Assembly: GCF_019218285.1 (NCBI RefSeq)
Contig: NZ_JAHUZG010000006.1
Location: forward strand, 1-64,000
DNA: 64,000 nt
Direction: 5' to 3'
Source of the DNA: Antarctobacter sediminis
Lineage (GTDB): Bacteria > Pseudomonadota > Alphaproteobacteria > Rhodobacterales > Rhodobacteraceae
Both the position numbers and the translations under genes were made by a program. Under the pieces are notes generated by a model. That model saw only the letters and a program-made list of their open reading frames with translations, was not told the DNA's origin and searched no databases. This document shows positions 1-64,000 of this stretch, in pieces (position 1 is the stretch's first letter; every line of letters begins with the position of its first letter).

Positions 1-81
1 CGCCCACCCACCCCGCGCCCGCAAGCGCGCTGTCTGGGACGGGGGGTGAGGGGGCGTCCGGCAGGCCATCGGGGGTGAAAG

Positions 82-1734
82 ATGGAAGCGGATTACGTGA
101 TCGTAGGGGCCGGTTCGGGCGGCTGTGCCGTTGCCGGCCGTCTGACCGAGGCGGGCAAGTCGGTGATTGTCATCGAACATGGCGGCAGCGACTGGGGGCC
201 CCTGATCAACATGCCGGGGGCGCTGAGCTACCCGATGAACATGGCGCGCTATGACTGGGGCTACCAGACAGAGCCGGAACCGCATCTTGGCGGTCGCCGG
301 CTGGTCTGTCCGCGTGGCAAGGTGATCGGCGGATCCTCCAGCATCAACGGGATGATCTATGTCCGCGGCCACGCGATGGACTATGACCATTGGCGTGACG
401 AGGGCTGTGACGGCTGGGGCTATGCCGACGTGCTGCCCTATTTCAAGCGCATGGAAGACTGGCACGATGGCGGCCACGGCGGCGATGCAAGCTGGCGCGG
501 GCAGGGCGGGCCGCTGCATGTGACCCGGGGCAAGCGGGACAACCCGCTGGTGCAGGCCTTTGTCGAGGCGGGGCGGCAGGCAGGCTATCCGGTGACCGGC
601 GATTACAACGGCCAGCAGCAGGAGGGCTTTGGTGCCTTCGACATGACGGTGTGGCAGGGCGAAAGGTGGTCCGCGGCCAAGGCCTATCTGCGCCCGGCGC
701 AAAAGCAGGGCGCGGAACTGCTGCGGGCCTTTGCCCGGCGGGTCGTGTTCGAAGAGGGGCGGGCCGTGGGGGTCGAGGTCAAGCGCGGCGGCACGGTCGA
801 AGTGATCCGGGCACGTCACGAGGTGATCCTTGCGGCCAGCGCGATCAATTCGCCGAAGCTGCTGATGCTGTCGGGGATCGGCGCTGGCGCGCATCTGGCC
901 GAACACGGGATCGATGTGCTGGCAGACCGGCCCGGCGTGGGACAGAACCTTCAGGACCACTTGGAGCTGTATATCCAGATGGCGGCGACCCAGCCGGTCA
1001 GCCTTGCCAAATACTGGAACCTGTTCGGCAAGGCATGGGTCGGTCTGCAATGGTTGCTGGCGCGGCAGGGGCCGGGGGCTTCGAACCAGTTCGAAAGCTG
1101 CGGTTTCATCCGGTCGCGCGCCGGGGTGCCCTATCCCGACCTGCAATACCACTTCCTGCCCATCGCGGTGCGCTATGACGGGCAAGTGGCCCCCGAGGGC
1201 CACGGCTTTCAGGCGCATGTGGGGCCGATGCGGTCACCGTCGCGCGGCGAAGTCACGCTGAAATCCAGCGATCCGGCCAAGGATCCGCGCATCTTCTTCA
1301 ACTACATGAGCACGGAACAGGATTGGCAGGACTTCCGCCAGGGCATCCGCCTGACGCGCGAGATCTTTGCGCAAGAGGCCTTTGCCCCTTATCGCGGCCA
1401 TGAAATCCAGCCGGGGGATCAGGCCCGGACGGATGACGAACTGGACGAGGTGATCCGCGAACATGCCGAAAGCGCCTATCACCCCTGCGGCACCTGCCGA
1501 ATGGGGCGCGCGGACGATCCGGGCGCTGTGGTCGATCCCGAAGGACGGGTGATCGGGGTGGAGCGCCTGCGTGTCGCGGACAGTTCGATCTTTCCGCGCA
1601 TCACCAATGGCAACCTCAACGCGCCGTCAATCATGGTGGGCGAAAAGATCGCCGATCACGTTCTGGGGCGGCGACTGGCGGCGGAAAACGTCGATCCTTG
1701 GGTGCATCCGACCTGGGAGACTGTGCAACGTTAA
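82..1734 (+). CDS. betA: Choline dehydrogenase (GMC oxidoreductase)
   Basis: FAD-dependent GMC-family enzyme, 550 residues, the usual length for BetA. It oxidises choline to betaine aldehyde in the glycine betaine pathway, at the membrane or in the cytoplasm. The N-terminal dinucleotide-binding motif GAGSGG lies at residues 9-14, followed by the GMC signature [14 protein letters not shown] near residue 90, the second signature [15 protein letters not shown], and the C-terminal active site HPCGTCRMG (His about 467) with [11 protein letters not shown] purine-rich GGGGGTGAAAG precedes the ATG. Family placement is firm. Choline as substrate is inferred from overall similarity; betB/betI neighbours are not in the window, so another alcohol substrate is possible. 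The 81 bases before it hold no recognisable gene. Confidence 0.85.
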
Positions 1735-1774
1735 CATCCGTTAACCAACCTCTGCCAGATTAACCTTTCGTTAA
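1731..1774. promoter_or_regulatory. CtrA-like binding boxes
   Basis: TTAA-N7-TTAA (TTAACCTTTCGTTAA) lies at 1760-1774, matching the full CtrA consensus known in alphaproteobacteria. A near match, TTAA-N6-TTAA, lies just before it at 1731-1744. Both sit between betA and the start of the secreted nuclease gene at 1818. Binding is inferred from the motif only. Confidence 0.45.
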
Positions 1775-1817
1775 GAAATGCCTTGAAGCAGGCTCTTGGT
1801 GTGCCGATATTTACGGT

Positions 1818-2489
1818 ATGTTAAGAATTTGTTTCACTCTTGTTCTTCTGTTGCTGGGCGGCGCGGCCTCTGCGGATTTGCGCGGCCCGCTGCGGGTTAT
1901 CGACGGCGACACCTTTGCCATCGGAGACATGCGAATCCGCCTGCACGGGATCGACGCACCGGAAACCGCCCAGATGTGCGGCGGCCAAAATGGATATGTC
2001 TGGCCCTGTGGTTCCTGGGTGACCGGCGAGGTCCGCGCCCGGTTCGAAGGGCGTCCGGCCTCTTGTGTGGCATTGGACGTGGATCGCTATGACCGCATCG
2101 TGGCGCGATGCGAAGTCGATGGCGTGAACTTGGGTGAAACGCTGGTGGAAAGCGGCCTTGCCTTTGCCTATCGCAAGTATTCCGAGGCCTATGTGCCGCA
2201 GGAAGAACTGGCTGCGCGCCGCAGGGCGGGGCTGCATGCGACCGGCGTTCCCTCGCCAGCGGCCTTTCGTGCCTTTCAGCGCCAGATGCGCGAAACACGG
2301 TTCATGGCGGCGGCACCTGCGGGCTGTGTGATCAAGGGGAATGTGTCCTCTCGCAGCGGCGAGCGGATCTACCACCTGCCGGGGCAGTCTTGGTACGCGG
2401 CCACCAAGATCAATCCCAACAAGGGCGAACGATGGTTCTGCTCCGAGCGGGACGCGCGCGACGCGGGGTGGCGCCGGGCACAGCGCTAG
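1818..2489 (+). CDS. Secreted thermonuclease-family (SNase-like) nuclease
   Basis: 223 residues. Residues 1-20 form a signal peptide (hydrophobic LVLLLLGGAASA), so it acts outside the inner membrane. An SNase-like domain follows: VIDGDTFAIGDMRIRLHGIDAPE carries the Ca2+-binding Asp and catalytic Arg/Glu region, and DRYDRIVARC the second conserved strand. The C-terminal third, from about residue 165 with CVIKGN and WYAATKINPNKGERWFCSE, is the short cysteine-containing module commonly attached to bacterial SNase homologues. It probably cleaves nucleic acid phosphodiesters. Upstream CtrA-like boxes suggest cell-cycle or motility-type control. A longer upstream start exists in another frame but has no support. 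Confidence 0.8.
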   Translation: MLRICFTLVLLLLGGAASADLRGPLRVIDGDTFAIGDMRIRLHGIDAPETAQMCGGQNGYVWPCGSWVTGEVRARFEGRPASCVALDVDRYDRIVARCEVDGVNLGETLVESGLAFAYRKYSEAYVPQEELAARRRAGLHATGVPSPAAFRAFQRQMRETRFMAAAPAGCVIKGNVSSRSGERIYHLPGQSWYAATKINPNKGERWFCSERDARDAGWRRAQR

Positions 2490-2599
2490 GGCGAATTGGC
2501 CGAAGAAATTCAACATCGTAACCTCGGTTTGATCCGCGTCAAAGTTTGCGGCCAATGGCTGTGCAAATTGGAGATCGGACAAATCGAAGGAGACGCCAA

Positions 2600-2836
2600 A
2601 TGTCCCATACGCCGCATGAACTGGCCGAGGAATTTCCGGAATTCGCAGACAAGATGCACGAGCTGAAGCAATCGGACGCGCATTTCACGAAGCTTGCGGA
2701 TGAATACCACGAGATCAACCGGCAGGTGCACCGGGCCGAGACCAACGTCGAGCCGATGGAGCAACTGGCCGAAGACCAACTGCGCAAGCAGCGCGCCGTC
2801 CTGAAGGACGAGATCTACGCCATCCTGCGCGGCTAA
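2600..2836 (+). CDS. YdcH/DUF465 family small protein
   Basis: 78 residues, almost entirely helical and charged, with the pattern EFPEFADKMHELKQSD and a C-terminal LRKQRAVLKDEIYAIL helix typical of the YdcH (DUF465) family. Its function is not known. The start at 2600 is chosen because GAAGGAG stands eight bases before this ATG and the family begins at this point; an in-frame ATG at 2546 would add a basic tail not seen in relatives. A strong terminator follows at once, so it is probably a monocistronic unit. Confidence 0.8.
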   Translation: MSHTPHELAEEFPEFADKMHELKQSDAHFTKLADEYHEINRQVHRAETNVEPMEQLAEDQLRKQRAVLKDEIYAILRG

Positions 2837-2858
2837 GCGCTGGCTCATCACGAAGTGG

Positions 2859-2888
2859 AACGCCCCGGCACGAACCGGGGCGTTTTTC
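2859..2888 (+). terminator. Intrinsic terminator after the YdcH gene
   Basis: Perfect stem AACGCCCCGG/CCGGGGCGTT with a six-base loop, followed by TTTTT on the plus strand. It overlaps the last bases of the converging glutathione peroxidase gene. Confidence 0.85.
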
Positions 2889-3414
2889 ATTTCAAGGCGT
2901 CTTCGACCGCCCGGATCATCTTGCCCGAAAGGGGCCGTGTGGTGGCTCCAAAGGTCGCCAGAACACGCCCGTCGGATCCGACCAGAACCTTGTTGAAATT
3001 CCAGCTGGGCTCAAAGCCTGTTTGCTCGGCCACCCATAGATAAAAGGGATGTGCCCCGGTGCCGCGCACATGGGTGATGTCCGTCATGGGCAGGGTCAGG
3101 CCATAGTTCACTTCGCAGAAATCCTTGACCTTTTCTGCCGAGGACAGCTCTTGACGGAAGTCATCCGAGGGGACGGCCAGCACCACCAGCCCTTGATCCC
3201 GATACCGGTCGTACAGCGCTTGCAACCCATCGTATTGCGGTGTGAAACCACAGCGCGACGCGGTGTTGACCACCAGCACCGGCTTACCCTTCCAATCGTC
3301 AAGCGACAGCGTTCCGCCGTCGATATTGTCAAAGGTGAACGCCTGCGCCGCCCAGCCGGGCAGGGTCAACAGAACGGCGAAAAGCGGGCGCAGGATACGG
3401 GTCAGACGGGGCAT
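2887..3414 (-). CDS. Exported glutathione peroxidase family protein
   Basis: 175 residues with an N-terminal signal peptide (about residues 1-25, ending AAQA). The thioredoxin-fold peroxidase core contains the peroxidatic cysteine in VVNTASRCGFTPQY, the conserved W/N region in PSWNFNKVLV, and PSDDF. These cysteine-type enzymes reduce hydroperoxides with thiols, mostly thioredoxin rather than glutathione; here it would act in the periplasm. CAGGAG lies nine bases before the ATG. It lacks neighbours of related function. The divergence to a cysteine form and the export signal are read directly; the physiological reductant is unknown. Confidence 0.85.
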   Translation of the reverse strand: MPRLTRILRPLFAVLLTLPGWAAQAFTFDNIDGGTLSLDDWKGKPVLVVNTASRCGFTPQYDGLQALYDRYRDQGLVVLAVPSDDFRQELSSAEKVKDFCEVNYGLTLPMTDITHVRGTGAHPFYLWVAEQTGFEPSWNFNKVLVGSDGRVLATFGATTRPLSGKMIRAVEDALK

Positions 3415-3462
3415 CGGAAAACTCCTGTGTGTGCCCCAACAGTTAGCGCGGCTTGGCCGGGA

Positions 3463-3972
3463 TCAAGGGAGACCGGCATTGCGGCACAGGTGGTCGACCG
3501 CGCTCAGCAGGGTTGGAATGCGATGTGCCCCGTGCATCTCAGCCACATGCGCCTTTGCCCGATCCAGCGGCAGGCCGGCCGCGCTGATGTACAGCGGCGT
3601 CTTGCCAGAGCCGCGCAGCAGGGCGCATTCAGGCGGTGTGCCCCGGAAGGGCGACTTGGCCACGCCGATCACGCTCGCCTTTTTGTTCAGGGCGGCAAAC
3701 AGGCGGGCACCAAGACCCGGGCGCGCCTCTGCCCCAAGCGTGACGAAACCGTCAATCACGATGACGTCAGGCTGTTTGGGGACGATGTCCAGCAGAGCGA
3801 GAAGGCAGGGCAGCTCGCGCTTGTAAAAAGCGCCGGGTTCATAGGGGGCGATTGTCGCGACTCGTGTGACGTAATCGGCCTGCGCCCTGGCCGCGGCCCA
3901 ATGGTCAAAGGCAACCCCGGCCGCGACGGCGGATAAGTCCTTGTTGTAATGCACGTCGCAGGCAAGGATCAT
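3463..3972 (-). CDS. Endonuclease V-like protein, short form
   Basis: 169 residues. The order of motifs matches endonuclease V: LACDVHY near the N-terminus (first catalytic Asp), PYEPGAFYKRELP (catalytic Glu), and VIVIDGF (second Asp). The enzyme class cleaves DNA or RNA next to inosine. The protein starts only five residues before the first Asp, so the N-terminal helix region of standard enzymes (about 220 residues) is missing, and the segment after IDGF lacks the usual HPR. A GTG at 3990 would add six residues but has no clear ribosome site. Activity is therefore less certain than family membership. Confidence 0.65.
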   Translation of the reverse strand: MILACDVHYNKDLSAVAAGVAFDHWAAARAQADYVTRVATIAPYEPGAFYKRELPCLLALLDIVPKQPDVIVIDGFVTLGAEARPGLGARLFAALNKKASVIGVAKSPFRGTPPECALLRGSGKTPLYISAAGLPLDRAKAHVAEMHGAHRIPTLLSAVDHLCRNAGLP

Positions 3973-4043
3973 CGCGGCCCCCGCTTGCACAGGTGGCGGC
4001 GGATGTGCTGCACTGGGTGCCTCACATACGACGGAGGTGTGAC

Positions 4044-4313
4044 ATGGCAGGTGGTTGGAGCCGGGACGGCGCGGTCAGCGAACAGATCGAGGCCAGCATT
4101 GCCGAGGAACTGGAACGGATGAAGCTGCGCCGCGCACCGGTTGGTGAGAGCCTGATGGAATGTGCCGATTGCGGCGAAGAGATCCCGGAAAAGCGCAGGC
4201 TGGCCATCCCCGGTGTGAAACTGTGTATCGACTGTGCCAGCGAACGGGACGGGCGCGCCGAGGCGCGTGGCGGGATCAACCGGCGCGGCTCCAAGGACAG
4301 CCAATTGAAGTGA
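4044..4313 (+). CDS. DksA/TraR-type C4 zinc-finger protein
   Basis: 89 residues. A C4 zinc finger, ECADCGEEIPEKRRLAIPG then LCIDCASERD, identifies the short TraR/DksA group that binds the RNA polymerase secondary channel or simply carries the finger. The N-terminal half is a short amphipathic helix, lacking the long coiled coil and acidic tip of full DksA, so a role equal to DksA cannot be assumed. GGAGGT six bases before the ATG fixes the start. It diverges from the endonuclease V-like gene. Confidence 0.75.
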   Translation: MAGGWSRDGAVSEQIEASIAEELERMKLRRAPVGESLMECADCGEEIPEKRRLAIPGVKLCIDCASERDGRAEARGGINRRGSKDSQLK

Positions 4314-4333
4314 CCCTTGGTGGTGCGGGCTGA

Positions 4334-5395
4334 TCATCGCCACGTGCGGTCAAGGCAGGCCAACCAGTTGTCGCGCGCCAGTTTCGCCAGCAGCGCAACG
4401 TCATAACCGTGCCGTGCCATGGCCGCCAAAAGGGCCGGTACGCCGGTCACGTCGCCGATCAGGTCCGGCAGCACGCAGCCGTCGAAATCCGATCCAAGAC
4501 CCACGTGATCTTCGCCCAAAGTCTCGATCAGATGATCCATGTGCCGCAGCATCACGTCCCAGCCGGTGCCGGGATCGGCGGATCCATCGGCGTTCAGATA
4601 GAAACTGGCAAAGTTCAGACCCACCATGCCACCTGTGTCGCGGATCGCATGCAGTTGCCTGTCCGTCAGGTTGCGCGGCGATGGGCAGAGAGCGTGCGCG
4701 TTGGAGTGGGTCGCCACCAGAGGAGCATCCGACAGAGTCGCCACATCGTTGAACCCGGCTTCGTTCATGTGGGACAGGTCGATCAGGATGCCCAGTTCAT
4801 TGCATAGCCGCACCAGCGCGCGGCCCCTGTCCGTCAGACCCGGCCCCGTGTCCGGTGTGCCGGGGAAGGCCATCGGCACGCCATGGCCAAACAGGGTCGG
4901 GCGGCTCCAGACTGGACCGAGCGAGCGCAAACCCATGTCATGAAACAGGTAGAGCGCATCCAGATCCGGGCCGATCGCCTCGGCACCCTCCATGTGCATG
5001 ACACCGGCGATGCGTCCGGCCTCCATGGCGGCACGGATCTGCGCCGTGTCGCGGCATAGCGCAAAATCCTCCGGTGCGGCCCGCGCCATCCAGTGCAGCA
5101 AACCCGCCATTTCCAGAGCGGTGGGCTGAGCGTTGGCGCAACCCATCTGCGGCGGCAGGGGCAGGTGGTACGGTGGGTCTGCCATCAGGGTCTTGAAATC
5201 AGGCGGCGGCCCGTCCGAAACCGGGGGCACGAAAATTGCGAACAATCCTCCGGCAAAGCCCGCCTCTTTCATGCGCGCCAGATCCATATGGCCGGGCGAA
5301 CTACCCAGCCATGTCTCTTGGCGTGTGGCAGCGGATTTCATCAGCCGTAGCAGGAAATCATTGTGGCCGTCGAAAAACGGAAGCGGGGCGCTCAA
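4334..5395 (-). CDS. Membrane-dipeptidase family (M19) peptidase
   Basis: 353 residues, beta/alpha-barrel metallopeptidase of the renal dipeptidase family. FFDGHNDF near the start supplies the HxD zinc ligands, EGAEAI the bridging Glu region, THSNAHALCPSPRN the later His ligands, and GSDFDGC the terminal Asp. It hydrolyses dipeptides, often with a D-residue, probably in the cytoplasm since no signal peptide is visible. The start is a TTG at 5395: AAGGAG lies six bases before it and the family homology begins directly after it, whereas the in-frame ATG at 5467 would add a basic 24-residue leader and overlap the neighbouring gene. Confidence 0.8.
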   Translation of the reverse strand: MSAPLPFFDGHNDFLLRLMKSAATRQETWLGSSPGHMDLARMKEAGFAGGLFAIFVPPVSDGPPPDFKTLMADPPYHLPLPPQMGCANAQPTALEMAGLLHWMARAAPEDFALCRDTAQIRAAMEAGRIAGVMHMEGAEAIGPDLDALYLFHDMGLRSLGPVWSRPTLFGHGVPMAFPGTPDTGPGLTDRGRALVRLCNELGILIDLSHMNEAGFNDVATLSDAPLVATHSNAHALCPSPRNLTDRQLHAIRDTGGMVGLNFASFYLNADGSADPGTGWDVMLRHMDHLIETLGEDHVGLGSDFDGCVLPDLIGDVTGVPALLAAMARHGYDVALLAKLARDNWLACLDRTWR

Positions 5396-5463
5396 AGGAG
5401 TCTCCTTGCGGTTAGCGGGTGTCCTATCAGAGCGCGGCGACCGGCGAACTTGCAAGCGTGGCG

Positions 5464-5934
5464 TCAACGCTCAAGCGGCAGGCGCAGGATGTGTTGCGGC
5501 CCATACCCGCCATCATGGTAGAATTGCAGCGTGTCGATGAAACCGCCCGCCAGATAGGCACTGCGCGCGGCGGGGTTCTTGGCGTTCACGGTCAGCCAGC
5601 ATTCCATGGCGTCATAATGGCGGGGCAGATAGCTGGCCAGTTGCCGACAGGCGGCTTTCGCCACGCCTTTGCCCTGATGCGCCATATCGACAAGGAACAT
5701 GCGCAGGCCAATGACGCCTTGGGGGGCAAAGTCATGGGTGTCGGCATAGTCGCGGTCGATTGCGAAAAATCCGGCAGGGATGTCATCTTGCAGGATCAGG
5801 TGGCCGTCACGGGCCGCACCTTTTTGCATCGAAACAAGGGGAAGATCGGCAAAGGGGGCCTGATCGGGCGGCAAGACAAAGCCCGAGGTCAGGTCCAGTT
5901 CGGCGCGGGGCAGGGGGCGGATGGTCACTGTCAT
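5464..5934 (-). CDS. GNAT family N-acetyltransferase
   Basis: 156 residues. The acetyl-CoA binding motif A is visible as LRMFLVDMAHQGKGVAKAA (Q/R-x-x-G-x-G/A), followed by the typical C-terminal NPAARSAYLAGGF segment, both diagnostic of GNAT acetyltransferases. The acceptor is unknown. It lies upstream of the dipeptidase on the same strand with about 70 bases between, so co-transcription is possible. An in-frame ATG at 5973 would add 13 residues; neither start has a strong ribosome site. Confidence 0.75.
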   Translation of the reverse strand: MTVTIRPLPRAELDLTSGFVLPPDQAPFADLPLVSMQKGAARDGHLILQDDIPAGFFAIDRDYADTHDFAPQGVIGLRMFLVDMAHQGKGVAKAACRQLASYLPRHYDAMECWLTVNAKNPAARSAYLAGGFIDTLQFYHDGGYGPQHILRLPLER

Positions 5935-6047
5935 GGCCCGCGCATCAGGACCCCGGCTTGCGGTCAGGGTCAACCCGCTGATCTCGGGGCCTTGGCGCAG
6001 GGCTATCGCATCGGTAGAGTTCGCTCAGGCGAGGCAAGGAACATGCA

Positions 6048-6350
6048 ATGATGGGTGACGACGACAGGGTGGACGGCAGACTGCACGGGGAACAACCCGA
6101 GGTCGATCCCGACAGTATGGCAATGCGTTTGCTGCACATGCTGCTGATCTGGGTGATGCTGAGCCTTGCGCAGACTGTCCTGACGGTGACGACATTGGTG
6201 CAACTTGTCGTCATGCTGGTCAACAACCGCGAACCCAACGAAAGACTGGCGGATTTCGGCACGGATCTGGGCATCTGGATGGCCAAGGCCGCGCGGTTCC
6301 AGACCGGCGCCAGCGAGGTGAAGCCTTGGCCGTGGACCGAACTGGACTGA
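6048..6350 (+). CDS. DUF4389 family membrane protein
   Basis: 100 residues with one or two hydrophobic helices (LLHMLLIWVMLSLAQTVLTV and LVQLVVMLV), then PNERLADFGTDLGIWMAKAARFQTG, the conserved C-terminal block of DUF4389 proteins found in Rhodobacterales and other proteobacteria. It is probably an inner-membrane protein of unknown function. The first two codons are both ATG and either could be used; AAGGAA precedes them. Confidence 0.7.
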   Translation: MMGDDDRVDGRLHGEQPEVDPDSMAMRLLHMLLIWVMLSLAQTVLTVTTLVQLVVMLVNNREPNERLADFGTDLGIWMAKAARFQTGASEVKPWPWTELD

Positions 6351-6415
6351 GCCTATGGCCAAGGCACAGCCAATGATGACGGGTTGATCGGCTGTTCAAG
6401 GTAAAGGATTTTAGG

Positions 6416-6718
6416 ATGGCAGGTTTGTTCAGGATATTTCTGGTCGCAACGGCGGCAATGGTTGCGATGGTCGGGATCAGCCGGGCCGATGAAGGCTGCA
6501 AGATCTATCCCACCGGCAGCGTGATCGAATGGCATTATGATCTGATCGGTGCCGAGGCCTGCGCCGCCTCTTGTGTCGAAACCGAAGGGTGCCAAGCCTG
6601 GTCCTATGCGCCGCATAACTTCAACCCGAAATCCGCGCCCGGTGAATGCCGGCTTTTGCCAGACAGCGGAACCCGTGAAGAGCATGCGCGGGATTTCTGT
6701 GGACTGCGAGCCGAGTGA
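6416..6718 (+). CDS. Small secreted PAN/apple-like protein
   Basis: 100 residues with a signal peptide (about 1-25, ending SRADEG). The mature part has six cysteines in the spacing CxxxC...C...C...C and the string GCQAWSYAPHNFNP, as in PAN/apple domains, which bind carbohydrate or protein. AGGATTTTAGG stands just before the ATG. It faces a paralogue at 6815-7108 across a shared terminator: both carry EAC/EDC, W, PH-F and a C-terminal YCG/FCG. The ligand is unknown. Confidence 0.65.
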   Translation: MAGLFRIFLVATAAMVAMVGISRADEGCKIYPTGSVIEWHYDLIGAEACAASCVETEGCQAWSYAPHNFNPKSAPGECRLLPDSGTREEHARDFCGLRAE

Positions 6719-6753
6719 TCCGGTGACCGGGACGGCCTTTGGGACACAAGAAT

Positions 6754-6778
6754 AAAGGGGGCGCAGAGCGCCCCCTTT
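6754..6778. terminator. Bidirectional terminator between PAN-like genes
   Basis: Perfect 11-bp stem AAAGGGGGCGC/GCGCCCCCTTT with a three-base loop between two convergent genes. The A/T ends serve both strands. Confidence 0.8.
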
Positions 6779-6814
6779 GCGTTCTGGCCCCGAAAGGCCG
6801 GTGACAGCAAGTGG

Positions 6815-7108
6815 TCACATTTCGCCGCAATAGACCTTGGCAGAGTCTTCTTTCTTGAAGACGCCTTTGATCAGCTTGCACTGGCCGGGCATCGACGAGT
6901 CAAAGCTATGCGGCTGAAAGGTCCAGCTGTCGCAACCGGCGGTCTGCTTGCAGGCTTCGACGCAATCCTCGGGTGAGGTGAATGTGTCGATGAAACCGAC
7001 CTGGTCGACCGGGGTGATAAAGCATTTCTGCAACTCTTCCGCCTGGGCACTGGCAACAAGGGAAACCGAAAATACGGCAGCGGATGCGAAAAGCGATTTG
7101 AATGTCAT
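6815..7108 (-). CDS. Small secreted PAN/apple-like protein, paralogue
   Basis: 97 residues with a cleavable signal peptide (about 1-22, ending SAQA). The mature protein has six cysteines and GCDSWTFQPHSFDS, matching the plus-strand protein at 6416-6718 closely over the whole mature region. An export and binding role is inferred from the fold; no enzyme motif is visible. The pair probably arose by inverted duplication. Confidence 0.65.
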   Translation of the reverse strand: MTFKSLFASAAVFSVSLVASAQAEELQKCFITPVDQVGFIDTFTSPEDCVEACKQTAGCDSWTFQPHSFDSSMPGQCKLIKGVFKKEDSAKVYCGEM

Positions 7109-7200
7109 GAATGGCCTCGTGAAAAATGCTTTGAGTGTCTTTGACTGTACCAGAGGTTTCCCTAGCGGAACGGGGAAACGGCGCTGGCCTTTCCCATGAC

Positions 7201-7234
7201 AAAAAAGGCCGCGCCCGGTATCGCGGGCGCGGCC
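7201..7234 (-). terminator. Intrinsic terminator after pepF
   Basis: Stem GGCCGCGCCCG/CGGGCGCGGCC with a six-base loop; the minus strand continues with TTTTTT. It serves the oligopeptidase gene that ends at 7280. Confidence 0.85.
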
Positions 7235-7279
7235 GTTTCGTCCTGTGATTCCGCCGATCGCCGGCGGGTGCGGCGGGGT

Positions 7280-9094
7280 TTAGTCCTCCATCGCCTCAAG
7301 CTGATCGATGAAACCTTCGATCATCGACAGGCCCTTGTCCCAGAAGGTCGGGTCCGTGGCGTCAAGGCCGAAGGGGGCCAGCAGATCCTTGTGGTGTTTC
7401 GAACCGCCCGCCTTGAGCATGTCGAAATACTTGTCCTGAAAGCCTTCGGGGGCCTCTTCGTAGGCGGCGTAAAGCGCGTTCACCAACCCGTCGCCAAAGG
7501 CATAGGCATAGACGTAGAAGGGCGAGTGCACGAAATGCGGAATGTAGCACCAGAAGGTTTCGTAACCTTCCATGAACTCAAACGCGCCGCCCAGCGATTC
7601 CGCCTGCACCGACATCCAGAGCGCGTTGATGTCATCGGGGGTCAGCTCACCCGCGCGGCGCGCCTCGTGCAGTTTGCATTCGAAGTCGTAAAAGGCGATC
7701 TGGCGCACGACCGTGTTGATCATGTCCTCGACCTTGCCGGCCAGCAGAACCTTGCGCTCGGCGTCGTCCTTGGCGTTCTCCAGCATCTTGCGGAAGGTCA
7801 GCATCTCGCCAAAGACCGAAGCGGTCTCGGCCAGCGTCAGCGGGGTCGATGACAGCATTTCGCCCTGTCCGGCGGCCAGAACCTGATGCACGCCGTGGCC
7901 CAGTTCATGTGCAAGCGTCATGACATCCCGCGGTTTGCCGAGGTAGTTCAGCATGACGTAGGGATGCACGTCGGTGACGGTGGGATGGGCAAAGGCACCG
8001 GGGGCTTTGCCGGGTTTCACACCCGCGTCGATCCAGCCCTTGTCGAAGAAGGGCGTCGCAATCTCTCCCATGCGGGGATCGAAGGCGTTGTAGGCGTCCA
8101 TGACCATGGTCCGCGCCTCGTCCCAGCCGACCACGCGTTCGCTTTCCATCGGCAGGGGGGCGTTGCGGTCCCAGACCTGCATCACGTCAAGGCCCAGCCA
8201 CTTGCGCTTCAATTCGTAATAGCGGTGCGACAGGCGCGGGTAGGCGTTGACGACCGCATTGCGCAGCGCCTCGACCACCTCGGGTTCGACGCCGTTCGAC
8301 AGGTGGCGCCCGGTCTGGGCGGTGGGCATGCCGCGCCAGCGGTCAAGCACCTCTTTTTCCTTGGTCTGCGTATTGTGGACGCGGGCGAAGGTCTTGATGT
8401 TCTCGGCAAAGACGCTGGCCAATTCGCGGGCTGCGGCCTCGCGCTTGTCACGGTTCCGGTCGGTCAGCAGGTTTAGCGTGCCTTCGATGTTCAGCTCATC
8501 GCCGTCCACCTCGAAGGTCAGCCCGGCGATGGTTTCGTCGAACAACCGCTCCCATGCGTCACCCACCACGCCGAGGTCGTGGAGGAACTTTTCCAGTTCG
8601 TCGGAAAGCTGGTAGGGCTTCATCGCGCGCATCCGGTCAAAGGCGCGCTTATAGCGGTTCAGGTCGGCGTTTTCGGCAAAGAGCTTTTCGTAGTGCTCAT
8701 CGCCCAGCCGGTTGGCCTCGAGCGAGAAGAAGACCAGCGGCGTGGTGTAGTTGGTGATCTTTTCCTGGCAGTCGGACAGGAACTTGGCACGCTCGGCATC
8801 GGTGGTCAGCTGATAGTAACGCAGACCGGCGAAGGACATGATGCGGCCCGCCACGGACGAGATCTTTTCGTTGCGCTGTACCAGCGTCAGAAATTCGTCT
8901 GAGGTCAGCGTGTCCAGCTTGCCTTCGTAGTCTTCGGCAAAGCTGCGGCAGGCCTCTTCGAGCCAGTCGAGATCCCGTTTCAGTTCCGGCGCATCGGGCG
9001 AGGCATAGAGATCGGTCAGGTCCCATTCGGGCAGATCGCCCAGATCCTTGCCCCCGGCGCTGGCGTTGGCATCAAAGACGGGTCGCAGGGTCAT
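7280..9094 (-). CDS. pepF: Oligoendopeptidase F (M3 metallopeptidase)
   Basis: 604 residues, the normal length for PepF. The zinc motif HELGHGVH lies near residue 395 in MTLAHELGHGVHQVLA, with the downstream Glu ligand in LAETASVFGEM. These cytoplasmic enzymes cut oligopeptides of roughly 7-17 residues. The tail FVHSPFYVYAYAFGD is typical for the family. GGAGACACCCC precedes the ATG. It is transcribed alone and closed by its own terminator. Confidence 0.9.
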   Translation of the reverse strand: MTLRPVFDANASAGGKDLGDLPEWDLTDLYASPDAPELKRDLDWLEEACRSFAEDYEGKLDTLTSDEFLTLVQRNEKISSVAGRIMSFAGLRYYQLTTDAERAKFLSDCQEKITNYTTPLVFFSLEANRLGDEHYEKLFAENADLNRYKRAFDRMRAMKPYQLSDELEKFLHDLGVVGDAWERLFDETIAGLTFEVDGDELNIEGTLNLLTDRNRDKREAAARELASVFAENIKTFARVHNTQTKEKEVLDRWRGMPTAQTGRHLSNGVEPEVVEALRNAVVNAYPRLSHRYYELKRKWLGLDVMQVWDRNAPLPMESERVVGWDEARTMVMDAYNAFDPRMGEIATPFFDKGWIDAGVKPGKAPGAFAHPTVTDVHPYVMLNYLGKPRDVMTLAHELGHGVHQVLAAGQGEMLSSTPLTLAETASVFGEMLTFRKMLENAKDDAERKVLLAGKVEDMINTVVRQIAFYDFECKLHEARRAGELTPDDINALWMSVQAESLGGAFEFMEGYETFWCYIPHFVHSPFYVYAYAFGDGLVNALYAAYEEAPEGFQDKYFDMLKAGGSKHHKDLLAPFGLDATDPTFWDKGLSMIEGFIDQLEAMED

Positions 9095-9147
9095 GGGGTG
9101 TCTCCTTTGTCTGTTTGGTCATCAGCTAAGGCGCGCGTTGCGGCGCT

Positions 9148-10008
9148 TCAACTGTCGAAACGGTAGAGGCGGGCCGGATTCTCGGTGAAAATCCGGTTTT
9201 GCGTGGCGGTATCGGGCAGCGCGTCCAGCAGGGTGTTCAGCTCGGTGCCCGCATCGGGCATGGAGGCGGCACCCAGCATCAGGTGCGGCCAGTCCGATCC
9301 CCACAGCAGGCGTTCGGGGTTGGCCTCGGCCAGTCTGCGGAACAGGGTGCCCGGCTCTGGCGTGTGGCGATAGGCAGCGGAAAGCTTGGTCCAGGCCTGA
9401 CCCTCGGCCAGCAGGCGTTCCAGCGCCTTTTGCCCATCGGTCACGCCAAGCGCGGGGTCGGGCCAGGCGGCATGGTCAAAGACCACCTCGACCGGAAGGT
9501 CGGCGACCTGTGGGGCCAGTTCCGAGAGGTGAAGGTGGGAATGGGCCAGCATCTCGACATGCAGGCCATGGGCGGCCAGCATGGGCGCCATGGATCTCAT
9601 GCCCTCCCAACTGAGCAATCCGCCGTGGACATAATTCAGCCGGACGGCGCGGGCGCCCGCCTGCGCCAGCGCGGCGATCTCATCCTCGGTGGCACCATCG
9701 CGGACAAGCACCACGGCGACATGGCCGGGGCCCATACGGCGGACGGCCTCCAGTGTGATCGCATTGTCGGGGCCATAGAGGATCGAATGCACCATGACGG
9801 CGCGGGTGCAGCCAAGTGCGGATTGATGACTGCGAAACCGGTCCAGCCAAACGTCCAGCGTACCGGGCTGGGGCCGTTCGACAGCCTTGTCCCACAGCGG
9901 GAAATCATCGCCCACCGGATGCACATGCGCGTTGACCGCATCGGCGGGCAAGGCGGTGCGCAGCGGGGTCAGCGTTTCGGGCGGCGGGGCGGAAAGCGGC
10001 AGAGTCAT
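9148..10008 (-). CDS. Amidohydrolase family (PDC hydrolase-like) protein
   Basis: 286 residues, TIM-barrel amidohydrolase of the 2-pyrone-4,6-dicarboxylate lactonase/fuconolactonase type. VNAHVHPVGD near the start carries the HxH motif, VVFDHAAWPDP the middle His, and LLWGSDWPHL the Asp and His at the end of the barrel. It probably opens a lactone or dicarboxylate ring; substrate unknown. The start at 10008 is taken because the domain begins soon after, while the longer reading frame upstream overlaps the outer-membrane protein gene. Confidence 0.7.
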   Translation of the reverse strand: MTLPLSAPPPETLTPLRTALPADAVNAHVHPVGDDFPLWDKAVERPQPGTLDVWLDRFRSHQSALGCTRAVMVHSILYGPDNAITLEAVRRMGPGHVAVVLVRDGATEDEIAALAQAGARAVRLNYVHGGLLSWEGMRSMAPMLAAHGLHVEMLAHSHLHLSELAPQVADLPVEVVFDHAAWPDPALGVTDGQKALERLLAEGQAWTKLSAAYRHTPEPGTLFRRLAEANPERLLWGSDWPHLMLGAASMPDAGTELNTLLDALPDTATQNRIFTENPARLYRFDS

Positions 10009-10045
10009 GCGGCGCAAGCTGCCACGTCGCGCGCCGGGGCGCCAG

Positions 10046-10912
10046 TCAGAAGCGGTGTTCCAGCGTGAGGTGAAAGGCGCTCCCCGCCGCGCCATCGGTG
10101 GCAGCGAAAAGCACGCTGGTCTCGGGCCGCAGTTTGTAATCCAGCGCGATGCCATAGGCGTCATCCCTGGCGCCTTCGGCGAATTCGCCAAAGACCATCA
10201 TGTCCAGCTTGGTCGTGACGGGAAAGACCACGTCCAGCGCCAGCGCATCAGGGCGATCATTGACCTCGGGGTGCAGCCAGGCGATGCCCACATCCAATTG
10301 CCCAAGGTCGAAACGCCCGCCGATCTTGGCATTGATGCCGTCGTGTTTCATGTCGCGGGACGACACGGTTTCGACGGCCGCCGCCAGTTGCCAGCCCTCG
10401 CCATTGTAGGCGACGGCAAAAGAGGCCGAGCGGAAACTGCCCTTGACCGCGTCATGCAGCGAAACCGCCACATCGGTCCGGCCATAGCTTTGCTGGTAGG
10501 ACAGCCCCCAAGGGACGGCAGTGCGGCGCATGGCCTCGACCGTGGTGTGGGCGCGGGCGTATTCGGCGCGTTCATAGGCAAGATAGGGAGCCGCGCGGGT
10601 AAAGACCGAGGGCAGGACCTGATCATAGGCCGGGCGCACGACGCCGATCCGCCATGTGTCATCCCAGGCCAGCGCGGCATAGGTCTCATGCGGGCGTTTG
10701 CCATCAAGCCCAAACAGGACCGTCCCCAGCTCAAGGCTCAGCGGGTAGCGCCGGGTGATCGGGATCGTCGCCGTTGCGTCGATATAGCCGATACCGCTGC
10801 CGCCATCGACATCATGGGCGCTGATGCTGACCGCGCCGTCAAAGCTGAAGGACTGGGCAAAGGCGGCAGCGGGGCAAAGCAGCCCGAGCGAGAGCAGTAG
10901 GGGGCGAAACAT
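10046..10912 (-). CDS. Outer-membrane beta-barrel (porin-like) protein
   Basis: 288 residues. A signal peptide (MFRPLLLSLGLLCPAAAFAQ) is followed by alternating hydrophobic and polar strands rich in Tyr and Gly. The protein ends in HLTLEHRF, a terminal aromatic after alternating residues, as needed for assembly into the outer membrane. It has the composition of a small porin of the kind common in Rhodobacterales. No ligand can be named. It is followed by the amidohydrolase gene after about 37 bases on the same strand. Confidence 0.65.
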   Translation of the reverse strand: MFRPLLLSLGLLCPAAAFAQSFSFDGAVSISAHDVDGGSGIGYIDATATIPITRRYPLSLELGTVLFGLDGKRPHETYAALAWDDTWRIGVVRPAYDQVLPSVFTRAAPYLAYERAEYARAHTTVEAMRRTAVPWGLSYQQSYGRTDVAVSLHDAVKGSFRSASFAVAYNGEGWQLAAAVETVSSRDMKHDGINAKIGGRFDLGQLDVGIAWLHPEVNDRPDALALDVVFPVTTKLDMMVFGEFAEGARDDAYGIALDYKLRPETSVLFAATDGAAGSAFHLTLEHRF

Positions 10913-11012
10913 GGGCAGCAGAATCCCGCGGTTAAGACCGTGCAATGAATCCACAACGGTCCGACAGCCGCCAGTCGGGAAAACCGGACAGGGGGGCTGT
11001 GTGGCTTTCCCG

Positions 11013-12605
11013 TCAGCCGTAGACGGCCAGCATCTCGCGCAGATGGTCCAGTGTGTTGGCCTCTTGCGGGGTCTTGTCATGGCGCCAGCGGGCCATGCGC
11101 GGGAACCGCAGGGCGATGCCCGACTTGTGGCGCGGGCTTTCCTGAATACCCTCGAAAGCGATCTCAAACACATGTTCCGGGCGCACCTGCCGAACCGGAC
11201 CAAAACGTTGCAGCGTGTTCTTGCGGACCCATTTGGTGATCTCGTCGAATTCGGCATCGGTCAGGCCGGAATAGGCCTTGGTAAAGGGGATCAACTGGTT
11301 CCCCTGCCAGACCGCAAAGGTGAAATCGGTGAAAAGATTGGCGCGTCGGCCATGGCCCTGCTGGGCATAGATCATCACCGCGTCCACGGTCAGCGGGTCC
11401 AGCTTCCATTTCCACCAGTCACCCTTCCTGCGGCCCGACAGGTAGGGGCTGTTGCGCCGCTTCAGCATCACGCCTTCGGCGCGTTCCTCGCGGGCAGTGG
11501 CGCGGATCCCGGCCAGCGTTGCCCAATCGTCAAAGGCAATGCGGGGAGAGGCACGGACAGCGGTCTCGGGCGGGAGGCCTGTCAACAACTGGTCCAGCCG
11601 GTCACGGCGCTGCGCCAGAGGTTGGTCCCGCAGGTCTTGGCCCGCGTCCTCCAGCAGGTCATAGGCCAACATGATGACGGGGGCCTCTTTCAGCAGTTTC
11701 CGGGGCACGGTCTTGCGCCCGATGCGCGGTTGCAGCGTGTTGAAGGGCATGGGCTGTTGGCCGTCCCAGGTTACGATTTCGCCGTCCAGAACGGTGCCGG
11801 GCGGCAGGAAATCGGCGGCGCGGGCAAATTCCGGAAACCGGTCGGTCATGAGGTCTTCGCCCCGCGACCAGACGTGATGCGCCGCGTCGCGCAGGATCAA
11901 CTGGCCCCGGATGCCATCCCATTTCCATTCCGCCTGCCAGTCCTGCGGGTCGCCAAGCGCCTCGGGCGGGCCATCCAACTGATGGGCAAGGTAAAACGGA
12001 TAGGGGCGGCTTTGGTCGGCGGTAGGGTCTTCGGCCTCGATCAGGGCGTGATAGCTGGTGGTTTCGGGGGTCCAACTGCCCATCAGTTTGTGCGCCAGAA
12101 CGGCTTCGTCCTGACCGGTGGCCTGCGCCAGAGCGCGAGTCATCAGTTTGCGGCTGACACCGATCCGAAATCCGCCGGTGATCAGTTTGTTGAACAAAAA
12201 GCGCTCGGTCGGATCCAGCTGGGTCCAGGCGTCCAGAATAGGGTGTTTCCGATCCTCGGCAGGCAGGTCATGAAGGTCGCGCAACAGGTTGATCCAATGC
12301 GATAATCCGTAATCGGTGACTGCGGTCGACGGCGGCAGGATCAGCGCGATGGTTTCGGCAAGGTCGCCGACGATCGGATAGGCTTCTTCAAACAGCCACA
12401 GTGGGATGCCCGCCTGTTCGGCCGCCCAACTGCGCAACTCGGTTGTGGTGACGGCGCGTTTCGGCCTTCGCCCGGAAAACAGCGCGATGCACCACAGCCT
12501 GTCTTCCTCTGGAGCCCGCGTGAAATACTCGGCCAAGGCCTTTGTTTTCACGGTGGTTTTCGTCGTTTGGTCGATCTCGTCAAAGAGCGCGGCAAATTGT
12601 TTCAT
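11013..12605 (-). CDS. ATP-dependent DNA ligase (ligase-associated DNA damage cluster type)
   Basis: 530 residues. The nucleotidyl-transfer motif WKWDGIR holds the catalytic Lys at about residue 228, followed by DGEIVTW (motif III region), EGVMLKRRNSPY (motif IV) and WWKWKLDP (motif V). The N-terminal helical domain precedes the adenylation and OB domains, as in bacterial LigB/LigC-like enzymes that accompany an exonuclease. It seals nicks during repair. Its start ATG overlaps the exonuclease stop codon (ATGA), so the two are translationally coupled. Confidence 0.85.
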   Translation of the reverse strand: MKQFAALFDEIDQTTKTTVKTKALAEYFTRAPEEDRLWCIALFSGRRPKRAVTTTELRSWAAEQAGIPLWLFEEAYPIVGDLAETIALILPPSTAVTDYGLSHWINLLRDLHDLPAEDRKHPILDAWTQLDPTERFLFNKLITGGFRIGVSRKLMTRALAQATGQDEAVLAHKLMGSWTPETTSYHALIEAEDPTADQSRPYPFYLAHQLDGPPEALGDPQDWQAEWKWDGIRGQLILRDAAHHVWSRGEDLMTDRFPEFARAADFLPPGTVLDGEIVTWDGQQPMPFNTLQPRIGRKTVPRKLLKEAPVIMLAYDLLEDAGQDLRDQPLAQRRDRLDQLLTGLPPETAVRASPRIAFDDWATLAGIRATAREERAEGVMLKRRNSPYLSGRRKGDWWKWKLDPLTVDAVMIYAQQGHGRRANLFTDFTFAVWQGNQLIPFTKAYSGLTDAEFDEITKWVRKNTLQRFGPVRQVRPEHVFEIAFEGIQESPRHKSGIALRFPRMARWRHDKTPQEANTLDHLREMLAVYG

Positions 12606-13612
12606 GACGGGTTGTCGCCCTCCGCATCCTCCTCGCCGCCGAATTCGGTCGGGACAATGGCCGCGTCATAGCCTGCCTCTTTCAACCAGCGAGAGAAGAT
12701 TTCGGTGTAACCATGTGTGACAAATACCTTTTCTGCGCCTGTCGCTTTGATGGCGTCTTGCAGCCCGGGCCAGTCTGCATGGTCAGAAATGACAAACCCC
12801 CGGTCCATGGCGCGCCGCCGCCGAATGCCGCGCAGCCGCATCCAGCCCGAGGCGAACCCGGTGGAGGCGGGGCCGAACTTGCGGGCCCATGTGCTGCCAA
12901 GCGCCGAGGGCGGCGCCAGCACCAGCGCGCCCTTGTGGTCCTTGACTTTGGTTTCCGGCGTGACGGGAATGGTGTCCGGCAAGGCGTATCCTTGCGCGCG
13001 CAGCACGGCATTGGTGGCCTCGACCGCGCCATGTGTCAGGATCGGGCCTTGGGGGGACAGCAGAGACAGCAGGCGCTGTGCCTTTCCCAACGAATAGGCC
13101 CCCAACATCGTGACGCGGCCCGCCGCGGCATTGGCCGCCCACCATGTGTTGATTTCTTCTGCGACCTCGTCCTGCGAGGGCCAGGTAAAGACAGGCAAAC
13201 CAAATGTGCATTCGCTGATGAAGGCATGGCAGCGAACCGGTTCGAAAGGTTCGGACAGTCCGTCCTGAGTTACCTTGTAGTCGCCCGACACCACCCAGAC
13301 CTCGCCGCCGACCTCGACCCGGATTTGCGCAGAGCCGGGCAGGTGGCCCGCCGGGTGAAAGGACACGGTTGCGCCGCCGATGCGGCGCGGCTGACCATAG
13401 GGGATGGCCTCTGCCGTGATCGCGCCCAACCGGTGCCGGATCACCGGCAGCGCGCCGGTGGTGGCCAGATAGCTGCCATGGCCGGGCCGGGCATGGTCCG
13501 CATGGCCATGGGTGATCAGCGCCCGCTTGACCGGGCGCCACGGGTCGATGTGGAAATCCCCCGCCGGACAATAGATGCCGCGGTCCGTGAAGGTCAGAAC
13601 GGGTTGGCTCAT
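12602..13612 (-). CDS. Ligase-associated DNA damage response exonuclease (metallo-beta-lactamase/beta-CASP fold)
   Basis: 336 residues. THGHADHARPGH near residue 35 is the metal-binding HxHxDH motif; FHPAGHLPGSAQI, SGDYKV and SDHADWPGL supply further metallo-beta-lactamase and beta-CASP residues, as in Pso2/Artemis-type nucleases. It is the first gene of a two-gene unit with the ligase. In many proteobacteria this set also contains an Lhr-type helicase and a phosphoesterase; neither is in this window next to the pair. Confidence 0.8.
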   Translation of the reverse strand: MSQPVLTFTDRGIYCPAGDFHIDPWRPVKRALITHGHADHARPGHGSYLATTGALPVIRHRLGAITAEAIPYGQPRRIGGATVSFHPAGHLPGSAQIRVEVGGEVWVVSGDYKVTQDGLSEPFEPVRCHAFISECTFGLPVFTWPSQDEVAEEINTWWAANAAAGRVTMLGAYSLGKAQRLLSLLSPQGPILTHGAVEATNAVLRAQGYALPDTIPVTPETKVKDHKGALVLAPPSALGSTWARKFGPASTGFASGWMRLRGIRRRRAMDRGFVISDHADWPGLQDAIKATGAEKVFVTHGYTEIFSRWLKEAGYDAAIVPTEFGGEEDAEGDNPS

Positions 13613-13710
13613 GCGGCCAAGATAGGCGAGAATTCCCGCTGTGCCAGCCTGTGCGGGTCTTGCGCTTTGGCTGGTGTGCTGTGCAGATGGCGCCGGAAAA
13701 GGAGAGCTTC

Positions 13711-14484
13711 ATGGGACATGCTGATTTCAGGAAACGGGTCCGCGAAGGCGCGCCGCTGGCCGGAACTTTCGTCAAGACCCCCGCCGTGTCGGTGATCGAG
13801 GTGCTGGCGCAGTCGGGGCTGGATTTCCTGTGCCTTGACGCGGAACACGCGCCGTTTGACCGGGCCTCGCTGGATGCCTGCATGGCCGTGGCGCGGGCGC
13901 TGGATTTCCCGGTGCTGGTGCGCGTGGGCGACAGCAGCCCGCGCGAGATCCTGCAAGCGCTGGACTACGGCGCGGTCGGTGTCGTGGTGCCGCATGTGGA
14001 AACCGTCGAACAGGCCAAGTCGGTGGCACGCGCCGCGCATTTCGGCCTGCATGGGCGCGGTTTCGCCGGATCGACCCGCTGGGCTGGCTATGCCACCCGC
14101 CCGATGAACGAGGTGCTGGCGCAGGGGCGTGAGGAAACCGTGGTGCTGGCGCAGATCGAAGAACCGGGCGCCGTGGATATCTGCGAAGAGATCGCCGCCG
14201 TCGAAGGTGTGGACGGGCTGTTTGTCGGGCCGGTGGACCTGTCGGTGGGCTACGGCTACGAAACCGCCGACAATGACGAGGTCAAGGCGGCGCTGACCCG
14301 CGTTGGCGCGGCTTGCAAGGCTGCGGGCAAGGGCTATGCCAGCTTTGTGGGCACCGGCGGATTGGCGCAGGACTGGGCCAAGGCCTATGGCGTGAACATC
14401 TTTTGCATTGCTTCGGAACACGCGTGGATGCGGGCCGGTGCAGCCGAGGCCGCGCGCGCTGTTCACGAGATCGGATCTGACTGA
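13711..14484 (+). CDS. HpcH/HpaI family aldolase
   Basis: 257 residues, class II aldolase of the 2-keto-3-deoxy acid type. FLCLDAEHAPFD contains the conserved DxEHxP, GRGFAGSTRWAGYA the substrate loop, IEEPGAVD the metal-binding Glu and VGPVDLSVGYG the metal-binding Asp. It splits 2-keto-3-deoxy acids to pyruvate and an aldehyde; the exact substrate is not shown. AAAAGGAG nine bases before the ATG at 13711 fixes this start over an upstream in-frame ATG. Confidence 0.8.
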   Translation: MGHADFRKRVREGAPLAGTFVKTPAVSVIEVLAQSGLDFLCLDAEHAPFDRASLDACMAVARALDFPVLVRVGDSSPREILQALDYGAVGVVVPHVETVEQAKSVARAAHFGLHGRGFAGSTRWAGYATRPMNEVLAQGREETVVLAQIEEPGAVDICEEIAAVEGVDGLFVGPVDLSVGYGYETADNDEVKAALTRVGAACKAAGKGYASFVGTGGLAQDWAKAYGVNIFCIASEHAWMRAGAAEAARAVHEIGSD

Positions 14485-14520
14485 CAAGTGCAGGCAGGGG
14501 GCGCAACCCCTGCCAAACCC

Positions 14521-15486
14521 TCAGGCGCGCAGCGCGGTCGTGCCTTCGCTGGCGGCGTCGAAATGGGCGGCGATCTCGGACAGGACGCGGTCGCGGATAT
14601 GCGGGCTTTCCATCAGGATCTCATGCTCGCCGCCATCGACCATATCCAGCCGCCCGTTACGCCAGCGCGCCATGCGCGAGCGGATGCGGTCGATGTCGAC
14701 GATCCGTTCGTTGGTGCCGCAGTAACAGATGCAGGGTTGCACCGGTGAGGGGCGTCGCGACAGGCGGCGGGTTTCGGCCAGCGCCTCATGCAGCCAGTGC
14801 AGCGAAGGCCCGCCCAGTTGCAATTCGGGGATGGCAAGCACCTGACGGCGCATGAAATCCCAGTGTTCTGTGTCGGTGGTCAGCAGGTTGTTGTCAAAGG
14901 CGCTGGAGGCCACGTAGCTGTCGACCCCGGTGCCGGGGGCAAAATGATGGCTCAGCCCCATGGTCTTGGAGATGCGAGAGATCGCCCATGCGGCAGGGCG
15001 AACGGGGTCGGCGATGCGGATGCCCCACATCGGGCCGGTAAAGACACAAGAGGCCACGTCCAGCCCGTCATAGACCGCGCGCAACCCAATGCAGCCGCCC
15101 ATCGAATGTCCGATCAGATGGCGGGGGCCGGGCAGGCCAAGGTCATCGGCCAGTTGCACCATCGTGGCGACATCGCGCTGATAGTCTTCGAACACGGCGA
15201 CATGGCCGGTGCGCGGTTCATCCAGCATCCGGTCGGCAAGCCCCTGGCCGCGCCAGTCGATGGCAAGGACGTGATACCCGGCATCTGACAGGAAACGGCC
15301 GACGCGGCCATATTTTTCAACATATTCCGTGCGGCCGGGAAACATGAAAACCGTGCCCCGCGCCCCTTTGCTTGCATAATGCGCGATGCGCACGCGCAAC
15401 CCGTCCGAGGCGGTCATCCACCAGGCGCGGGAATCTGCCGGACCTTCGGCAAGGTCGGCGTGGAAGGGCGCGGGGACGGCCGTCAT
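14521..15486 (-). CDS. Alpha/beta hydrolase (monoacylglycerol lipase-like)
   Basis: 321 residues, serine hydrolase. MFPGRTEYVEKY is the oxyanion-hole region, IDWRGQGLADR the typical monoglyceride lipase/lysophospholipase string, and IGHSMGG the nucleophile elbow; DGGEHEILME holds the catalytic His. The start codon overlaps the stop codon of the SCP2 gene by one base (TGATG), so the two are translated together, which hints at a lipid substrate. Confidence 0.75.
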   Translation of the reverse strand: MTAVPAPFHADLAEGPADSRAWWMTASDGLRVRIAHYASKGARGTVFMFPGRTEYVEKYGRVGRFLSDAGYHVLAIDWRGQGLADRMLDEPRTGHVAVFEDYQRDVATMVQLADDLGLPGPRHLIGHSMGGCIGLRAVYDGLDVASCVFTGPMWGIRIADPVRPAAWAISRISKTMGLSHHFAPGTGVDSYVASSAFDNNLLTTDTEHWDFMRRQVLAIPELQLGGPSLHWLHEALAETRRLSRRPSPVQPCICYCGTNERIVDIDRIRSRMARWRNGRLDMVDGGEHEILMESPHIRDRVLSEIAAHFDAASEGTTALRA

Positions 15487-15776
15487 CAGGCCAGTACCTG
15501 CGCCAGGCGCATCGCGGCAGACATATCGCCATCAATGGCGAGTTTGCCGGACATGAATGCGGAGGTGGGATCCAGTTCGCCTTCGACGATGGCGAGGAAG
15601 GTTTCGGCGTTTGCGGTCAGGGTCACGTCGGCCTCTTCATCACCGGCATGGGCGCCGTTTTCGTCGATGATCAGGCTGCCTTCGTCCTCAATGGTCATTT
15701 TCGCGGTTCCGTCGAATCCGTTTCCGCCCATTTTTTCATTCAGGGCGGTGACGGCCGCGTTAACAGTGTCGCTCAT
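15486..15776 (-). CDS. SCP2 sterol-binding domain protein
   Basis: 96 residues consisting of one SCP2 domain: GTAKMTIEDEGSLIIDE, ADVTLTANAETFLAIVEGELDPTSAFMSGKL and IDGDMSAAMRLAQVL are the standard strands and C-terminal helix. Such stand-alone proteins bind lipids or acyl-CoA in the cytoplasm. It is coupled to the hydrolase that follows. GGAGCG precedes the ATG. Confidence 0.85.
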   Translation of the reverse strand: MSDTVNAAVTALNEKMGGNGFDGTAKMTIEDEGSLIIDENGAHAGDEEADVTLTANAETFLAIVEGELDPTSAFMSGKLAIDGDMSAAMRLAQVLA

Positions 15777-15865
15777 TTTCGCTCCTCAAGCTTGCTCTCA
15801 TAATCGTGCGCTGGCCAACTGGCGTTCAGACGCTACACTCGGCACATGTTATGAGGACGGCACTT

Positions 15866-16417
15866 ATGGATTACAAACGTATCCTCGCGGCATTACTGGC
15901 CCTAGTCATGATTTCCCTACCCGTCGCCGGGAGGGCGGAAAATCGCGTGGCGGACCTGCTGGCGGAACTGCGCGAGGCCGAGACGGAAACCGCCGCGCTC
16001 CGGCTGGAAAACCAGATCGTGGCCGAGTGGTCCAAGTCGGGTTCGGCCAGCATGGACCTGTTGCTAAAGCGCGGACGCGACGCGCTGGAGGTGCAGAATT
16101 TCACCGCCGCGGTTGAGCATTTCCGAGCCCTGACCGATCATGCGCCAGAGTTTGCCGAAGGCTGGCACGGGCTGGCGCTTGCCTATTTCGGGGCCGAACG
16201 CTTTGGTCCGGCGATGGATGCGCTGGAGCGAGTTCTGGCGCTGAACCCCGATCACTTTCCGGCGCTGCGTGGCGTTGGCGCGATCAACGAACGGGTGGGA
16301 AATCCGACCCTTGCCTACCGCGCCTTCGAGAAGGTACTTGAACTCAGGCCGCATGATCCCGACGTCCAACAGGCGATGGATCGGCTTGAGCGCGAAGCCA
16401 TCGGCATCACGCTTTGA
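15866..16417 (+). CDS. Exported TPR protein
   Basis: 183 residues with an N-terminal hydrophobic segment (ILAALLALVMISLPVAGRA) that reads as a signal peptide. Two to three tetratricopeptide repeats follow, for example AAVEHFRALTDHAPEFAEGWHGLALAYF and AMDALERVLALNP. It is a likely periplasmic or membrane-attached scaffold. An ATG 15 bases upstream (15851) is also in frame; GAGGA lies nine bases before 15866. No partner can be named. Confidence 0.7.
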   Translation: MDYKRILAALLALVMISLPVAGRAENRVADLLAELREAETETAALRLENQIVAEWSKSGSASMDLLLKRGRDALEVQNFTAAVEHFRALTDHAPEFAEGWHGLALAYFGAERFGPAMDALERVLALNPDHFPALRGVGAINERVGNPTLAYRAFEKVLELRPHDPDVQQAMDRLEREAIGITL

Positions 16418-16478
16418 CGAGGCAGGGGGCGCGGCGCTGACGATTGTCGGGGCACGCCCGGGACAATAGGCGGCCCCA

Positions 16479-19466
16479 ATGGCCCAGAGATCGCGGATCG
16501 CGGCCGTTCTCGGCCCGACCAACACAGGCAAGACACACTACGCCATTGAGCGGATGCTGGGCTATCGGACCGGGGTGATCGGTCTGCCGCTGCGTCTTTT
16601 GGCGCGCGAGGTCTTTGACAAGATCGTTGCCATTCGCGGACCGTCGGTTGTGGCTTTGGTCACGGGCGAAGAGCGGATCGTGCCGCCGCGTGCGCAGTAC
16701 TGGGTCTGCACGGTCGAGGCCATGCCCGAAGGCATGGGGGCCGATTTCGTGGCCATCGACGAGATCCAGCTTTGCGCAGACCCCGAGCGCGGCCATGTCT
16801 TTACCGACCGGTTGCTGCGGATGCGCGGGACGCAGGAAACGCTGTTCCTTGGATCGGACACCATGCGGGGGCCGATTGGCGCCTTGGTTCCGGGCGTCGA
16901 ATACGTCCGGCGCGAGCGGATGAGCCAGCTTGTCTACACAGGTTCGAAAAAGATCAGCCGCCTGCCGGCGCGGACGGCCATCGTCGGCTTCAGCGTCGAC
17001 AACGTTTATGCCATCGCCGAGCTGCTGAAACGGCAAAAGGGCGGGGCGGCCGTGGTCATGGGCGCGCTTAGCCCCCGGACGCGGAACGCGCAGGTGGATC
17101 TGTATCAGAATCGCGAAGTTGATTACCTGGTGGCCACCGATGCCATCGGCATGGGGCTGAATCTCGATATCGACCACGTGGCCTTTTCGTCGCTGGTGAA
17201 ATTCGACGGCCGTCGGATGCGCCCGCTGCAACCCAACGAACTGGCCCAGATCGCGGGCCGGGCAGGGCGCGGCATGTCGAACGGCACCTTTGGCGTGACG
17301 GGCGAGGCATCGCCGATTCCCGACGACTGGGCCGAGGCAATCTGCAACCATCAGTTCACGCCGCTGAAAAAACTTCAGTGGCGGTCGGCGGATCTTCGCT
17401 TTGGGTCGATCGACGCTCTGGAGCGCAGTCTGGACGGCAGTCCGAACCACGAGGTTCTGACCAAGGCGCGCGAGGCGGATGACTTGCGGGCGCTGCGCGC
17501 GCTGGCCTCCGAGGCCGAGGTGCGGGCACGGGCGTCGGACGGCGCATCCGTGCAACTTTTGTGGGATGTGTGCCGAATCCCCGATTTCAGGGGCATTTCG
17601 CCGGCGGAACATGCGGGCCTTTTGGGCGTTATCTTTGGGCATCTGCACGAAAGAGGCCGCGTTCCCGATGATTTCCTTGGCCGTCAGGTCAACCGGATCG
17701 ACAGGACCGATGGCGACATTGACACATTGTCGAAACGACTGGCCTATATCCGCACGTGGACATATGTCGCGCAACGCAAGGGCTGGGTCGCGGACGAAGA
17801 CCATTGGCGCGGGCGGACTCGCGCTGTAGAAGACGCCCTGTCAGACGCGCTGCACGAGCGTCTGACTCAGAGATTTGTAGACCGCCGCACCAGTGTGCTT
17901 TTGCGGCGGTTGAAACAGAAGGAGGCCCTTTTGGCCGAAGTGAACGATCAGGGTGAAGTCACCGTCGAGGGCCATCTCGTCGGGCGGCTTGAGGGGTTCC
18001 GGTTCCGTCAGGACAAGGACGCGACCGGTCAGGAAGCCAAGACGCTGCGGCAGGCCTCCTTGCAGGCGCTGGCGCCGCATTTCCATTTGCGTGCGGACCG
18101 TTTTTATAACGCGCCGGACACCGAGATCGACTTTACCGAACAGGGTGGGTTGATGTGGGGCGACCAGGCGGTCGGCAAGCTGGTCAAAGGCGACGATCCG
18201 CTGAAGCCGCGCGTTGTGGCCTTTGTCGATGACGAGGCCGGGGCCGATGTGGCCGCCAAGGTGGAACGCCGGCTGCAACATTTCATGGACCGCAAGATCG
18301 CGGCGCTGTTCGAACCGCTGCTGAAAATGCAGAACGACGAGGCACTGACCGGTCTGGCGCGGGGCTTTGCCTTCCAGATGGTCGAGGCGATGGGCGTGCT
18401 GCCGCGCGCGCAGGTGGCCGACGACGTCAAATCGCTGGATCAGGACGCGCGGGGCAGCCTGCGTAAACATGGCGTGCGCTTTGGCCAGTACACGATCTTC
18501 ATGCCGCTGCTGCTGAAACCTGCGCCGACCCGTCTGCGTTTGGTGCTGTGGTCGCTGGCTGGCGGGCTGGATGAATTCCCAGAGGCACCGCCGCCGGGTC
18601 TGGTCACTGTACCGAACATCGAAGAGGTCCCGGCACAGCATTATACGCTGGCAGGCTACCGCAAGGCGGGCGCGCGTGCGATCCGCATCGACATGCTGGA
18701 GCGTCTGGCCGACATGCTGCGCGCCGAGGACAGCCGCGGCGGATTCGAGGCCAAGGCCGACATGCTGTCGATCACCGGCATGACGCTGGAACAGTTCGCC
18801 GACCTGATGCAGGGGCTGGGCTATCGCGCAGAAAAGGGCGAACGCGAAAAGGTGAAACCCGTGGACGCGGTTGTCGCGACCGAGGCGGGCGCCCCGGCCG
18901 AGGACAAGCCCGTGATGGATGCCGCGGCCGAAGAACCTGCCGGTGTCACCCCGGATGCGGCCGAAACGCCCGCGCCGGCAGACGTGGCCGAACCGGTCGC
19001 CAAGCTGGAAGATCAGGGCGAAGCACCGGTTTCCGAAGAACCTGCCGAACCGGTTGCCGAAACACCGGTGCCGGATGCGCCCGAAGAGGAACTGGTTCCC
19101 GGAACCGCGCCGGATGAGGCGCTGGCCGGGCCCGAGCTTGAAGTCTTCTTTACCTTCACTTGGGGCGGCAATCGCGGCAACCAACGTCGTGGCGGCGGCA
19201 AGCCCCGTCGCGAGGCGCGTGGCGGCGATGCGCCGCGGGGCGACCGTGGTGGCCGTCCGCAGCGCGGCGACCGTAACGACAAGGGTGGCGAACGCGGCGA
19301 CAAACCGCGCGGCAAGGGCGGCAAGCCCCGTGGCAAAGGCGGCAAGCCGCCCCGCGACGGTGGTGGCGGCAAAACCTACGAGGCACGTCCGCCCCGCAAG
19401 GAAAAGCAGATCGACCCGGACAACCCCTTTGCCGCGGCACTCATGGGGCTGAAGGACAAGACCTGA
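16479..19466 (+). CDS. Suv3-like DExH RNA helicase with RG-rich tail
   Basis: 995 residues. Walker A is GPTNTGKT at about residues 13-20, the DExH-box variant is IDEIQLC, and motif VI is QIAGRAGRG, the layout of the Suv3 (SUPV3L1) helicases of mitochondria and alphaproteobacteria. These unwind RNA, feeding degradation or surveillance. After the helicase core there is an acidic, Pro/Ala/Glu-rich linker (about residues 790-890) and then a strongly basic Gly/Arg/Lys tail (about 895-985) likely to bind RNA. The downstream S4-domain gene starts two bases after its stop. Confidence 0.85.
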   Translation: MAQRSRIAAVLGPTNTGKTHYAIERMLGYRTGVIGLPLRLLAREVFDKIVAIRGPSVVALVTGEERIVPPRAQYWVCTVEAMPEGMGADFVAIDEIQLCADPERGHVFTDRLLRMRGTQETLFLGSDTMRGPIGALVPGVEYVRRERMSQLVYTGSKKISRLPARTAIVGFSVDNVYAIAELLKRQKGGAAVVMGALSPRTRNAQVDLYQNREVDYLVATDAIGMGLNLDIDHVAFSSLVKFDGRRMRPLQPNELAQIAGRAGRGMSNGTFGVTGEASPIPDDWAEAICNHQFTPLKKLQWRSADLRFGSIDALERSLDGSPNHEVLTKAREADDLRALRALASEAEVRARASDGASVQLLWDVCRIPDFRGISPAEHAGLLGVIFGHLHERGRVPDDFLGRQVNRIDRTDGDIDTLSKRLAYIRTWTYVAQRKGWVADEDHWRGRTRAVEDALSDALHERLTQRFVDRRTSVLLRRLKQKEALLAEVNDQGEVTVEGHLVGRLEGFRFRQDKDATGQEAKTLRQASLQALAPHFHLRADRFYNAPDTEIDFTEQGGLMWGDQAVGKLVKGDDPLKPRVVAFVDDEAGADVAAKVERRLQHFMDRKIAALFEPLLKMQNDEALTGLARGFAFQMVEAMGVLPRAQVADDVKSLDQDARGSLRKHGVRFGQYTIFMPLLLKPAPTRLRLVLWSLAGGLDEFPEAPPPGLVTVPNIEEVPAQHYTLAGYRKAGARAIRIDMLERLADMLRAEDSRGGFEAKADMLSITGMTLEQFADLMQGLGYRAEKGEREKVKPVDAVVATEAGAPAEDKPVMDAAAEEPAGVTPDAAETPAPADVAEPVAKLEDQGEAPVSEEPAEPVAETPVPDAPEEELVPGTAPDEALAGPELEVFFTFTWGGNRGNQRRGGGKPRREARGGDAPRGDRGGRPQRGDRNDKGGERGDKPRGKGGKPRGKGGKPPRDGGGGKTYEARPPRKEKQIDPDNPFAAALMGLKDKT

Positions 19467-19467
19467 G

Positions 19468-19857
19468 TTGTCAGAGGCTCCCGCCAGCAAGATCCGCATC
19501 GACAAATGGCTGTGGCAGGCGCGTTTCTTCAAGACGCGCTCGCTGTCGGCCAAGGTCGTGTCCGGCGGGAGTTGCAGGGTGAACGGAACCCCGGTGGCCA
19601 AACCGGCCTTCATGGTGGCCCCGGGGGATGTTCTGACCTTTTCAAAGGAACGTGAGGTGCGCGTGATCAAGGTGCTCGCCTTGGGCGAACGCCGGGGTCC
19701 AGCCCCCGAAGCGCAGGCGTTATACGAGGATTTGTCCCCTCCGGAACCCAAATCGGGGGAGGACGTTCCACCGATCCGCCGCCTTGAAGGCAACGCGCGT
19801 CCGACCAAGCGGGACCGCAGGAAACTCGATCTTGATCGTCGCAGGGAGGTTGAATGA
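19468..19857 (+). CDS. S4-domain RNA-binding protein (Hsp15-like)
   Basis: 129 residues. The S4 domain fills the first half (IRIDKWLWQARFFKTRSLS, then GGSCRVNGTPVAKPAFMVAPGD); the tail is charged and basic (RPTKRDRRKLDLDRRR). Hsp15/HslR binds stalled 50S-nascent chain-tRNA complexes in E. coli; here the function is inferred. It begins with TTG at 19468, directly after the helicase stop codon, so translation is coupled and the pair likely forms one RNA-metabolism operon. Confidence 0.8.
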   Translation: MSEAPASKIRIDKWLWQARFFKTRSLSAKVVSGGSCRVNGTPVAKPAFMVAPGDVLTFSKEREVRVIKVLALGERRGPAPEAQALYEDLSPPEPKSGEDVPPIRRLEGNARPTKRDRRKLDLDRRREVE

Positions 19858-19901
19858 TTCCGCGCGCTGATCTAGCTAGGCAAAAAAGCCGAGAGTGACC
19901 C

Positions 19902-20240
19902 ATGACCTACGTCGTCATCGACAACTGCATCGCCTGCAAATACACCGACTGCGTCGAAGTCTGTCCGGTGGATTGTTTCTACGAAGGCGAGAACGCGCTG
20001 GTGATTCACCCCGATGAATGCATCGATTGCGGCGTCTGCGAACCGGAATGCCCCGCCGATGCCATCCGCCCGGACACCGAGCCGGACATGGAAAAATGGG
20101 TGGAGTTCAACCGCAAGTACGCCGAACTTTGGCCGGTCATCATCACCAAGAAAGATCCGCTGCCCGAGGCAGAGGAGCGCGACGGCGAGACCGGCAAGCT
20201 GGATAAATACTTCTCCGAGGCGCCGGGCGAGGGCGGCTGA
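19902..20240 (+). CDS. fdxA: Seven-iron ferredoxin FdxA
   Basis: 112 residues. The N-terminal cluster site [18 protein letters not shown] binds a [3Fe-4S] centre with support for the second cluster, and [16 protein letters not shown] binds a [4Fe-4S] centre. The extra C-terminal helical stretch with [16 protein letters not shown] is characteristic of the FdxA group in alphaproteobacteria. It carries electrons in the cytoplasm; the partner enzymes are not evident. It follows the S4 gene by 44 bases. Confidence 0.9.
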
Positions 20241-20364
20241 GTCGATTCGCCGGAAGGGCGGCAGGGAAACGGTTGGATTTTCGATTAAATATCTGAAATC
20301 CAAAGCCTAAACCGTGTTCTTCGACTGTGCTAGGATGCCTATGCATTCTATGCTATACATGTGC

Positions 20365-20476
20365 TTCACATGATGACTGCACGCGCGGGGCGTATCGCCC
20401 GACGGCCTTTCGGGGCATAACCAGACTGTATGACATGAGATGAACGGGAATCCTGTGGTCCCCGCTCGTCTTTTTT
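20365..20476 (+). ncRNA. Candidate small RNA or structured leader before carD
   Basis: The 274 bases between fdxA and carD contain several stems: GGGCG/CGCCC (20388-20400), GCC/GGC around 20404-20415, and a closing hairpin from 20439 to 20470 with GATGA.CGGG opposite CCCG.TCGTC, then TTTTTT at 20471-20476. A TATGCTATACAT element at 20350-20361 could be a -10 region. The U-run comes before the carD start at 20515, so this is either a terminated small RNA or an attenuating 5' leader. No Rfam family was recognised by eye; boundaries are approximate. Confidence 0.35.
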
Positions 20477-20514
20477 GTCGCCTGTCAACTGATGAGTTGC
20501 GAGGAACGACTTAC

Positions 20515-21021
20515 ATGACCAAGACCAAAAAAGCTGACTTCCGTCCGAATGACTATGTGGTTTACCCGGCGCATGGCGTCGGTCAGATCGTGTCGATCGA
20601 AAAGCAAGAGATCGCCGGCATCAGCCTCGAACTCTTCGTGATCTCCTTCGAAAAGGACAAGATGACCCTGCGCGTTCCGACGCACAAGGCCACCGAGGTT
20701 GGTATGCGGTCCCTGTCGTCGCCGGACGTTGTTAACGAGGCGATGAAGACGCTGAAGGGCAAGGCCAAGGTCAAGCGCGCGATGTGGTCGCGCCGCGCCC
20801 AGGAGTACGAGCAAAAAATCAACTCGGGTGACCTGATTGCCATCGCCGAAGTGGTGCGCGACCTGCACCGCGCCGACGACCAGCGCGAACAGTCCTATTC
20901 CGAGCGTCAGCTCTACGAAGCCGCGCTGGAGCGCCTGACCCGCGAAATCGCCGCCGTGTCCGGCGACGAGGCCGCCGCCGCCAAGCAGGTGGACGAAGTG
21001 TTGGGCCTGCGTGCGGCCTAA
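20515..21021 (+). CDS. CarD/CdnL family RNA polymerase-binding regulator
   Basis: 168 residues. The N-terminal RNA polymerase-interacting Tudor-like domain is seen in PNDYVVYPAHGVGQIVSIE and ELFVISFEKDKMTLRVP; the C-terminal helical DNA-binding part has the VKRAMWSRRAQEYEQKI segment typical of CdnL. It stabilises open promoter complexes, acting on rRNA and growth genes in Caulobacter and Myxococcus. GAGGAAC precedes the ATG at 20515; an upstream in-frame ATG at 20440 lies inside the leader hairpin and is rejected. Confidence 0.85.
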   Translation: MTKTKKADFRPNDYVVYPAHGVGQIVSIEKQEIAGISLELFVISFEKDKMTLRVPTHKATEVGMRSLSSPDVVNEAMKTLKGKAKVKRAMWSRRAQEYEQKINSGDLIAIAEVVRDLHRADDQREQSYSERQLYEAALERLTREIAAVSGDEAAAAKQVDEVLGLRAA

Positions 21022-21047
21022 GCGACCCGCGAAACGGAAATGAACTG

Positions 21048-21074
21048 ACCGCGTCCCCCGGGGCGCGGTTTTTT
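21048..21074 (+). terminator. Intrinsic terminator after carD
   Basis: Stem ACCGCG(T)CCCC/GGGGCGCGGT followed by TTTTTT on the plus strand, 27 bases after the carD stop codon. Confidence 0.85.
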
Positions 21075-21110
21075 CATGTGTGGATACCGGAAGGGCGGAT
21101 CGATGATCCG

Positions 21111-22991
21111 TCAGGCCGCGTCTTGTTTGCCGCGTTCGATCAGGGCGGTGTACAGCTCTGCTTCCAGTTCGCGCTCCAACTCCTTGGAACGGGCGATATA
21201 GGCCGCGTTTTCTCCCGGCGGCACCGAAGGATCCCACAACTGCGCCAGTTCCTGGATGGTCTTGCGGTCGTGGTGGTAAAAGGTCTCTTCGGCAATCGCC
21301 GCCTCGAACTCACTCATCCCGACGTTCTCCAGCACATAGCGCCCGGCCCTCAGGCTGGAGTCAAACATCTCGCGCACGATGTCATTGGCCCCGGCCTGGT
21401 ACAGTGCATAGACGTGGGTACGGTCCCGCGCACGGGCAACGATATGGATGTCGGGCCGGATTCGGCGGGCATAGGCCACCAGTTTCGTCGTAGCCTTGGG
21501 ATCATCCAGCGCCGCCACCAGAACGCGCGCGCTTTCGATCCCGGCGGCATGCAGCAGTTCCGGCCGAGTGGGATCGCCGAAAAAGCCTTTGACCCCGAAA
21601 CGGCGCATAAGCTGAATTGTCTTGATGTCATGGTCCAGCACCACGGTGCGATGTCCGGCCGAGCGCACAAGCCGATTCACGATCTGGCCAAAGCGGCCGA
21701 TGCCGGCAATCAGCACCGGGCCTTCTTCGTCGATCGTGTCCTCGGGTTCGGCCCCTTCGGCCACGCGGCTGAAACCCTTGTTGAGATAGTCGAAGAAAAG
21801 GAACAACAGCGGAGTGATCAGCATGGTCATGGCGATGACCAACAACATCCGGCCTCCCAGCGCTTCCGGAAAGACATTCTGCTGTTGCCCGAAGGAGACC
21901 AGCACAAATCCGAACTCCCCGGCCTGTGCCAATCCAAGCGTGAACAGCCACAGCCCCCGCTTGCGCAGGCCAAAGGCGCGGCCCAGCCCGTAGAGGATCA
22001 CGCCCTTGATTAGGATCACGGCCAGCGCCAGACCAAGGATGACGAAGGGTTCCGCCAAAAGCGAGTCGATGTCGATGCCTGCTCCGACCGTGATGAAGAA
22101 CAACCCCAGCAGCAATCCCTTGAAGGGTTCCACGTCCGATTCCAGTTCGTGCCGGAACTCAGAGTTGGCCAGCACCACGCCCGCCAGAAAGGTTCCCAGC
22201 GCGGGCGACAGGCCCACCAGCATCATCAGGAACGCGATGCCGATCACGATCAGCAGGGCAACGGCGGTGAACATCTCGGGCAGGCGCGCGGCGTGGATAT
22301 AGCGGAACAGGGGGCGCGCGCCATAAACCCCGGCCAGAATGATCGCGGCAATCACGCCCAGCGTCACCAGCGCCGCGGCCCAGCCCGGCAGACCCTCGAC
22401 CAGCGACATGGTGGCGTGATGGGCATCCGCGGCATGGCTGTCACCTTGTTTGGCAAGGAAATCGGCCGGGCTGACGAACAGCGTGACAGACAGAAGCGGA
22501 AAAATCACCAGCATCGGGATGACAGCGATGTCCTGCGTCAGCAGAACGGAAAAGGCGGATCGCCCGCCATTGGTCTGCATCAGGTTCTTTTCGTTCAGCG
22601 TTTGCAGCACGATGGCGGTCGAGGACAGGGCCAGCGCAAGCCCCACTGCCAGCGCCGTCTGCCATGCCAGCCCCAACGCCAGCCCGCCGGCAAGGATCGC
22701 GCTGGTGGTCAGCAGGATCTGTAACCCGCCCAGCCCGATCAGACGGTGCCGCATGTCCCACAGCGCGCGGGGTTCCAGCTCCAGCCCGATGATGAACAGC
22801 ATCATGACCACGCCGAATTCGGCAAAATGCTGAATGTCAGCGGTGTCCACCACCAGCCCAAGCCCCGGTCCGATGACCAGCCCGGCCAGCAGGTAGCCCA
22901 GCACCGAGCCAAGCCCCAGACGCGCCGCAAGTGGCACCGCGATCACCGCGGCAAGCAGAAAGACGGAGCCTTGAAATAGAAACGAGTCCAC
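21111..22991 (-). CDS. CPA2-type K+/H+ antiporter with RCK domain (KefB/KefC-like)
   Basis: 626 residues. The first about 380 residues form roughly 12 membrane helices of the Na+/H+ exchanger fold (for example FGVVMMLFIIGLELEPRALW and LGTFLAGVVLANSEFRHELE). A Rossmann RCK/TrkA-N domain follows: PVLIAGIGRFGQIVNRLV has the GxGxxG nucleotide motif. The C-terminus is a charged helix. It exports K+ in exchange for protons, perhaps under electrophile stress as in Kef systems; the ancillary KefF/KefG subunit is not adjacent. It converges on carD. Confidence 0.85.
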   Translation of the reverse strand: MDSFLFQGSVFLLAAVIAVPLAARLGLGSVLGYLLAGLVIGPGLGLVVDTADIQHFAEFGVVMMLFIIGLELEPRALWDMRHRLIGLGGLQILLTTSAILAGGLALGLAWQTALAVGLALALSSTAIVLQTLNEKNLMQTNGGRSAFSVLLTQDIAVIPMLVIFPLLSVTLFVSPADFLAKQGDSHAADAHHATMSLVEGLPGWAAALVTLGVIAAIILAGVYGARPLFRYIHAARLPEMFTAVALLIVIGIAFLMMLVGLSPALGTFLAGVVLANSEFRHELESDVEPFKGLLLGLFFITVGAGIDIDSLLAEPFVILGLALAVILIKGVILYGLGRAFGLRKRGLWLFTLGLAQAGEFGFVLVSFGQQQNVFPEALGGRMLLVIAMTMLITPLLFLFFDYLNKGFSRVAEGAEPEDTIDEEGPVLIAGIGRFGQIVNRLVRSAGHRTVVLDHDIKTIQLMRRFGVKGFFGDPTRPELLHAAGIESARVLVAALDDPKATTKLVAYARRIRPDIHIVARARDRTHVYALYQAGANDIVREMFDSSLRAGRYVLENVGMSEFEAAIAEETFYHHDRKTIQELAQLWDPSVPPGENAAYIARSKELERELEAELYTALIERGKQDAA

Positions 22992-23106
22992 GGGCGTCTC
23001 CGCTGTTTGGCCGATACCCTATATTGTGCCGGGGAGGGCCAAAGTGGCAACAGGTGACATGGATCCGGGGCTTGTTCCTTGCCGAAGTTTTTCGTGGGGC
23101 TGTCCG

Positions 23107-24033
23107 CTATTCCGCCGGCAATAGAGGGGGCTGGGGCCGCGGCAGGCGTGGACGCAGACGTGACCAGCGCGGCGCGGATCTGGCAGGCAGCAGCGCCCGC
23201 AGCCGATCCAGCGACATCTCGCCGCTCAGCACGGCGCGGTACAGGGGAAAGACCCCGGCGCGCAGGTAGGGCGACCAGTGACAGATCAACCGGTCCGGCG
23301 CTTCGATGGGAAAGCCGGCACTGCGCAGGGCCGCAAGGCTGCGCGAATCATCCAGTTGCAAAGTAACCATCCGCGGCAGGCGCAGGCCGCCGTGCCCCAA
23401 CATCCGGTCGCCGCGACGTGCGGGTGGGATCAGGCATTCCAGCAGGAAATCATAGAGGTCATTTTCGCGGCTCGTGACGTTCAGCACCTCGGTGTGGCGG
23501 CCCGTCTCACCTTCAAGAATGTGACGCGCGGTATCGGCATATTCGGCCGCCGCCAAAAGCACCGCCCGATTGATCGACCCCGGCGCCCCGGCACCGATTG
23601 CGGCCAGCGCCACGCGCGCGCCCAGCGAATGCGCGATCAGGTTGACGGGACGTCCGGGCGCAAAGCGGCGGATATCGCGCACCAGCGCGGCCAGCGCCTG
23701 TCCTGCGGTCTGCGCCCGCCGGTGGGCCGCCCAGATCGAACCGCGCGCCTTCCAGCCAAAAGAGATCGCCACGCCGGTGCCGCGCTGCCCGTGCAGACCC
23801 AGTTGGGACGGCCAGCTGACGATTTTCCAGTCGTCCTTTGCGGGATCGGGCGACATGAGCGAGCCATGAGGGCAGTGGATGGGGTGGCCGGGCAGGTATT
23901 TGTACCCATGCACCATGATGGTGACCGGCCCCTTGTCGGCGGCAAGCGCGGCGACAAGCGCGGGTTGCAAGGGAACGTCCCCGCCATGCAGGCGCGGTTC
24001 GGAATCTGTAACAGTGATGCGTAGCATTGGCAT
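23107..24033 (-). CDS. Alpha/beta hydrolase of unknown substrate
   Basis: 308 residues. TIMVHGYKYLPGHP is the oxyanion strand and LIAHSLGARVAL the nucleophile elbow (Ser in SLG). TAAAEYA and SRENDLYDFLLE resemble the DUF900-type serine hydrolases. No signal peptide is visible; the Arg/Pro-rich C-terminus is odd and unlikely to be part of the fold. It diverges from metZ, sharing the intergenic region that carries the SAM-II riboswitch on the other strand. Confidence 0.6.
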   Translation of the reverse strand: MPMLRITVTDSEPRLHGGDVPLQPALVAALAADKGPVTIMVHGYKYLPGHPIHCPHGSLMSPDPAKDDWKIVSWPSQLGLHGQRGTGVAISFGWKARGSIWAAHRRAQTAGQALAALVRDIRRFAPGRPVNLIAHSLGARVALAAIGAGAPGSINRAVLLAAAEYADTARHILEGETGRHTEVLNVTSRENDLYDFLLECLIPPARRGDRMLGHGGLRLPRMVTLQLDDSRSLAALRSAGFPIEAPDRLICHWSPYLRAGVFPLYRAVLSGEMSLDRLRALLPARSAPRWSRLRPRLPRPQPPLLPAE

Positions 24034-24150
24034 GGCAGCGTCCCACTACATCTAGTGCGTGGCCCTAAGCCAAGGCTGCGACGTTTCCGTGAAGCTCCGG
24101 TTACATTGCCGTGACGCTCTTGCAATGTGTTGTTAACGACTCTATGCCAG

Positions 24151-24222
24151 CGCTCGTGGCGATTTGTTACCGGATTGCGGGCCACGGGGGGCAGGGACCC
24201 TTCATAAACCGCTAAAGAGGTC
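24151..24222 (+). promoter_or_regulatory. SAM-II riboswitch aptamer
   Basis: The layout fits the SAM-II (metA motif) H-type pseudoknot of alphaproteobacteria. P1 is CGTGGC (24155-24160) with GCCACG (24181-24186). The loop contains the conserved GATTTG and ACC (24169-24171). The 3' segment ATAAACCGCTAAAGAGGT (24204-24221) has the conserved GCTAAA and GGT that can pair with ACC. A small extra stem lies between P1 and the 3' segment. It would lower expression of the downstream metZ gene when S-adenosylmethionine is plentiful. Confidence 0.8.
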
Positions 24223-24228
24223 AGACGG

Positions 24229-24265
24229 AAGGCTCCTTTCGCTTGACCGCGATCGGGGCTTTTTT
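24229..24265 (+). terminator. Terminator-like expression platform before metZ
   Basis: AAGGCTCC (24229-24236) can pair with GGGGCTTT (24255-24262), and six T residues run from 24260. It lies between the SAM-II aptamer and the metZ start, so the riboswitch could act by premature termination. An alternative pairing GGTCA/TGACC overlaps it. Confidence 0.55.
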
Positions 24266-24280
24266 GTTGGGAGTGGATCC

Positions 24281-25474
24281 ATGACAACGAACGACAGCCC
24301 ATCAAGGGCAAAGGCAACCAATCTCGTCCATGGCGGCACCAAGCGCAGCCAGTGGGGAGAAGTCAGCGAAGCGATTTTCCTCACGCAGGGCTTTGTCTAT
24401 GACACCGCCGAGGCAGCAGAGGCACGCTTTCTCAAGGCTGGCGAAGACGAATTCATCTATGCACGGTACGGCAACCCGACGGTGGCCATGTTCGAAGAGC
24501 GCATGGCTTTGCTGGAAGGGGCCGAAGACGGCTTTGCCTGTGCCAGCGGCATGGCGGCGGTCAGCGGCGCGCTGACCTCGATGCTGAAGGCGGGGGATCA
24601 CGTGGTGTCTGCCCGTGCTCTGTTCGGGTCCTGCCTTTATGTGCTCGAGGATGTTCTGACGCGATTTGGGGTCGAGGTGACCTTTGTCGACGGAGAAGAC
24701 CTGTCGCAATGGGAGGCCGCGATCCGGCCTGACACCAAGGCGGTGTTTTTCGAAAGCATGTCGAATCCCACGCTGCAACTGGTCGACATCGCCGGGGTTG
24801 CGGCGCTTGCGCACAAGGTCGGGGCCACCGTTATCGTGGACAATGTCTTTTCCACTCCGGTCTATTCCAAGGCCATCGAGCAGGGCGCCGATCTGGTTGT
24901 TTATTCCACCACGAAACACGTGGACGGACAGGGACGCTGCCTTGGTGGTGTGATCCTCGGCACACGCGAGCATATTCGCGGTGTCGTGGAACCCTACATG
25001 AAACATACCGGCGGTTCGATGAGCCCGTTCAACGCCTGGGTGATGCTGAAAGGTCTGGAAACCGTTGGCCTTCGTGTACGCGCCCAGACCGAAGGCGCGG
25101 TGGCCGTGGCCGAGGCGCTGACAGATCACCCCAAGATCGCGCGCATGATCTATCCGGGCCATGCCAGCCACCCCCAGCATGCGCTTGCCCAACGCCAGCT
25201 TGGCGCGGGGGGAACGCTGGTTTCCTTCGAGATCGCAGGCGGCAAGGAAGCGGCTTTCAGGTTCCTCAACGCATTGGAAATCATCATTATTTCCAATAAC
25301 CTGGGGGATGCGAAATCCATTGCCACGCATCCGGCGACAACAACCCACCAGCGGTTGAAGCCGGAACAGCGCGCGGCCTTGGGAATCGGTGATGGCATGA
25401 TTCGCTTGTCCGTTGGAATCGAGGATGCGCAAGACCTCGTGCGGGACATCCAACAGGCGCTGGACGCGGTTTGA
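24281..25474 (+). CDS. metZ: O-succinylhomoserine sulfhydrylase (PLP enzyme)
   Basis: 397 residues, Cys/Met metabolism PLP enzyme. The PLP lysine is in STTKHVDGQGR (about Lys 212); YARYGNPTV, CASGMAAVSG and DNVFSTPVYSKAIEQGADLVVYS are family blocks. It forms homocysteine from O-succinylhomoserine and sulfide in the direct sulfhydrylation route to methionine, in the cytoplasm. The SAM-II riboswitch in its leader supports a methionine role over cystathionine lyase. The start at 24281 follows GGGAG; a long upstream reading frame would run through the riboswitch and is rejected. Confidence 0.9.
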   Translation: MTTNDSPSRAKATNLVHGGTKRSQWGEVSEAIFLTQGFVYDTAEAAEARFLKAGEDEFIYARYGNPTVAMFEERMALLEGAEDGFACASGMAAVSGALTSMLKAGDHVVSARALFGSCLYVLEDVLTRFGVEVTFVDGEDLSQWEAAIRPDTKAVFFESMSNPTLQLVDIAGVAALAHKVGATVIVDNVFSTPVYSKAIEQGADLVVYSTTKHVDGQGRCLGGVILGTREHIRGVVEPYMKHTGGSMSPFNAWVMLKGLETVGLRVRAQTEGAVAVAEALTDHPKIARMIYPGHASHPQHALAQRQLGAGGTLVSFEIAGGKEAAFRFLNALEIIIISNNLGDAKSIATHPATTTHQRLKPEQRAALGIGDGMIRLSVGIEDAQDLVRDIQQALDAV

Positions 25475-25594
25475 CCGAAAATCGCCGCCCGCGACTGATC
25501 CGGATAGGCTATCCTGTCGTATGAATTAGCGATTGGAATTGCTGCAAACAGTTCCTAGGTTTTGCGCTACAGGATACGCTCGAAAGGGGTGGTG

Positions 25595-26695
25595 ATGAAT
25601 ATCCACACACCGGAACTCGACAAGAAGCCCAGCCAGCAAGAGGCCGCCGAAGCGCTGGCGCTCTTGCGGCGATGGGCGTCGAAGGCTCAGGACGCCGAGA
25701 TCGAGGCGCTGGACCCAGTGGTCGCGCGGCTCGCACCCGGTGCCGCGCCCGAGTCGTACCCCCTGCTATCCCGCAGCTATCCCGAGGGTTTCACTGTCGA
25801 CGGTGATTACAAGGCTGGCCTGCCGGATCTGCAAAACGGCCCGTCGTCGTTGATCCGTGGGGCCAACCGGGCGATTCAGCACGTGGGCATCTCGAATTTT
25901 CGCCTGCCGATCCGTTACCAGACCCGCGACAGCGGCGACCTGCATCTGGAGACCAGCGTGACCGGCACCGTCAGCCTTGAGGCGGACAAGAAGGGCATCA
26001 ACATGAGCCGCATCATGCGGTCCTTCTATGCCCACGCGGAAAAAACGTTTAGCTCAAAGGTGATCGAGGCGGCTCTGGATGACTACAAGTCCGATCTCGA
26101 AAGCTTTGACGCCCGCATCAACATGCGTTTCTCCTTCCCGATGAAGGTGAACAGCCTCCGCTCGGGGCTGTCGGGATATCAGTATTACGACATCGCGCTG
26201 GAGTTGGTCGAAACCGACGGTGTCCGGCGCGAGGTCATGCACCTCGATTACGTCTATTCCTCGACCTGCCCCTGTTCGCTGGAACTTTCGGAACACGCGC
26301 GGCGCGAACGTGGCCAATTGGCGACGCCACATTCGCAACGCTCGGTTGCGCGTATCTCGGCCGAGGTCAAGCCGGGCAAGCGGTTGTGGTTTGAGGATCT
26401 AATCGACATGTGCCGCCGCGCCGTGCCGACCGAAACGCAGGTAATGGTCAAACGCGAGGATGAGCAGGCCTTTGCCGAGCTGAATGCGGCGAACCCGATC
26501 TTCGTCGAAGACGCGGCCCGGCTGTTTGCCGAGCAATTGCAGGCCGATCCGCGGGTTGGCGACTATCGTGTGGTGGCCAGCCATCAGGAAAGCCTGCACA
26601 GCCATGATGCGGTTTCGGTGCTGACCGAGGGCGACCTTTTTGCCGCTGAAAGCATCGACCCCAAGCTATTCTCGACGCTCTTCCACGTGGGCTAA
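25595..26695 (+). CDS. folE2: GTP cyclohydrolase I type IB (FolE2)
   Basis: 366 residues. STCPCSLELSEHARRERGQ (Cys about 225 and 227) is the metal/active-site block of FolE2, and INMSRIMRSFYAHAEK and MRFSFPMKVNSLRSGLSGYQ are conserved core strands. It converts GTP to dihydroneopterin triphosphate for folate and queuosine synthesis and can work with metals other than zinc. AAAGGGGTGGTG precedes the ATG at 25595. An inverted repeat (TATCCTGT at 25510, ACAGGATA at 25569) lies in the upstream region. Confidence 0.9.
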   Translation: MNIHTPELDKKPSQQEAAEALALLRRWASKAQDAEIEALDPVVARLAPGAAPESYPLLSRSYPEGFTVDGDYKAGLPDLQNGPSSLIRGANRAIQHVGISNFRLPIRYQTRDSGDLHLETSVTGTVSLEADKKGINMSRIMRSFYAHAEKTFSSKVIEAALDDYKSDLESFDARINMRFSFPMKVNSLRSGLSGYQYYDIALELVETDGVRREVMHLDYVYSSTCPCSLELSEHARRERGQLATPHSQRSVARISAEVKPGKRLWFEDLIDMCRRAVPTETQVMVKREDEQAFAELNAANPIFVEDAARLFAEQLQADPRVGDYRVVASHQESLHSHDAVSVLTEGDLFAAESIDPKLFSTLFHVG

Positions 26696-26701
26696 AGAAT
26701 T

Positions 26702-26734
26702 GGGCGGCACCGCAGGACGGCTGCTGCCCTTTTG
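26702..26734 (+). terminator. Terminator after folE2
   Basis: GGGCGGCA opposite TGCTGCCC with an inner CG-rich extension, followed by TTTT. It lies seven bases after the folE2 stop. Confidence 0.7.
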
Positions 26735-26848
26735 ATCGACCGCCTGCCGCGGCAGAAATGTCATGTCCCGTTCATGGCTTGGTCACGCCTGATGTGACAA
26801 GCTTGCCGAAGGGAGGAAACCGATTTCAGGCATGAAAGGTTTCCGGCG

Positions 26849-27076
26849 ATGACACGCGACAATGTACAGATCGGGATGGGCCACAGGTCCCTGAACGCAC
26901 GCATAGATGTTTTCCTGACCGAAGTCGGCTTTGGCATGAACCCGGGCCAGTTGCGCCGCGCCCGCCTGCGCCAGATCATCGCTTTGGAAAGCGCCAGTGA
27001 TGCCGAACTTGCACGGCTTGGCATCGGACGCGACGACATTCTGCCCTTTGTTTTTCGCGATCTTCTGGCCGCCTGA
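26849..27076 (+). CDS. Small hypothetical protein
   Basis: 75 residues, high in Arg and Leu, with a C-terminal helical half (LRRARLRQIIALESASDAELARLGIGRDDILPFVF) whose spacing recalls the C-terminal part of DUF1127 proteins (L..L.D.EL..LGI.R..I). No membrane segment. The ribosome site is weak (GGTTTCCGGCG). It is probably a real short gene because the reading frame and codon use match neighbours, but the function is unknown. Confidence 0.45.
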   Translation: MTRDNVQIGMGHRSLNARIDVFLTEVGFGMNPGQLRRARLRQIIALESASDAELARLGIGRDDILPFVFRDLLAA

Positions 27077-27182
27077 CAGGGGGCCGACGGTTTTATAGCA
27101 ACGGGGCATTGGCACAGATCCCCTTCACGTCATGACGGCGCCTGCTTGACAGTCCGGTTCCGGCGGGCCAACGCTCCATCCC

Positions 27183-28631
27183 ATGTTGGATGTCCGCCCT
27201 GTCGCTTACGTGATTGGCCTGCTGGTCGCCTGTCTTGGCGGCTGCATGTTGTTGCCGCTTGTGGTCGATCTGGCCGAGGGGCGGGGTGAATGGCCCGTCT
27301 TTCTGGAAAGCGCCGCGATCACCATTCTCGCCGGAGGGCTGACCGCGCTGTCCTGCGCCAATGCGGTCAAAGAGGGGCTGTCGTTGCAGCAGACTTTTTT
27401 GCTGACGACGGGCGTTTGGGCGGTGCTGCCGATCTTTGGGGCGTTGCCTTTCATGCTGGGCGCGACGGACGCCAGCCTGACAGATGCCTATTTCGAGGCC
27501 ATGTCGGGCATGACCACCACCGGATCGACGGTCTTTACCGGTTTGGACGACCTGCCCAAGGGGCTGTTGCTATGGCGCGGGTTGTTGCAATGGCTGGGTG
27601 GCATCGGGATCATCGTCGTTGCCATGGTCTTTCTCCCGGAATTGCGGGTTGGCGGGATGCAGATATTTCGCTCCGAGGCCTTTGATACCATGGGCAAGAT
27701 CCTGCCCCGCGCGACGCAGATTTCGGCCTCGATCTCGTCGATTTACATCACGCTCACGCTGGTCTGTACCATCTGCTATCTTTTGACCGGCATGAATGCC
27801 TTTGACGCGACGGTTCACGCCATGACGACGGTCTCGACAGGGGGCTTCGCCAATTACGATGCCTCGTTCGGCACGTTCTCGGGGCCCGCGGAATACGTGG
27901 CCTCGGTTTTCATGGTGTTGGCCGCGCTGCCTTTCGTGCGCTACGTCCAGATGGTGGCCGGGGCGCGCTATGTGCTGTTCTCGGACAGTCAGGTGATCGC
28001 CTTTGTCGGGATCATCGGCATCCTTGCCGTTGTGACGTCATTTACCTTGCTGTCGATCTTTCCACACCACCCGGAACAGGCGGTGCGCGAGGCGCTGTTC
28101 AACATCACGTCGATCATGACCGGCACAGGATATGCCAGCGTCGATTACATGTCCTGGGGGCCGTTCCTGATCGCCATGTTCTTTTTCATCGGGCTGATCG
28201 GTGGTTGCGCCGGATCTACCGCCTGTTCGGTCAAGATCTTCCGCTATCAACTGCTGATCGCGTCGATCCGGGTTCAGTTGCGTCGCATCCGCTCGCCGCA
28301 TGGCGTGTTCGTGCCACGCTATCAGGGGCGTCCGGTCGGGCCGGATGTCATGAGCTCGGTCATGAGCTTCTTCGTTTTCTTCGTGGTGTCGCTTGGGGTG
28401 CTGTCGGTCGGGCTGAGCCTGACGGGGCTGGATTTCATCACTTCGGTGTCCGGTGCGGCGACGGCGATTGCCAACATCGGTCCGGGGCTGGGGGACACTA
28501 TCGGCCCGGCGGGCAATTTTGCCACGCTCAGCGATACCGCCAAATGGATGCTGAGTTTCGCCATGCTTGCCGGACGGCTTGAGCTTTTGGTTGTCTTTGC
28601 CCTGTTCACTGTCGGCTTCTGGAGGGCCTGA
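27183..28631 (+). CDS. trkH: Trk-type potassium uptake protein TrkH
   Basis: 482 residues with about ten membrane helices. MSGMTTTGSTVF is the first pore loop with the K+ selectivity glycine; ALFNITSIMTGTGYAS and GFIGGCAGST-like segments form the later pore loops. TrkH forms the membrane pore that works with the RCK protein TrkA, which is not in this window. Its stop codon overlaps the start of the ThDP enzyme by one base (TGATG). Confidence 0.9.
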   Translation: MLDVRPVAYVIGLLVACLGGCMLLPLVVDLAEGRGEWPVFLESAAITILAGGLTALSCANAVKEGLSLQQTFLLTTGVWAVLPIFGALPFMLGATDASLTDAYFEAMSGMTTTGSTVFTGLDDLPKGLLLWRGLLQWLGGIGIIVVAMVFLPELRVGGMQIFRSEAFDTMGKILPRATQISASISSIYITLTLVCTICYLLTGMNAFDATVHAMTTVSTGGFANYDASFGTFSGPAEYVASVFMVLAALPFVRYVQMVAGARYVLFSDSQVIAFVGIIGILAVVTSFTLLSIFPHHPEQAVREALFNITSIMTGTGYASVDYMSWGPFLIAMFFFIGLIGGCAGSTACSVKIFRYQLLIASIRVQLRRIRSPHGVFVPRYQGRPVGPDVMSSVMSFFVFFVVSLGVLSVGLSLTGLDFITSVSGAATAIANIGPGLGDTIGPAGNFATLSDTAKWMLSFAMLAGRLELLVVFALFTVGFWRA

Positions 28632-30217
28632 TGCAAAAACCCCTTGGTGCAGAAATCAGCCATGCGCTCAAGGCGCGCGGAGTCGAGGTGATTTTCGGCA
28701 TTCCCGGTGTCCACAATATCGAGATGTATCGAGGCATCGAAGAGGCCGGCATCACGCATGTGCTGGCGCGCCACGAACAGGGCGCGGGCTTTATGGCCGA
28801 TGGCTATGCGCGGGCCACCGGGCGGCCCGGCGTCTGCTATCTGATCACAGGGCCGGGCTTCGTCAACGCGATGACGGCGCTGGGGCAGGCCTATTCTGAC
28901 AGTGTGCCGGTGCTGGCGCTGGCCTCCTGCCTTGACGAAACCTCGGCGCGCCGGGGGCAATTGCATCAGATGCGGGACCAGAAATTGGCGGGGGCGACGG
29001 TCTGTGACTGGTCGGAACAAGCCTCGGATCCGGCTGCGGTCTATCGTTTGATCGACCGGGCCTTGGGCGAATTCGCCTCGTCGCGACCACGGCCCAAGGC
29101 GCTGCATGTGCCGATCGCGGCGCTGGGGGCGTTGGCCGATCCCGCACCGGCGGTTCCTCCGCGCCCCGAACGCGCCCATCTGACCCATTACCAGATCTAC
29201 GCCGTGATCGACGCGCTGTCCGAGGCGGAAAAGCCGCTGTTCGTTTTTGGAGGCGGGGCCGTGGCCGGCGCCGCCGATGTACCCGCTCTGTTGCAGCAGA
29301 CAGGGGCGGCCTGTTTCACGACCTATGCCGGGCGCGGGATCGTTCCTCCCGGCCATCCCTGGTCCTTTGGCAGCTTCCTTGCCCGGCCCGACAGCGCGCG
29401 GGTGGCCGCAGAAGCTGACCTTGTGGTCGCCTTGGGCACCGAATTGTCCGAGGTCGACCTCTGGCGCGATGAACTTGGCCACCAAGGGCGCATGATCCGC
29501 GTCGATCTGGACCCCGAGGTGCTGTCGGGCCTGCGCGCCGGGGATTTGGGGCTGATCGGTGATGCGGCAGCGCTGATCCGGGCGATGACGATTGCGATAC
29601 CGGCACGCAATGACGATCGCCCGCCGTGTTGGGACGCTGAGATGGTCGCCGCCACGCGGGCACGCTGGCGGGCCGAGGTCATGGCGGAACGTCCAGGCAT
29701 CGTCGAAGTGGCCGAGGCGCTACGCGACGTCATGCCTGCCGAGGCGATGATTTATTCCGACATGACCCAGTTCGCCTATGGCGCCAAAGAGATCTGGGAC
29801 ATGCCGCGGGCGGGGCATTGGCACCATCCCTGCGGCTATGGCACCTTGGGCTATGCCTTGCCCGCCGCGATTGGCGGAGCCGTGGCGCGGCCGGGCCTGC
29901 CAACCTGCGCGATCCTTGGCGACTATGGTCTGCAATACACGCTGCCCGAATTGGGCACGGCGGTCGAACTGGGGCTGCCGCTGCCGATTCTTGTCTGGGA
30001 CAATGGTTCGTTGGGAGAGATACGTGACTCGATGGTGGGTGCTCAAATCGCGCCCAATGCCGTGGTTGCCCGCAATCCCGATTTCCTCGCGCTGGCGCGG
30101 GCCTATGGGGCCGGGGCGGTGGAACCGGCGAGCCTTGCCGGGCTGCAACGGGCGCTGCTGGAGGCTTTTGAGGCCGACGGGCCGACCTTGATCCGGATGA
30201 CCCCGGCCTTGATCTGA
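28631..30217 (+). CDS. ThDP-dependent decarboxylase/acetolactate synthase-like enzyme
   Basis: 528 residues. The conserved glutamate is in VLARHEQGAGFMADGYAR; GPGFVNAMTALGQAYSDSVP is the N-terminal Pyr-domain motif, and AILGDYGLQYTLPELGTAVELG followed by WDN matches the ThDP-binding GD-x(25-30)-N motif. The family includes acetolactate synthase, oxalyl-CoA and 5-guanidino-2-oxopentanoate decarboxylases; the last is a plausible but unproven assignment. No small regulatory subunit is adjacent, which argues against acetolactate synthase of branched amino acids. Translational coupling to trkH is probably incidental. Confidence 0.75.
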   Translation: MQKPLGAEISHALKARGVEVIFGIPGVHNIEMYRGIEEAGITHVLARHEQGAGFMADGYARATGRPGVCYLITGPGFVNAMTALGQAYSDSVPVLALASCLDETSARRGQLHQMRDQKLAGATVCDWSEQASDPAAVYRLIDRALGEFASSRPRPKALHVPIAALGALADPAPAVPPRPERAHLTHYQIYAVIDALSEAEKPLFVFGGGAVAGAADVPALLQQTGAACFTTYAGRGIVPPGHPWSFGSFLARPDSARVAAEADLVVALGTELSEVDLWRDELGHQGRMIRVDLDPEVLSGLRAGDLGLIGDAAALIRAMTIAIPARNDDRPPCWDAEMVAATRARWRAEVMAERPGIVEVAEALRDVMPAEAMIYSDMTQFAYGAKEIWDMPRAGHWHHPCGYGTLGYALPAAIGGAVARPGLPTCAILGDYGLQYTLPELGTAVELGLPLPILVWDNGSLGEIRDSMVGAQIAPNAVVARNPDFLALARAYGAGAVEPASLAGLQRALLEAFEADGPTLIRMTPALI

Positions 30218-30257
30218 CCGTGGCCCCATGGGCGGCCACGCCATACCGCACCAACAA

Positions 30258-30284
30258 AAAGGCCGGGCAGGGTGCCCGGCCTTT
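30258..30284. terminator. Bidirectional terminator
   Basis: Perfect stem AAAGGCCGGGCA/TGCCCGGCCTTT with a GGG loop, between the convergent ThDP enzyme and valS genes. AAAAA on the left side gives a T-run for valS on the minus strand. Confidence 0.85.
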
Positions 30285-30303
30285 GCTGTTTCAGGATGCC
30301 GCG

Positions 30304-33300
30304 TCAGCCGATCTCGGCCAGACGGGCCAGCGCTTCTTTCAGCTTGGCCTCTTCGCCTTCGCGGGCGGCAAGGTTTTCCTTGGCCTCCTCGACCACCTCG
30401 GCGGGGGCGCTTTCGGCGAACTTGGGATTGTTCAGGCGACCGCGCAGGCCGCCGATTTCCTTGGCCAGTTTGCCCAGCGTCTTTTCAAGCCGGGCCTTTT
30501 CCTCACCCACGTCGATGATGTCAGCCAGCGGCAGGCCAAAGGTGGCCTGGCCCACGGGGACGGTGACGCAGCCCTTGGGGAAGTCTTCGACCGTGGTCAG
30601 GCCCTCGATCCGCGCCAGCTTGAGGATCAGCGCCTGATTGCGGTCCCAGGCGGCCTGTTCCTCGGGCGTGATGCCCTTGACCAGCATCGGCACATACAGA
30701 CCGGCCGGAACGTGCATCTGTGACCGGGCCGAACGCACGCCTTCGATCAGCGAGATGACCCAGGACATTTCCGTATCCGCCGAAGGATCGGCCAGATCGG
30801 CGGCGGCATAGGTCGGCCAATCGGTGTGGACCAGCATTTCCGACCGCGCGCCCAGCGTGTCCCAGAGCTCTTCGGTGATGAAGGGCATGATCGGGTGCAG
30901 CATGATCAGGCATTGGTCCAGCACCCATGCCATTGTGGCGCGGGTTTCATTGACCACCTGACCGTCCTCGGAGCCGAACAGCGGTTTGGAGAATTCCACG
31001 TACCAATCGCAGACCTTGCCCCAGACAAAGGCATAAAGCGCGTTTGCCGCGTCGTTGAACCGGTATTCGGTCAGCGCGGCATCAACGGTTTCCCGCACGC
31101 GGGCGGTTTCGCCGATGATCCAGCGGTTGACGGTCTGTTCGGCCTTGGGGGCAAAGCCGGGGTCCAGCACCATTTCATGCGCGTCGAAGACATTGTTCAT
31201 CTCGGCAAAGCGGCAGGCGTTCCACAGCTTGGTGCCAAAGTTGCGATATCCGGCGATACGGTCCACCGACAGTTTCAGCACGCCCCCGATGGAGGCCATC
31301 GAAGCATTGGTGAAGCGCAGCGCATCGGCACCGTATTCATCGACGATTTCCAGCGGGTCGATGACGTTGCCGGTGGTCTTGGACATCTTCTTGCCCTTCT
31401 CGTCGCGGACGAGCTGGTGCAGATAGACCGTGTGGAAGGGTTTTTCCCCCACGACAGCAAGCTGCATCATGATCATCCGGGCCACCCAGAAGAACAGGAT
31501 GTCAAAGCCGGTGATCAGCACCGAGGTCGGGAAGAAACGCTTCATCTCGTCGGTGTCGGCAGGCCAGCCCAGCGTGCCGATGGGCCAGAGGCCCGAGCTG
31601 AACCATGTGTCCAGCACATCGGATTCACGCCATGTCGGATAGACCAGTTTGGTCGGATCCTGCGTGGCCTCGTACTGTGCCAGCCCTTCGGCGAAGCGCT
31701 GAACGGCTGTGGCGCGGTCCGCGACCTCGATCACGCGGGCGTGGTTCAGCGGCGTGGGAAGGCCCGAGAGCACGTCTTCGAACTGCGATTTGACGGCATC
31801 GAAGTCATGCGCGGCGTGGTGGTGTTCCTCGCCGATCAAGAGGCGCTGGTCGTCCAGCAATTCGCGCATCTCGACAAGGTCGAGCGCGCCGTCCTGTTCC
31901 TGATCGTATTGCTTGCCACGCTTGGCCGAAAGGTCCAGCCCGTACCAGACGGGGATCTGGTGACCCCACCACAGCTGGCGCGAGATGCACCAGGGCTCGA
32001 TGTTTTCAAGCCAGTGGTAATAGGTCTTTTCGCCGCTTTCCGGCATGATCTTGATGTCGCCATTGCGCACGGCGTCCAGCGCGGGGCCGACGACCTTTTC
32101 GGCATCGACGAACCACTGGTCGGTCAGCATCGGTTCGATGACCACCTTGGAGCGGTCCCCGAAAGGCTGCATGATCGGCTTGGCCTCGACCAGCGGGACC
32201 TCGGTCACGGGCGGTTCTTCCTCGCCCTTCTTGAGTTTTTTCTTCGGACCAAGGCGCGGGTCATCCGAGGTGGTCATGACGGCCAGCCCCTCGGCGGTGA
32301 TTTCGGCCACCACCTTTTCACGCGCCTCGAAACGGTCCAGCCCGCGCAGATGGTCGGGGACGAGGTTGATGCTGTCGGCCTCGGCCTCGGTCAGGGTGCG
32401 GTCGCCTTCGGCCACCTGCATGGCGATTTCGGCAGCCTCGGCATAGGCATTGCCATCGGTGCGCATATGGCCGCGCATATCCATCAGGCGGTACATCGGA
32501 ATGCCGCCGCGCTTGGCCACCTGGTAGTCGTTGAAGTCATGCGCGCCGGTGATCTTGACCGCGCCCGAGCCGAAGGTCGGATCGGGGTATTCATCGGTGA
32601 TGATCGGGATCAGGCGGCGATGTTCCTTCGGGCCGACGGGGATCTCGCAAAGCTTGCCGACGATCGAGGCATAGCGTTCGTCCTTGGGGTGGACGGCCAC
32701 GGCGCCGTCACCCAGCATTGTTTCGGGGCGCGTGGTGGCGATCGAGATATAGTCGCGCGTTTCGCGCAGGGTGACGTTCCCGTCCTCGTCCTTTTCCACG
32801 TATTCATAGGTGGCACCACCCGCCAGCGGGTACTTGAAGTGCCACATGTGGCCGGCAACCTCGATGTTCTCGACTTCGAGGTCGGAAATCGCGGTTTCGA
32901 AATGCGGGTCCCAGTTGACCAGCCGCTTGCCGCGGTAGATCAGACCCTTTTCGTACATGTCGACAAAGACCTTGATGACCGCGTCATGGAAGTTGGGCGA
33001 GTTTTCGTGGCCCGTGCGCGGGTCGCCCGGCGCGCCCGCCATGGTAAAGGCGTTGCGGTCCCAGTCGCAGGAACAACCCAGCCGCTGAAGCTGGTTGACG
33101 ATGGTGCCGCCGTACTGGCCTTTCCATTCCCAGACCTTGTCGAGAAACTCCTGCCGCGTCAGGTCTGTCCGGCGCAGGTTGCTTTCGGCCTTGAGCTTTT
33201 TCTCGACCTGTAGCTGGGTCGCGATGCCCGCATGGTCCTGACCGGGTTGCCAGAGCGTGTCGAACCCGCGCATCCGGTGCCAGCGGATCAGGATGTCCTG

Positions 33301-33483
33301 CAACGTGTTGTTGAAGGCATGACCCACGTGCAGCGCGCCCGTCACGTTGGGCGGTGGGATCATGATGGTAAAGCTTTCGTCGCGGCTTTTGTTGGCGCCG
33401 GCGCGGAAGGCACCCGTCTTGAGCCATTTCTCGGTCAGGCGGGGTTCGGCCTCGGCGGCGTTGAAGCTTTTTTCCAGGGGCAT
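30304..33483 (-). CDS. valS: Valyl-tRNA synthetase
   Basis: 1059 residues, class I synthetase. [16 protein letters not shown] carries the HIGH motif near residue 48 and [15 protein letters not shown] the KMSKS motif; the CP1 editing insertion lies between ([17 protein letters not shown]). The C-terminal about 70 residues form the coiled-coil arm that contacts tRNA ([18 protein letters not shown]). It charges tRNA-Val with valine in the cytoplasm. Longer than the E. coli enzyme through insertions around residues 390-420 and 510-600. Single-gene unit, no T-box seen. Confidence 0.95.
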
Positions 33484-33746
33484 CGGTCTTGTCCTCGTCG
33501 GGTGTTGGCGGAGGGTCTACGCCAAGGGGGCGCGAAGGGGAAGGGGGCCGGAGGGCGGGCTTGCCTTCGGCAAGACGCTCCTGCTGCGCAGATCGCCCCA
33601 CCCACCGTCCCTTATGGCACCAAGCGCCGGGCTTTGCCGGGACGGATGCCCGAAAGAAAAGGGGGGCGCAAACCGTGTCGGTCCGCTATGCGGACGAAGG
33701 GTGAATACGCAGCGACTACGCAGATGGCGGCTTTCCGGCGCGAGCC

Positions 33747-34343
33747 TCACCGGAAATCTGGGTATGGAACGCGAAGATCAACGTCGGTAAGAAACTTCAT
33801 GTAGCCGCGCACAGCATCTCTAAACTCAGTTACGTTGCCCAGCTCACGATCCTTGTAAGCGTGAATCGCGTTTCGACGGTTTTGCACAAGTTGAAACATT
33901 ACTAGATGTGCCTCTGCGAAGAGATTTTTGTGAATGCTGTATCTACGCAGGACCTCGAGTGTTAGCCCGTCAGGCTCCTTGTGGGTATTCTTCTTGTAGT
34001 CGTAAGCATTCGCCTTCTTGAGCGCTTCAGTGTCCGTCTGAAAATCCGAATAGTAGACTGAAAAGAAGAGCTTCAGAGTACCTTCAAGTAACGCACCCAG
34101 ATTAGCCCAAGCCAAGATCAATTCCCCGTCGGTCATTGAGTTTCGATCGATCCAAAAATAGAGCGTTTTTGAAAGTGAAACCTGCCAGTCTAAGCGTGAT
34201 TTGGAGAGCAATTTGGCCGCATCTTCGGGCGCCCAGCCATGAGCGGAGGCCCAAAAAGCGGATAGTTTAGCATTTAGTGATATAATCCTGTCTACTACTT
34301 CAGCAATATTTTCAGACAACGCTTCGGCATCAACATTTCCCAT
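33747..34343 (-). CDS. HEPN-like hypothetical protein in low-GC DNA
   Basis: 198 residues, helical, with no signal peptide. Near the C-terminus NRRNAIHAYKDRE gives R156-x4-H161, the form of the catalytic motif in HEPN ribonuclease domains; nothing else identifies it. Start 34343 is chosen because GGAGGT lies eight bases upstream; a GTG at 34394 is the alternative. The gene is much richer in A and T than its neighbours and so probably acquired. It lies just past the terminator of the CUCCUCCC hairpin array on the same strand. HEPN proteins often act as toxins or defence RNases; here this is only a suggestion. Confidence 0.5.
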   Translation of the reverse strand: MGNVDAEALSENIAEVVDRIISLNAKLSAFWASAHGWAPEDAAKLLSKSRLDWQVSLSKTLYFWIDRNSMTDGELILAWANLGALLEGTLKLFFSVYYSDFQTDTEALKKANAYDYKKNTHKEPDGLTLEVLRRYSIHKNLFAEAHLVMFQLVQNRRNAIHAYKDRELGNVTEFRDAVRGYMKFLTDVDLRVPYPDFR

Positions 34344-34516
34344 CTTGCGATGACCTCCATAGCAACCGCGTAGTACCTGTAAATCACGCTTCACTCCTCA
34401 ATGCAGCCATTCAATCGCCGCGCAGCATCGGTGCGTTTGGGCTCGAACCAGACCTCTGCGCGGCGCCTGTTCGAAACGCGGAAGCGCACCAACACCCTGT
34501 GCGGATACCCCCAAAG

Positions 34517-34548
34517 AAAAAAGCCCGCGATGACGGACATCGCGGGCT
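34517..34548 (-). terminator. Terminator of the hairpin-array transcript
   Basis: Perfect 11-bp stem AGCCCGCGATG/CATCGCGGGCT with a five-base loop. On the minus strand it is followed by TTTTTT (34522-34517). It sits just past the last CUCCUCCUCCC hairpin, showing that the array is read from the minus strand, downstream of the DUF1127 gene. Confidence 0.9.
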
Positions 34549-34559
34549 AAGTCACGAAA

Positions 34560-34580
34560 CCCCAGGGAGGAGGAGAGGGG
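34560..34580 (-). ncRNA. CcsR-like terminal half unit
   Basis: Single hairpin CCCC/GGGG with a CUCCUCCUCCC loop. The second hairpin of the unit is replaced by the intrinsic terminator at 34522-34548, so this half unit and terminator may form the 3' end RNA. Confidence 0.65.
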
Positions 34581-34600
34581 CCTCGAAACCGAATTCTGGT

Positions 34601-34666
34601 GCGGCGGTGCCAGGGAGGAGGAGAGGCACCGCCGCTTATGCAAGACCCCAGGGAGGAGGAGAGGGG
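34601..34666 (-). ncRNA. CcsR-like unit 5
   Basis: Hairpin a (34646-34666) CCCC/GGGG; hairpin b (34601-34635) GCGGCGGTGCC/GGCACCGCCGC. Both loops hold CUCCUCCUCCC. Repeats unit 3 at a distance of 215 bases. Confidence 0.7.
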
Positions 34667-34707
34667 CCCGACATCTGGTTGAGGCCATCGGGGCCCCGGA
34701 ATTTGGT

Positions 34708-34773
34708 GCGGCGACACCAGGGAGGAGGAGAGGTGCCGCCGCTTATGTGAGACCCCAGGGAGGAGGAGAGGGG
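34708..34773 (-). ncRNA. CcsR-like unit 4
   Basis: Hairpin a (34753-34773) has a CCCC/GGGG stem; hairpin b (34708-34742) has GCGGCGACACC/GGTGCCGCCGC as in unit 2. Both loops hold CUCCUCCUCCC. Confidence 0.7.
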
Positions 34774-34815
34774 CCCGACATCTGGTTGGGGCCATCGGGG
34801 CCCCGGAATTCTGGT

Positions 34816-34880
34816 GCGGCGGTGCCAGGGAGGAGGAGAGGCACCGCCGCTTATGCAAGACCCCAGGGAGGAGGAGAGGG
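34816..34880 (-). ncRNA. CcsR-like unit 3
   Basis: Hairpin a (34861-34880) has a CCCC/GGGG stem; hairpin b (34816-34850) has a perfect 11-bp stem GCGGCGGTGCC/GGCACCGCCGC. Both loops hold CUCCUCCUCCC. The sequence is identical to unit 5 over both hairpins. Confidence 0.7.
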
Positions 34881-34922
34881 GCCCGACATTTCGATGAGGC
34901 CACCTTGGCCCCGGAATTTGGT

Positions 34923-34992
34923 GCGGCGACACCAGGGAGGAGGAGAGGTGCCGCCGCTCTGTCTGCAGGCCGATTTGGGAGGAGAGGCCCGC
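34923..34992 (-). ncRNA. CcsR-like unit 2
   Basis: Hairpin a (34965-34992) has a weak GGCC/GGCC stem and the short CUCCUCCC core. Hairpin b (34923-34957) has GCGGCGACACC against GGTGCCGCCGC with one mismatch and the long CUCCUCCUCCC core. The hairpins are about ten bases apart. Confidence 0.65.
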
Positions 34993-35024
34993 GGATACAA
35001 GGGGTCATCGACCCCGGAATTTGG

Positions 35025-35096
35025 GACGCCGGCTCCAAGGGAGGAGAGAGAAGCCGGCGTCAGACCAGACGGGACTGGGAGGAGAAGCGTCCCGCC
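35025..35096 (-). ncRNA. CcsR-like unit 1 (divergent)
   Basis: First unit after the DUF1127 stop, eight bases away. Hairpin a: CGGGAC/GTCCCG around the CUCCUCCC core (35068-35096). Hairpin b: GACGCCGGCT/AGCCGGCGTC (35025-35061). Both loops have the short 8-base core, unlike the later units. Confidence 0.6.
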
Positions 35097-35103
35097 TGAA
35101 AAC

Positions 35104-35322
35104 TCAGTTCTCGTTCGCGGCCTGCCATGCGATGCGAGAGATCTCGCTGCGGGCCAGGCCAAGGTCGGCCAGATCGCGGTTGCTCAGAGCCGCCAGCTCT
35201 GCGTAGGTCTGCTTGTAGACCTTGCGGCGGGCGTGGCGTGCCTGGAGCATCTCGACAAAGCCGGCAAAACGTGCGCCGAAACCGCTGTGGGCTTTGGAAG
35301 AAATCGCCGTTGCATGTGCCAT
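35104..35322 (-). CDS. DUF1127 small protein (CcaF1-like)
   Basis: 72 residues. The C-terminal DUF1127 block is visible: YAELAALSNRDLADLGLARSEISRIAWQAA, preceded by a basic helix with RHARRKVYKQ. Small Arg-rich DUF1127 proteins such as CcaF1 of Rhodobacter bind RNA and affect small-RNA processing. Its stop codon is eight bases before the first CUCCUCCC hairpin and no terminator lies between, so gene and hairpins should share one transcript. It diverges from the mrp gene; the promoter in the 225-base gap could not be assigned to a sigma factor by eye. Confidence 0.85.
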   Translation of the reverse strand: MAHATAISSKAHSGFGARFAGFVEMLQARHARRKVYKQTYAELAALSNRDLADLGLARSEISRIAWQAANEN

Positions 35323-35547
35323 TGTTCAGTGCCTCAGTAAAAGCTGTGTTCGTTTGGTTGCGCTAAAGATGGTCGAAATGCTGCGGGTGCACAATGGCCG
35401 GAGAGGCAATGCCGCTATGCAGAAAGTGCATGGGGAATTTGTTCAATTCTTGGGGGTTACGCCCGATCTTTGGGCAATCGCGCGACCGTGGGTTGCGCTA
35501 ACGCGAGGTCAGCGCCACTGATGGGGCGCGCGTCAGAAGGAAGAGGC

Positions 35548-36612
35548 ATGTCAGATAAAACAAACGTGATCGAGGCGGCGCTGGAGAGAGTCGAACTGCC
35601 CGACGGTGGAAACCTGATTTCCAGAGATATGATTCGAGCTTTGCGGGTCGACGAGGGTGTCGTGCGCTTTGTGATCGAGGCACCCAGCGCCGAACTGGCC
35701 CGCCAGATGGAGCCGTTGCGCCAGATGGCGCAACGCGCGGTCGAGGCGGTGCCCGGTGTCACCTCGGCGAGCGTGGTGCTGAGCGCCCCGACGGCCGCCA
35801 AGGCGCCGCCGCAGTTGAAAATGGGGGGGCACCCGAAACCGCAGGAGGGCGTGATGAAGCCCGCAGGCGTCAAGACGATCCTTGCCGTGGGATCGGGAAA
35901 GGGCGGCGTGGGCAAATCGACCGTATCCGCCAACCTTGCCGTGGCGCTGGCGCGGGCCGGAAAATCGGTGGGGCTGCTGGATGCGGATATTCATGGCCCC
36001 TCGCAGCCGCGCATGTTCGGCTTGACGGACAGACCCGCCAGCCCGGACGGCAAGACGATCATCCCGCTCACGGCGCATGGCGTCACGGTGATGTCGATCG
36101 GGTCGATGCTGGCCGAGGACAAGGCGGTGGTCTGGCGCGGTCCGATGTTGATGGGGGCCTTGCAGCAGATGCTGATGCAGGTCGACTGGGGCACCAAGGA
36201 CGTGTTGATCGTCGATCTGCCGCCGGGCACGGGCGATGTGCAACTGTCTCTGGCCCAGAAATCCGAAGTGGCGGGTGCGATCGTGGTCTCGACCCCGCAG
36301 GACGTGGCGCTGATCGACGCGCGCAAGGCGCTGGACGCTTTTGCGACACTGAAAGTGCCGGTGCTGGGGCTGATCGAGAACATGGCGGTTTTCACCTGCC
36401 CGCATTGCGGCAAGGACAGCCATATCTTCGGGCACGGCGGCGTGGTGTCCGAGGCGGAGAAGATCGGGGTGCCCTTGCTGGCACAGTTGCCGATCGACCT
36501 TGATACCCGGCTGGGCGGTGACGGGGGCATGCCGGTGGCTCTGGGCGACAGCGCCATGGCCACGGCCTATGCTCAGTTGGCGGATCGATTGATCAAAGGC
36601 GGGATCGTCTGA
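35548..36612 (+). CDS. apbC: Mrp/ApbC-type Fe-S cluster carrier ATPase
   Basis: 354 residues. An N-terminal MIP18/DUF59 domain (about 1-90) is joined by a Pro/Gly linker to the P-loop ATPase: GSGKGGVGKSTVSANLA is the deviant Walker A, DADIHGPSQPRMFG and DLPPGTGDVQLSLAQ follow. FTCPHCGKDSHIFG contributes the CxxC that holds the bridging Fe-S cluster in the dimer. It delivers clusters to apo-proteins in the cytoplasm. Start 35548 follows GGAAGAGG; the upstream in-frame ATG at 35470 is not supported. Confidence 0.9.
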   Translation: MSDKTNVIEAALERVELPDGGNLISRDMIRALRVDEGVVRFVIEAPSAELARQMEPLRQMAQRAVEAVPGVTSASVVLSAPTAAKAPPQLKMGGHPKPQEGVMKPAGVKTILAVGSGKGGVGKSTVSANLAVALARAGKSVGLLDADIHGPSQPRMFGLTDRPASPDGKTIIPLTAHGVTVMSIGSMLAEDKAVVWRGPMLMGALQQMLMQVDWGTKDVLIVDLPPGTGDVQLSLAQKSEVAGAIVVSTPQDVALIDARKALDAFATLKVPVLGLIENMAVFTCPHCGKDSHIFGHGGVVSEAEKIGVPLLAQLPIDLDTRLGGDGGMPVALGDSAMATAYAQLADRLIKGGIV

Positions 36613-36780
36613 GGTAAATGCGGCTGCGCCTTCGGCGCGTTTGAGTATTTGGGCCAAGAAGAAGCAGGGGCCTGCGCTGCCGGAGGCGTGTTGGGCGCAT
36701 ATATATGTGTCGTTCGGCGCAACGGTGGCGCGGGGCGGGCCCGGCAAAAGGCGTGCCTGGGAAGGAGCGTGCCCGGGGCC

Positions 36781-37929
36781 TTACAGGGCCTTTTGCAGTT
36801 GCAGGAAAAGATCTGTGACGAGGGCGCCCGCGTCGATATTGACGGCGCGGGCGTGGCGGGCGCGGTCACCTGCTTCTTGAGAGATCTCGGCCCAGCGGCG
36901 GCCAGACGCCGGATCGGGCGCGAGGCGGGAAAGGATTTCCGCCTCGCCTTGCAGGACTTCGGGCGGCGGCGTTCCGGTTACGCCTGCGCGGGCCAGCCGC
37001 GCGGCGATCTGGTCGGTCAGGGTCAGCAATAGGTCCAGCCGCGCTTCTTTGCCCTTGCCGGCGCAACTGTCGGAAAGCGCCAGCAGGCCGGCGCGGTCGA
37101 GCGCGGGCATGCTGCCCAGAAGGCGCAGGAGGTTGCCATACAAGGTCAGCCCGTCCAGTGTCAGCAATCGCATCGCCGCGCCCACGGACCCTTCGGCCAG
37201 GGTGGTCAGCGGTGCGATCTGATCCTCGGCCACATCCGCCCCGGCCTGAGAGAGGGCCTGTGCCATGTCTGAAGCCCCAAGCGGTGCAAGCCGCAGCGTC
37301 CGGCACCGGGAGCGGATCGTGGGCAGGAGGCGCGCAGGTTGGTGGCTGAGCAGCAGCAGAGTGGCATTGGCGGGCGGCTCTTCCAGCATTTTCAACAGTG
37401 CGTTGGCGGCGGGGGTATTCAACTCGTCCGCGCTGTCGACGATGACGACCCGGCGGCCTCCGTCGGCAGAGCTGAGGCCAAAGAAGCTGTGCAGCTTGCG
37501 GATTTCATCGACGCGGATCACGTCGGAGAAACGCCCGTCTTTCAGGGCTTTCTCACGCTCGCTGTCCGAACTGCCGGCGCCGCCCCGACGCAGCAGGAAA
37601 AGACCCGGTTCGGAAAGGGCCCGCATGCGGTGCGCAACGGGGTGGTCCGGGTCGATGTGCAATGTGTCGGGGGGCGGAGGGGCACCGATCAGCCCGTCCT
37701 GATCTGTCGGCGGGGTGGCCAGAAGAAAGCGGGCGATTTGCCAGGCAAGCGTGGCCTTGCCCAGCCCGCGCGGACCGGTCAACAGCCAACCATGGTGCAG
37801 GCGGCCAGAGTTATAGGCGGTGAGGAAGGCTTGCTCGGCCTTGTCCTGGCCGATGACGCGCGGGGTCTCGCGCGGATGCGGCGCACCGTCGAGCCGGTCC
37901 GGTTCTGGCAGGTCGACAGGGTCGTTCAT
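36781..37929 (-). CDS. holB: DNA polymerase III subunit delta'
   Basis: 382 residues, AAA+ clamp-loader subunit. The P-loop is degenerate (GPRGLGKATLAW), as in delta' subunits that do not hydrolyse ATP; VRVDEIRKL-type and IVDSADELNTPAANALLKMLEEPP segments contain the Walker B and SRC-like region, and IRSRCRTLRL the arginine finger. No cysteine zinc module is visible. It loads the beta clamp at the replication fork. It lies after tmk, with a four-base overlap (ATGA). Confidence 0.9.
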   Translation of the reverse strand: MNDPVDLPEPDRLDGAPHPRETPRVIGQDKAEQAFLTAYNSGRLHHGWLLTGPRGLGKATLAWQIARFLLATPPTDQDGLIGAPPPPDTLHIDPDHPVAHRMRALSEPGLFLLRRGGAGSSDSEREKALKDGRFSDVIRVDEIRKLHSFFGLSSADGGRRVVIVDSADELNTPAANALLKMLEEPPANATLLLLSHQPARLLPTIRSRCRTLRLAPLGASDMAQALSQAGADVAEDQIAPLTTLAEGSVGAAMRLLTLDGLTLYGNLLRLLGSMPALDRAGLLALSDSCAGKGKEARLDLLLTLTDQIAARLARAGVTGTPPPEVLQGEAEILSRLAPDPASGRRWAEISQEAGDRARHARAVNIDAGALVTDLFLQLQKAL

Positions 37930-38573
37930 GCAGGCGCCTTAGGCAGATGAGGTGCAATGACGGCGCGAATGTCGGCGGCCACGGCATCGATATCGCGATT
38001 GCCGTCAATCACCCGGAAGCGCTCGGGATCTTCATGCGCCAGAGCGAGGAAGCCGTCGCGCATCTGTTGTTGGAGCGACAAGCCGAAATCCTCGAACCGT
38101 TCTTCGGCGGTGGCGCGCGCCTTGGCCCGCGACAGCCCGGCCTCGGCCGGCATGTCGACCAGCAGCGTCAGGTCCGGTTCGACCCCGATCATCAGTCTGT
38201 GCAGGGCGTCCACCTTGGCCCGCAGGCCGCCGCGTCCTTGATACATCCGGGTGCTGTCAGCGAAACGGTCACAGATGACAATACGGCCAGCTTCCAAGGC
38301 GGGCAGGATCACCCGTTCAAGATGGTCGCGGCGTGCGGCGGTGAACAACAGAAGTTCGGTTTCCGCCGACCAGCGATCCGGGTCGCCTTGCAGGACAAGC
38401 GCGCGGATCTCCTCGGCCCCCGGGCTGCCGCCCGGTTCCCGGGTCAGCACCGGATCCAGCCCCTTGGCGCGCAGGCTGTCGCACAGGCCGCGCGCCTGTG
38501 TGGATTTGCCGGACCCGTCGATGCCTTCGAAACTGATGAACAGGCCGGGCCAGGGGCGGTGTGTCGTCGTCAC
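37926..38573 (-). CDS. tmk: Thymidylate kinase
   Basis: 215 residues. FEGIDGSGKSTQA is the P-loop, LTREPGGSPGAEEIR the DRE/DRX region, and CDRFADSTRMYQGRGG the substrate-binding part; RAKARATAEERFE is the lid. It phosphorylates dTMP to dTDP. The gene overlaps holB and the D,D-carboxypeptidase gene by four bases each, so the three genes dac-tmk-holB are read as one operon with coupled translation, a common order in Rhodobacterales. Confidence 0.95.
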   Translation of the reverse strand: MTTTHRPWPGLFISFEGIDGSGKSTQARGLCDSLRAKGLDPVLTREPGGSPGAEEIRALVLQGDPDRWSAETELLLFTAARRDHLERVILPALEAGRIVICDRFADSTRMYQGRGGLRAKVDALHRLMIGVEPDLTLLVDMPAEAGLSRAKARATAEERFEDFGLSLQQQMRDGFLALAHEDPERFRVIDGNRDIDAVAADIRAVIAPHLPKAPA

Positions 38574-39739
38574 ATGGCCTCCTCGGCGTCCTCGGCAAAA
38601 CGTTTGATCAGCAGGCTGCTGACCGTCATCATCCGATCAAGGAAACCGCCGGCGTCCACCTTTTCGGCGGCGAACAGAGGGACGCGGGTTTCCGGCAGGC
38701 CATCGGGCTGGATGATGAGTTCCGCCAGCTTTTGCCCCTTGGACACCGGGGCCTGAATCGGGCCGGTATAGACAACTTCGGCTTTGATACCCTCGGCGCT
38801 CATGGTGGGCAGCAGCAGCGTCACGTCCTTGTCAGAAACAAGATCAACATGTTCGGCAGATCCCATCCAGACCTCGGCCCTGGCAATGCTGGCGCCCTTT
38901 GTCACCACGGTCTGTTCCGCGAACTGGCGGAAGGCCCAGTTGACGATGGCCTCGGATTCCTCGGCGCGGGCGCGGGTGCTGTCCAGTCCGGTGATCGCAA
39001 AGACAACGCGGCGCTCGCCGTTCTTGGCCGATCCGACCAGCCCATAGCCTGCCTCGGCGGTGTGACCGGTCTTGAGACCGTCAGCCCCGTTCACCAGACC
39101 CAAAAGCGGGTTGCGGTTGTTCACGTTCGACGGCGCGCGCCCGTCGAATTCGAATTTGCGCTCTGAGAACATCGGGTAGAATTCCGGGAAATCACCGATG
39201 ATCCGCGTGGCCAGCAGCGTCAGGTCGCGCATGGACATGACATGGCCCTGCGCGGGCCAGCCTGAGGCGTTCTTGAACGTCGAAGAGGTCATGCCAAGCT
39301 GCTGCGCGCGCTGCGTCATCAGGCGGGCAAAACCTGCTTCGGTGCCATCTGGGCTGAGCGCTTCGGCCAGAACGACGCAGGCGTCGTTGCCGGACAGGAC
39401 GATCACGCCGCGCAGCAGATCCTCGACCTTGACGCGGTCGGTGGTGTCCAGAAACATCGTCGACCCGCCAAAAGACATGGCGTGGGCCGACACCGGCAGC
39501 CGTTCATCCAGTTGCAGGCGACCGTCGCGAATGGCCTCGAAAGCGATGTACAGCGTCATGAGCTTGGACATCGACGCGGGCGGCAGCGCAAGGTCGGCGT
39601 CCTTGGCCAACAGCACGGTTCCGGTGGTTTGATCCATCACGAAGGCGGCCCGGGCGCGGGTGTCGAACGCCATGGCGGCGCTGGAAAGGGTCAAGGCCAG
39701 CGCAGTGCCGGTCACAAGGCTGCGGAACATCAGGCTCAT
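38570..39739 (-). CDS. D-alanyl-D-alanine carboxypeptidase (PBP5/DacC type)
   Basis: 389 residues with a signal peptide (to about residue 24, AMAFD). The S11 peptidase motifs are SMSKL (catalytic Ser and Lys, SxxK), SGNDACVVLAE (SxN) and LKTGHTAEAGYG (KTG). The C-terminal domain (about 280-370) and an amphipathic tail FLDRMMTVSSLLIKRFAEDAE probably anchor it on the periplasmic face of the inner membrane. It trims the terminal D-Ala of peptidoglycan stem peptides. First gene of the dac-tmk-holB unit. Confidence 0.9.
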   Translation of the reverse strand: MSLMFRSLVTGTALALTLSSAAMAFDTRARAAFVMDQTTGTVLLAKDADLALPPASMSKLMTLYIAFEAIRDGRLQLDERLPVSAHAMSFGGSTMFLDTTDRVKVEDLLRGVIVLSGNDACVVLAEALSPDGTEAGFARLMTQRAQQLGMTSSTFKNASGWPAQGHVMSMRDLTLLATRIIGDFPEFYPMFSERKFEFDGRAPSNVNNRNPLLGLVNGADGLKTGHTAEAGYGLVGSAKNGERRVVFAITGLDSTRARAEESEAIVNWAFRQFAEQTVVTKGASIARAEVWMGSAEHVDLVSDKDVTLLLPTMSAEGIKAEVVYTGPIQAPVSKGQKLAELIIQPDGLPETRVPLFAAEKVDAGGFLDRMMTVSSLLIKRFAEDAEEAM

Positions 39740-39880
39740 CTATTTCCTCCGAGTCGCGGATGGGGATCGACACAGGGCAGTTATCGCCCAAGCCGGACCG
39801 GCTGTCATCCCGATGGGCAGTCCCGCGCGCAGCGGACCGCCGATTCAGGGGGACGCCACGCCGGGCGCAGATCCATCAGG

Positions 39881-40801
39881 TCAGTCCGTAACTGCGTAAG
39901 CGTCGGTGAAGCCGGTCTTTTTGATCGTCTGGATCAGGGTGGCCAGTTCATCCTTGGACTGTGCCGGGCCGACAACCACACGCCAGAAGGTCTTGCCCTT
40001 CGAGGTGAAGGTCTTGACCGTCGGCACCATGCCGGCCTGCCGCATGGCAGTGGCGGTGTTCTTGGCGTTCTGCTCGACGCTGAAAATGCCGATCTGGATA
40101 AAGGGTTTCGCCAGCTTCGATGTGCTTGCCACAGCGGCGGGTTTGGGTGCCGGCGCAACCGGGCGCGCCTTGGGCGGAGTGGGGGCGGATCCGTCGATGG
40201 CCGCGGCAGCACCGCCGATCACCGGATCCAGCGGCATAGCGTCCACGCCCGGAGCCGCGGGAACGGCCCCCGCGGCAGGGGCGGCGGCCAACAGCGGATC
40301 ATCCAGCGGTGCCTCAGGGTCCGCCTGCGGTTCGGGCGCTTCCTCGCGGCGCAGGGCCACCACGTCAAGGTTGGTCGGTTGTCCCGCCAGCATGCCCAGT
40401 GCGGCAGCTGCGTCAGACGACACCTGAAGCCGGGGGCCGGGCGTTTCGCGTTCCTTGCGGAACAGCGCTCCGATCACGAACTTGCCGTTCTGCTGGTTGC
40501 GGATGATGACCCGCTCGGGGTCCTTGGCGTCGGGATGCGCGACCCAGACGCCGCCCAGCGAGGGGCGGCCATCCCAGAGACCGGCTTCTTTCGCCTCAAA
40601 GATCTCGGGCGCTTCGACGTCACGCGGGGTGCCGCGCGGCTCGGCGGTACTGGCGCGGGCGACCACGTCACCGTCGCCGCCGTCCTTGGATTTCAGAAAG
40701 CCCGGCATCTGACCATCGGCGCAGGCTGCGACCAGAAAAAGAGCCGTGCCTGCGGTGGACAGACGAAGAGTCCGGGAAAGATTGGATAGGATGCCGCTCA
40801 T
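39881..40801 (-). CDS. SPOR-domain lipoprotein
   Basis: 306 residues. The lipobox ALFLVAAC (Cys about 27) marks a lipoprotein; a long Pro/Ala-rich linker (about 140-225) leads to a C-terminal SPOR domain (FIQIGIFSVEQNAKNTATAM to AYAVTD) that binds denuded peptidoglycan at division sites. It lies upstream of the D,D-carboxypeptidase on the same strand, in keeping with a cell-wall role. The ATG at 40801 is chosen because the signal sequence starts there; the frame extends upstream without a plausible leader. Confidence 0.8.
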   Translation of the reverse strand: MSGILSNLSRTLRLSTAGTALFLVAACADGQMPGFLKSKDGGDGDVVARASTAEPRGTPRDVEAPEIFEAKEAGLWDGRPSLGGVWVAHPDAKDPERVIIRNQQNGKFVIGALFRKERETPGPRLQVSSDAAAALGMLAGQPTNLDVVALRREEAPEPQADPEAPLDDPLLAAAPAAGAVPAAPGVDAMPLDPVIGGAAAAIDGSAPTPPKARPVAPAPKPAAVASTSKLAKPFIQIGIFSVEQNAKNTATAMRQAGMVPTVKTFTSKGKTFWRVVVGPAQSKDELATLIQTIKKTGFTDAYAVTD

Positions 40802-41012
40802 GTCTTGCCTCTTGCCCTTGTGGTGCCGCGGGGTTTCCCGGGCGAGCGCCGGGTTTTCCCGGTCGCACACTGCCTTGACGGGCTCTGACGGCCCTGTTTG
40901 GCACAAGGATAACTTGTCAAGGCCCACATGGAAAGCCTGCAAAATTCGGCTGCGCGGATTTTCGGCTAGGTGCTTTCAGAATCGGGAAACACCGATTATC
41001 GCTGTCCGGACC

Positions 41013-41102
41013 GGAGGTTTGGCAGAGTGGTCGAATGCGGCGGTCTTGAAAACCGTTGGGCGTGAGAGCGTCCCCAGGGTTCGAATCCCTGAGCCTCCGC
41101 CA
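41013..41102 (+). tRNA. tRNA-Ser (anticodon UGA)
   Basis: 90 bases with a long variable arm as expected for tRNA-Ser. Acceptor stem GGAGGTT/AGCCTCC with a G discriminator and encoded CCA (41100-41102); the anticodon TGA is at 41047-41049 in the loop CTTGAAAA; the T-arm is AGGGTTCGAATCCCT. A mobile-type island begins directly downstream. Confidence 0.97.
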
Positions 41103-41347
41103 TGATCGTCAAGCAAATAGGCGATTTTTACTGGATCTTTTTGAACGAAGAAAGCCGCAGATACACTTGCAGATACACTTCGTGTTTAGCGTTTTGGCTT
41201 AGGTAGGTTAAGCTGTATCGCCCATACAGTTGCTCTCTTCGTGTTGATTAACTGGGGTTCCTGCCGGATCCAGCTTCGATCTATGATACTCTGCATCCGC
41301 TCAGGTGACTCGAATGGCTCTGCCCCTCATCGCGGAGGAAAATCGAT

Positions 41348-42199
41348 TTGACTGACAAGCCGCAGACAACAAGCTGGGGCTGGGAGCCCCTCATTGAAAC
41401 CGCGTTCTGGGACGATGTGGATGAATGGTGGCGAGACCATCTGCGACTTGCCCCGGATGACAAGGCGCCACTCCTTGCATTGCTGCGCAGGCTGGAGGAG
41501 ATCGTACCGACGGTTCGCGTCGAGAACGGCGAAGAGGCTAATGTCCGGCTTATCCGGCAATCTGACTCAGCAGGCCATTGGAAACATCGGGAGCACTTGC
41601 GGGGCGCGGCTATTATCCTTGAACTTGGAGAGCTGGCAGCCGCCGCAGAAGGGCCCCCGCCGATTGCCAGTGTCGGCTGGGCGGAGCATCGGGAGGAAGT
41701 GGAAGCATGCCTTGGCGACCTCATTGTGTGGCCCGAGGTTACAGCGGGAGTCGACGAGTTGTCACGCCGCGCGCATGTCGACGCCGCACTGGAGTTGTTG
41801 GAGAGCCTCGATTTCACGACGTCTTTGGTGACGGAGCAAATGGACACGGAAGAAGACCGCACATGGCTCTCTGAGATCATTGCCGAGGTCGCCTTTGCAA
41901 GCTTCACAGCCGGACGCCATGTTCAAGCCGCCTGGGGCAAAGAGCTTGAACAGTTTGTGCCAACCGGTCGAAAGGTTCGGCAGGCCCAAACGCGCGGTGG
42001 CGATGCGCGCAGGGGGCAGACGAAAGAGCAGTCCCAAGCTGTTCTGAAGGAAATACAGCGCCTTGTTTCCGAAGGGCACCCGGCGAAACGTGCTGCTGAA
42101 CTCGCCGCGCAAAAAGGGATCGGCACCTCCGCCAGCGCCAATAGACAGTTGCACTATAGGGACCAAAAACGGCGAAGAAGCGGGCCGGGAACAGCTTGA
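41348..42199 (+). CDS. Hypothetical island protein
   Basis: 283 residues. The N-terminal 40 residues are rich in Trp (SWGWEPLIETAFWDDVDEWW); the middle is acidic and helical; the last about 75 residues are basic with a helical segment GHPAKRAAELAAQKGI and SANRQLHYRDQKRRR that could be a helix-turn-helix. No known family was recognised and no signal peptide or membrane segment is present. A GAGGAAAATCGATTTG leader precedes the ATG. It is the first gene of the island after the tRNA. Confidence 0.5.
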   Translation: MTDKPQTTSWGWEPLIETAFWDDVDEWWRDHLRLAPDDKAPLLALLRRLEEIVPTVRVENGEEANVRLIRQSDSAGHWKHREHLRGAAIILELGELAAAAEGPPPIASVGWAEHREEVEACLGDLIVWPEVTAGVDELSRRAHVDAALELLESLDFTTSLVTEQMDTEEDRTWLSEIIAEVAFASFTAGRHVQAAWGKELEQFVPTGRKVRQAQTRGGDARRGQTKEQSQAVLKEIQRLVSEGHPAKRAAELAAQKGIGTSASANRQLHYRDQKRRRSGPGTA

Positions 42200-42811
42200 G
42201 GACGGCCATCGGCAGCCTTCCGCGAATCTGTTGCAATCGTCGATCCGGAGGCGGCCTCTGACGCGACGCAATGAGGCCCGCTCCCCGAAGGACTCATTGC
42301 CTCTCCCCGCACCTGTCCTTCATTCGAAGCAGCCGCGAGGCTGCGGCGCTGGGCGAGAAGCATTACATCAGCGTTTAGCGCGCCATTGTATTGCTTGCGG
42401 ATGGCGGCCTGATCGTCCGTCCTCAAATTGAGGAAATACCCACGGCGGGCCTCCTGTGACGGCCTATCTGCTCGAATGGCGCGCCTCCCAGACTGCGATT
42501 GTTGCGCATCTGTCGCCCAAGTTCACGACCCGCCTCGCGGATCGCCCGCAGGACCACTAACTGGGCGCCGCCGCACCTCTCAGTTCCGTCAACGTCACTG
42601 CAGTCGTTCCAATGTGATTTGCGCTCCGCAACAAGGCAATTCTGTTGCGTGACGCAATGCGCGCGAGCGATCCCGGCACTACGAGCCTTACATGCTGCCA
42701 TGTGGGTACCAAAAGTTGTGACACATCAGACCACTGTCACACGGTGAAATCTCTATGTCTCAGCTCAACGCATGACGACGCGTCACGACGCAAGATAGGC
42801 GAGGCTGAGCA
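42200..42811. other. 612-base stretch without a supported gene
   Basis: Several short reading frames are present but none has a ribosome site, codon use or family likeness that would support it. The right end contains the inverted repeat listed separately and is probably the control region of the AlpA-like gene. Nothing else was recognised. Confidence 0.5.
42717..42741. promoter_or_regulatory. Inverted repeat, possible operator
   Basis: TGTGACA (42717-42723) and TGTCACA (42735-42741) form a perfect 7-bp inverted repeat around eleven bases, 71 bases before the AlpA-like gene. A repressor site is a possibility only. Confidence 0.3.
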
Positions 42812-43093
42812 GTGAACAAGAACTTTGCAATCGACACGACGGCGACAGCCTTCGCGCAAGCGGAAATTGACCCTTTCGCCACCGGGAACTCGGTTGCCGG
42901 CATTGTCGAACGCCTGATCCGCGACACGGAAGGCGCAGCCCTTCTCTCTTGCTCCAAGGCGACCTGGTGGCGCCGGGTCGCTGACGGCACGATGCCGCAG
43001 CCGGTTCGTATCGGATCGATGACCCGCTGGAAGCTGTCCGAAGTCCTCGCGGCCATCGAGCGCCTGAGCGCGCCGCAAGCTCCCGAGCGCTAA
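42812..43093 (+). CDS. AlpA-like helix-turn-helix protein
   Basis: 93 residues. The centre, LLSCSKATWWRRVADGTMPQPVRIG, followed by TRWKLSEVLAAIERL, matches the small AlpA/MerR-type winged-helix regulators found in prophages and integrative elements, which activate excision genes. The N-terminal 35 residues are not conserved in the family. It probably controls the genes that follow at once on the same strand. Confidence 0.65.
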   Translation: MNKNFAIDTTATAFAQAEIDPFATGNSVAGIVERLIRDTEGAALLSCSKATWWRRVADGTMPQPVRIGSMTRWKLSEVLAAIERLSAPQAPER

Positions 43094-43097
43094 GGTG

Positions 43098-43298
43098 ATG
43101 GCCCTCGGAATGTCCCTCATACCGGCCTTCGACTGCCCCATAGGCGCTCATGGCCTTGCCATTTGCGAGGACCGGCGCGCCATGCCACAGGGGACGCCCA
43201 TCATTCTGTGCTCCGTGCAGTACCGGCCGGTCGTGGGCAACGGCGTCTACATGACCTGCCGGGCCAAGGACCAGCGGTCCTCGGAGCCCGTGGCATGA
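43098..43298 (+). CDS. Small island protein
   Basis: 66 residues if begun at the ATG at 43098; a GTG one codon earlier is possible. Its start lies four bases after the AlpA-like stop and its end overlaps the DUF1376 start (ATGA), so it fits an ordered phage-type gene string. Cys and Pro are frequent. No family recognised. Confidence 0.45.
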   Translation: MALGMSLIPAFDCPIGAHGLAICEDRRAMPQGTPIILCSVQYRPVVGNGVYMTCRAKDQRSSEPVA

Positions 43299-44104
43299 AC
43301 AAGAACCGCCTCCCCTATTACAAAGCCTATCCCCGGGATTTCATCGAGGGAACCGTTGGCATGGAGGCTGATCTCAAGGGCGCTTATCGCCTCGTGCTCG
43401 ACCTCATCTACATGCATAGCGGGCGCCTCCCGGATGATCCTGGGTACATCTGCGGAATCCTCGGAACATCGAAGCGCAAGTGGGGCACACAGCGCAACCG
43501 TCTCATCGAAATGGGCAAACTGTTCGTTGACGGCGAGTTTCTGGGCAATTTTCGCGCCGATATCGAGCTCGAAAAACTCGGAAAATTTCAGAATACACAG
43601 CGCCAAAACAGCCTCGGGCAGAACAAAAACAATGGCTTGGGAACTCCACGGCCTGACCAACCAGAACCAGAACCAGATTCAGAACCAGAGAAGAGAGAAA
43701 CTTCTGTTTCCGTCTCTCCTCGCGATGATCAGGCTGAGCTGGACAGCGATCTCGAGACGGCAGTGACCATCTTCAACGCCGCCGCCGATCAGGCCGACTG
43801 GCCGAAGGTTCAGAAACTGACCGACGCCCGCCGCAAACAGCTGAACGCCCGCCTGAACGATTGCGGTGGGCTGGAAGGCTGGAAGATCGCGGTCGGCAAG
43901 GCCCAGGAGAGCGACTTTTGCCGTGGTCGCACGTCAAGGCCTTGGACCGGTTTTGGCTTTGACTGGCTCATCAAAGCTTCGAATTTCACCAAAGTCATGG
44001 AGGGAAACTATGACAACCGCAGTCGCCTATCCGAACCTTCCCACCTGCCCGGACACCGGTCAGATCCTGCCATTGAGCAAATCGCTCGACTCACAGGGCA
44101 TTAA
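43295..44104 (+). CDS. DUF1376 phage-type protein
   Basis: 269 residues. The N-terminus LPYYKAYPRDFIEGTVGMEADLKGAYRLVLDLIY is the DUF1376 signature (YPxDF...T...M...E.GAY..LL...W); the rest is a polar linker with repeated PEPE and a C-terminal helical part. Such proteins occur in prophage replication modules. Its end overlaps the next gene by 95 bases in another frame. The start codon overlaps the previous stop. Confidence 0.7.
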   Translation: MNKNRLPYYKAYPRDFIEGTVGMEADLKGAYRLVLDLIYMHSGRLPDDPGYICGILGTSKRKWGTQRNRLIEMGKLFVDGEFLGNFRADIELEKLGKFQNTQRQNSLGQNKNNGLGTPRPDQPEPEPDSEPEKRETSVSVSPRDDQAELDSDLETAVTIFNAAADQADWPKVQKLTDARRKQLNARLNDCGGLEGWKIAVGKAQESDFCRGRTSRPWTGFGFDWLIKASNFTKVMEGNYDNRSRLSEPSHLPGHRSDPAIEQIARLTGH

Positions 44105-44489
44105 AGAGCATCGCGCCCTGCTGGCGGTGGAACTGGAGGTGATGGCGAAGAAGATGGACCGATTTGGCTGGGAGCCTGAACGCGGCACCGCCGCGCATGA
44201 TCGCCTAATGACGGATTGGATGGATGCGCTTCAGGACTTCACTCTGGAAGAGGTCAAATCGGCTTGCAAGAAATGGGTTCGAAACAATCCGCGGAAAATG
44301 CCCAACGAGGGCGACATTCTCAACTTGATCGGCATCCAGAGACAGGAAGAGATTGCCGAATACAAGGCGAAAAATCCGCCCCCCGAAGAGCCAAGGAAGG
44401 AAAGGGTCAGCCCTGAGAGGGCAAAACAAATCCTGGAAGAGATCGGTTTCCGGCCCCAAAGGTTCGGAAGCACCGCCACTGAATCGTAG
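44010..44489 (+). CDS. Hypothetical prophage protein
   Basis: 159 residues, starting at an ATG after GGAGGG inside the end of the DUF1376 gene. Mostly charged and helical: EVMAKKMDRFGWEPERG, DFTLEEVKSACKKWVRNNPRKMPNEGDI, and a tail with RVSPERAKQILEEIGF. The middle block recalls replication-associated loader proteins of prophages (a DFxxEEV...W....RKMPxEGDI pattern) but no firm family can be given. Confidence 0.55.
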   Translation: MTTAVAYPNLPTCPDTGQILPLSKSLDSQGIKEHRALLAVELEVMAKKMDRFGWEPERGTAAHDRLMTDWMDALQDFTLEEVKSACKKWVRNNPRKMPNEGDILNLIGIQRQEEIAEYKAKNPPPEEPRKERVSPERAKQILEEIGFRPQRFGSTATES

Positions 44490-44587
44490 TCCCCCACTTC
44501 CAAAGCCAGTCTTGCTCAGGGTTTCTTGGCACTGGCCGGAGGCCCGATGCAACTAGCCAATTGAAGCCAGCCATGTAGGATTCAACC

Positions 44588-45133
44588 ATGTCCACCCTCA
44601 AGAACACGCGCCACGAAGCCTTCGCCCAAGCTCGGGTTGCGGGCATGACCATCGACACGGCCTACGTCGAAGCCGGCTACAAGGCGAACCGCTCCAATGC
44701 CGCTCGGATGAACGCAAATGAACACATCGGGCAGCGTATTCGAGAGTTGCAGGACGCTGCCGCCGAACAGGCTGAAATGACGGCGGCGCAGGTGCTGGAA
44801 GAGATCGGACAGATCGCCTTCAGCGACATCCGCGAGCTCTTCGATAAGGACGGTCGCCTCCTGCCCGTCGACGCCCTGTCCGAGAACGCCGCCAGGGCCA
44901 TCCAGTCGATCAAGGTCACCTCGAAAGTCGCCCCCGGCTCCGGCGAAGGCGAAATGGTGTTCACAACCGAGATCAAGTTCTGGGACAAGAACGCGGCACT
45001 GGAGAAGCTCTTTAAGCATTTCAACCTGTATGAGCAAAAGCCAAAGGGCGATCCCATGGCCGCTTTCGCACATGCTTTGATGGGGAAGGCCAAGCCGTTG
45101 CCGGTAGCGACCGCCCTTCGTTCCGACACCTAG
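44588..45133 (+). CDS. Phage terminase small subunit-like protein
   Basis: 181 residues. RHEAFAQARVAGMTIDTAYVEAGYK is the N-terminal helix-turn-helix of small terminase subunits (Terminase_2 type), and RIRELQDAAAEQAEMTAAQVLEEIGQIAFSDIRELF and FWDKNAALEKLFKHF the following blocks. Small subunits recognise the packaging site. The large terminase that should follow is missing; a broken transposase lies there instead, so the packaging machine is not complete. Confidence 0.8.
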   Translation: MSTLKNTRHEAFAQARVAGMTIDTAYVEAGYKANRSNAARMNANEHIGQRIRELQDAAAEQAEMTAAQVLEEIGQIAFSDIRELFDKDGRLLPVDALSENAARAIQSIKVTSKVAPGSGEGEMVFTTEIKFWDKNAALEKLFKHFNLYEQKPKGDPMAAFAHALMGKAKPLPVATALRSDT

Positions 45134-45196
45134 GCTCAGCCCCCATTGATTTCCTCTGGGTGGCGTGATTCACCGTTTGAAAAACGAGCGGTGACA

Positions 45197-45993
45197 TGTC
45201 TGATCTTTTCTAGCTGAGCGACGCGGAGATGGCGCGTCTGAACCCCTACTTCCCGAAGTCCCACGGTCAGTCACGTGTCGATGATCGGCGTATTCTGAGT
45301 GGGATTATCTTCATCAACCCCAATGGTTTAGGGGGGTGCGATGCGCCTGCGGAGTAGGGGCCGCACAAGACTTTGTACAACCGTTGGAAGGGGTGGAGCG
45401 ACAAACGTGTGTTCGCTAGGATGACGGCGGGCTTGGCTGCCGAACCGAGCGAAGAGAAGACTGTGATGATTGACGCCACCTACCTAGAGGGCCACCGCAC
45501 AGCGACCAGTTTGGGCGTCAAAATGGGGGACGTGGACGCCTGATTGGGCGCACCAAAGGCGGCATGAACACCATGCTGCACGCCATCTGCAACAGCGAAG
45601 GCCGGCTCCTGAACCTGTTCGCCACAGCCGGACAGGTCAGCGATTACATTGGCGCACGAGCATTGCTGATTAGCTTGCCGGATGTCGACTGGCTGCTCGG
45701 GGACCCCGGATATGGTGCCGGCTGATTTCGAGAAGCGTTAAAAGACAAAGGGATACGCGCCTGCATCCCTTGTAGGAAGCAACGGAAAAACCGTCAAATA
45801 CGACAAGCGCCGCTACAGACGCCGTAACCGCCCCTCTCGTGACATTGCTTTGCAATGCACTGCCGGGCAGTGATCCGAGATCATGTTCGACAGGCTCAAG
45901 GCCTGGCTGCGTGTGGCAACCAGATACGACCGCTGTCCGAAGGTCTTTCTCTCAGCCATCGCTCTCGAGGCAACTGTCATCTATTGGCTATGA
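45197..45993 (+). pseudogene. IS5-family transposase remnant
   Basis: Reading from ATG 45197 gives a transposase likeness with several stops and frame shifts: LSDAEMARLNPYFPK, GPHKTLYNRWKGW, EKTVMIDATYLEGHRTATS, KYDKRRYRRRNR, RYDRCPKVFLSAIALEATVIYWL. A stop lies already at the sixth codon. The order and spacing correspond to an IS5-type DDE transposase of about 260 residues, now dead. Terminal repeats were not delimited. Confidence 0.8.
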
Positions 45994-46079
45994 GCCATCG
46001 GGTAATTTGTGGCTGCTTCTCTCGGGGCTGAAAGAGAACTCACACTTCTGGCTGTCGAAGCAGAAGGAAAGAATCAACC

Positions 46080-46600
46080 ATGAAACGCTATGCCGGACTG
46101 GACCTGTCGATGGACAGCACGCTGGTTTGCATCGACGCACGGCAGGCGCATCAGAGGCTGAAAGCATTGAAGGCGAACAAGACTGACCCGCATGACGCAG
46201 CCGGGCTCGCGCAGCTTGCCAGGACCGGCTTCTATAAGGAGGTGCATGTCAATTCAGCTGCCGCCCAAAGTGTGCGGAGCGTCATCGCGACGCGCATCCA
46301 TCTCGTTGAAGCCCGGGTGCGGCTCGACAACATGATTCGAGGTATTTGTGCAACCTTCGGGTTCAAGCCCAGTCCCGGTCAGAGCAAGGGTTCATCGACT
46401 GGGTGATGACTGCTGCCGATGTACCGGTCGTTGGCCAGAGAAACTTGGCGATGGTCGCCGCCAAAGCCGGTTTGGTGGAACAGATCAGGCAACTGGATCG
46501 TGTCTTGCGTGAGTCCGCTCACCAATCATCGGCCTGCAGGCAGCTCATGGGCAGCCGAGTACGCTTACCAGAGAATTCTAGCTTCAAATGATCCAGTTAT
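46080..46600 (+). pseudogene. IS110-family transposase remnant
   Basis: Starts with KRYAGLDLSMDSTLVCID, the DEDD-transposase N-terminus, and jumps directly to ARQAHQRLKALKANKTDPHDA, so the intervening about 60 residues are deleted. It continues through FGFKPSPG, then shifts frame near 46390 and decays. IS110 elements lack inverted repeats, so edges cannot be set. It abuts the 3' end of the sugar operon. Confidence 0.75.
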
Positions 46601-46695
46601 CAGAGGTAGTGCACCGGAAAGGAGGCGCGGGATCGGTACAATGGCCGGTCCCGCAGCATATCCGGTCGCAAAACTGAAAACGAACGCGCCGCGGA

Positions 46696-47538
46696 TCAAC
46701 GCTGGCGGACAACTTGATGCTGTTCGCCCAGCCGCTCTATCTGCAACCGCATTTCGTCGCCGGGTTTCAGGAACCGTTGGGGCGTCATCCCGAGGCCCAC
46801 GCCCGGCGGCGTGCCTGTTGAGATTATGTCACCTGGTTGAAGGGACATGTAGCGAGAGAGATAGGAAACGACTTTTGCGACACCGAAAATCATCGTCCGG
46901 GTCGATCCGTTCTGAACCCGTTCGCCATTCAATTCCAGCCACATTTCAAGGTTGGTGGGGTCTGGCACCTCGTCCCGGGTCACGAGCCACGGTCCGATCG
47001 GGCCGAATGTGTCGGCGGATTTGCCTTTGACCCATTGCCCGCCGTGTTCCAGCTGAAAGGCTCGTTCCGAGACATCGTTGACGACGCAGTAGCCAGCGAC
47101 ATGATCGAATGCCTCGGTCTCGGAGACATCTTTGGCCTCCTTGCCGATGACCACGCCCAGTTCGACTTCCCAGTCACCCTTTTCCGCCCCTTGTGGCAGG
47201 ATCACGTTGTCGTTGGCGCCGCAGATCGAAGATGTCGCTTTCATGAAGATGACAGGTTCTTCCGGGACCGGCATACCGCTTTCCTCTGCGTGGTCAGCGT
47301 AGTTGAGGCCGATGCAGATGAACTTGCCCACCTGGCCGACGCAGGGGCCGATCCGGGTATCGTTCGACACGACGGGTAGGGTCTCCGGATCGAGGGTGCG
47401 CAACTTGTCCAGACCATCGGGCAGCAGGGTGTCTCCGGCAATATCGGGGACCACCGACGATAGGTCACGCAGCGTTCCGTCCTTGTGCAGCAGGGCCGGG
47501 CCTTCCTTGCCCTTCGGTCCGACGCGAAGAAGTTTCAT
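46696..47538 (-). CDS. FAH-family diketo-acid hydrolase
   Basis: 280 residues. KFICIGLNYADHAEESG, EEPVIFMKATSSICG, DWEVELGVVIGK (metal Glu cluster) and SRYMSLQPGDIISTGTPPGVG are the blocks of fumarylacetoacetate hydrolase-type enzymes. Members in 6-deoxysugar pathways split 2,4-diketo-3-deoxy-L-fuconate or -rhamnonate to pyruvate and lactate; the surrounding genes make this the likely role. It is the last gene of a nine-gene minus-strand operon; start overlaps the previous stop (ATGA). Confidence 0.8.
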   Translation of the reverse strand: MKLLRVGPKGKEGPALLHKDGTLRDLSSVVPDIAGDTLLPDGLDKLRTLDPETLPVVSNDTRIGPCVGQVGKFICIGLNYADHAEESGMPVPEEPVIFMKATSSICGANDNVILPQGAEKGDWEVELGVVIGKEAKDVSETEAFDHVAGYCVVNDVSERAFQLEHGGQWVKGKSADTFGPIGPWLVTRDEVPDPTNLEMWLELNGERVQNGSTRTMIFGVAKVVSYLSRYMSLQPGDIISTGTPPGVGLGMTPQRFLKPGDEMRLQIERLGEQHQVVRQR

Positions 47539-48443
47539 GCGATTTCCTTTTCAGTGAGTTTCGTTGTCTTGATCCGCGTCAGCAAACGCGCCAGTTCACT
47601 GCGGGTTATGGCCTCCGGCAGCGCGGTTGGCGGACGCACGTGGGCATGGCGGAAGATGCCTGCCTGGCACAGCAGTGCCTTGTGGACGTGGTAGAACATG
47701 TCCCCTGACTGAAAGCCGAGCCGGCTGACAGGCAGGATCTCGGTCTCGATCAGGGCTGCCGCCTGCCCCTCATCCCCGGTTTCCAGCGCGGTCCACACCT
47801 GCATGAACAAGGCTGCCTGGCTGGCAAAGGGCATGGTGCCGCGTGCGCCGCGCCTGTATTCCTCGACCAGCGTGCCGCCGCCTGCGCCGCCCAGCACGGT
47901 CAGTTTCCCGTCGACCGCCGCTACCATCGCGCCGACCTGCGCCACGGTCGGATTGGTTTCAACCTTGATCGTGTCCACCAGCGGCACCGCCTCGGCGATG
48001 CGCAGGGCAAGGGCGGGGGAGATGGGTGCCTGCGGCACGTCCTGCAGAATGATCGGCAGGCCTGCGGCCTCGGCGATGCGGGACAGGTGTTCGACCACGG
48101 CATCGGGGCCAAGTGCAAAGAAATCCGGTGGCCAGATCATCAGCCGTGATGCGCCTGCCTCGGCCGCCTCGACGGCCAGTTCCACCGCGGGCGCGGTGCC
48201 GGGGGCAGAGGTGTTCATGATGACCGGCACACGACCATCAACCTGGTCGACCACGGCGCGCAGCATCTGGCGGCGTTCGCTTGGCGTCAGCTTGAAGATC
48301 TCGCTGCCGATGGCGATGCCGATACCATGCACGCCGGTATCAAGGGTTGCGTCGACTTCCAGCCGCAGACTGCCGTAGTCGATCGTCAGGTCGTCGTGGA
48401 AGGGCGTCAGCAGGATGGGTACAATACCTTCGATCCCGGTCAT
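47535..48443 (-). CDS. Dihydrodipicolinate synthase-family aldolase
   Basis: 302 residues, class I aldolase barrel. GIVPILLTPFHDDLTIDYGSLR is the N-terminus of the family, RVPVIMNTSAPGT the phosphate-binding-like loop, PIILQDVPQAPIS the region of the catalytic Tyr (altered here to a shorter form), and DTIKVETNPTVAQV holds the Schiff-base Lys. In sugar clusters such enzymes cleave 2-keto-3-deoxy acids to pyruvate plus an aldehyde. It could serve as an alternative to the diketo-acid route. Start 48443 overlaps the mutarotase stop. Confidence 0.8.
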   Translation of the reverse strand: MTGIEGIVPILLTPFHDDLTIDYGSLRLEVDATLDTGVHGIGIAIGSEIFKLTPSERRQMLRAVVDQVDGRVPVIMNTSAPGTAPAVELAVEAAEAGASRLMIWPPDFFALGPDAVVEHLSRIAEAAGLPIILQDVPQAPISPALALRIAEAVPLVDTIKVETNPTVAQVGAMVAAVDGKLTVLGGAGGGTLVEEYRRGARGTMPFASQAALFMQVWTALETGDEGQAAALIETEILPVSRLGFQSGDMFYHVHKALLCQAGIFRHAHVRPPTALPEAITRSELARLLTRIKTTKLTEKEIA

Positions 48444-48778
48444 GTTTCGGTCTCCGATGTGGTGTCGAGCGCGAAGACCTCGCGCAGGGTATGATGGACG
48501 GGCCGGTGGTTGGCGCCTTCGGTCACCATCAAGGGCGCCATCGTGCGCCACCAGCGGACGGTGACATCGCTGGGCGGGACCGTGGTGGGGCCAAAGGGCT
48601 GGTCGCGTTCCTGGAAGGCAAAGATGGTACGGCCCGAACGGTAAAGGAAAAAGCGCACGATGCCGCTGGCCGTCATCTGGGCCTTCAGTTCGGGCCAGAT
48701 CGCAGCATGGGCGTCGTCATAGGCGGCTTCGGCCCCCTCGCGCAGCTGCATCGTCCAGGCGCGGCGGTACAGGGTCAT
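48440..48778 (-). CDS. L-rhamnose/L-fucose mutarotase (DUF718)
   Basis: 112 residues of the RhaM/FucU-like small ferredoxin-fold mutarotase group. RRAWTMQLREGAEAAYDDAHAAIWPELKAQM carries the conserved His and the helix, then SGIVRFFLYRSGRTIFAFQE and the VRWWRTMAPLM strand. It speeds the exchange of alpha and beta anomers of 6-deoxyhexoses, which supports a fucose- or rhamnose-type substrate for the locus. Coupled by four-base overlaps on both sides. Confidence 0.85.
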   Translation of the reverse strand: MTLYRRAWTMQLREGAEAAYDDAHAAIWPELKAQMTASGIVRFFLYRSGRTIFAFQERDQPFGPTTVPPSDVTVRWWRTMAPLMVTEGANHRPVHHTLREVFALDTTSETET

Positions 48779-49938
48779 GCCGCGATCCTGTTGTCTTCGA
48801 TGTGATCCCAGACGATGTCATAACCAAGGCCCGGCGATTGGGGCAGGGCGACATAGCCTTCGGCGTCCATTGGATCGCAGTTCCGCTTCAGGTAGGGATG
48901 CGGCGCGTCATAGTCGACGCCGGGCGCAAGCAGCCCCTTTTCGTACCACTCGCTGGTGTCTTCGCTGGTCGCCCCCATGACCTGCAGGTTGCCCCAGCCC
49001 GCCATGTGGATTTCGCAGCGCTGGCCGAAGGCCTCGCAGACCACGGCCGTCTTGCGGCAGCCGGTCACGCCGCCCCGGCGGATGTCCATGCGGCTCATGT
49101 CCGAGGCCCCCTGCAGAATCCATTCCGCACGGGTGAACACGCCCCCGGCGGCAATCTCGGGCGCTAGGATCGGGATCGACAGTTCGCGGCAGAGACGCCG
49201 ATAGCTTTCGACCCGGTATTCCGGCATCGGATGTTCAAACCAGTAGTAGTCGTTGCGCTCCAGCTCGCGGCCAACCTTTATGGTTTCCTCGATGGTGTGA
49301 TAGGTGCCCCAGACATCGTACATCAGCACCATGTCCGGCCCGACCGCCTCACGGACGAGGTTGATCGTCTCGATATCGGCCCGAATGTTCGAGGGGCGGC
49401 CATTGGTGGGCAGTTCGGTGTCCGGGTTCCAGAAGTAGTGCGGGTGGATCTTGTAGGCCTTGTACCCCTCGGCCTGGCAGGCCAGCGCGTGTTCGGCGTA
49501 GACCTGCGGTTGGCCGATGTTGGGATAGGTCGAGGCATAGGCGGGCACTTTGTCCCGCGCGCCACCCATCAGCTTGTACAGCGGCAGGCCGGCATGCCGC
49601 CCCGCCAGATCCCAGAGCGCGCAGTCGATGACGCTTTGCGCCACCTCGGGGATGTTGCGGACCCACATCCATTTCCAGATCAGCTCGCGGTCGAACGGAT
49701 CGGCGCCCAGGATCATGTCGCGGACCTGGCCTTCGATCAGGCGCTGTTCGTCCGGGGTCATGCCGTCTTGATCGCCGTGTTTGCCACCGCCAAGGAAGTA
49801 TCCGGTCAGCCCCTCGTCGGTGTCGATGCAGGTGATGGTCTGATGCACTTCGGCCTTGGGTTTCAGCCGCGCGTGGCCGATATCCCAACGGTCCGCATGG
49901 GTGCGGAACCTTATCACCCTGACGTCGGTGATCTTCAT
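48775..49938 (-). CDS. Enolase-superfamily sugar acid dehydratase, first
   Basis: 387 residues, mandelate racemase-type. [10 protein letters not shown] carries the K-x-H acid/base region, [16 protein letters not shown] and LAPEIAAGG the three metal-binding acids (D, E, E), and [12 protein letters not shown] the second base His. It probably removes water from a six-carbon aldonate to give the 2-keto-3-deoxy acid. The start at 49938 is preceded by the ABC ATPase stop (overlap of four bases); an upstream in-frame ATG is inside that gene. Confidence 0.8.
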
Positions 49939-51005
49939 TGCAGGCGATCCCGCGTGGCAAGGGTCTGCTCGGTTTCCGCGTCGAAGCAATGCAGCTTGCC
50001 GGGGGAAATGGTGAAATGCACCTGATCGCCGACTGACTGGGCGATGCGGTCACGGGTCGTCATGATGATCGAGGCATCCTGCGTACGCAGGGTCAGCTGC
50101 GTTTCCGCGCCGGTCGGTTCGATCAGCGCGACCTTGGCCGCGATGCCGGTGTCGGACAGCTTGATATCCTCCGGTCGGAAACCGGCGATCACGTCCCGGC
50201 CCGCCGCGACATGGGCGGCAACCTGTCCAAGGGGTTCACCCGACGGGGTCTGCAAGCCGTTGGCCGCGGCCCGTGCGGGAACAAAGTTCATGGCCGGCGA
50301 CCCGATGAAGCCCGCCACGAAGACGCTGGCCGGATGGTCGTACAGCTCCAGCGGAGAGCCGATCTGCTCCACGTGCCCGCCGCGCATGACCACGATCTTG
50401 TCCGCCATGGTCATGGCTTCGATCTGGTCATGGGTGACGTAGATCGTGGTCGTCTTCAGCCGCTGGTGCAGTTCCTTGATCTCGGATCGCATCTGCACGC
50501 GCAGCTTGGCATCCAGGTTCGACAGCGGCTCGTCGAACAGGAACACCTTGGGGTCCCTAACGATGGCGCGGCCCATGGCGACGCGTTGCCGCTGACCACC
50601 CGAAAGCTGGCGCGGATAGCGGTCGAGCAGGGCGGTCAGGTCCAGGATCTCGGCCGCGGCGCGCACCTTGCGGTCGATCTCGGCCTGCGGTTCCTTGGAC
50701 AGGCGCAGCGAAAAGCCCATGTTTTTGGCCACGCTCATATGCGGGTAAAGGGCGTAGTTCTGGAACACCATCGCGATGTCGCGTTCCTTGGGGACCAGCG
50801 TGTTGATGACGGTGTTGTCGATGCTGATATCGCCGCCGCTGATGGTTTCCAGCCCGGCGATCGAGCGCAGCAGGGTGGATTTTCCACAGCCCGAGGGGCC
50901 GACAAGCACGGTGAATTCTCCGTCCTGAATATCAAGGTCGATGCCGTGCAGCACCTCGACGGCGCCGTAGGATTTGCGGATGTTTCTCAGTGCGACAGAG
51001 CCCAT
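49935..51005 (-). CDS. Sugar ABC transporter ATPase (MalK/UgpC type)
   Basis: 356 residues. Walker [10 protein letters not shown], signature [19 protein letters not shown], Walker [13 protein letters not shown] and [17 protein letters not shown] switch region identify a CUT1-type ATPase; the C-terminal regulatory OB domain (about 240-350) is present. It powers the two permeases at 52159-53897. The gene starts inside the second dehydratase gene (19-base overlap), an unusually interleaved order for transporter and enzymes. Confidence 0.9.
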
Positions 51006-52162
51006 GTTTCAGCCTCCTTCAAGTTGGGTTCAGCCGCATCGAAGGCGGCCATGACAGTCTGGGGTGGACGGTTTCCCGCCGGATCGCGCGGAACGGCGAC
51101 ATGGCCATCCGCAAAGCGGGGGCGGGCCCCCATCAGTTCGTAAAGCGCAGAGGATTCGCCCCGGTCGACGCATTCGACCAAGGGGTTCTCCTGCCGCGCA
51201 GCGGCCAGCGCCAGCGCCCAGGGCTGTTCGCAGGTATTGTGCAGGATGACCGGCACCTGCGCGGCCTCGGCCATGTTCAGGATGTGCAGCGCCTCGGTGA
51301 TGCCGCCCGCCCATGCGACGTCCGGTTGCAGGACGCCCACAACGCCGGTGCGCAGCAGGTCCGCGCAATCCGCACGGGAAAAGGCAAAGTTGCCAAGCGC
51401 GAGCGAAATGTCGGGATCCATCTCCTGGCGTATCTTCTGCAGGCCCGCGACATCTTGCGGATGGATCGGATCCTCGATCCAGGCGACGGGCAGATCGGAC
51501 ACGGCCTCGGCAAAGCGCAGGGTGTAATCCGCGTCCCACGACAGGAAGGCGTCGATCATGATCGGCACGTCCGGGCCTGCCGCCTCGGCGAAGCGGCGCA
51601 TCAGGGTGACATTGGCCTGCAGGCCGTCGCCCCCGGATTTCGGGCCATAGGGCGCGGCGGCCTTCAGGCCGCGCCATGCTCCGCCAACAAAAGCCTCGGG
51701 GCGCGGGGTGGTCATGTAGACCGGGAGGGTGTCTACCCCCGCGCCGCCGAGGAGGTCCACCAAGGGCCGGGCCTGGGTCTTGGCGGTCAAATCCCACAGG
51801 GCGATGTCCACACCGGCGACCGCCATCATGGCAAAGCCGGACCGGTCATTGGGCAAGAGCGACGCCGCCATCTGATCGTTGAGGAGGGACAGGTCGGCCA
51901 GGTCCTCACCCACCAACAGGCGGCCAAGATGGTCGTTCACGATCATCTCGACGATTTCGCCGCCGTTGGTGCAGCCCCAGCCGGTGCTGCCGTCTTCGCC
52001 CGTCACCCGGACGAAGACCTTTTTCGTGGGCCACATCCAGCTTGCGCGCTGTTCGGCAAAGCGCGGAAAGCGGGACATGGGGGACGCCACTCGGCTGGTC
52101 TGCAGCTTTTGGCTGTTGAAGCCGCAGTCCACCGCGCGGGCCGTGATCGAGGTGATCCTCAT
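50987..52162 (-). CDS. Enolase-superfamily dehydratase, second (RhamD-like), altered metal site
   Basis: 391 residues. It resembles L-rhamnonate dehydratase: [11 protein letters not shown] (base Lys), [11 protein letters not shown] (metal Asp), [10 protein letters not shown] (metal Glu), [11 protein letters not shown] (base His). At the third metal ligand, where RhamD has Gly-Glu-His, this protein reads LALGNFAF, so an Asn stands in for Glu. It may be a variant with a different metal site or weak activity. The start is at 52162, overlapping the permease stop by four bases. Confidence 0.75.
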
Positions 52163-53016
52163 CCCTTGACCGCCCCGGCCAGCAGGCCGCGGGTAAAGTA
52201 CCGCTGCCCGAAGAAGAAGACCAACATGATCGGCAGGGCAACGATGGTCGCGGCGGCACCGACATACTGGAACTCCAGGGTGAAAAGCTCGACAAAGCTG
52301 GCAAGGCCGATGGTGACGGTCTTGTTGTCGTTCGATTCCAGCAGGATCGAGGCAAAGGCGAACTCGGACCAGGCGCCGACGAAGTGCCACATGGATGCCG
52401 TGATCAGCGCAGGCGTGGCCAGCGGCAGAATCACCAGGACCATGCTTTGCAGGCGGCTGGCCCCGTCCATCATGGCGCTTTCTTCCAGCTCTTTCGGGAT
52501 TTCACGCAGGGAGGACGCTATGATCCAGGTCGCAAACGGCAGGCCGAAGGCGGAGTAGAGCAGCACCAGGCCGATCAGGCTGTCCTGCAGGCCGATCATC
52601 GACATCAGCCGATAGGTCGGCAGCAGCAGCGCCGCGCCCTGAAACATCCGGCTGATCAGCAGACCACCAAGGATGAGATCGCGACCGGGGAAGTTCAGCC
52701 GGGCAAAGGCGTAGCCCGCCAGCGTCCCAAAGATCAGCACGATCACGGTGGAACTGATCGCGATGAAAAAGCTGTTGCCGATCAATTGCGGCCAATCCAG
52801 CAGCTGCCCCTTCTGGTGGGTGGGTGAGAACAGCGCCTTGTAGGCGTCCAGCGTCGGCGCCTGCGGCCAGAAGGTGACCGGCAATTGCGCCAGCTCTGCC
52901 TGCGTCTTGAAGGAAGCGAGGAACAGCCAGAAGACCGGGAACAGCACGTAGATCGAGATCACGAGGCCGACGAAGCCAAGGAACATCCAATACAGGGTGC
53001 GCGGTTGTTCGTTCAT
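52159..53016 (-). CDS. Sugar ABC transporter permease (MalG-like)
   Basis: 285 residues with six membrane helices. The cytoplasmic EAA loop is EESAMMDGASRLQSMVLVILPLATPAL, which docks on the ATPase. Same operon and overlapping by four bases with the other permease and the second dehydratase. CUT1-family inner-membrane subunit. Confidence 0.9.
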   Translation of the reverse strand: MNEQPRTLYWMFLGFVGLVISIYVLFPVFWLFLASFKTQAELAQLPVTFWPQAPTLDAYKALFSPTHQKGQLLDWPQLIGNSFFIAISSTVIVLIFGTLAGYAFARLNFPGRDLILGGLLISRMFQGAALLLPTYRLMSMIGLQDSLIGLVLLYSAFGLPFATWIIASSLREIPKELEESAMMDGASRLQSMVLVILPLATPALITASMWHFVGAWSEFAFASILLESNDNKTVTIGLASFVELFTLEFQYVGAAATIVALPIMLVFFFGQRYFTRGLLAGAVKG

Positions 53017-53897
53017 TTCGAACCCTCCGAAGCCCAGGAGCGACGATTGACGTAAAGGTACAGTGCGACGATCGAGGCCAGCATGACGAGGTTGATCACC
53101 GACATGGCCGAGGCGACGCCCCAGTTGAAGAATTCGAAGCTCTGCTGGTAGATGTACGTCGCCATGATCTGGCTGGCATTGGCGGGGCCGCCGCCGGTCA
53201 TGATCCAGGGCAGGGCGAATTCGGCCGTGATCCAGATCATCGAGATCACCGTCACAGCCGTCAGCGAAAAGGCGATGTTCGGCAGGGTGACGAAGCGGAA
53301 CCGCTGGATGGCATTGGCCCCGTCCATGCGTGCGGCCTCGACCTGATCATCGGGAACGGCGCGGATCGCGGCACATAGGATCAGCGCCACCAGCGGCATC
53401 TTGCGCCAGATCAGCACCACCACCAGCACCCACATAACCAGGTTCGGATCACCGAGGAACGAAACGGTGCCCTCGGTCAGGCCGGAGGATTGCAGCGTCT
53501 GGCCGATGATGCCCACCTGACCGTGCAACATCCATTTCCACGCCATGGCGGTCACCACGTCGGGCAGCACCCAGGGCAGCAGGATCAGCGCCCTCAACCA
53601 GCCGGTCATCCGGCTGTCGATGGCAAGGAACGTGCCGACGCCCAGACCCACGGCGACACAAAGAAACGTGCCGCCGAGGATCCAGATGGCGGTATTCTTC
53701 AAAACCAGTCCAAAGACCGGATCCGCCGCCAGTGCCTCGAAATTTCCAAGCGTTCCGAAACCACGCTCCATCCCCATGACCACCTTGGTCAGGCTGAGCG
53801 TGGCCACGTTGTAAGTGGGCCCGACGACAAAGGCCACAACGGCGGCCACCACGGGCAAGATCAAGGCATATGCCAGAAAACGATCGCTTCGCAGCAT
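53013..53897 (-). CDS. Sugar ABC transporter permease (MalF/UgpA-like)
   Basis: 294 residues with six membrane helices. EAARMDGANAIQRFRFVTLPNI is the EAA loop. It forms the channel with the MalG-like subunit. It follows the binding-protein gene after 43 bases, the largest gap in the operon. Confidence 0.9.
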   Translation of the reverse strand: MLRSDRFLAYALILPVVAAVVAFVVGPTYNVATLSLTKVVMGMERGFGTLGNFEALAADPVFGLVLKNTAIWILGGTFLCVAVGLGVGTFLAIDSRMTGWLRALILLPWVLPDVVTAMAWKWMLHGQVGIIGQTLQSSGLTEGTVSFLGDPNLVMWVLVVVLIWRKMPLVALILCAAIRAVPDDQVEAARMDGANAIQRFRFVTLPNIAFSLTAVTVISMIWITAEFALPWIMTGGGPANASQIMATYIYQQSFEFFNWGVASAMSVINLVMLASIVALYLYVNRRSWASEGSK

Positions 53898-53940
53898 CGT
53901 CAGGCCCTCCTTCAGTTCTGTCTTTTCAGGTGTCTGGCGA

Positions 53941-55257
53941 TCAGCCGCGGATCAGGTCGATCTGGCCTTGCGCGGCAACGGTGGCCTCGTCCAAGGCCTC
54001 TTGCGGCGTTTTCTGGCCCAGAACGGCTTGCTGGATCGCGGTGCCAAGCGCGGATTCAATGGCCGAGACGCCAATGAAGCGCGGCATCGGGGCGCCGCCT
54101 TCGAACAACGTGCCCGCGTCATAGGCCTTGACCCAGTTCGGCCACGCCTCTTTCAACTCGGCATTGTCCCATGCAGCCTTGCCCGCCGGGATCCGCGCGA
54201 TTTCAGGTTGGCCACCCCAGGTTTCGAGCTGCTCATCCTGCGACCAGAAATCCACATATTCCAGCGCGGCTTCCGGGTTCTTCGACCGCGAGGACACCAT
54301 CAGCATTGCCGTACCATCCATGATTGCGTTGACCGGCTCATAGCTGCCGGTGGGCGCTTCGGGTTTGGGCATCGGCACGCCGGTCCAGCGGATGTTTTCG
54401 TTCACACCCCACGGGGTGTTCAGCCATGACAGTCCGATCCACATGGCCGAGCGGCCCTGACCGAACAGTTGCGCCGTGTCGCGGAAGAAGGTTTCGGTCA
54501 GTGATGTGGCCGCGGGTGTCGAGCCGTCCTTGATCAGATCGACGTAGAATTGCAACGCATCTACAACGCCCGGATCGTTCAGAGTGACCTTGCCGGTGTC
54601 CTCGTCAAAGATGCGGCCGCCATTGGCATAGGCGAGGCCCTCGAAAATGTTGATGTCGACCGGTGCCGTGGTGGCGGGGAAAGCGATGCCGGGGCGGTCC
54701 GGCTTGGTCATCGCCTTGGCGTATTCGCGCAGTTCGTCCCAGGTTTCCGGCGGCCGGTCAAAGCCCGCTTCTTCCAGCGCATCAAGGTTGATCGCGAGGA
54801 AGCTGGCCATGTCGACATAAGTGGGCAGGGCATAGAGCTTGCCGTCGTGCATGCCCGATTCGAAGACCTCGGGAACGATGCGGTCCTTCCAGCCCTGAAC
54901 CCGGTCGGGTGCGATCTCGTCCAGAGGCTGGATCATGCCGAAACCGGCGAATTCCGGGATGTCCTGACCGAAGGCGATGATCACGTCCGCCAGGCGGTTG
55001 GTCTGGAAACCGGCAAGGATTTTCTGCCGGCGGATCTGCCCGTTGAAGTAGGAGTAGTTCAGGTCGATGTCGGGCTGAGCAGCGGAAAAGGCGTCATTGC
55101 GCGCGGCCCAGACTTCGACCTCCTGCGGGGTGCCCCCGAATTTCCAGACCGAGATTTCGCCGCTGGCGGCGCGGGCCGGTTGTGCGGGCAGAAGTGCTGC
55201 GGCGCCCACGGCGGCGGTGGTGCCCAGGAACCTGCGGCGGCTGATTGAATTCGACAT
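53941..55257 (-). CDS. Sugar ABC transporter substrate-binding protein, Tat-exported
   Basis: 438 residues. The N-terminus SRRRFLGTTAAVGAAALLP is a twin-arginine signal, so the protein is folded before export to the periplasm. The mature part resembles family-1 sugar-binding proteins (GEISVWKFGGTPQEVEVW, FRDTAQLFGQGRSAMWIGLSW). GGGAGGAC precedes the ATG at 55257. It is the first gene of the nine-gene minus-strand operon, beginning about 55 bases from the first operator-like repeat. The sugar is inferred from the enzymes downstream. Confidence 0.85.
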   Translation of the reverse strand: MSNSISRRRFLGTTAAVGAAALLPAQPARAASGEISVWKFGGTPQEVEVWAARNDAFSAAQPDIDLNYSYFNGQIRRQKILAGFQTNRLADVIIAFGQDIPEFAGFGMIQPLDEIAPDRVQGWKDRIVPEVFESGMHDGKLYALPTYVDMASFLAINLDALEEAGFDRPPETWDELREYAKAMTKPDRPGIAFPATTAPVDINIFEGLAYANGGRIFDEDTGKVTLNDPGVVDALQFYVDLIKDGSTPAATSLTETFFRDTAQLFGQGRSAMWIGLSWLNTPWGVNENIRWTGVPMPKPEAPTGSYEPVNAIMDGTAMLMVSSRSKNPEAALEYVDFWSQDEQLETWGGQPEIARIPAGKAAWDNAELKEAWPNWVKAYDAGTLFEGGAPMPRFIGVSAIESALGTAIQQAVLGQKTPQEALDEATVAAQGQIDLIRG

Positions 55258-55312
55258 GTAGTCCTCCCTTTTTTGCCCTGACTGGCGATCCGCGTGATGC
55301 GGGGAATCTGGA

Positions 55313-55328
55313 TGATATACGAGTGTCA
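55313..55328. promoter_or_regulatory. Operator-like repeat, copy 1
   Basis: TGATATACGAGTGTCA, with TGA...TCA at its ends and a CG centre, as is usual for LacI-family operators. Shares 12 of 16 bases with copy 2, 43 bases away, between the binding-protein gene and the LacI-type gene. Confidence 0.5.
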
Positions 55329-55355
55329 TTCCATGTTGACGGACGTTATGGGCAA

Positions 55356-55371
55356 TGATACTCGTATGTCA
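55356..55371. promoter_or_regulatory. Operator-like repeat, copy 2
   Basis: TGATACTCGTATGTCA, same ends and CG centre as copy 1. Also forms a long inverted repeat with it (ATACGAGTGTCATT against AATGATACTCGTAT). Two sites 43 bases apart would suit repression of both divergent operons by one LacI-type dimer pair. Confidence 0.5.
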
Positions 55372-55448
55372 ATCGCGATTTTGCGACATGATCTTTCCAC
55401 CGCCGGTGCCAGGCCGGCGGGGCTGGAAAGTGTCGAAAGGGGGCCGGA

Positions 55449-56468
55449 ATGGCGCGAGGTGAAAACAAGAAGGTGACGCTGAAGGACGTTTCAAAGGCGT
55501 CCGGCCTGTCGCTTATCACCGTGTCGCGCGCGCTGCGGCAGCCAGAGACCGTACATGCGGACACACGGGCCAAGATCCAGCGCACGATCGAGGAGATCGG
55601 CTATATTCCGAATCTGACGGCACGCTCGCTGGTGTCGCAACGTTCGGACATGATCGGGGTCGTCGTGCCGATCCTTGCAAGCTCGCTCTTCGCGGATTTC
55701 GCTCAGGGCATCAGCCACGTGCTGGAGCCGAAGAAGCAGCAAATGTTGTTGGCGGTCAGTGACTGGTCGCCGGCAAAAGAAGAAGAAGCGGTGCGCACCT
55801 TTGTAGCGCGTCAGGCGGATGCGATCATCGTCACCGGCTTTTCGCATACGGAGACCACGCGCAAGCTGCTGGACAAGTTCTCCGGCCCCGTGGTCGAGGC
55901 CTGGAACCTGCGGGACGGGGTGATCGACAGCACCGTCGGGTTCGACAACTACGCGGCCTCCGTGGACATGACGCGTTACCTGATCGGGCGCGGGTATCAG
56001 AACATCGTGATGGTCGGCGGATCGTCCCGGTACAACGACCAGGCCGAAGACCGGACGCGCGGCTTTGTCGACACCATGCGCGAGGCGGGGCGGAGCGTGA
56101 CCGATGACGTGATCGTCGAATTCGACAACCCTGCCACCATCGAAGGTGGGGTGGCGCTGATCCAGACGCTGATGGCCCGCAAGCAAAAGCCGGATGCGAT
56201 CTTCTTCCTCGCGGAACTTCCGGCGCATGGCGCCATGTTGTGGTGCATGTCCAACGGCGTCAGCGTCCCGGATGACGTGGCCATCGCCGGTTTCGGCGAT
56301 CTCAGCCTGTCGGCGCTGTTGCCGGTGCCGATGACCACCGTTCAGATCAAGGGCCGCGCCATTGGCGAGTGTTCGGCCAATCTGGTGATGGACCGGTTGG
56401 AGGGCAGGGGGCACAGCGCCTCTCCCCATGACATCGGTTATCACCTTCAAATCAGGAAAAGCACATGA
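55449..56468 (+). CDS. LacI-family transcriptional regulator
   Basis: 339 residues. The N-terminal helix-turn-helix VTLKDVSKASGLSLITVSRALRQPETV with hinge IGYIPNLTARSL is typical LacI; the rest is a periplasmic-binding-protein-like effector domain (DMIGVVVPILASSLFADF). It is expected to repress both divergent sugar operons, with a pathway sugar or sugar acid as inducer. It is the first gene of a four-gene operon; its end overlaps the next start (ATGA). Confidence 0.9.
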   Translation: MARGENKKVTLKDVSKASGLSLITVSRALRQPETVHADTRAKIQRTIEEIGYIPNLTARSLVSQRSDMIGVVVPILASSLFADFAQGISHVLEPKKQQMLLAVSDWSPAKEEEAVRTFVARQADAIIVTGFSHTETTRKLLDKFSGPVVEAWNLRDGVIDSTVGFDNYAASVDMTRYLIGRGYQNIVMVGGSSRYNDQAEDRTRGFVDTMREAGRSVTDDVIVEFDNPATIEGGVALIQTLMARKQKPDAIFFLAELPAHGAMLWCMSNGVSVPDDVAIAGFGDLSLSALLPVPMTTVQIKGRAIGECSANLVMDRLEGRGHSASPHDIGYHLQIRKST

Positions 56469-57538
56469 CCAAGTCAAACGGCCCGATCCGGGCCGCGATC
56501 ATCGGCGCCGGGCATTTTGCCTATCGGATGCACATACCCATTCTTGCCCAGCGTGAAGAGGTGGTGCTGGATTCCGTCTGTCGCCTTGGGCGCAAGGAAC
56601 TGGACCTGATCGCCGATGAATTCGGTTTCGCTTTCGCGACCGAGGATTGGCGCGAGATGCTGTCGCGGGACATCGACATTGCCGTGATCGCTTCGCCGCA
56701 CAACCTGCATTATGAGCAGGCCAAGGCCTTCCTTGAAAAGGGCTGTCACGTGCTGGTGGAAAAACCGATGTGCCTTGACCCGGATCAGGCATGGGATCTT
56801 GTGCACGTGGCGCAGGCGACCGGGCGTGAACTCTTGGTGGCTTACGGCTGGAACTACAAACCCGGCCTCGACGCCATGCGCGACATGGTGGCCGAAATAG
56901 GTGAGATCGAACACGTCGTCTGCCACATGGCGTCCTTCACGCGTGGTATCTTTTCCGGCGGCGGAATGGAGCGTTGGGCCCATATCGCCATTCAGCCGGA
57001 TCGCAGCACGTGGGAGGCGCCCGATCAGGGCGGCGGTTATGCCTATGGCCAACTCTCGCACGCGCTGGGCATACTTTACTGGCTGACCGATTTGCGCTGC
57101 GCTTCTGTCCGCTCGACATTGTTTCAGGCCCCGTCGACGATCGACCTGCACGACGCCGCAACCGTTCGTTTCCAGAACGGCGCGACAGGCGTTCTGTCCG
57201 GCAGTTGCGGCGTGCCGAACGGCCACGGATTCGAGGTGGATCTGCGGATCTACGGCACCAAGGGGTCTGTGTTGCTGGACATCGAGACCGAGCGCCTTGT
57301 GCTGAAACTGCCCGGTGGCGAAACCCGTGTGGCCAAGGTGCCGCAAGGTGCGTGGACCTACAGCTGTGAAGGCCCGGCAAACCGGCTGGTCGATATCGCG
57401 CTGGGCCTTGGCCGCAACGAAAGCCCCGGAGAGGTCGGCGCGCGCGCCGTGGAAACGCTTCATGCCATCGTCGCCTCGGGGCAGGCGAACGGGGCCGAAC
57501 AGATCATCAACCAGACGCAGAAGGCTGCCGCAGAATGA
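56465..57538 (+). CDS. Gfo/Idh/MocA-family oxidoreductase
   Basis: 357 residues. The Rossmann motif is IIGAGHFAYRMH, and the family signature VEKPMCLDP lies at about residues 98-106. These NAD(P)-dependent enzymes oxidise sugars or inositols. Here it could oxidise the sugar to its lactone or modify a side substrate. It is coupled to lacI and to the SDR gene by four-base overlaps. Confidence 0.85.
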   Translation: MTKSNGPIRAAIIGAGHFAYRMHIPILAQREEVVLDSVCRLGRKELDLIADEFGFAFATEDWREMLSRDIDIAVIASPHNLHYEQAKAFLEKGCHVLVEKPMCLDPDQAWDLVHVAQATGRELLVAYGWNYKPGLDAMRDMVAEIGEIEHVVCHMASFTRGIFSGGGMERWAHIAIQPDRSTWEAPDQGGGYAYGQLSHALGILYWLTDLRCASVRSTLFQAPSTIDLHDAATVRFQNGATGVLSGSCGVPNGHGFEVDLRIYGTKGSVLLDIETERLVLKLPGGETRVAKVPQGAWTYSCEGPANRLVDIALGLGRNESPGEVGARAVETLHAIVASGQANGAEQIINQTQKAAAE

Positions 57539-58275
57539 ATGACTTCGTTGATCAAACCGCCATCGTGACCGGTGGTGCCCAGGGTATCGGCCGTGCCGTC
57601 GCCAATCGTCTCGCCGCGGGCGGTGCCCGCGTCGCGATCTGGGACCGGGACAAGGCTCTGGCGGATCAGGCCGCCGCAGAGATCGGTGGCGGGGCCTTTG
57701 CCTGCGCCGTCGACGTGTCCGACTGGGCCAGCGTCGAAGCGGCGATGAAGACGACGTTGGAGGCAACCGGCCGCGCCGACATAATGGTCAATTCCGCCGG
57801 TGTTGCCGGGTCAAACGGCCCGCTGGCGGACTATCCGGTGGAGGAATTCCGGCAAATCACGGAAATCAACCTGCTGGGTACCTTTCACGTCAACCGCGCC
57901 GTTGTCCCCGCGATGACGGCCCAGGGCTATGGCCGCATCGTCAATATCGCCTCTGTCGCGGGGAAAGAGGGCAACCCCAATGCCAGCGCCTATTCGGCCT
58001 CCAAGGCCGGGGTGATCGGGTTGACCAAGTCGCTTGGCAAGGAACTGGCCGACAAGGACATCGCGGTGAATTGCGTGACGCCCGCGGCCGCGCGGACCCG
58101 GATCTTTGACCAGATGAAGCAGGAGCATATCGACTACATGCTGTCGAAAATCCCGCGGGGCCGGTTCCTTGAACTGGACGAGGCGGCGGCGATGATCACA
58201 TGGCTCTGCACCAAGGAAAACAGCTTTACCACCGCGTCGGTGTTCGACCTGTCCGGCGGCCGGGCCACCTATTGA
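57535..58275 (+). CDS. Short-chain dehydrogenase, likely 2-keto-3-deoxy-sugar acid or sugar dehydrogenase
   Basis: 246 residues, classical SDR. TGGAQGIGRA binds NAD(P), NSAGVAG is the NAG-type motif, and YSASKAG holds Tyr 153 and Lys 157. In fucose clusters SDRs oxidise L-fucose or 2-keto-3-deoxy-L-fuconate; the latter fits the diketo-acid hydrolase at the other operon's end. The split of roles between this enzyme and the Gfo/Idh/MocA protein cannot be told from sequence. Confidence 0.85.
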   Translation: MNDFVDQTAIVTGGAQGIGRAVANRLAAGGARVAIWDRDKALADQAAAEIGGGAFACAVDVSDWASVEAAMKTTLEATGRADIMVNSAGVAGSNGPLADYPVEEFRQITEINLLGTFHVNRAVVPAMTAQGYGRIVNIASVAGKEGNPNASAYSASKAGVIGLTKSLGKELADKDIAVNCVTPAAARTRIFDQMKQEHIDYMLSKIPRGRFLELDEAAAMITWLCTKENSFTTASVFDLSGGRATY

Positions 58276-58277
58276 TC

Positions 58278-59186
58278 ATGGCGCATTGGCTGGACGGGAT
58301 TTCACTGGTCGACGGGCATCATCATTTCTGGGAGCTTGACCGCTTCCCCTATCGCTGGCTGGCGCCCGATGCACCGCCCGCCCGCTTTGGCGACAAGTCC
58401 ACGATCCGCCGCGACTATCTGCCGGCGGATCACATGGCCGCTTTTGGTGATCTGCCGCTTTGTGCAAGCGTACATGTGCAGGCCAATTGCGGTGCCGCCG
58501 ATCCGGTCGACGAAACCCGCTGGTTACAACATCTGTCGGACAGCACGGGTTGGCCCAATGCAATCATCGCCGAGGTCGACCTGTGCCATCCCGACGCCGC
58601 GGCGCAGATTGCGGGTCATCTGACCTGCCCGGCTCTGCGCGGCATTCGGACGCCGGTTGCATGGGATGAGGCGGGTCGTTGGCGCGTTGCGTCGAAACCC
58701 GGCGTCCCGCGTGATCCGGGGTTTCGGCGGTCCCTGGCGGTGCTGGAGGCAATGGATCTCTGCCTTGAATGCGTGGTCGTGCCACAGCAACTGATCGAAA
58801 TCGCCGAACTGGCCCGGGACCACCCTGCGCTGAAGATCGTCATCAATCACTTCGGCACACTGGAACCCGCCATTCCCGGCAACGCGCAGCAGTGGCGTGA
58901 AGGGATCGTTGCGCTGGCGTCCGCACCAAACGTCTACATGAAGCTGTCCGGTCTGTGGACCGTCGACAAGGGCTGGCAGGCTGACGCGCTGAAACCCCAT
59001 GTCCTGCATCTGCTTTCGTCGTTCGGGGCAGAGCGTGTCCTCTATGGATCGAACCTGCCCGTCGAAGGCGTGAACTGCCCGCTGCAGCGCCAGTTCCAGC
59101 AACTGGAGATCGTGCTGAGGGGCCAGCCAAAACCAGTCCTGAACGCGATATTTTCGGAAACCGCGCGCAGGGTCTATCGGCTGTGA
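58278..59186 (+). CDS. Sugar lactonase, amidohydrolase family (L-fuconolactonase-like)
   Basis: 302 residues. VDGHHHFWELDRFPYRWL is the HxH N-terminal block shared with L-fuconolactonases, VHVQANCGAADPVDET and LKIVINHFG follow, and VLYGSNLPVEG replaces the usual GSDWP near the C-terminus. It would open the lactone formed by sugar oxidation. It starts two bases after the SDR stop and ends the plus-strand operon, facing the LysR gene. Confidence 0.85.
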   Translation: MAHWLDGISLVDGHHHFWELDRFPYRWLAPDAPPARFGDKSTIRRDYLPADHMAAFGDLPLCASVHVQANCGAADPVDETRWLQHLSDSTGWPNAIIAEVDLCHPDAAAQIAGHLTCPALRGIRTPVAWDEAGRWRVASKPGVPRDPGFRRSLAVLEAMDLCLECVVVPQQLIEIAELARDHPALKIVINHFGTLEPAIPGNAQQWREGIVALASAPNVYMKLSGLWTVDKGWQADALKPHVLHLLSSFGAERVLYGSNLPVEGVNCPLQRQFQQLEIVLRGQPKPVLNAIFSETARRVYRL

Positions 59187-59189
59187 CGG

Positions 59190-60128
59190 TCAGTGCCAAA
59201 CGGTCTCAAGCTGGTCGAACAAGGCCGCGATGACAGGTGCCTCTTTTCGCGCATCCAAGGCCAGCATCACGAGGCAGGCGGGCACACGCAGGTTTTCGCA
59301 CATGCTCAGGCCAAAAGACTGTCGTTGGTCAAGCGCGATGGACTCTCGGCAGAGGCTGAGACCTACGCCTGAGCGCACCATTTCCAGCATCGAGGCCTCG
59401 TGATCGACAAGCGCGACGGTGTTCTGCGTGCAGCCGCGTTCGGCAAAGATCCGGCTCAGCAGGCGGTTGTGCACGGAAACAGAGGTTGTCCCGATCCAGG
59501 GGAGAGGGGCCAGTTCCTCCCAAGCCGCAGACCCCACCCGGGCTTCCCAGCCCGCAGGTGCGATGACGCAGTAATTGAACTTGGCCAGGACCCGGACATG
59601 GACCGCCTCTTCGGAGGGAATGTTGTCGACCTCTTCGGGGGCCGTCAGGTAGTAGCCCGCGTCGATCTGGCGCCGCTTCAGCCGTTCGAGGATCTCGCCG
59701 CTGATGCCATGAACAAGTTCCGTGGTGATGCCCGGATGCGCGTCGCCAAGACGGCTGAGCAATCGACCCAGACGGATGAATTCGGGGTCGACAATCGTGC
59801 CGATCCTGAGCGTCCCGGACACTAGTCCGGCCTGCCTGTTTGCGCTCTGGCGGAATTCGATCATGGCGTTCAATACGTGTTCCGCCTTGGGCAGCAGTGC
59901 CTTTCCGTCGGGTGTCAGGTCAAGCCCGTGCGGTGTGCGCCGGAACAGGGTGATCTCGGTCTCTTCGCTCAGCCGCCGGATCTGATGGCTGATGGCTGGC
60001 TGCGTCAGGTTCAAAACCTCGGCCGCGCGCGAGACATTGCCTTCACGCGCCACCGTCACGAAGGCCAATATGCTATTCGGGTTTGAGAATCTTTGCATAT
60101 TACGGATTTTAATATCAGGCAAAGACAT
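59190..60128 (-). CDS. LysR-family transcriptional regulator
   Basis: 312 residues. The winged helix is ILAFVTVAREGNVSRAAEVLNLTQPAISHQIRRLSEETEITLFRR; the rest is the effector-binding domain. It diverges from the GMC and CoA-transferase genes across 151 bases, the normal place for a LysR regulator of those genes. An inner ATG at 60098 is an alternative start. In DMSP loci the regulator DddR is also LysR-type. Confidence 0.85.
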   Translation of the reverse strand: MSLPDIKIRNMQRFSNPNSILAFVTVAREGNVSRAAEVLNLTQPAISHQIRRLSEETEITLFRRTPHGLDLTPDGKALLPKAEHVLNAMIEFRQSANRQAGLVSGTLRIGTIVDPEFIRLGRLLSRLGDAHPGITTELVHGISGEILERLKRRQIDAGYYLTAPEEVDNIPSEEAVHVRVLAKFNYCVIAPAGWEARVGSAAWEELAPLPWIGTTSVSVHNRLLSRIFAERGCTQNTVALVDHEASMLEMVRSGVGLSLCRESIALDQRQSFGLSMCENLRVPACLVMLALDARKEAPVIAALFDQLETVWH

Positions 60129-60279
60129 ATGTCATTGGAATTGCGCAGCGGGCCTTTCTAAACCCCGATCAGTTGGTGCCGGGAGGAGCATCGACCGTTG
60201 TGACCGACCTTATCCCGCTCTCGGGACGGGGGGGGCCAACGGAGCCTCCGGGACCGCGGATCATCTGAGGGGAAAGGCA

Positions 60280-61944
60280 ATGCCGGGCACGGAAACGGTT
60301 TTCGATTTTATCGTCATTGGCGGCGGGTCGGCGGGTTGCCTATTGGCCAATCGGTTGAGTGCGGACCCCTCCAAAAACGTGTTGCTGCTGGAAGCAGGCA
60401 AGCCGGACACCTATCCGTGGATCCACATTCCCGTCGGCTATCTGTATTGTATCGGCAACCCGCGCACGGACTGGATGTACAACATCGAGGCCGACAAGGG
60501 GCTGAACGGGCGCACGCTCGGCTATCCGCGCGGCAAGACACTGGGCGGGTGTTCGTCCATCAACGGCATGATCTACATGCGCGGGCAGGCGCGGGATTAC
60601 GACAACTGGGCGGCCCTGAGTGGCGAGGACGAATGGTCATGGGACGGAGCGTTGAAGGATTTCAAGGCGCATGAGGACCACTACAAGCTGGATAACGGCT
60701 CCGATCCCGAAACCGGAGACAATGAGCGCTTTTCCGACATGCACGGCCACGGTGGCGAATGGCGCGTCGAAAAACAGCGCCTGCGGTGGGATGTGCTGGA
60801 CAGCTTTGCCGAGGCGGCGGTTCAGGCGGGTATCGACAAGACCGATGATTTCAACAGTGGCGACAACGCGGGGGTCGGCTATTTCGATGTCAACCAGCGG
60901 TCCGGTTGGCGCTGGAACACCTCCAAGGCCTTTTTGAAAACGGTCCGCTCGCGGCCCAACCTGACGGTCTGGACCGAGGCTCAGGTTGAAAAGCTGACCT
61001 TTGAAGCGGACGCCAATGGCGCGCCGCGCTGCACGGGCGCGCGTGTACTGCGCCGGGGGCAGATGACGACTGTCTCTGCAAGGCGTGAAACGCTTCTGTC
61101 CGCCGGTGCGATCAATTCGCCCCAGATCCTGCAACTTTCGGGGATCGGACCCGCGGACCTGTTGAAATCGCATGGAATCGAGGTGCTGCGTGATGCGCCC
61201 GTGGGGGAAAACCTGCAGGATCACCTGCAGATCAGGGCCGTCTACAAGGTCAACGGAACGCAGACGCTGAACACGCTGGCGAACAGCCTGCTTGGCAAAG
61301 TGAAGATCGGTGCGGAATACATGCTGAAGCGTTCCGGTCCAATGAGCATGTCGCCCAGCCAGTTGGGCGCGTTCACAAGGTCCGATCCGGGCCGCCCCCA
61401 TGCCAATATCGAATACCACGTGCAGCCCCTGAGCCTAGAGGCCTTCGGCGATCCATTGCACGACTTCCCGGCCATGACAGTCAGCGTCTGCAACCTGAAC
61501 CCGTCAAGCCGGGGCACGGTCCAGATCCGGTCCGCCGATTTTCGGGACGCGCCGATGATTTCGCCGAACTACCTGTCGACGGAAGACGACCGAAAAGTTG
61601 CAGCGGACAGCCTGCGGCAAGTGCGGCAGATCATGTCCCGCCCCGCGATGGCGCGCTACGCGCCCGAGGAGTACAAGCCCGGACCGCAATACCAGAGCGA
61701 CGAAGACCTCGCCAAGCTGGCCGGTGACATCGCCAACACGATCTTTCATCCGGTCGGCACCGTCAAAATGGGCCGTGTCGACGATGACAGCGCCGTTCTG
61801 GACCCGCACCTACGGGTGAAGGGGGTGACCGGCCTGCGCGTCGTCGACGCCAGCATCATGCCTGAAATCACCAGCGGCAACACCAACTCGCCGACATTGA
61901 TGATCGCGGAAAAGGCGGCCCGTTGGGTCCTTGCCGGCAATTAA
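60280..61944 (+). CDS. GMC-family flavoprotein, possible 3-hydroxypropionate dehydrogenase (DddA-like)
   Basis: 554 residues. [14 protein letters not shown] binds [18 protein letters not shown] is the first GMC signature, [17 protein letters not shown] the second, and HPVGTVKMG with [14 protein letters not shown] the active site. It belongs to the choline-dehydrogenase-like group. In Halomonas a GMC enzyme, DddA, oxidises 3-hydroxypropionate made from DMSP; next to a DddD-like gene the same role is plausible. AGGGGAAAGGCA precedes the ATG at 60280. Choline or another alcohol is the alternative. Confidence 0.75.
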
Positions 61945-61969
61945 CCAAACGTTCGTGCTGGGAGGAACC

Positions 61970-64000
61970 ATGCGCACTTCGTTTTCCAATCTGCCCCTGA
62001 CAGGGGTCAAAGTGGTCGATTTCGGACAGTACATCGCCGGGCCTGCCGTGGCGATGTTGCTGGGGGACCTGGGCGCGACGGTCGTGCATATCGATCCGCC
62101 GGACGGGCCGATGTGGGATAGCCCCGCCAACGCGACCCTGATGCGCAACAAGCTGATCCTGAACCTTGACCTGAAGTCCGAGGACGGCCTGGTCAAGGCC
62201 CGGGCGCTCTGTGCAGAGGCCGACATCATCGTCGAGAATTTCCGCCCCGGCAAACTGGCCGCGCTGGGCATCGACTTTGCCGCCATGCGAAAGGAGCGTC
62301 CCGAACTCATCACTATATCTATCCCGGGCTTTGCCTCGAACGACATGGAGCGCCGCGAGCAGCGGGCCTTTGAAAGCGTGGTCGCCGCGAGTTCCGGTGT
62401 CTTCACTGACATGGGGCTGAACCGGGTGCTGATGGGCTTGAACCCGTCGTTCTCGCCACTGCCGCTGTCGTCGGCCTATGCCTCGCAGATCGCGGCCTCC
62501 GCCACGGTACTTGCTTTGCAGTCGCGGCAGTTGACGGGCCTGGGTGACCAGATCGAGGTGCCGCTGGCTGCGGCGGTGATGGAGGGGCTGTGCTACAACT
62601 CCATCAAGGTGTCGGACATGCCGGAACGCTACCTGACCCAGCGGGAGCTGGAGATCGAGCGTCGCCGGATCGAAGGGCTGCCGATGAACGTGTCCTACGA
62701 GGACCTGCAAGAACTGCTCGACCCGTTCTTCCGCAGCTACATGTGCAAGGACGGGCGTATGTTCTACGTCGTCTGCCCCAGCCACAAACACCACGCGCGC
62801 CGCTGTCTGGAGGTTCTGGGGCTCTATGATGAGATGATCGATGAGGGGTTGCGGGAAGAGGACGACACCTACAAGCCGCAGTCGGAATGGGTATCCGATA
62901 CCTCGCTGGGCGTCTATCCTATGCCGAAGTTCTGGGCCGACAAGATCGCCGCGCGGATGAAAGAGGTGTTCATGACCCGCACCTCGCATGAATGGAAGCG
63001 CATGTTCGGACGGGCGGGCATTCCTGGCGCGCCGCAACGCTGGTTGCAGGAATGGATCAACGATGAATACGCCGAGACATCCGGCCTGATGATTGACGTT
63101 TGGGATCCGGAGTTCGGGGAAATGACCCAACCCGGCCCCGTTGTCTGGATGGAGGAAAGTGGAGAAGAGGCACTGAACCCGACCCCGCGCCGCTGGGTCG
63201 AGTTCGAGGAGGCGCTGAAGGTGCTGCGCAAGCTGCGCACCGACGTTCCCGACCCGGAAGAAGGCATCGCGCAAGAGGGATGGCTGTCCGGTGTCCGCGT
63301 CTTGGACATGTGCAACGTGATCGCCGGCCCGCATTCGGCCAGCTATCTGGCGCGTTTCGGGGCCGAGGTCATCAAGCTGGACCCTGCCACGCCGTTGTAT
63401 GACAGCTGGAACACCGTGATCTACGGGCTGAGCCAAGGACGGGGCAAGAAATCCATTCTGGCCGACATCAAGTCGGAACATGGGCGAAAGGTCTTTGAAG
63501 ACCTTGTAAAGTCGGTCGATGTCATCTTTTGGAACGCGCCGGACAGCCAGATTCGTCGGATGGGATTGGACGCCGAAAGCCTCCGCAAGCTGAACCCCGA
63601 GGCGATTTTCTGCAAGCTCGACTGTTTCAGCGGTGTCCGTCGCGGAACACGCACCGATTACATCGGCTATGACGACCTTGTGCAGGCCACAACCGGCATC
63701 ATGCTGCGGTTTGGCGGTGCCATGGATCGTCCCGAAGAACATGCGCATGTGGGTACGATCGACGTGATGTGTGGCTTTGGCGGCGCTTTGGCCGTGGCCT
63801 CCGCCCTGTATCAGAAGCATCGCTTTGGGCGGATCGGGCGCGGGCGCACCTCGCTGTCGGCCAACAGTGGGTTGTTGCAGGTGCCTTTTGCCTATGACTA
63901 TCGCGGGCGCGGCCTGTTCGATGAGCCGTCAGGGCCAGAAGTCAACGGATATGACTCGCTCAGCCGCTTCTACAGCACGGCATCTGGCGTCTACATCCTG
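61970..64000 (+). CDS. Tandem-domain class III CoA-transferase, DddD-like (cut by window end)
   Basis: At least 677 residues, still open at the window edge. Two CaiB/BaiF domains: LTGVKVVDFGQYIAGPAVAM starts the first and LSGVRVLDMCNVIAGPHSAS (about residue 440) the second. The second domain keeps the catalytic Asp in IGYDDLVQATTGIM (about residue 568), whereas the matching part of the first reads AFESVVAASSG, with Glu. DddD, the DMSP lyase that makes 3-hydroxypropionyl-CoA and DMS, has this layout of about 830 residues with its key Asp in the second half. GGGAGGAACC precedes the ATG. Substrate is inferred. Confidence 0.7.
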   Translation, partial: MRTSFSNLPLTGVKVVDFGQYIAGPAVAMLLGDLGATVVHIDPPDGPMWDSPANATLMRNKLILNLDLKSEDGLVKARALCAEADIIVENFRPGKLAALGIDFAAMRKERPELITISIPGFASNDMERREQRAFESVVAASSGVFTDMGLNRVLMGLNPSFSPLPLSSAYASQIAASATVLALQSRQLTGLGDQIEVPLAAAVMEGLCYNSIKVSDMPERYLTQRELEIERRRIEGLPMNVSYEDLQELLDPFFRSYMCKDGRMFYVVCPSHKHHARRCLEVLGLYDEMIDEGLREEDDTYKPQSEWVSDTSLGVYPMPKFWADKIAARMKEVFMTRTSHEWKRMFGRAGIPGAPQRWLQEWINDEYAETSGLMIDVWDPEFGEMTQPGPVVWMEESGEEALNPTPRRWVEFEEALKVLRKLRTDVPDPEEGIAQEGWLSGVRVLDMCNVIAGPHSASYLARFGAEVIKLDPATPLYDSWNTVIYGLSQGRGKKSILADIKSEHGRKVFEDLVKSVDVIFWNAPDSQIRRMGLDAESLRKLNPEAIFCKLDCFSGVRRGTRTDYIGYDDLVQATTGIMLRFGGAMDRPEEHAHVGTIDVMCGFGGALAVASALYQKHRFGRIGRGRTSLSANSGLLQVPFAYDYRGRGLFDEPSGPEVNGYDSLSRFYSTASGVYIL

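Follow-up and report, generated by a model that had tools for sequence, protein, structure and literature searches.

A DUF1127 gene and eleven anti-Shine-Dalgarno RNA hairpins form a probable CIN1-type locus in Antarctobacter sediminis

The minus strand of the window (the whole stretch of Antarctobacter sediminis DNA analysed here, 64,000 nt) carries a short DUF1127 gene followed by eleven RNA hairpins that share one anti-Shine-Dalgarno loop motif, and by its sequence this locus is a clear relative of ccaF1-CcsR1-4, the CIN1 locus of Rhodobacter sphaeroides. CIN1 is described as a small DUF1127 gene (ccaF1), four tandem CcsR RNAs, and a terminator, with an RpoHI/RpoHII promoter in front, and its CcsR RNAs as processed by RNase E together with the DUF1127 homologue CcaF1 (PMC10253847). 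We put a probability of roughly 80% on the locus here being a stress locus of this type, in which one transcript is processed into two-hairpin anti-Shine-Dalgarno RNAs and the array grows block by block. The gene for the DUF1127 RNA-binding protein and, 3' of it, the eleven hairpins would share a single minus-strand transcript, whose start may depend on an RpoH-type sigma factor. With probable help from the DUF1127 protein, RNase E would cut at AAUU linkers and release five two-hairpin RNAs of ~80-107 nt and a one-hairpin RNA retaining the terminator. The exposed loops would base-pair with some of the mRNAs for uptake and carbon metabolism, at purine-rich Shine-Dalgarno sites (GGGAGGAG), and block translation, for example, of the pyruvate dehydrogenase (PDH) E1-alpha gene. 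Arrays would grow and shrink mostly by tandem duplication of multi-hairpin blocks, with stems turning over around a fixed loop and neighbouring stems differing, plausibly so that each hairpin folds on itself. Loci of the DUF1127-CcsR kind were known already; added here are a survey of them, the pattern of block growth and unlike neighbours, predicted cut sites, a conserved promoter-like element, and a candidate target.

The order on the minus strand is DUF1127 gene (35104-35322), eleven hairpins (35099-34550), and intrinsic terminator (Table 1), and the neighbouring genes named by Pfam encode a valyl-tRNA synthetase (30304-33483, minus) and an Mrp/ApbC-type ATPase (35470-36612, plus). The first loop starts 22 nt past the last sense codon of the DUF1127 gene, and a terminator-like site was looked for on the minus strand between the gene and hairpin 1 without success. 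The initial annotation, made from the letters of the window, had placed the locus at 34517-35322, with no terminator between gene and array and a minus-strand terminator at the array end; the terminator scan bears out both statements and the coordinates are correct, and the bounds should reach further upstream, to the promoter-like element at ~35394-35358. One further minus-strand terminator match, a weak one with a 5-bp stem and the tail CTTCTCTCTC, falls within the array at 35068-35054, and the sole plus-strand terminator-like match (35415-35433) is upstream of the DUF1127 gene. On the same strand as the array, ~120 nt 3' of the terminator, there is a 215-aa open frame without a Pfam match (window 33747-34394). 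The genome holds two further DUF1127-type matches, one over the Pfam cut-off (C2:774397-774504) and one under it (C1:362009-362119); downstream of both, a CUCCUCCC / anti-Shine-Dalgarno array was looked for and is absent.

Table 1. Features of the DUF1127-hairpin locus, in window positions and in minus-strand order; hairpins are from the predicted fold.
Feature	Positions	Strand	Remarks
Promoter-like element, partly RpoHI/RpoHII-like	35358-35394	minus	predicted start ~35358; TTG 35394-35392 (-36..-34), C-14, A-12 (35370), T-9 (35367)
DUF1127 protein, CcaF1-like	35104-35322	minus	72 aa; Pfam PF06568, 43.8 bits, E 2e-11
Hairpin 1	35065-35099	minus	unit 1, loop CUCCUCCC
Hairpin 2	35025-35061	minus	unit 1, loop CUCCUCCC
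AAAUU linker, candidate RNase E site 1	35018-35022	minus	CcsR1 match 35103-35021 ends here
Hairpin 3	34962-34995	minus	unit 2, loop CUCCUCCC
Hairpin 4	34923-34957	minus	unit 2, type B1 stem, loop CUCCUCCUCCC
AAAUU linker, candidate RNase E site 2	34915-34919	minus	CcsR1 match 34998-34918 ends here
Hairpin 5	34853-34889	minus	unit 3, type A stem, loop CUCCUCCUCCC
Hairpin 6	34816-34850	minus	unit 3, type B2 stem
GAAUU linker, candidate RNase E site 3	34807-34811	minus	CcsR1 match 34889-34811 ends here
Hairpin 7	34745-34781	minus	unit 4, type A stem
Hairpin 8	34708-34742	minus	unit 4, type B1 stem
AAAUU linker, candidate RNase E site 4	34700-34704	minus	CcsR1 match 34782-34703 ends here
Hairpin 9	34638-34674	minus	unit 5, type A stem
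Hairpin 10	34601-34635	minus	unit 5, type B2 stem
GAAUU linker, candidate RNase E site 5	34592-34596	minus	CcsR1 match 34675-34596 ends here
Hairpin 11	34550-34590	minus	half unit before terminator
Intrinsic terminator	34516-34548	minus	11-bp stem (34548-34522) + T tail

The motif CTCCTCCC occurs 12 times in the window, where 2.44 copies are expected over 64 kb, and 11 of these copies lie within 34565-35084 on the minus strand. When the 592-nt stretch is folded in silico, all 11 fall in hairpin loops, all of the hairpins are local, and the mean unpaired probability is 0.90-1.00 per loop against an average of 0.28 for the remaining RNA. The loop is CUCCUCCC in hairpins 1-3 and CUCCUCCUCCC in the other eight; CCUCCUCCC is present in 8 of the 11 loops, the first three carrying UCUCCUCCC, with 8 of 9 letters alike. 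Loop-to-loop spacing is 38/62/39/69/38/70/38/69/38/48 nt, and this alternation of 38-39 and 62-70 nt, with 48 nt before the last loop, implies five two-hairpin units and one half unit, as the initial annotation had read the array and as loop count, spacing, and predicted fold agree in showing. Tandem Repeats Finder (TRF) detects a 107-nt repeat at 34591-34958, in 3.4 copies. The inter-unit linkers (~34895-34914, 34786-34806) also contain a short G+C-rich palindrome that lacks the loop motif (GGGGYC or GGGGCC plus its complement); of these palindromes, two are predicted to pair locally and two with each other.

At Rfam gathering thresholds, the window yields only one tRNA and nothing at the array. 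Below these thresholds, CcsR1 (RF02791) matches each of the five units at full length on the minus strand (55.4, 55.1, 54.0, 47.1, and 29.8 bits; E-values 4.5e-5 to 1.2e-12), with a weak sixth match at the terminator end (20.6 bits); the best score falls short of the gathering score of 65.3 bits, and the array is not a gathering-level member of RF02791. Matches to ar14 (RF02344; 57.2, 51.2, and 46.9 bits) likewise do not reach gathering (58.8), nor do those to other families, of which the best are anti-hemB (30.8 bits at the terminator end, against a gathering score of 49.5; E 4.9e-5) and suhB (28.4 bits, gathering 41). A covariance search with the CcsR model, which the initial annotation had proposed as a check, thus gives the full-length minus-strand matches to five units, but all of them below gathering. 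Genome-wide, with 150 of 3219 first-look candidates scored, the five array units are the only CcsR1 matches at E<=0.001, and 1 of 14 control genomes gives a sub-threshold match.

The marks of a CIN1-type locus are found together here: a short DUF1127 gene (PF06568, E 2e-11) next to CcsR-like RNAs, adjacent hairpins with CCUCCUCCC loops (8 of 11, the first three near-identical), and stems that are variable but paired, as covariation among 93 distinct hairpins attests. Like ccaF1-CcsR1-4 as published, the locus joins a DUF1127 gene, tandem CcsR-type RNAs, and an end terminator, and all five units match CcsR1 at full length. It differs in having five and a half units rather than the four RNAs described there, in later units that are near-identical with alternating B1/B2 stems, in loops that are mostly CUCCUCCUCCC, and in scoring below Rfam gathering; it also belongs to another species. 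RS0680a of R. sphaeroides is reported to have two such stem loops (PMC3927594), and the ar14/NfeR1 and SmelA075/SmelA099 RNAs to have three or four hairpins with CCUCCUCCC loops, with three redundant motifs of NfeR1 silencing ntrB (PMC10746234, PMC3927594). The ar14/NfeR1/cuckoo RNAs of Rhizobiales (RF02344), so far as these accounts describe them, share with our array the adjacent hairpins, the CCUCCUCCC anti-Shine-Dalgarno loops throughout, and the diverging stems; they have three or four hairpins, whereas here the hairpins are arrayed behind a DUF1127 gene, and NfeR1 is described as a trans-sRNA under its own promoter, unlike the DUF1127-linked array (PMC10746234).

Strand and stems were compared across 52 arrays with at least five loops each: 36 arrays from family genomes, among them the present one, and 16 named loci chosen by hand. 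Duplicates (L037, L041, L050, L051), arrays of fewer than five loops, and 64 of the 80 named loci were left out of the array counts, and matches in Clostridia, Streptomyces, and similar taxa, some with at least five loops and none with DUF1127, were excluded when the named loci were picked. At least 6 of 10 possible Watson-Crick pairs form in the stems of 460 of 469 loops, compared with 645 of 1407 for shuffled flanks. Among the non-Watson-Crick cells of 383 distinct stems, read on the DUF1127 strand, 241 are G-U, 73 are A-C, and 333 belong to the eight other types together; stems were chosen by Watson-Crick count, which has no bias for G-U over A-C. Since A-C stands at the level of any mismatch and G-U is about three times as frequent per type, the RNA is the DUF1127 (minus) strand. 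In the 93 distinct hairpins whose 13-nt loops are identical, stem pairs 2, 3, and 4 are standard in 98, 91, and 88% of cases (71, 48, and 48% when shuffled) and covary with up to six pair types; pair 1 barely varies and carries little information (91% against 89% shuffled), and pairs 7-9 are looser (57-70% standard). The stems therefore covary around a fixed loop across the family. Rfam matches, covariation, strand test, and relatives together uphold the identification as a CcsR/cuckoo-type array behind a DUF1127 gene, with the RNA on the minus strand, with which the initial annotation began.

Upstream of the DUF1127 gene, CATTGTGCA and GCAGCATTT are conserved in all seven upstream sequences, one of which is from another genus. 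A sigma-70 consensus site was searched for in this region and none was found. RpoHI/RpoHII promoters are reported to feature TTG at -36..-34, A-12, and T-9, with C-37 for RpoHI and C-14 + T-13 for RpoHII (PMC3441632). With the register placed by eye and no matrix score, TTG, A-12, and T-9 are present in 7/7 upstream regions and C-14 in 6/7, and the RpoHI-typical C-37 and RpoHII-typical T-13 in 0/7. Further upstream, at window 35415-35433, lies a TGCA-N-TGCA dyad (CATGCACTTTCTGCATAG, minus strand), a possible regulator site that is largely conserved in the seven aligned relatives (one from another genus).

The RNase E consensus is RN/WUU. The enzyme of R. sphaeroides is reported to favour AU-rich sites (PMC6238624). 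Each of the five inter-unit linkers contains one AAUU, with no other copy in the 592-nt stretch, and we infer that RNase E would process the transcript at these linkers, the DUF1127 protein probably helping. The looser RNWUU has extra matches at the DUF1127 stop, in both arms of hairpin 11, and in the terminator, and none in the within-unit linkers. Across the 52 arrays, in which our own genus is over-represented, the 122 distinct long linkers include 35 with AAUU, where 8.4 would be expected; among the 269 short ones the count is 9, against an expected 6.2. Such sites are not universal: a sister-genus array (L015) has none in the linkers inspected.

The DUF1127 gene and array are present together in 6 of 6 genomes of the genus. 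Unbroken arrays number 11 hairpins here and 13, 13, 13, and 17 in four congeners; in the fifth (L014), the array is interrupted by 305 N, with 5 + 3 loops visible. The description of our array as expanded holds relative to R. sphaeroides, for which the published four CcsR RNAs of the two-stem-loop type amount to about eight hairpins against 11, but fails within the genus, where it is the smallest of five unbroken arrays. A three-loop pattern is found in 149 of 394 family genomes and a reversed control pattern in 14; the former figure is a minimum, since the pattern overlooks arrays whose gaps are wide, such as that of G010, with 10 loops and no match. A class-wide draw finds the pattern in 3 of 192 genomes, namely our own and two resembling plain coding repeats, and the control in 2, and so gives no signal outside the family, though Rhizobiales have such RNAs. 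Among the matches listed in a scan of named genomes (at least 120 stretches and at least 80 loci), Rhizobiales have 3-6 loops and Rhodobacterales up to 12, in Paracoccus kondratievae behind a DUF1127 gene; those in Clostridia, Streptomyces, and the like, again among the matches listed and without DUF1127, are probably chance or coding repeats.

Family loci were also collected by loop pattern alone: 30 were fetched of the 149 genomes matched, and 27 remained once our own genus and duplicates had been removed. These hold 3-26 hairpins (median 7), with a DUF1127 gene no more than 700 nt upstream in 24, in 18 of these at 19-35 nt; at L040 (10 loops), L043, and L048 (3 each), none was found within 700 nt. 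Fetched by protein instead, 17 of 28 DUF1127 loci have an array of at least three. The array studied here is thus ordinary in kind, and its size is neither extreme nor unusual for the genus. The longest array, L042 (genome G186), has 26 loops over ~1.2 kb behind a DUF1127 gene and consists of near-identical three-hairpin blocks of ~140 nt each; L040 (genome G113) also has its 10 loops in three-hairpin blocks, without a recognisable DUF1127 gene upstream.

Direct neighbours in an array almost never have similar stems: only 1 of 417 neighbouring pairs is at least 80% alike, compared with 18.2 when hairpin order is shuffled (sd 3.6, minimum 6, 200 shuffles). At lags 2, 3, and 4, the same similarity is reached by 30 of 365, 25 of 313, and 32 of 261 pairs, and twenty arrays have a like-stem pair at lag 2-4, with one (L042) having such a pair at lag 1. 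This difference between neighbours and lags 2-4 indicates that arrays grow mostly by multi-hairpin blocks, which comprise for the most part two hairpins (this genus), three (L042, L064, L040), or four (L022, L108, L015). In the genus, the strong B stem alternates between B1 and B2; of the three stem positions that tell these forms apart, two are pairs altered on both sides and the third is G-U in one form and G-C in the other. This alternation creates a larger repeat of ~215 nt. Even-lag units are more alike than odd-lag units in each of the five congeneric arrays, four of which have one even-lag pair only; in L012, even-lag units are 96-100% identical and, exceptionally, two B2 stems succeed each other at the array end.

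Folding models offer a possible reason for this order. In short models, two like B hairpins placed side by side reach a local pairing of 0.09, against 0.998 for B1 beside B2, and local pairing of the first stem is 0.455 in B1-linker-A-B1 and 1.0 in B1-linker-A-B2; in the full-length transcript, turning all B stems into B1 or B2 has almost no effect (0.966 / 0.967, native 0.970). For 19 of 20 arrays, local folding is better in the native order than on average over 12 shuffled orders (means 0.879 against 0.837, Wilcoxon p 1.3e-4; L132 goes the opposite way), but in 15 of the 20 the native order is equalled or surpassed by one or more of these shuffles. Five of these arrays come from one genus, L042, the longest array, was left out, a relocated hairpin was also separated from its own linkers, and equilibrium folding takes no account of co-transcriptional folding. 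Tandem block duplication alone could account for the order pattern without selection, and a folding reason is possible. Our tentative proposal, which we consider rather doubtful as a whole, is a folding grammar: growth would be confined nearly entirely to blocks of 2-4 hairpins because like neighbours would cross-pair, B1 and B2 would serve as incompatible stem barcodes, and block number would tune the dose of one loop. Such a neighbour-stem rule was not met in the literature at title and abstract level, a scope that does not include the primary cuckoo RNA, CcaF1, and CcsR papers, and we do not claim its absence from print.

Candidate targets come from the pattern GGGAGGAG-N3-11-ATG, which matches the genome 49 times, at 48 sites; reversed, it matches 6 times. 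A control Shine-Dalgarno, GAAAGGAG, before ATG gives 26 against 5 reversed, and since it is over-represented too, as any Shine-Dalgarno would be, the excess of GGGAGGAG before ATG does not show targeting. Of the 49 matches, 30 were fetched, and 25 of these have frames longer than 100 aa, all with a Pfam family: transport proteins (DctP, DctQ, TctC, TctB, NMT1-like, SBP_bac_1), pyruvate dehydrogenase E1, three AMP-binding enzymes, acyl-CoA dehydrogenase, enoyl-CoA hydratase, a thioesterase, a dihydroxy-acid dehydratase, and a SelR (methionine sulfoxide reductase) domain are among the candidates. The PDH E1-alpha gene was located in 29 of 31 genomes, and for each the start with the longest match was taken. 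Its ribosome site pairs with 8-9 loop bases in all six genus genomes, with 8-10 in three family genomes (G007, G010, G015), with 4-7 in the other 10 family genomes, and with 4-6 in 10 class genomes. In the family as a whole, pairing and array size do not go together (G011, with 15 hairpins, has a 6-nt match), which makes this match a lead and no proof. Prediction of ribosome-site targets, as the initial annotation had suggested, therefore yields a conserved candidate (PDH E1-alpha, 6/6 in the genus) and a 49-to-6 excess, the latter being no sign of targeting.

Three other explanations of the array deserve weighing. CsrB/RsmZ RNAs carry many hairpins with GGA loops and titrate CsrA, and they resemble our array in that many hairpins share one repeated loop motif. 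Read on the plus strand, the locus would be an RNA of this sort, an array of GGGAGGAGGAG loops titrating CsrA, and every loop would indeed carry GGGAGGAG, with GGA motifs in hairpin loops. We reject this reading, to which we attach next to no credence: the array lies on the opposite strand and without CsrA (PF02599), which was not found in the genome by a search that finds it in 3 of 14 control genomes, and the G-U to A-C ratio of 241 to 73 favours the minus strand. The 11-bp-stem terminator is also on the minus strand, with the only plus-strand candidate (35415-35433) lying upstream of the DUF1127 gene, CcsR1 and ar14 both match the minus strand, and plus-strand Rfam matches are weak and far below gathering (Acido-1 at 21.4 bits, DUF1874 at 19.5 and 18.2 bits).

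On the minus strand, the array could instead act uncut, as a long multi-site antisense or sponge RNA whose precursor binds many ribosome sites or free 30S subunits, cutting being mere disposal. In its favour, the full-length fold leaves all 11 loops accessible, separate RNAs cut from near-identical later units would gain little in specificity, and two of the five linker sites (sites 3 and 5, unpaired 0.21 and 0.03) are mostly paired in that fold, yet AAUU sits in the unit linkers, at the ends of the CcsR1 matches, and the CcsR RNAs of R. sphaeroides are described as processed by RNase E and CcaF1 (PMC10253847), which leaves the sponge improbable. Still less probable, by a clear step, is that the array is a selfish or mutational repeat, a satellite-like tandem duplication within a 3' UTR that does little more than affect transcript stability. 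Copy number does vary among close species (11, 13, 13, 13, 17) and units are homogenised in some arrays (L012), but the loop is fixed and the stems covary across the family, the promoter-like region and DUF1127 linkage are conserved, and the DUF1127 gene, present in all six genus genomes, has an array in each.

The AAUU linkers pinpoint where RNase E and the DUF1127 protein are predicted to cut. Differences in size by whole units, 11-17 hairpins in one genus and 3-26 among the family loci, form a natural series for the effect of sRNA copy number. The pattern of unlike neighbours, in turn, offers a simple rule, open to testing, for stacking repeated RNA hairpins so that they do not misfold.
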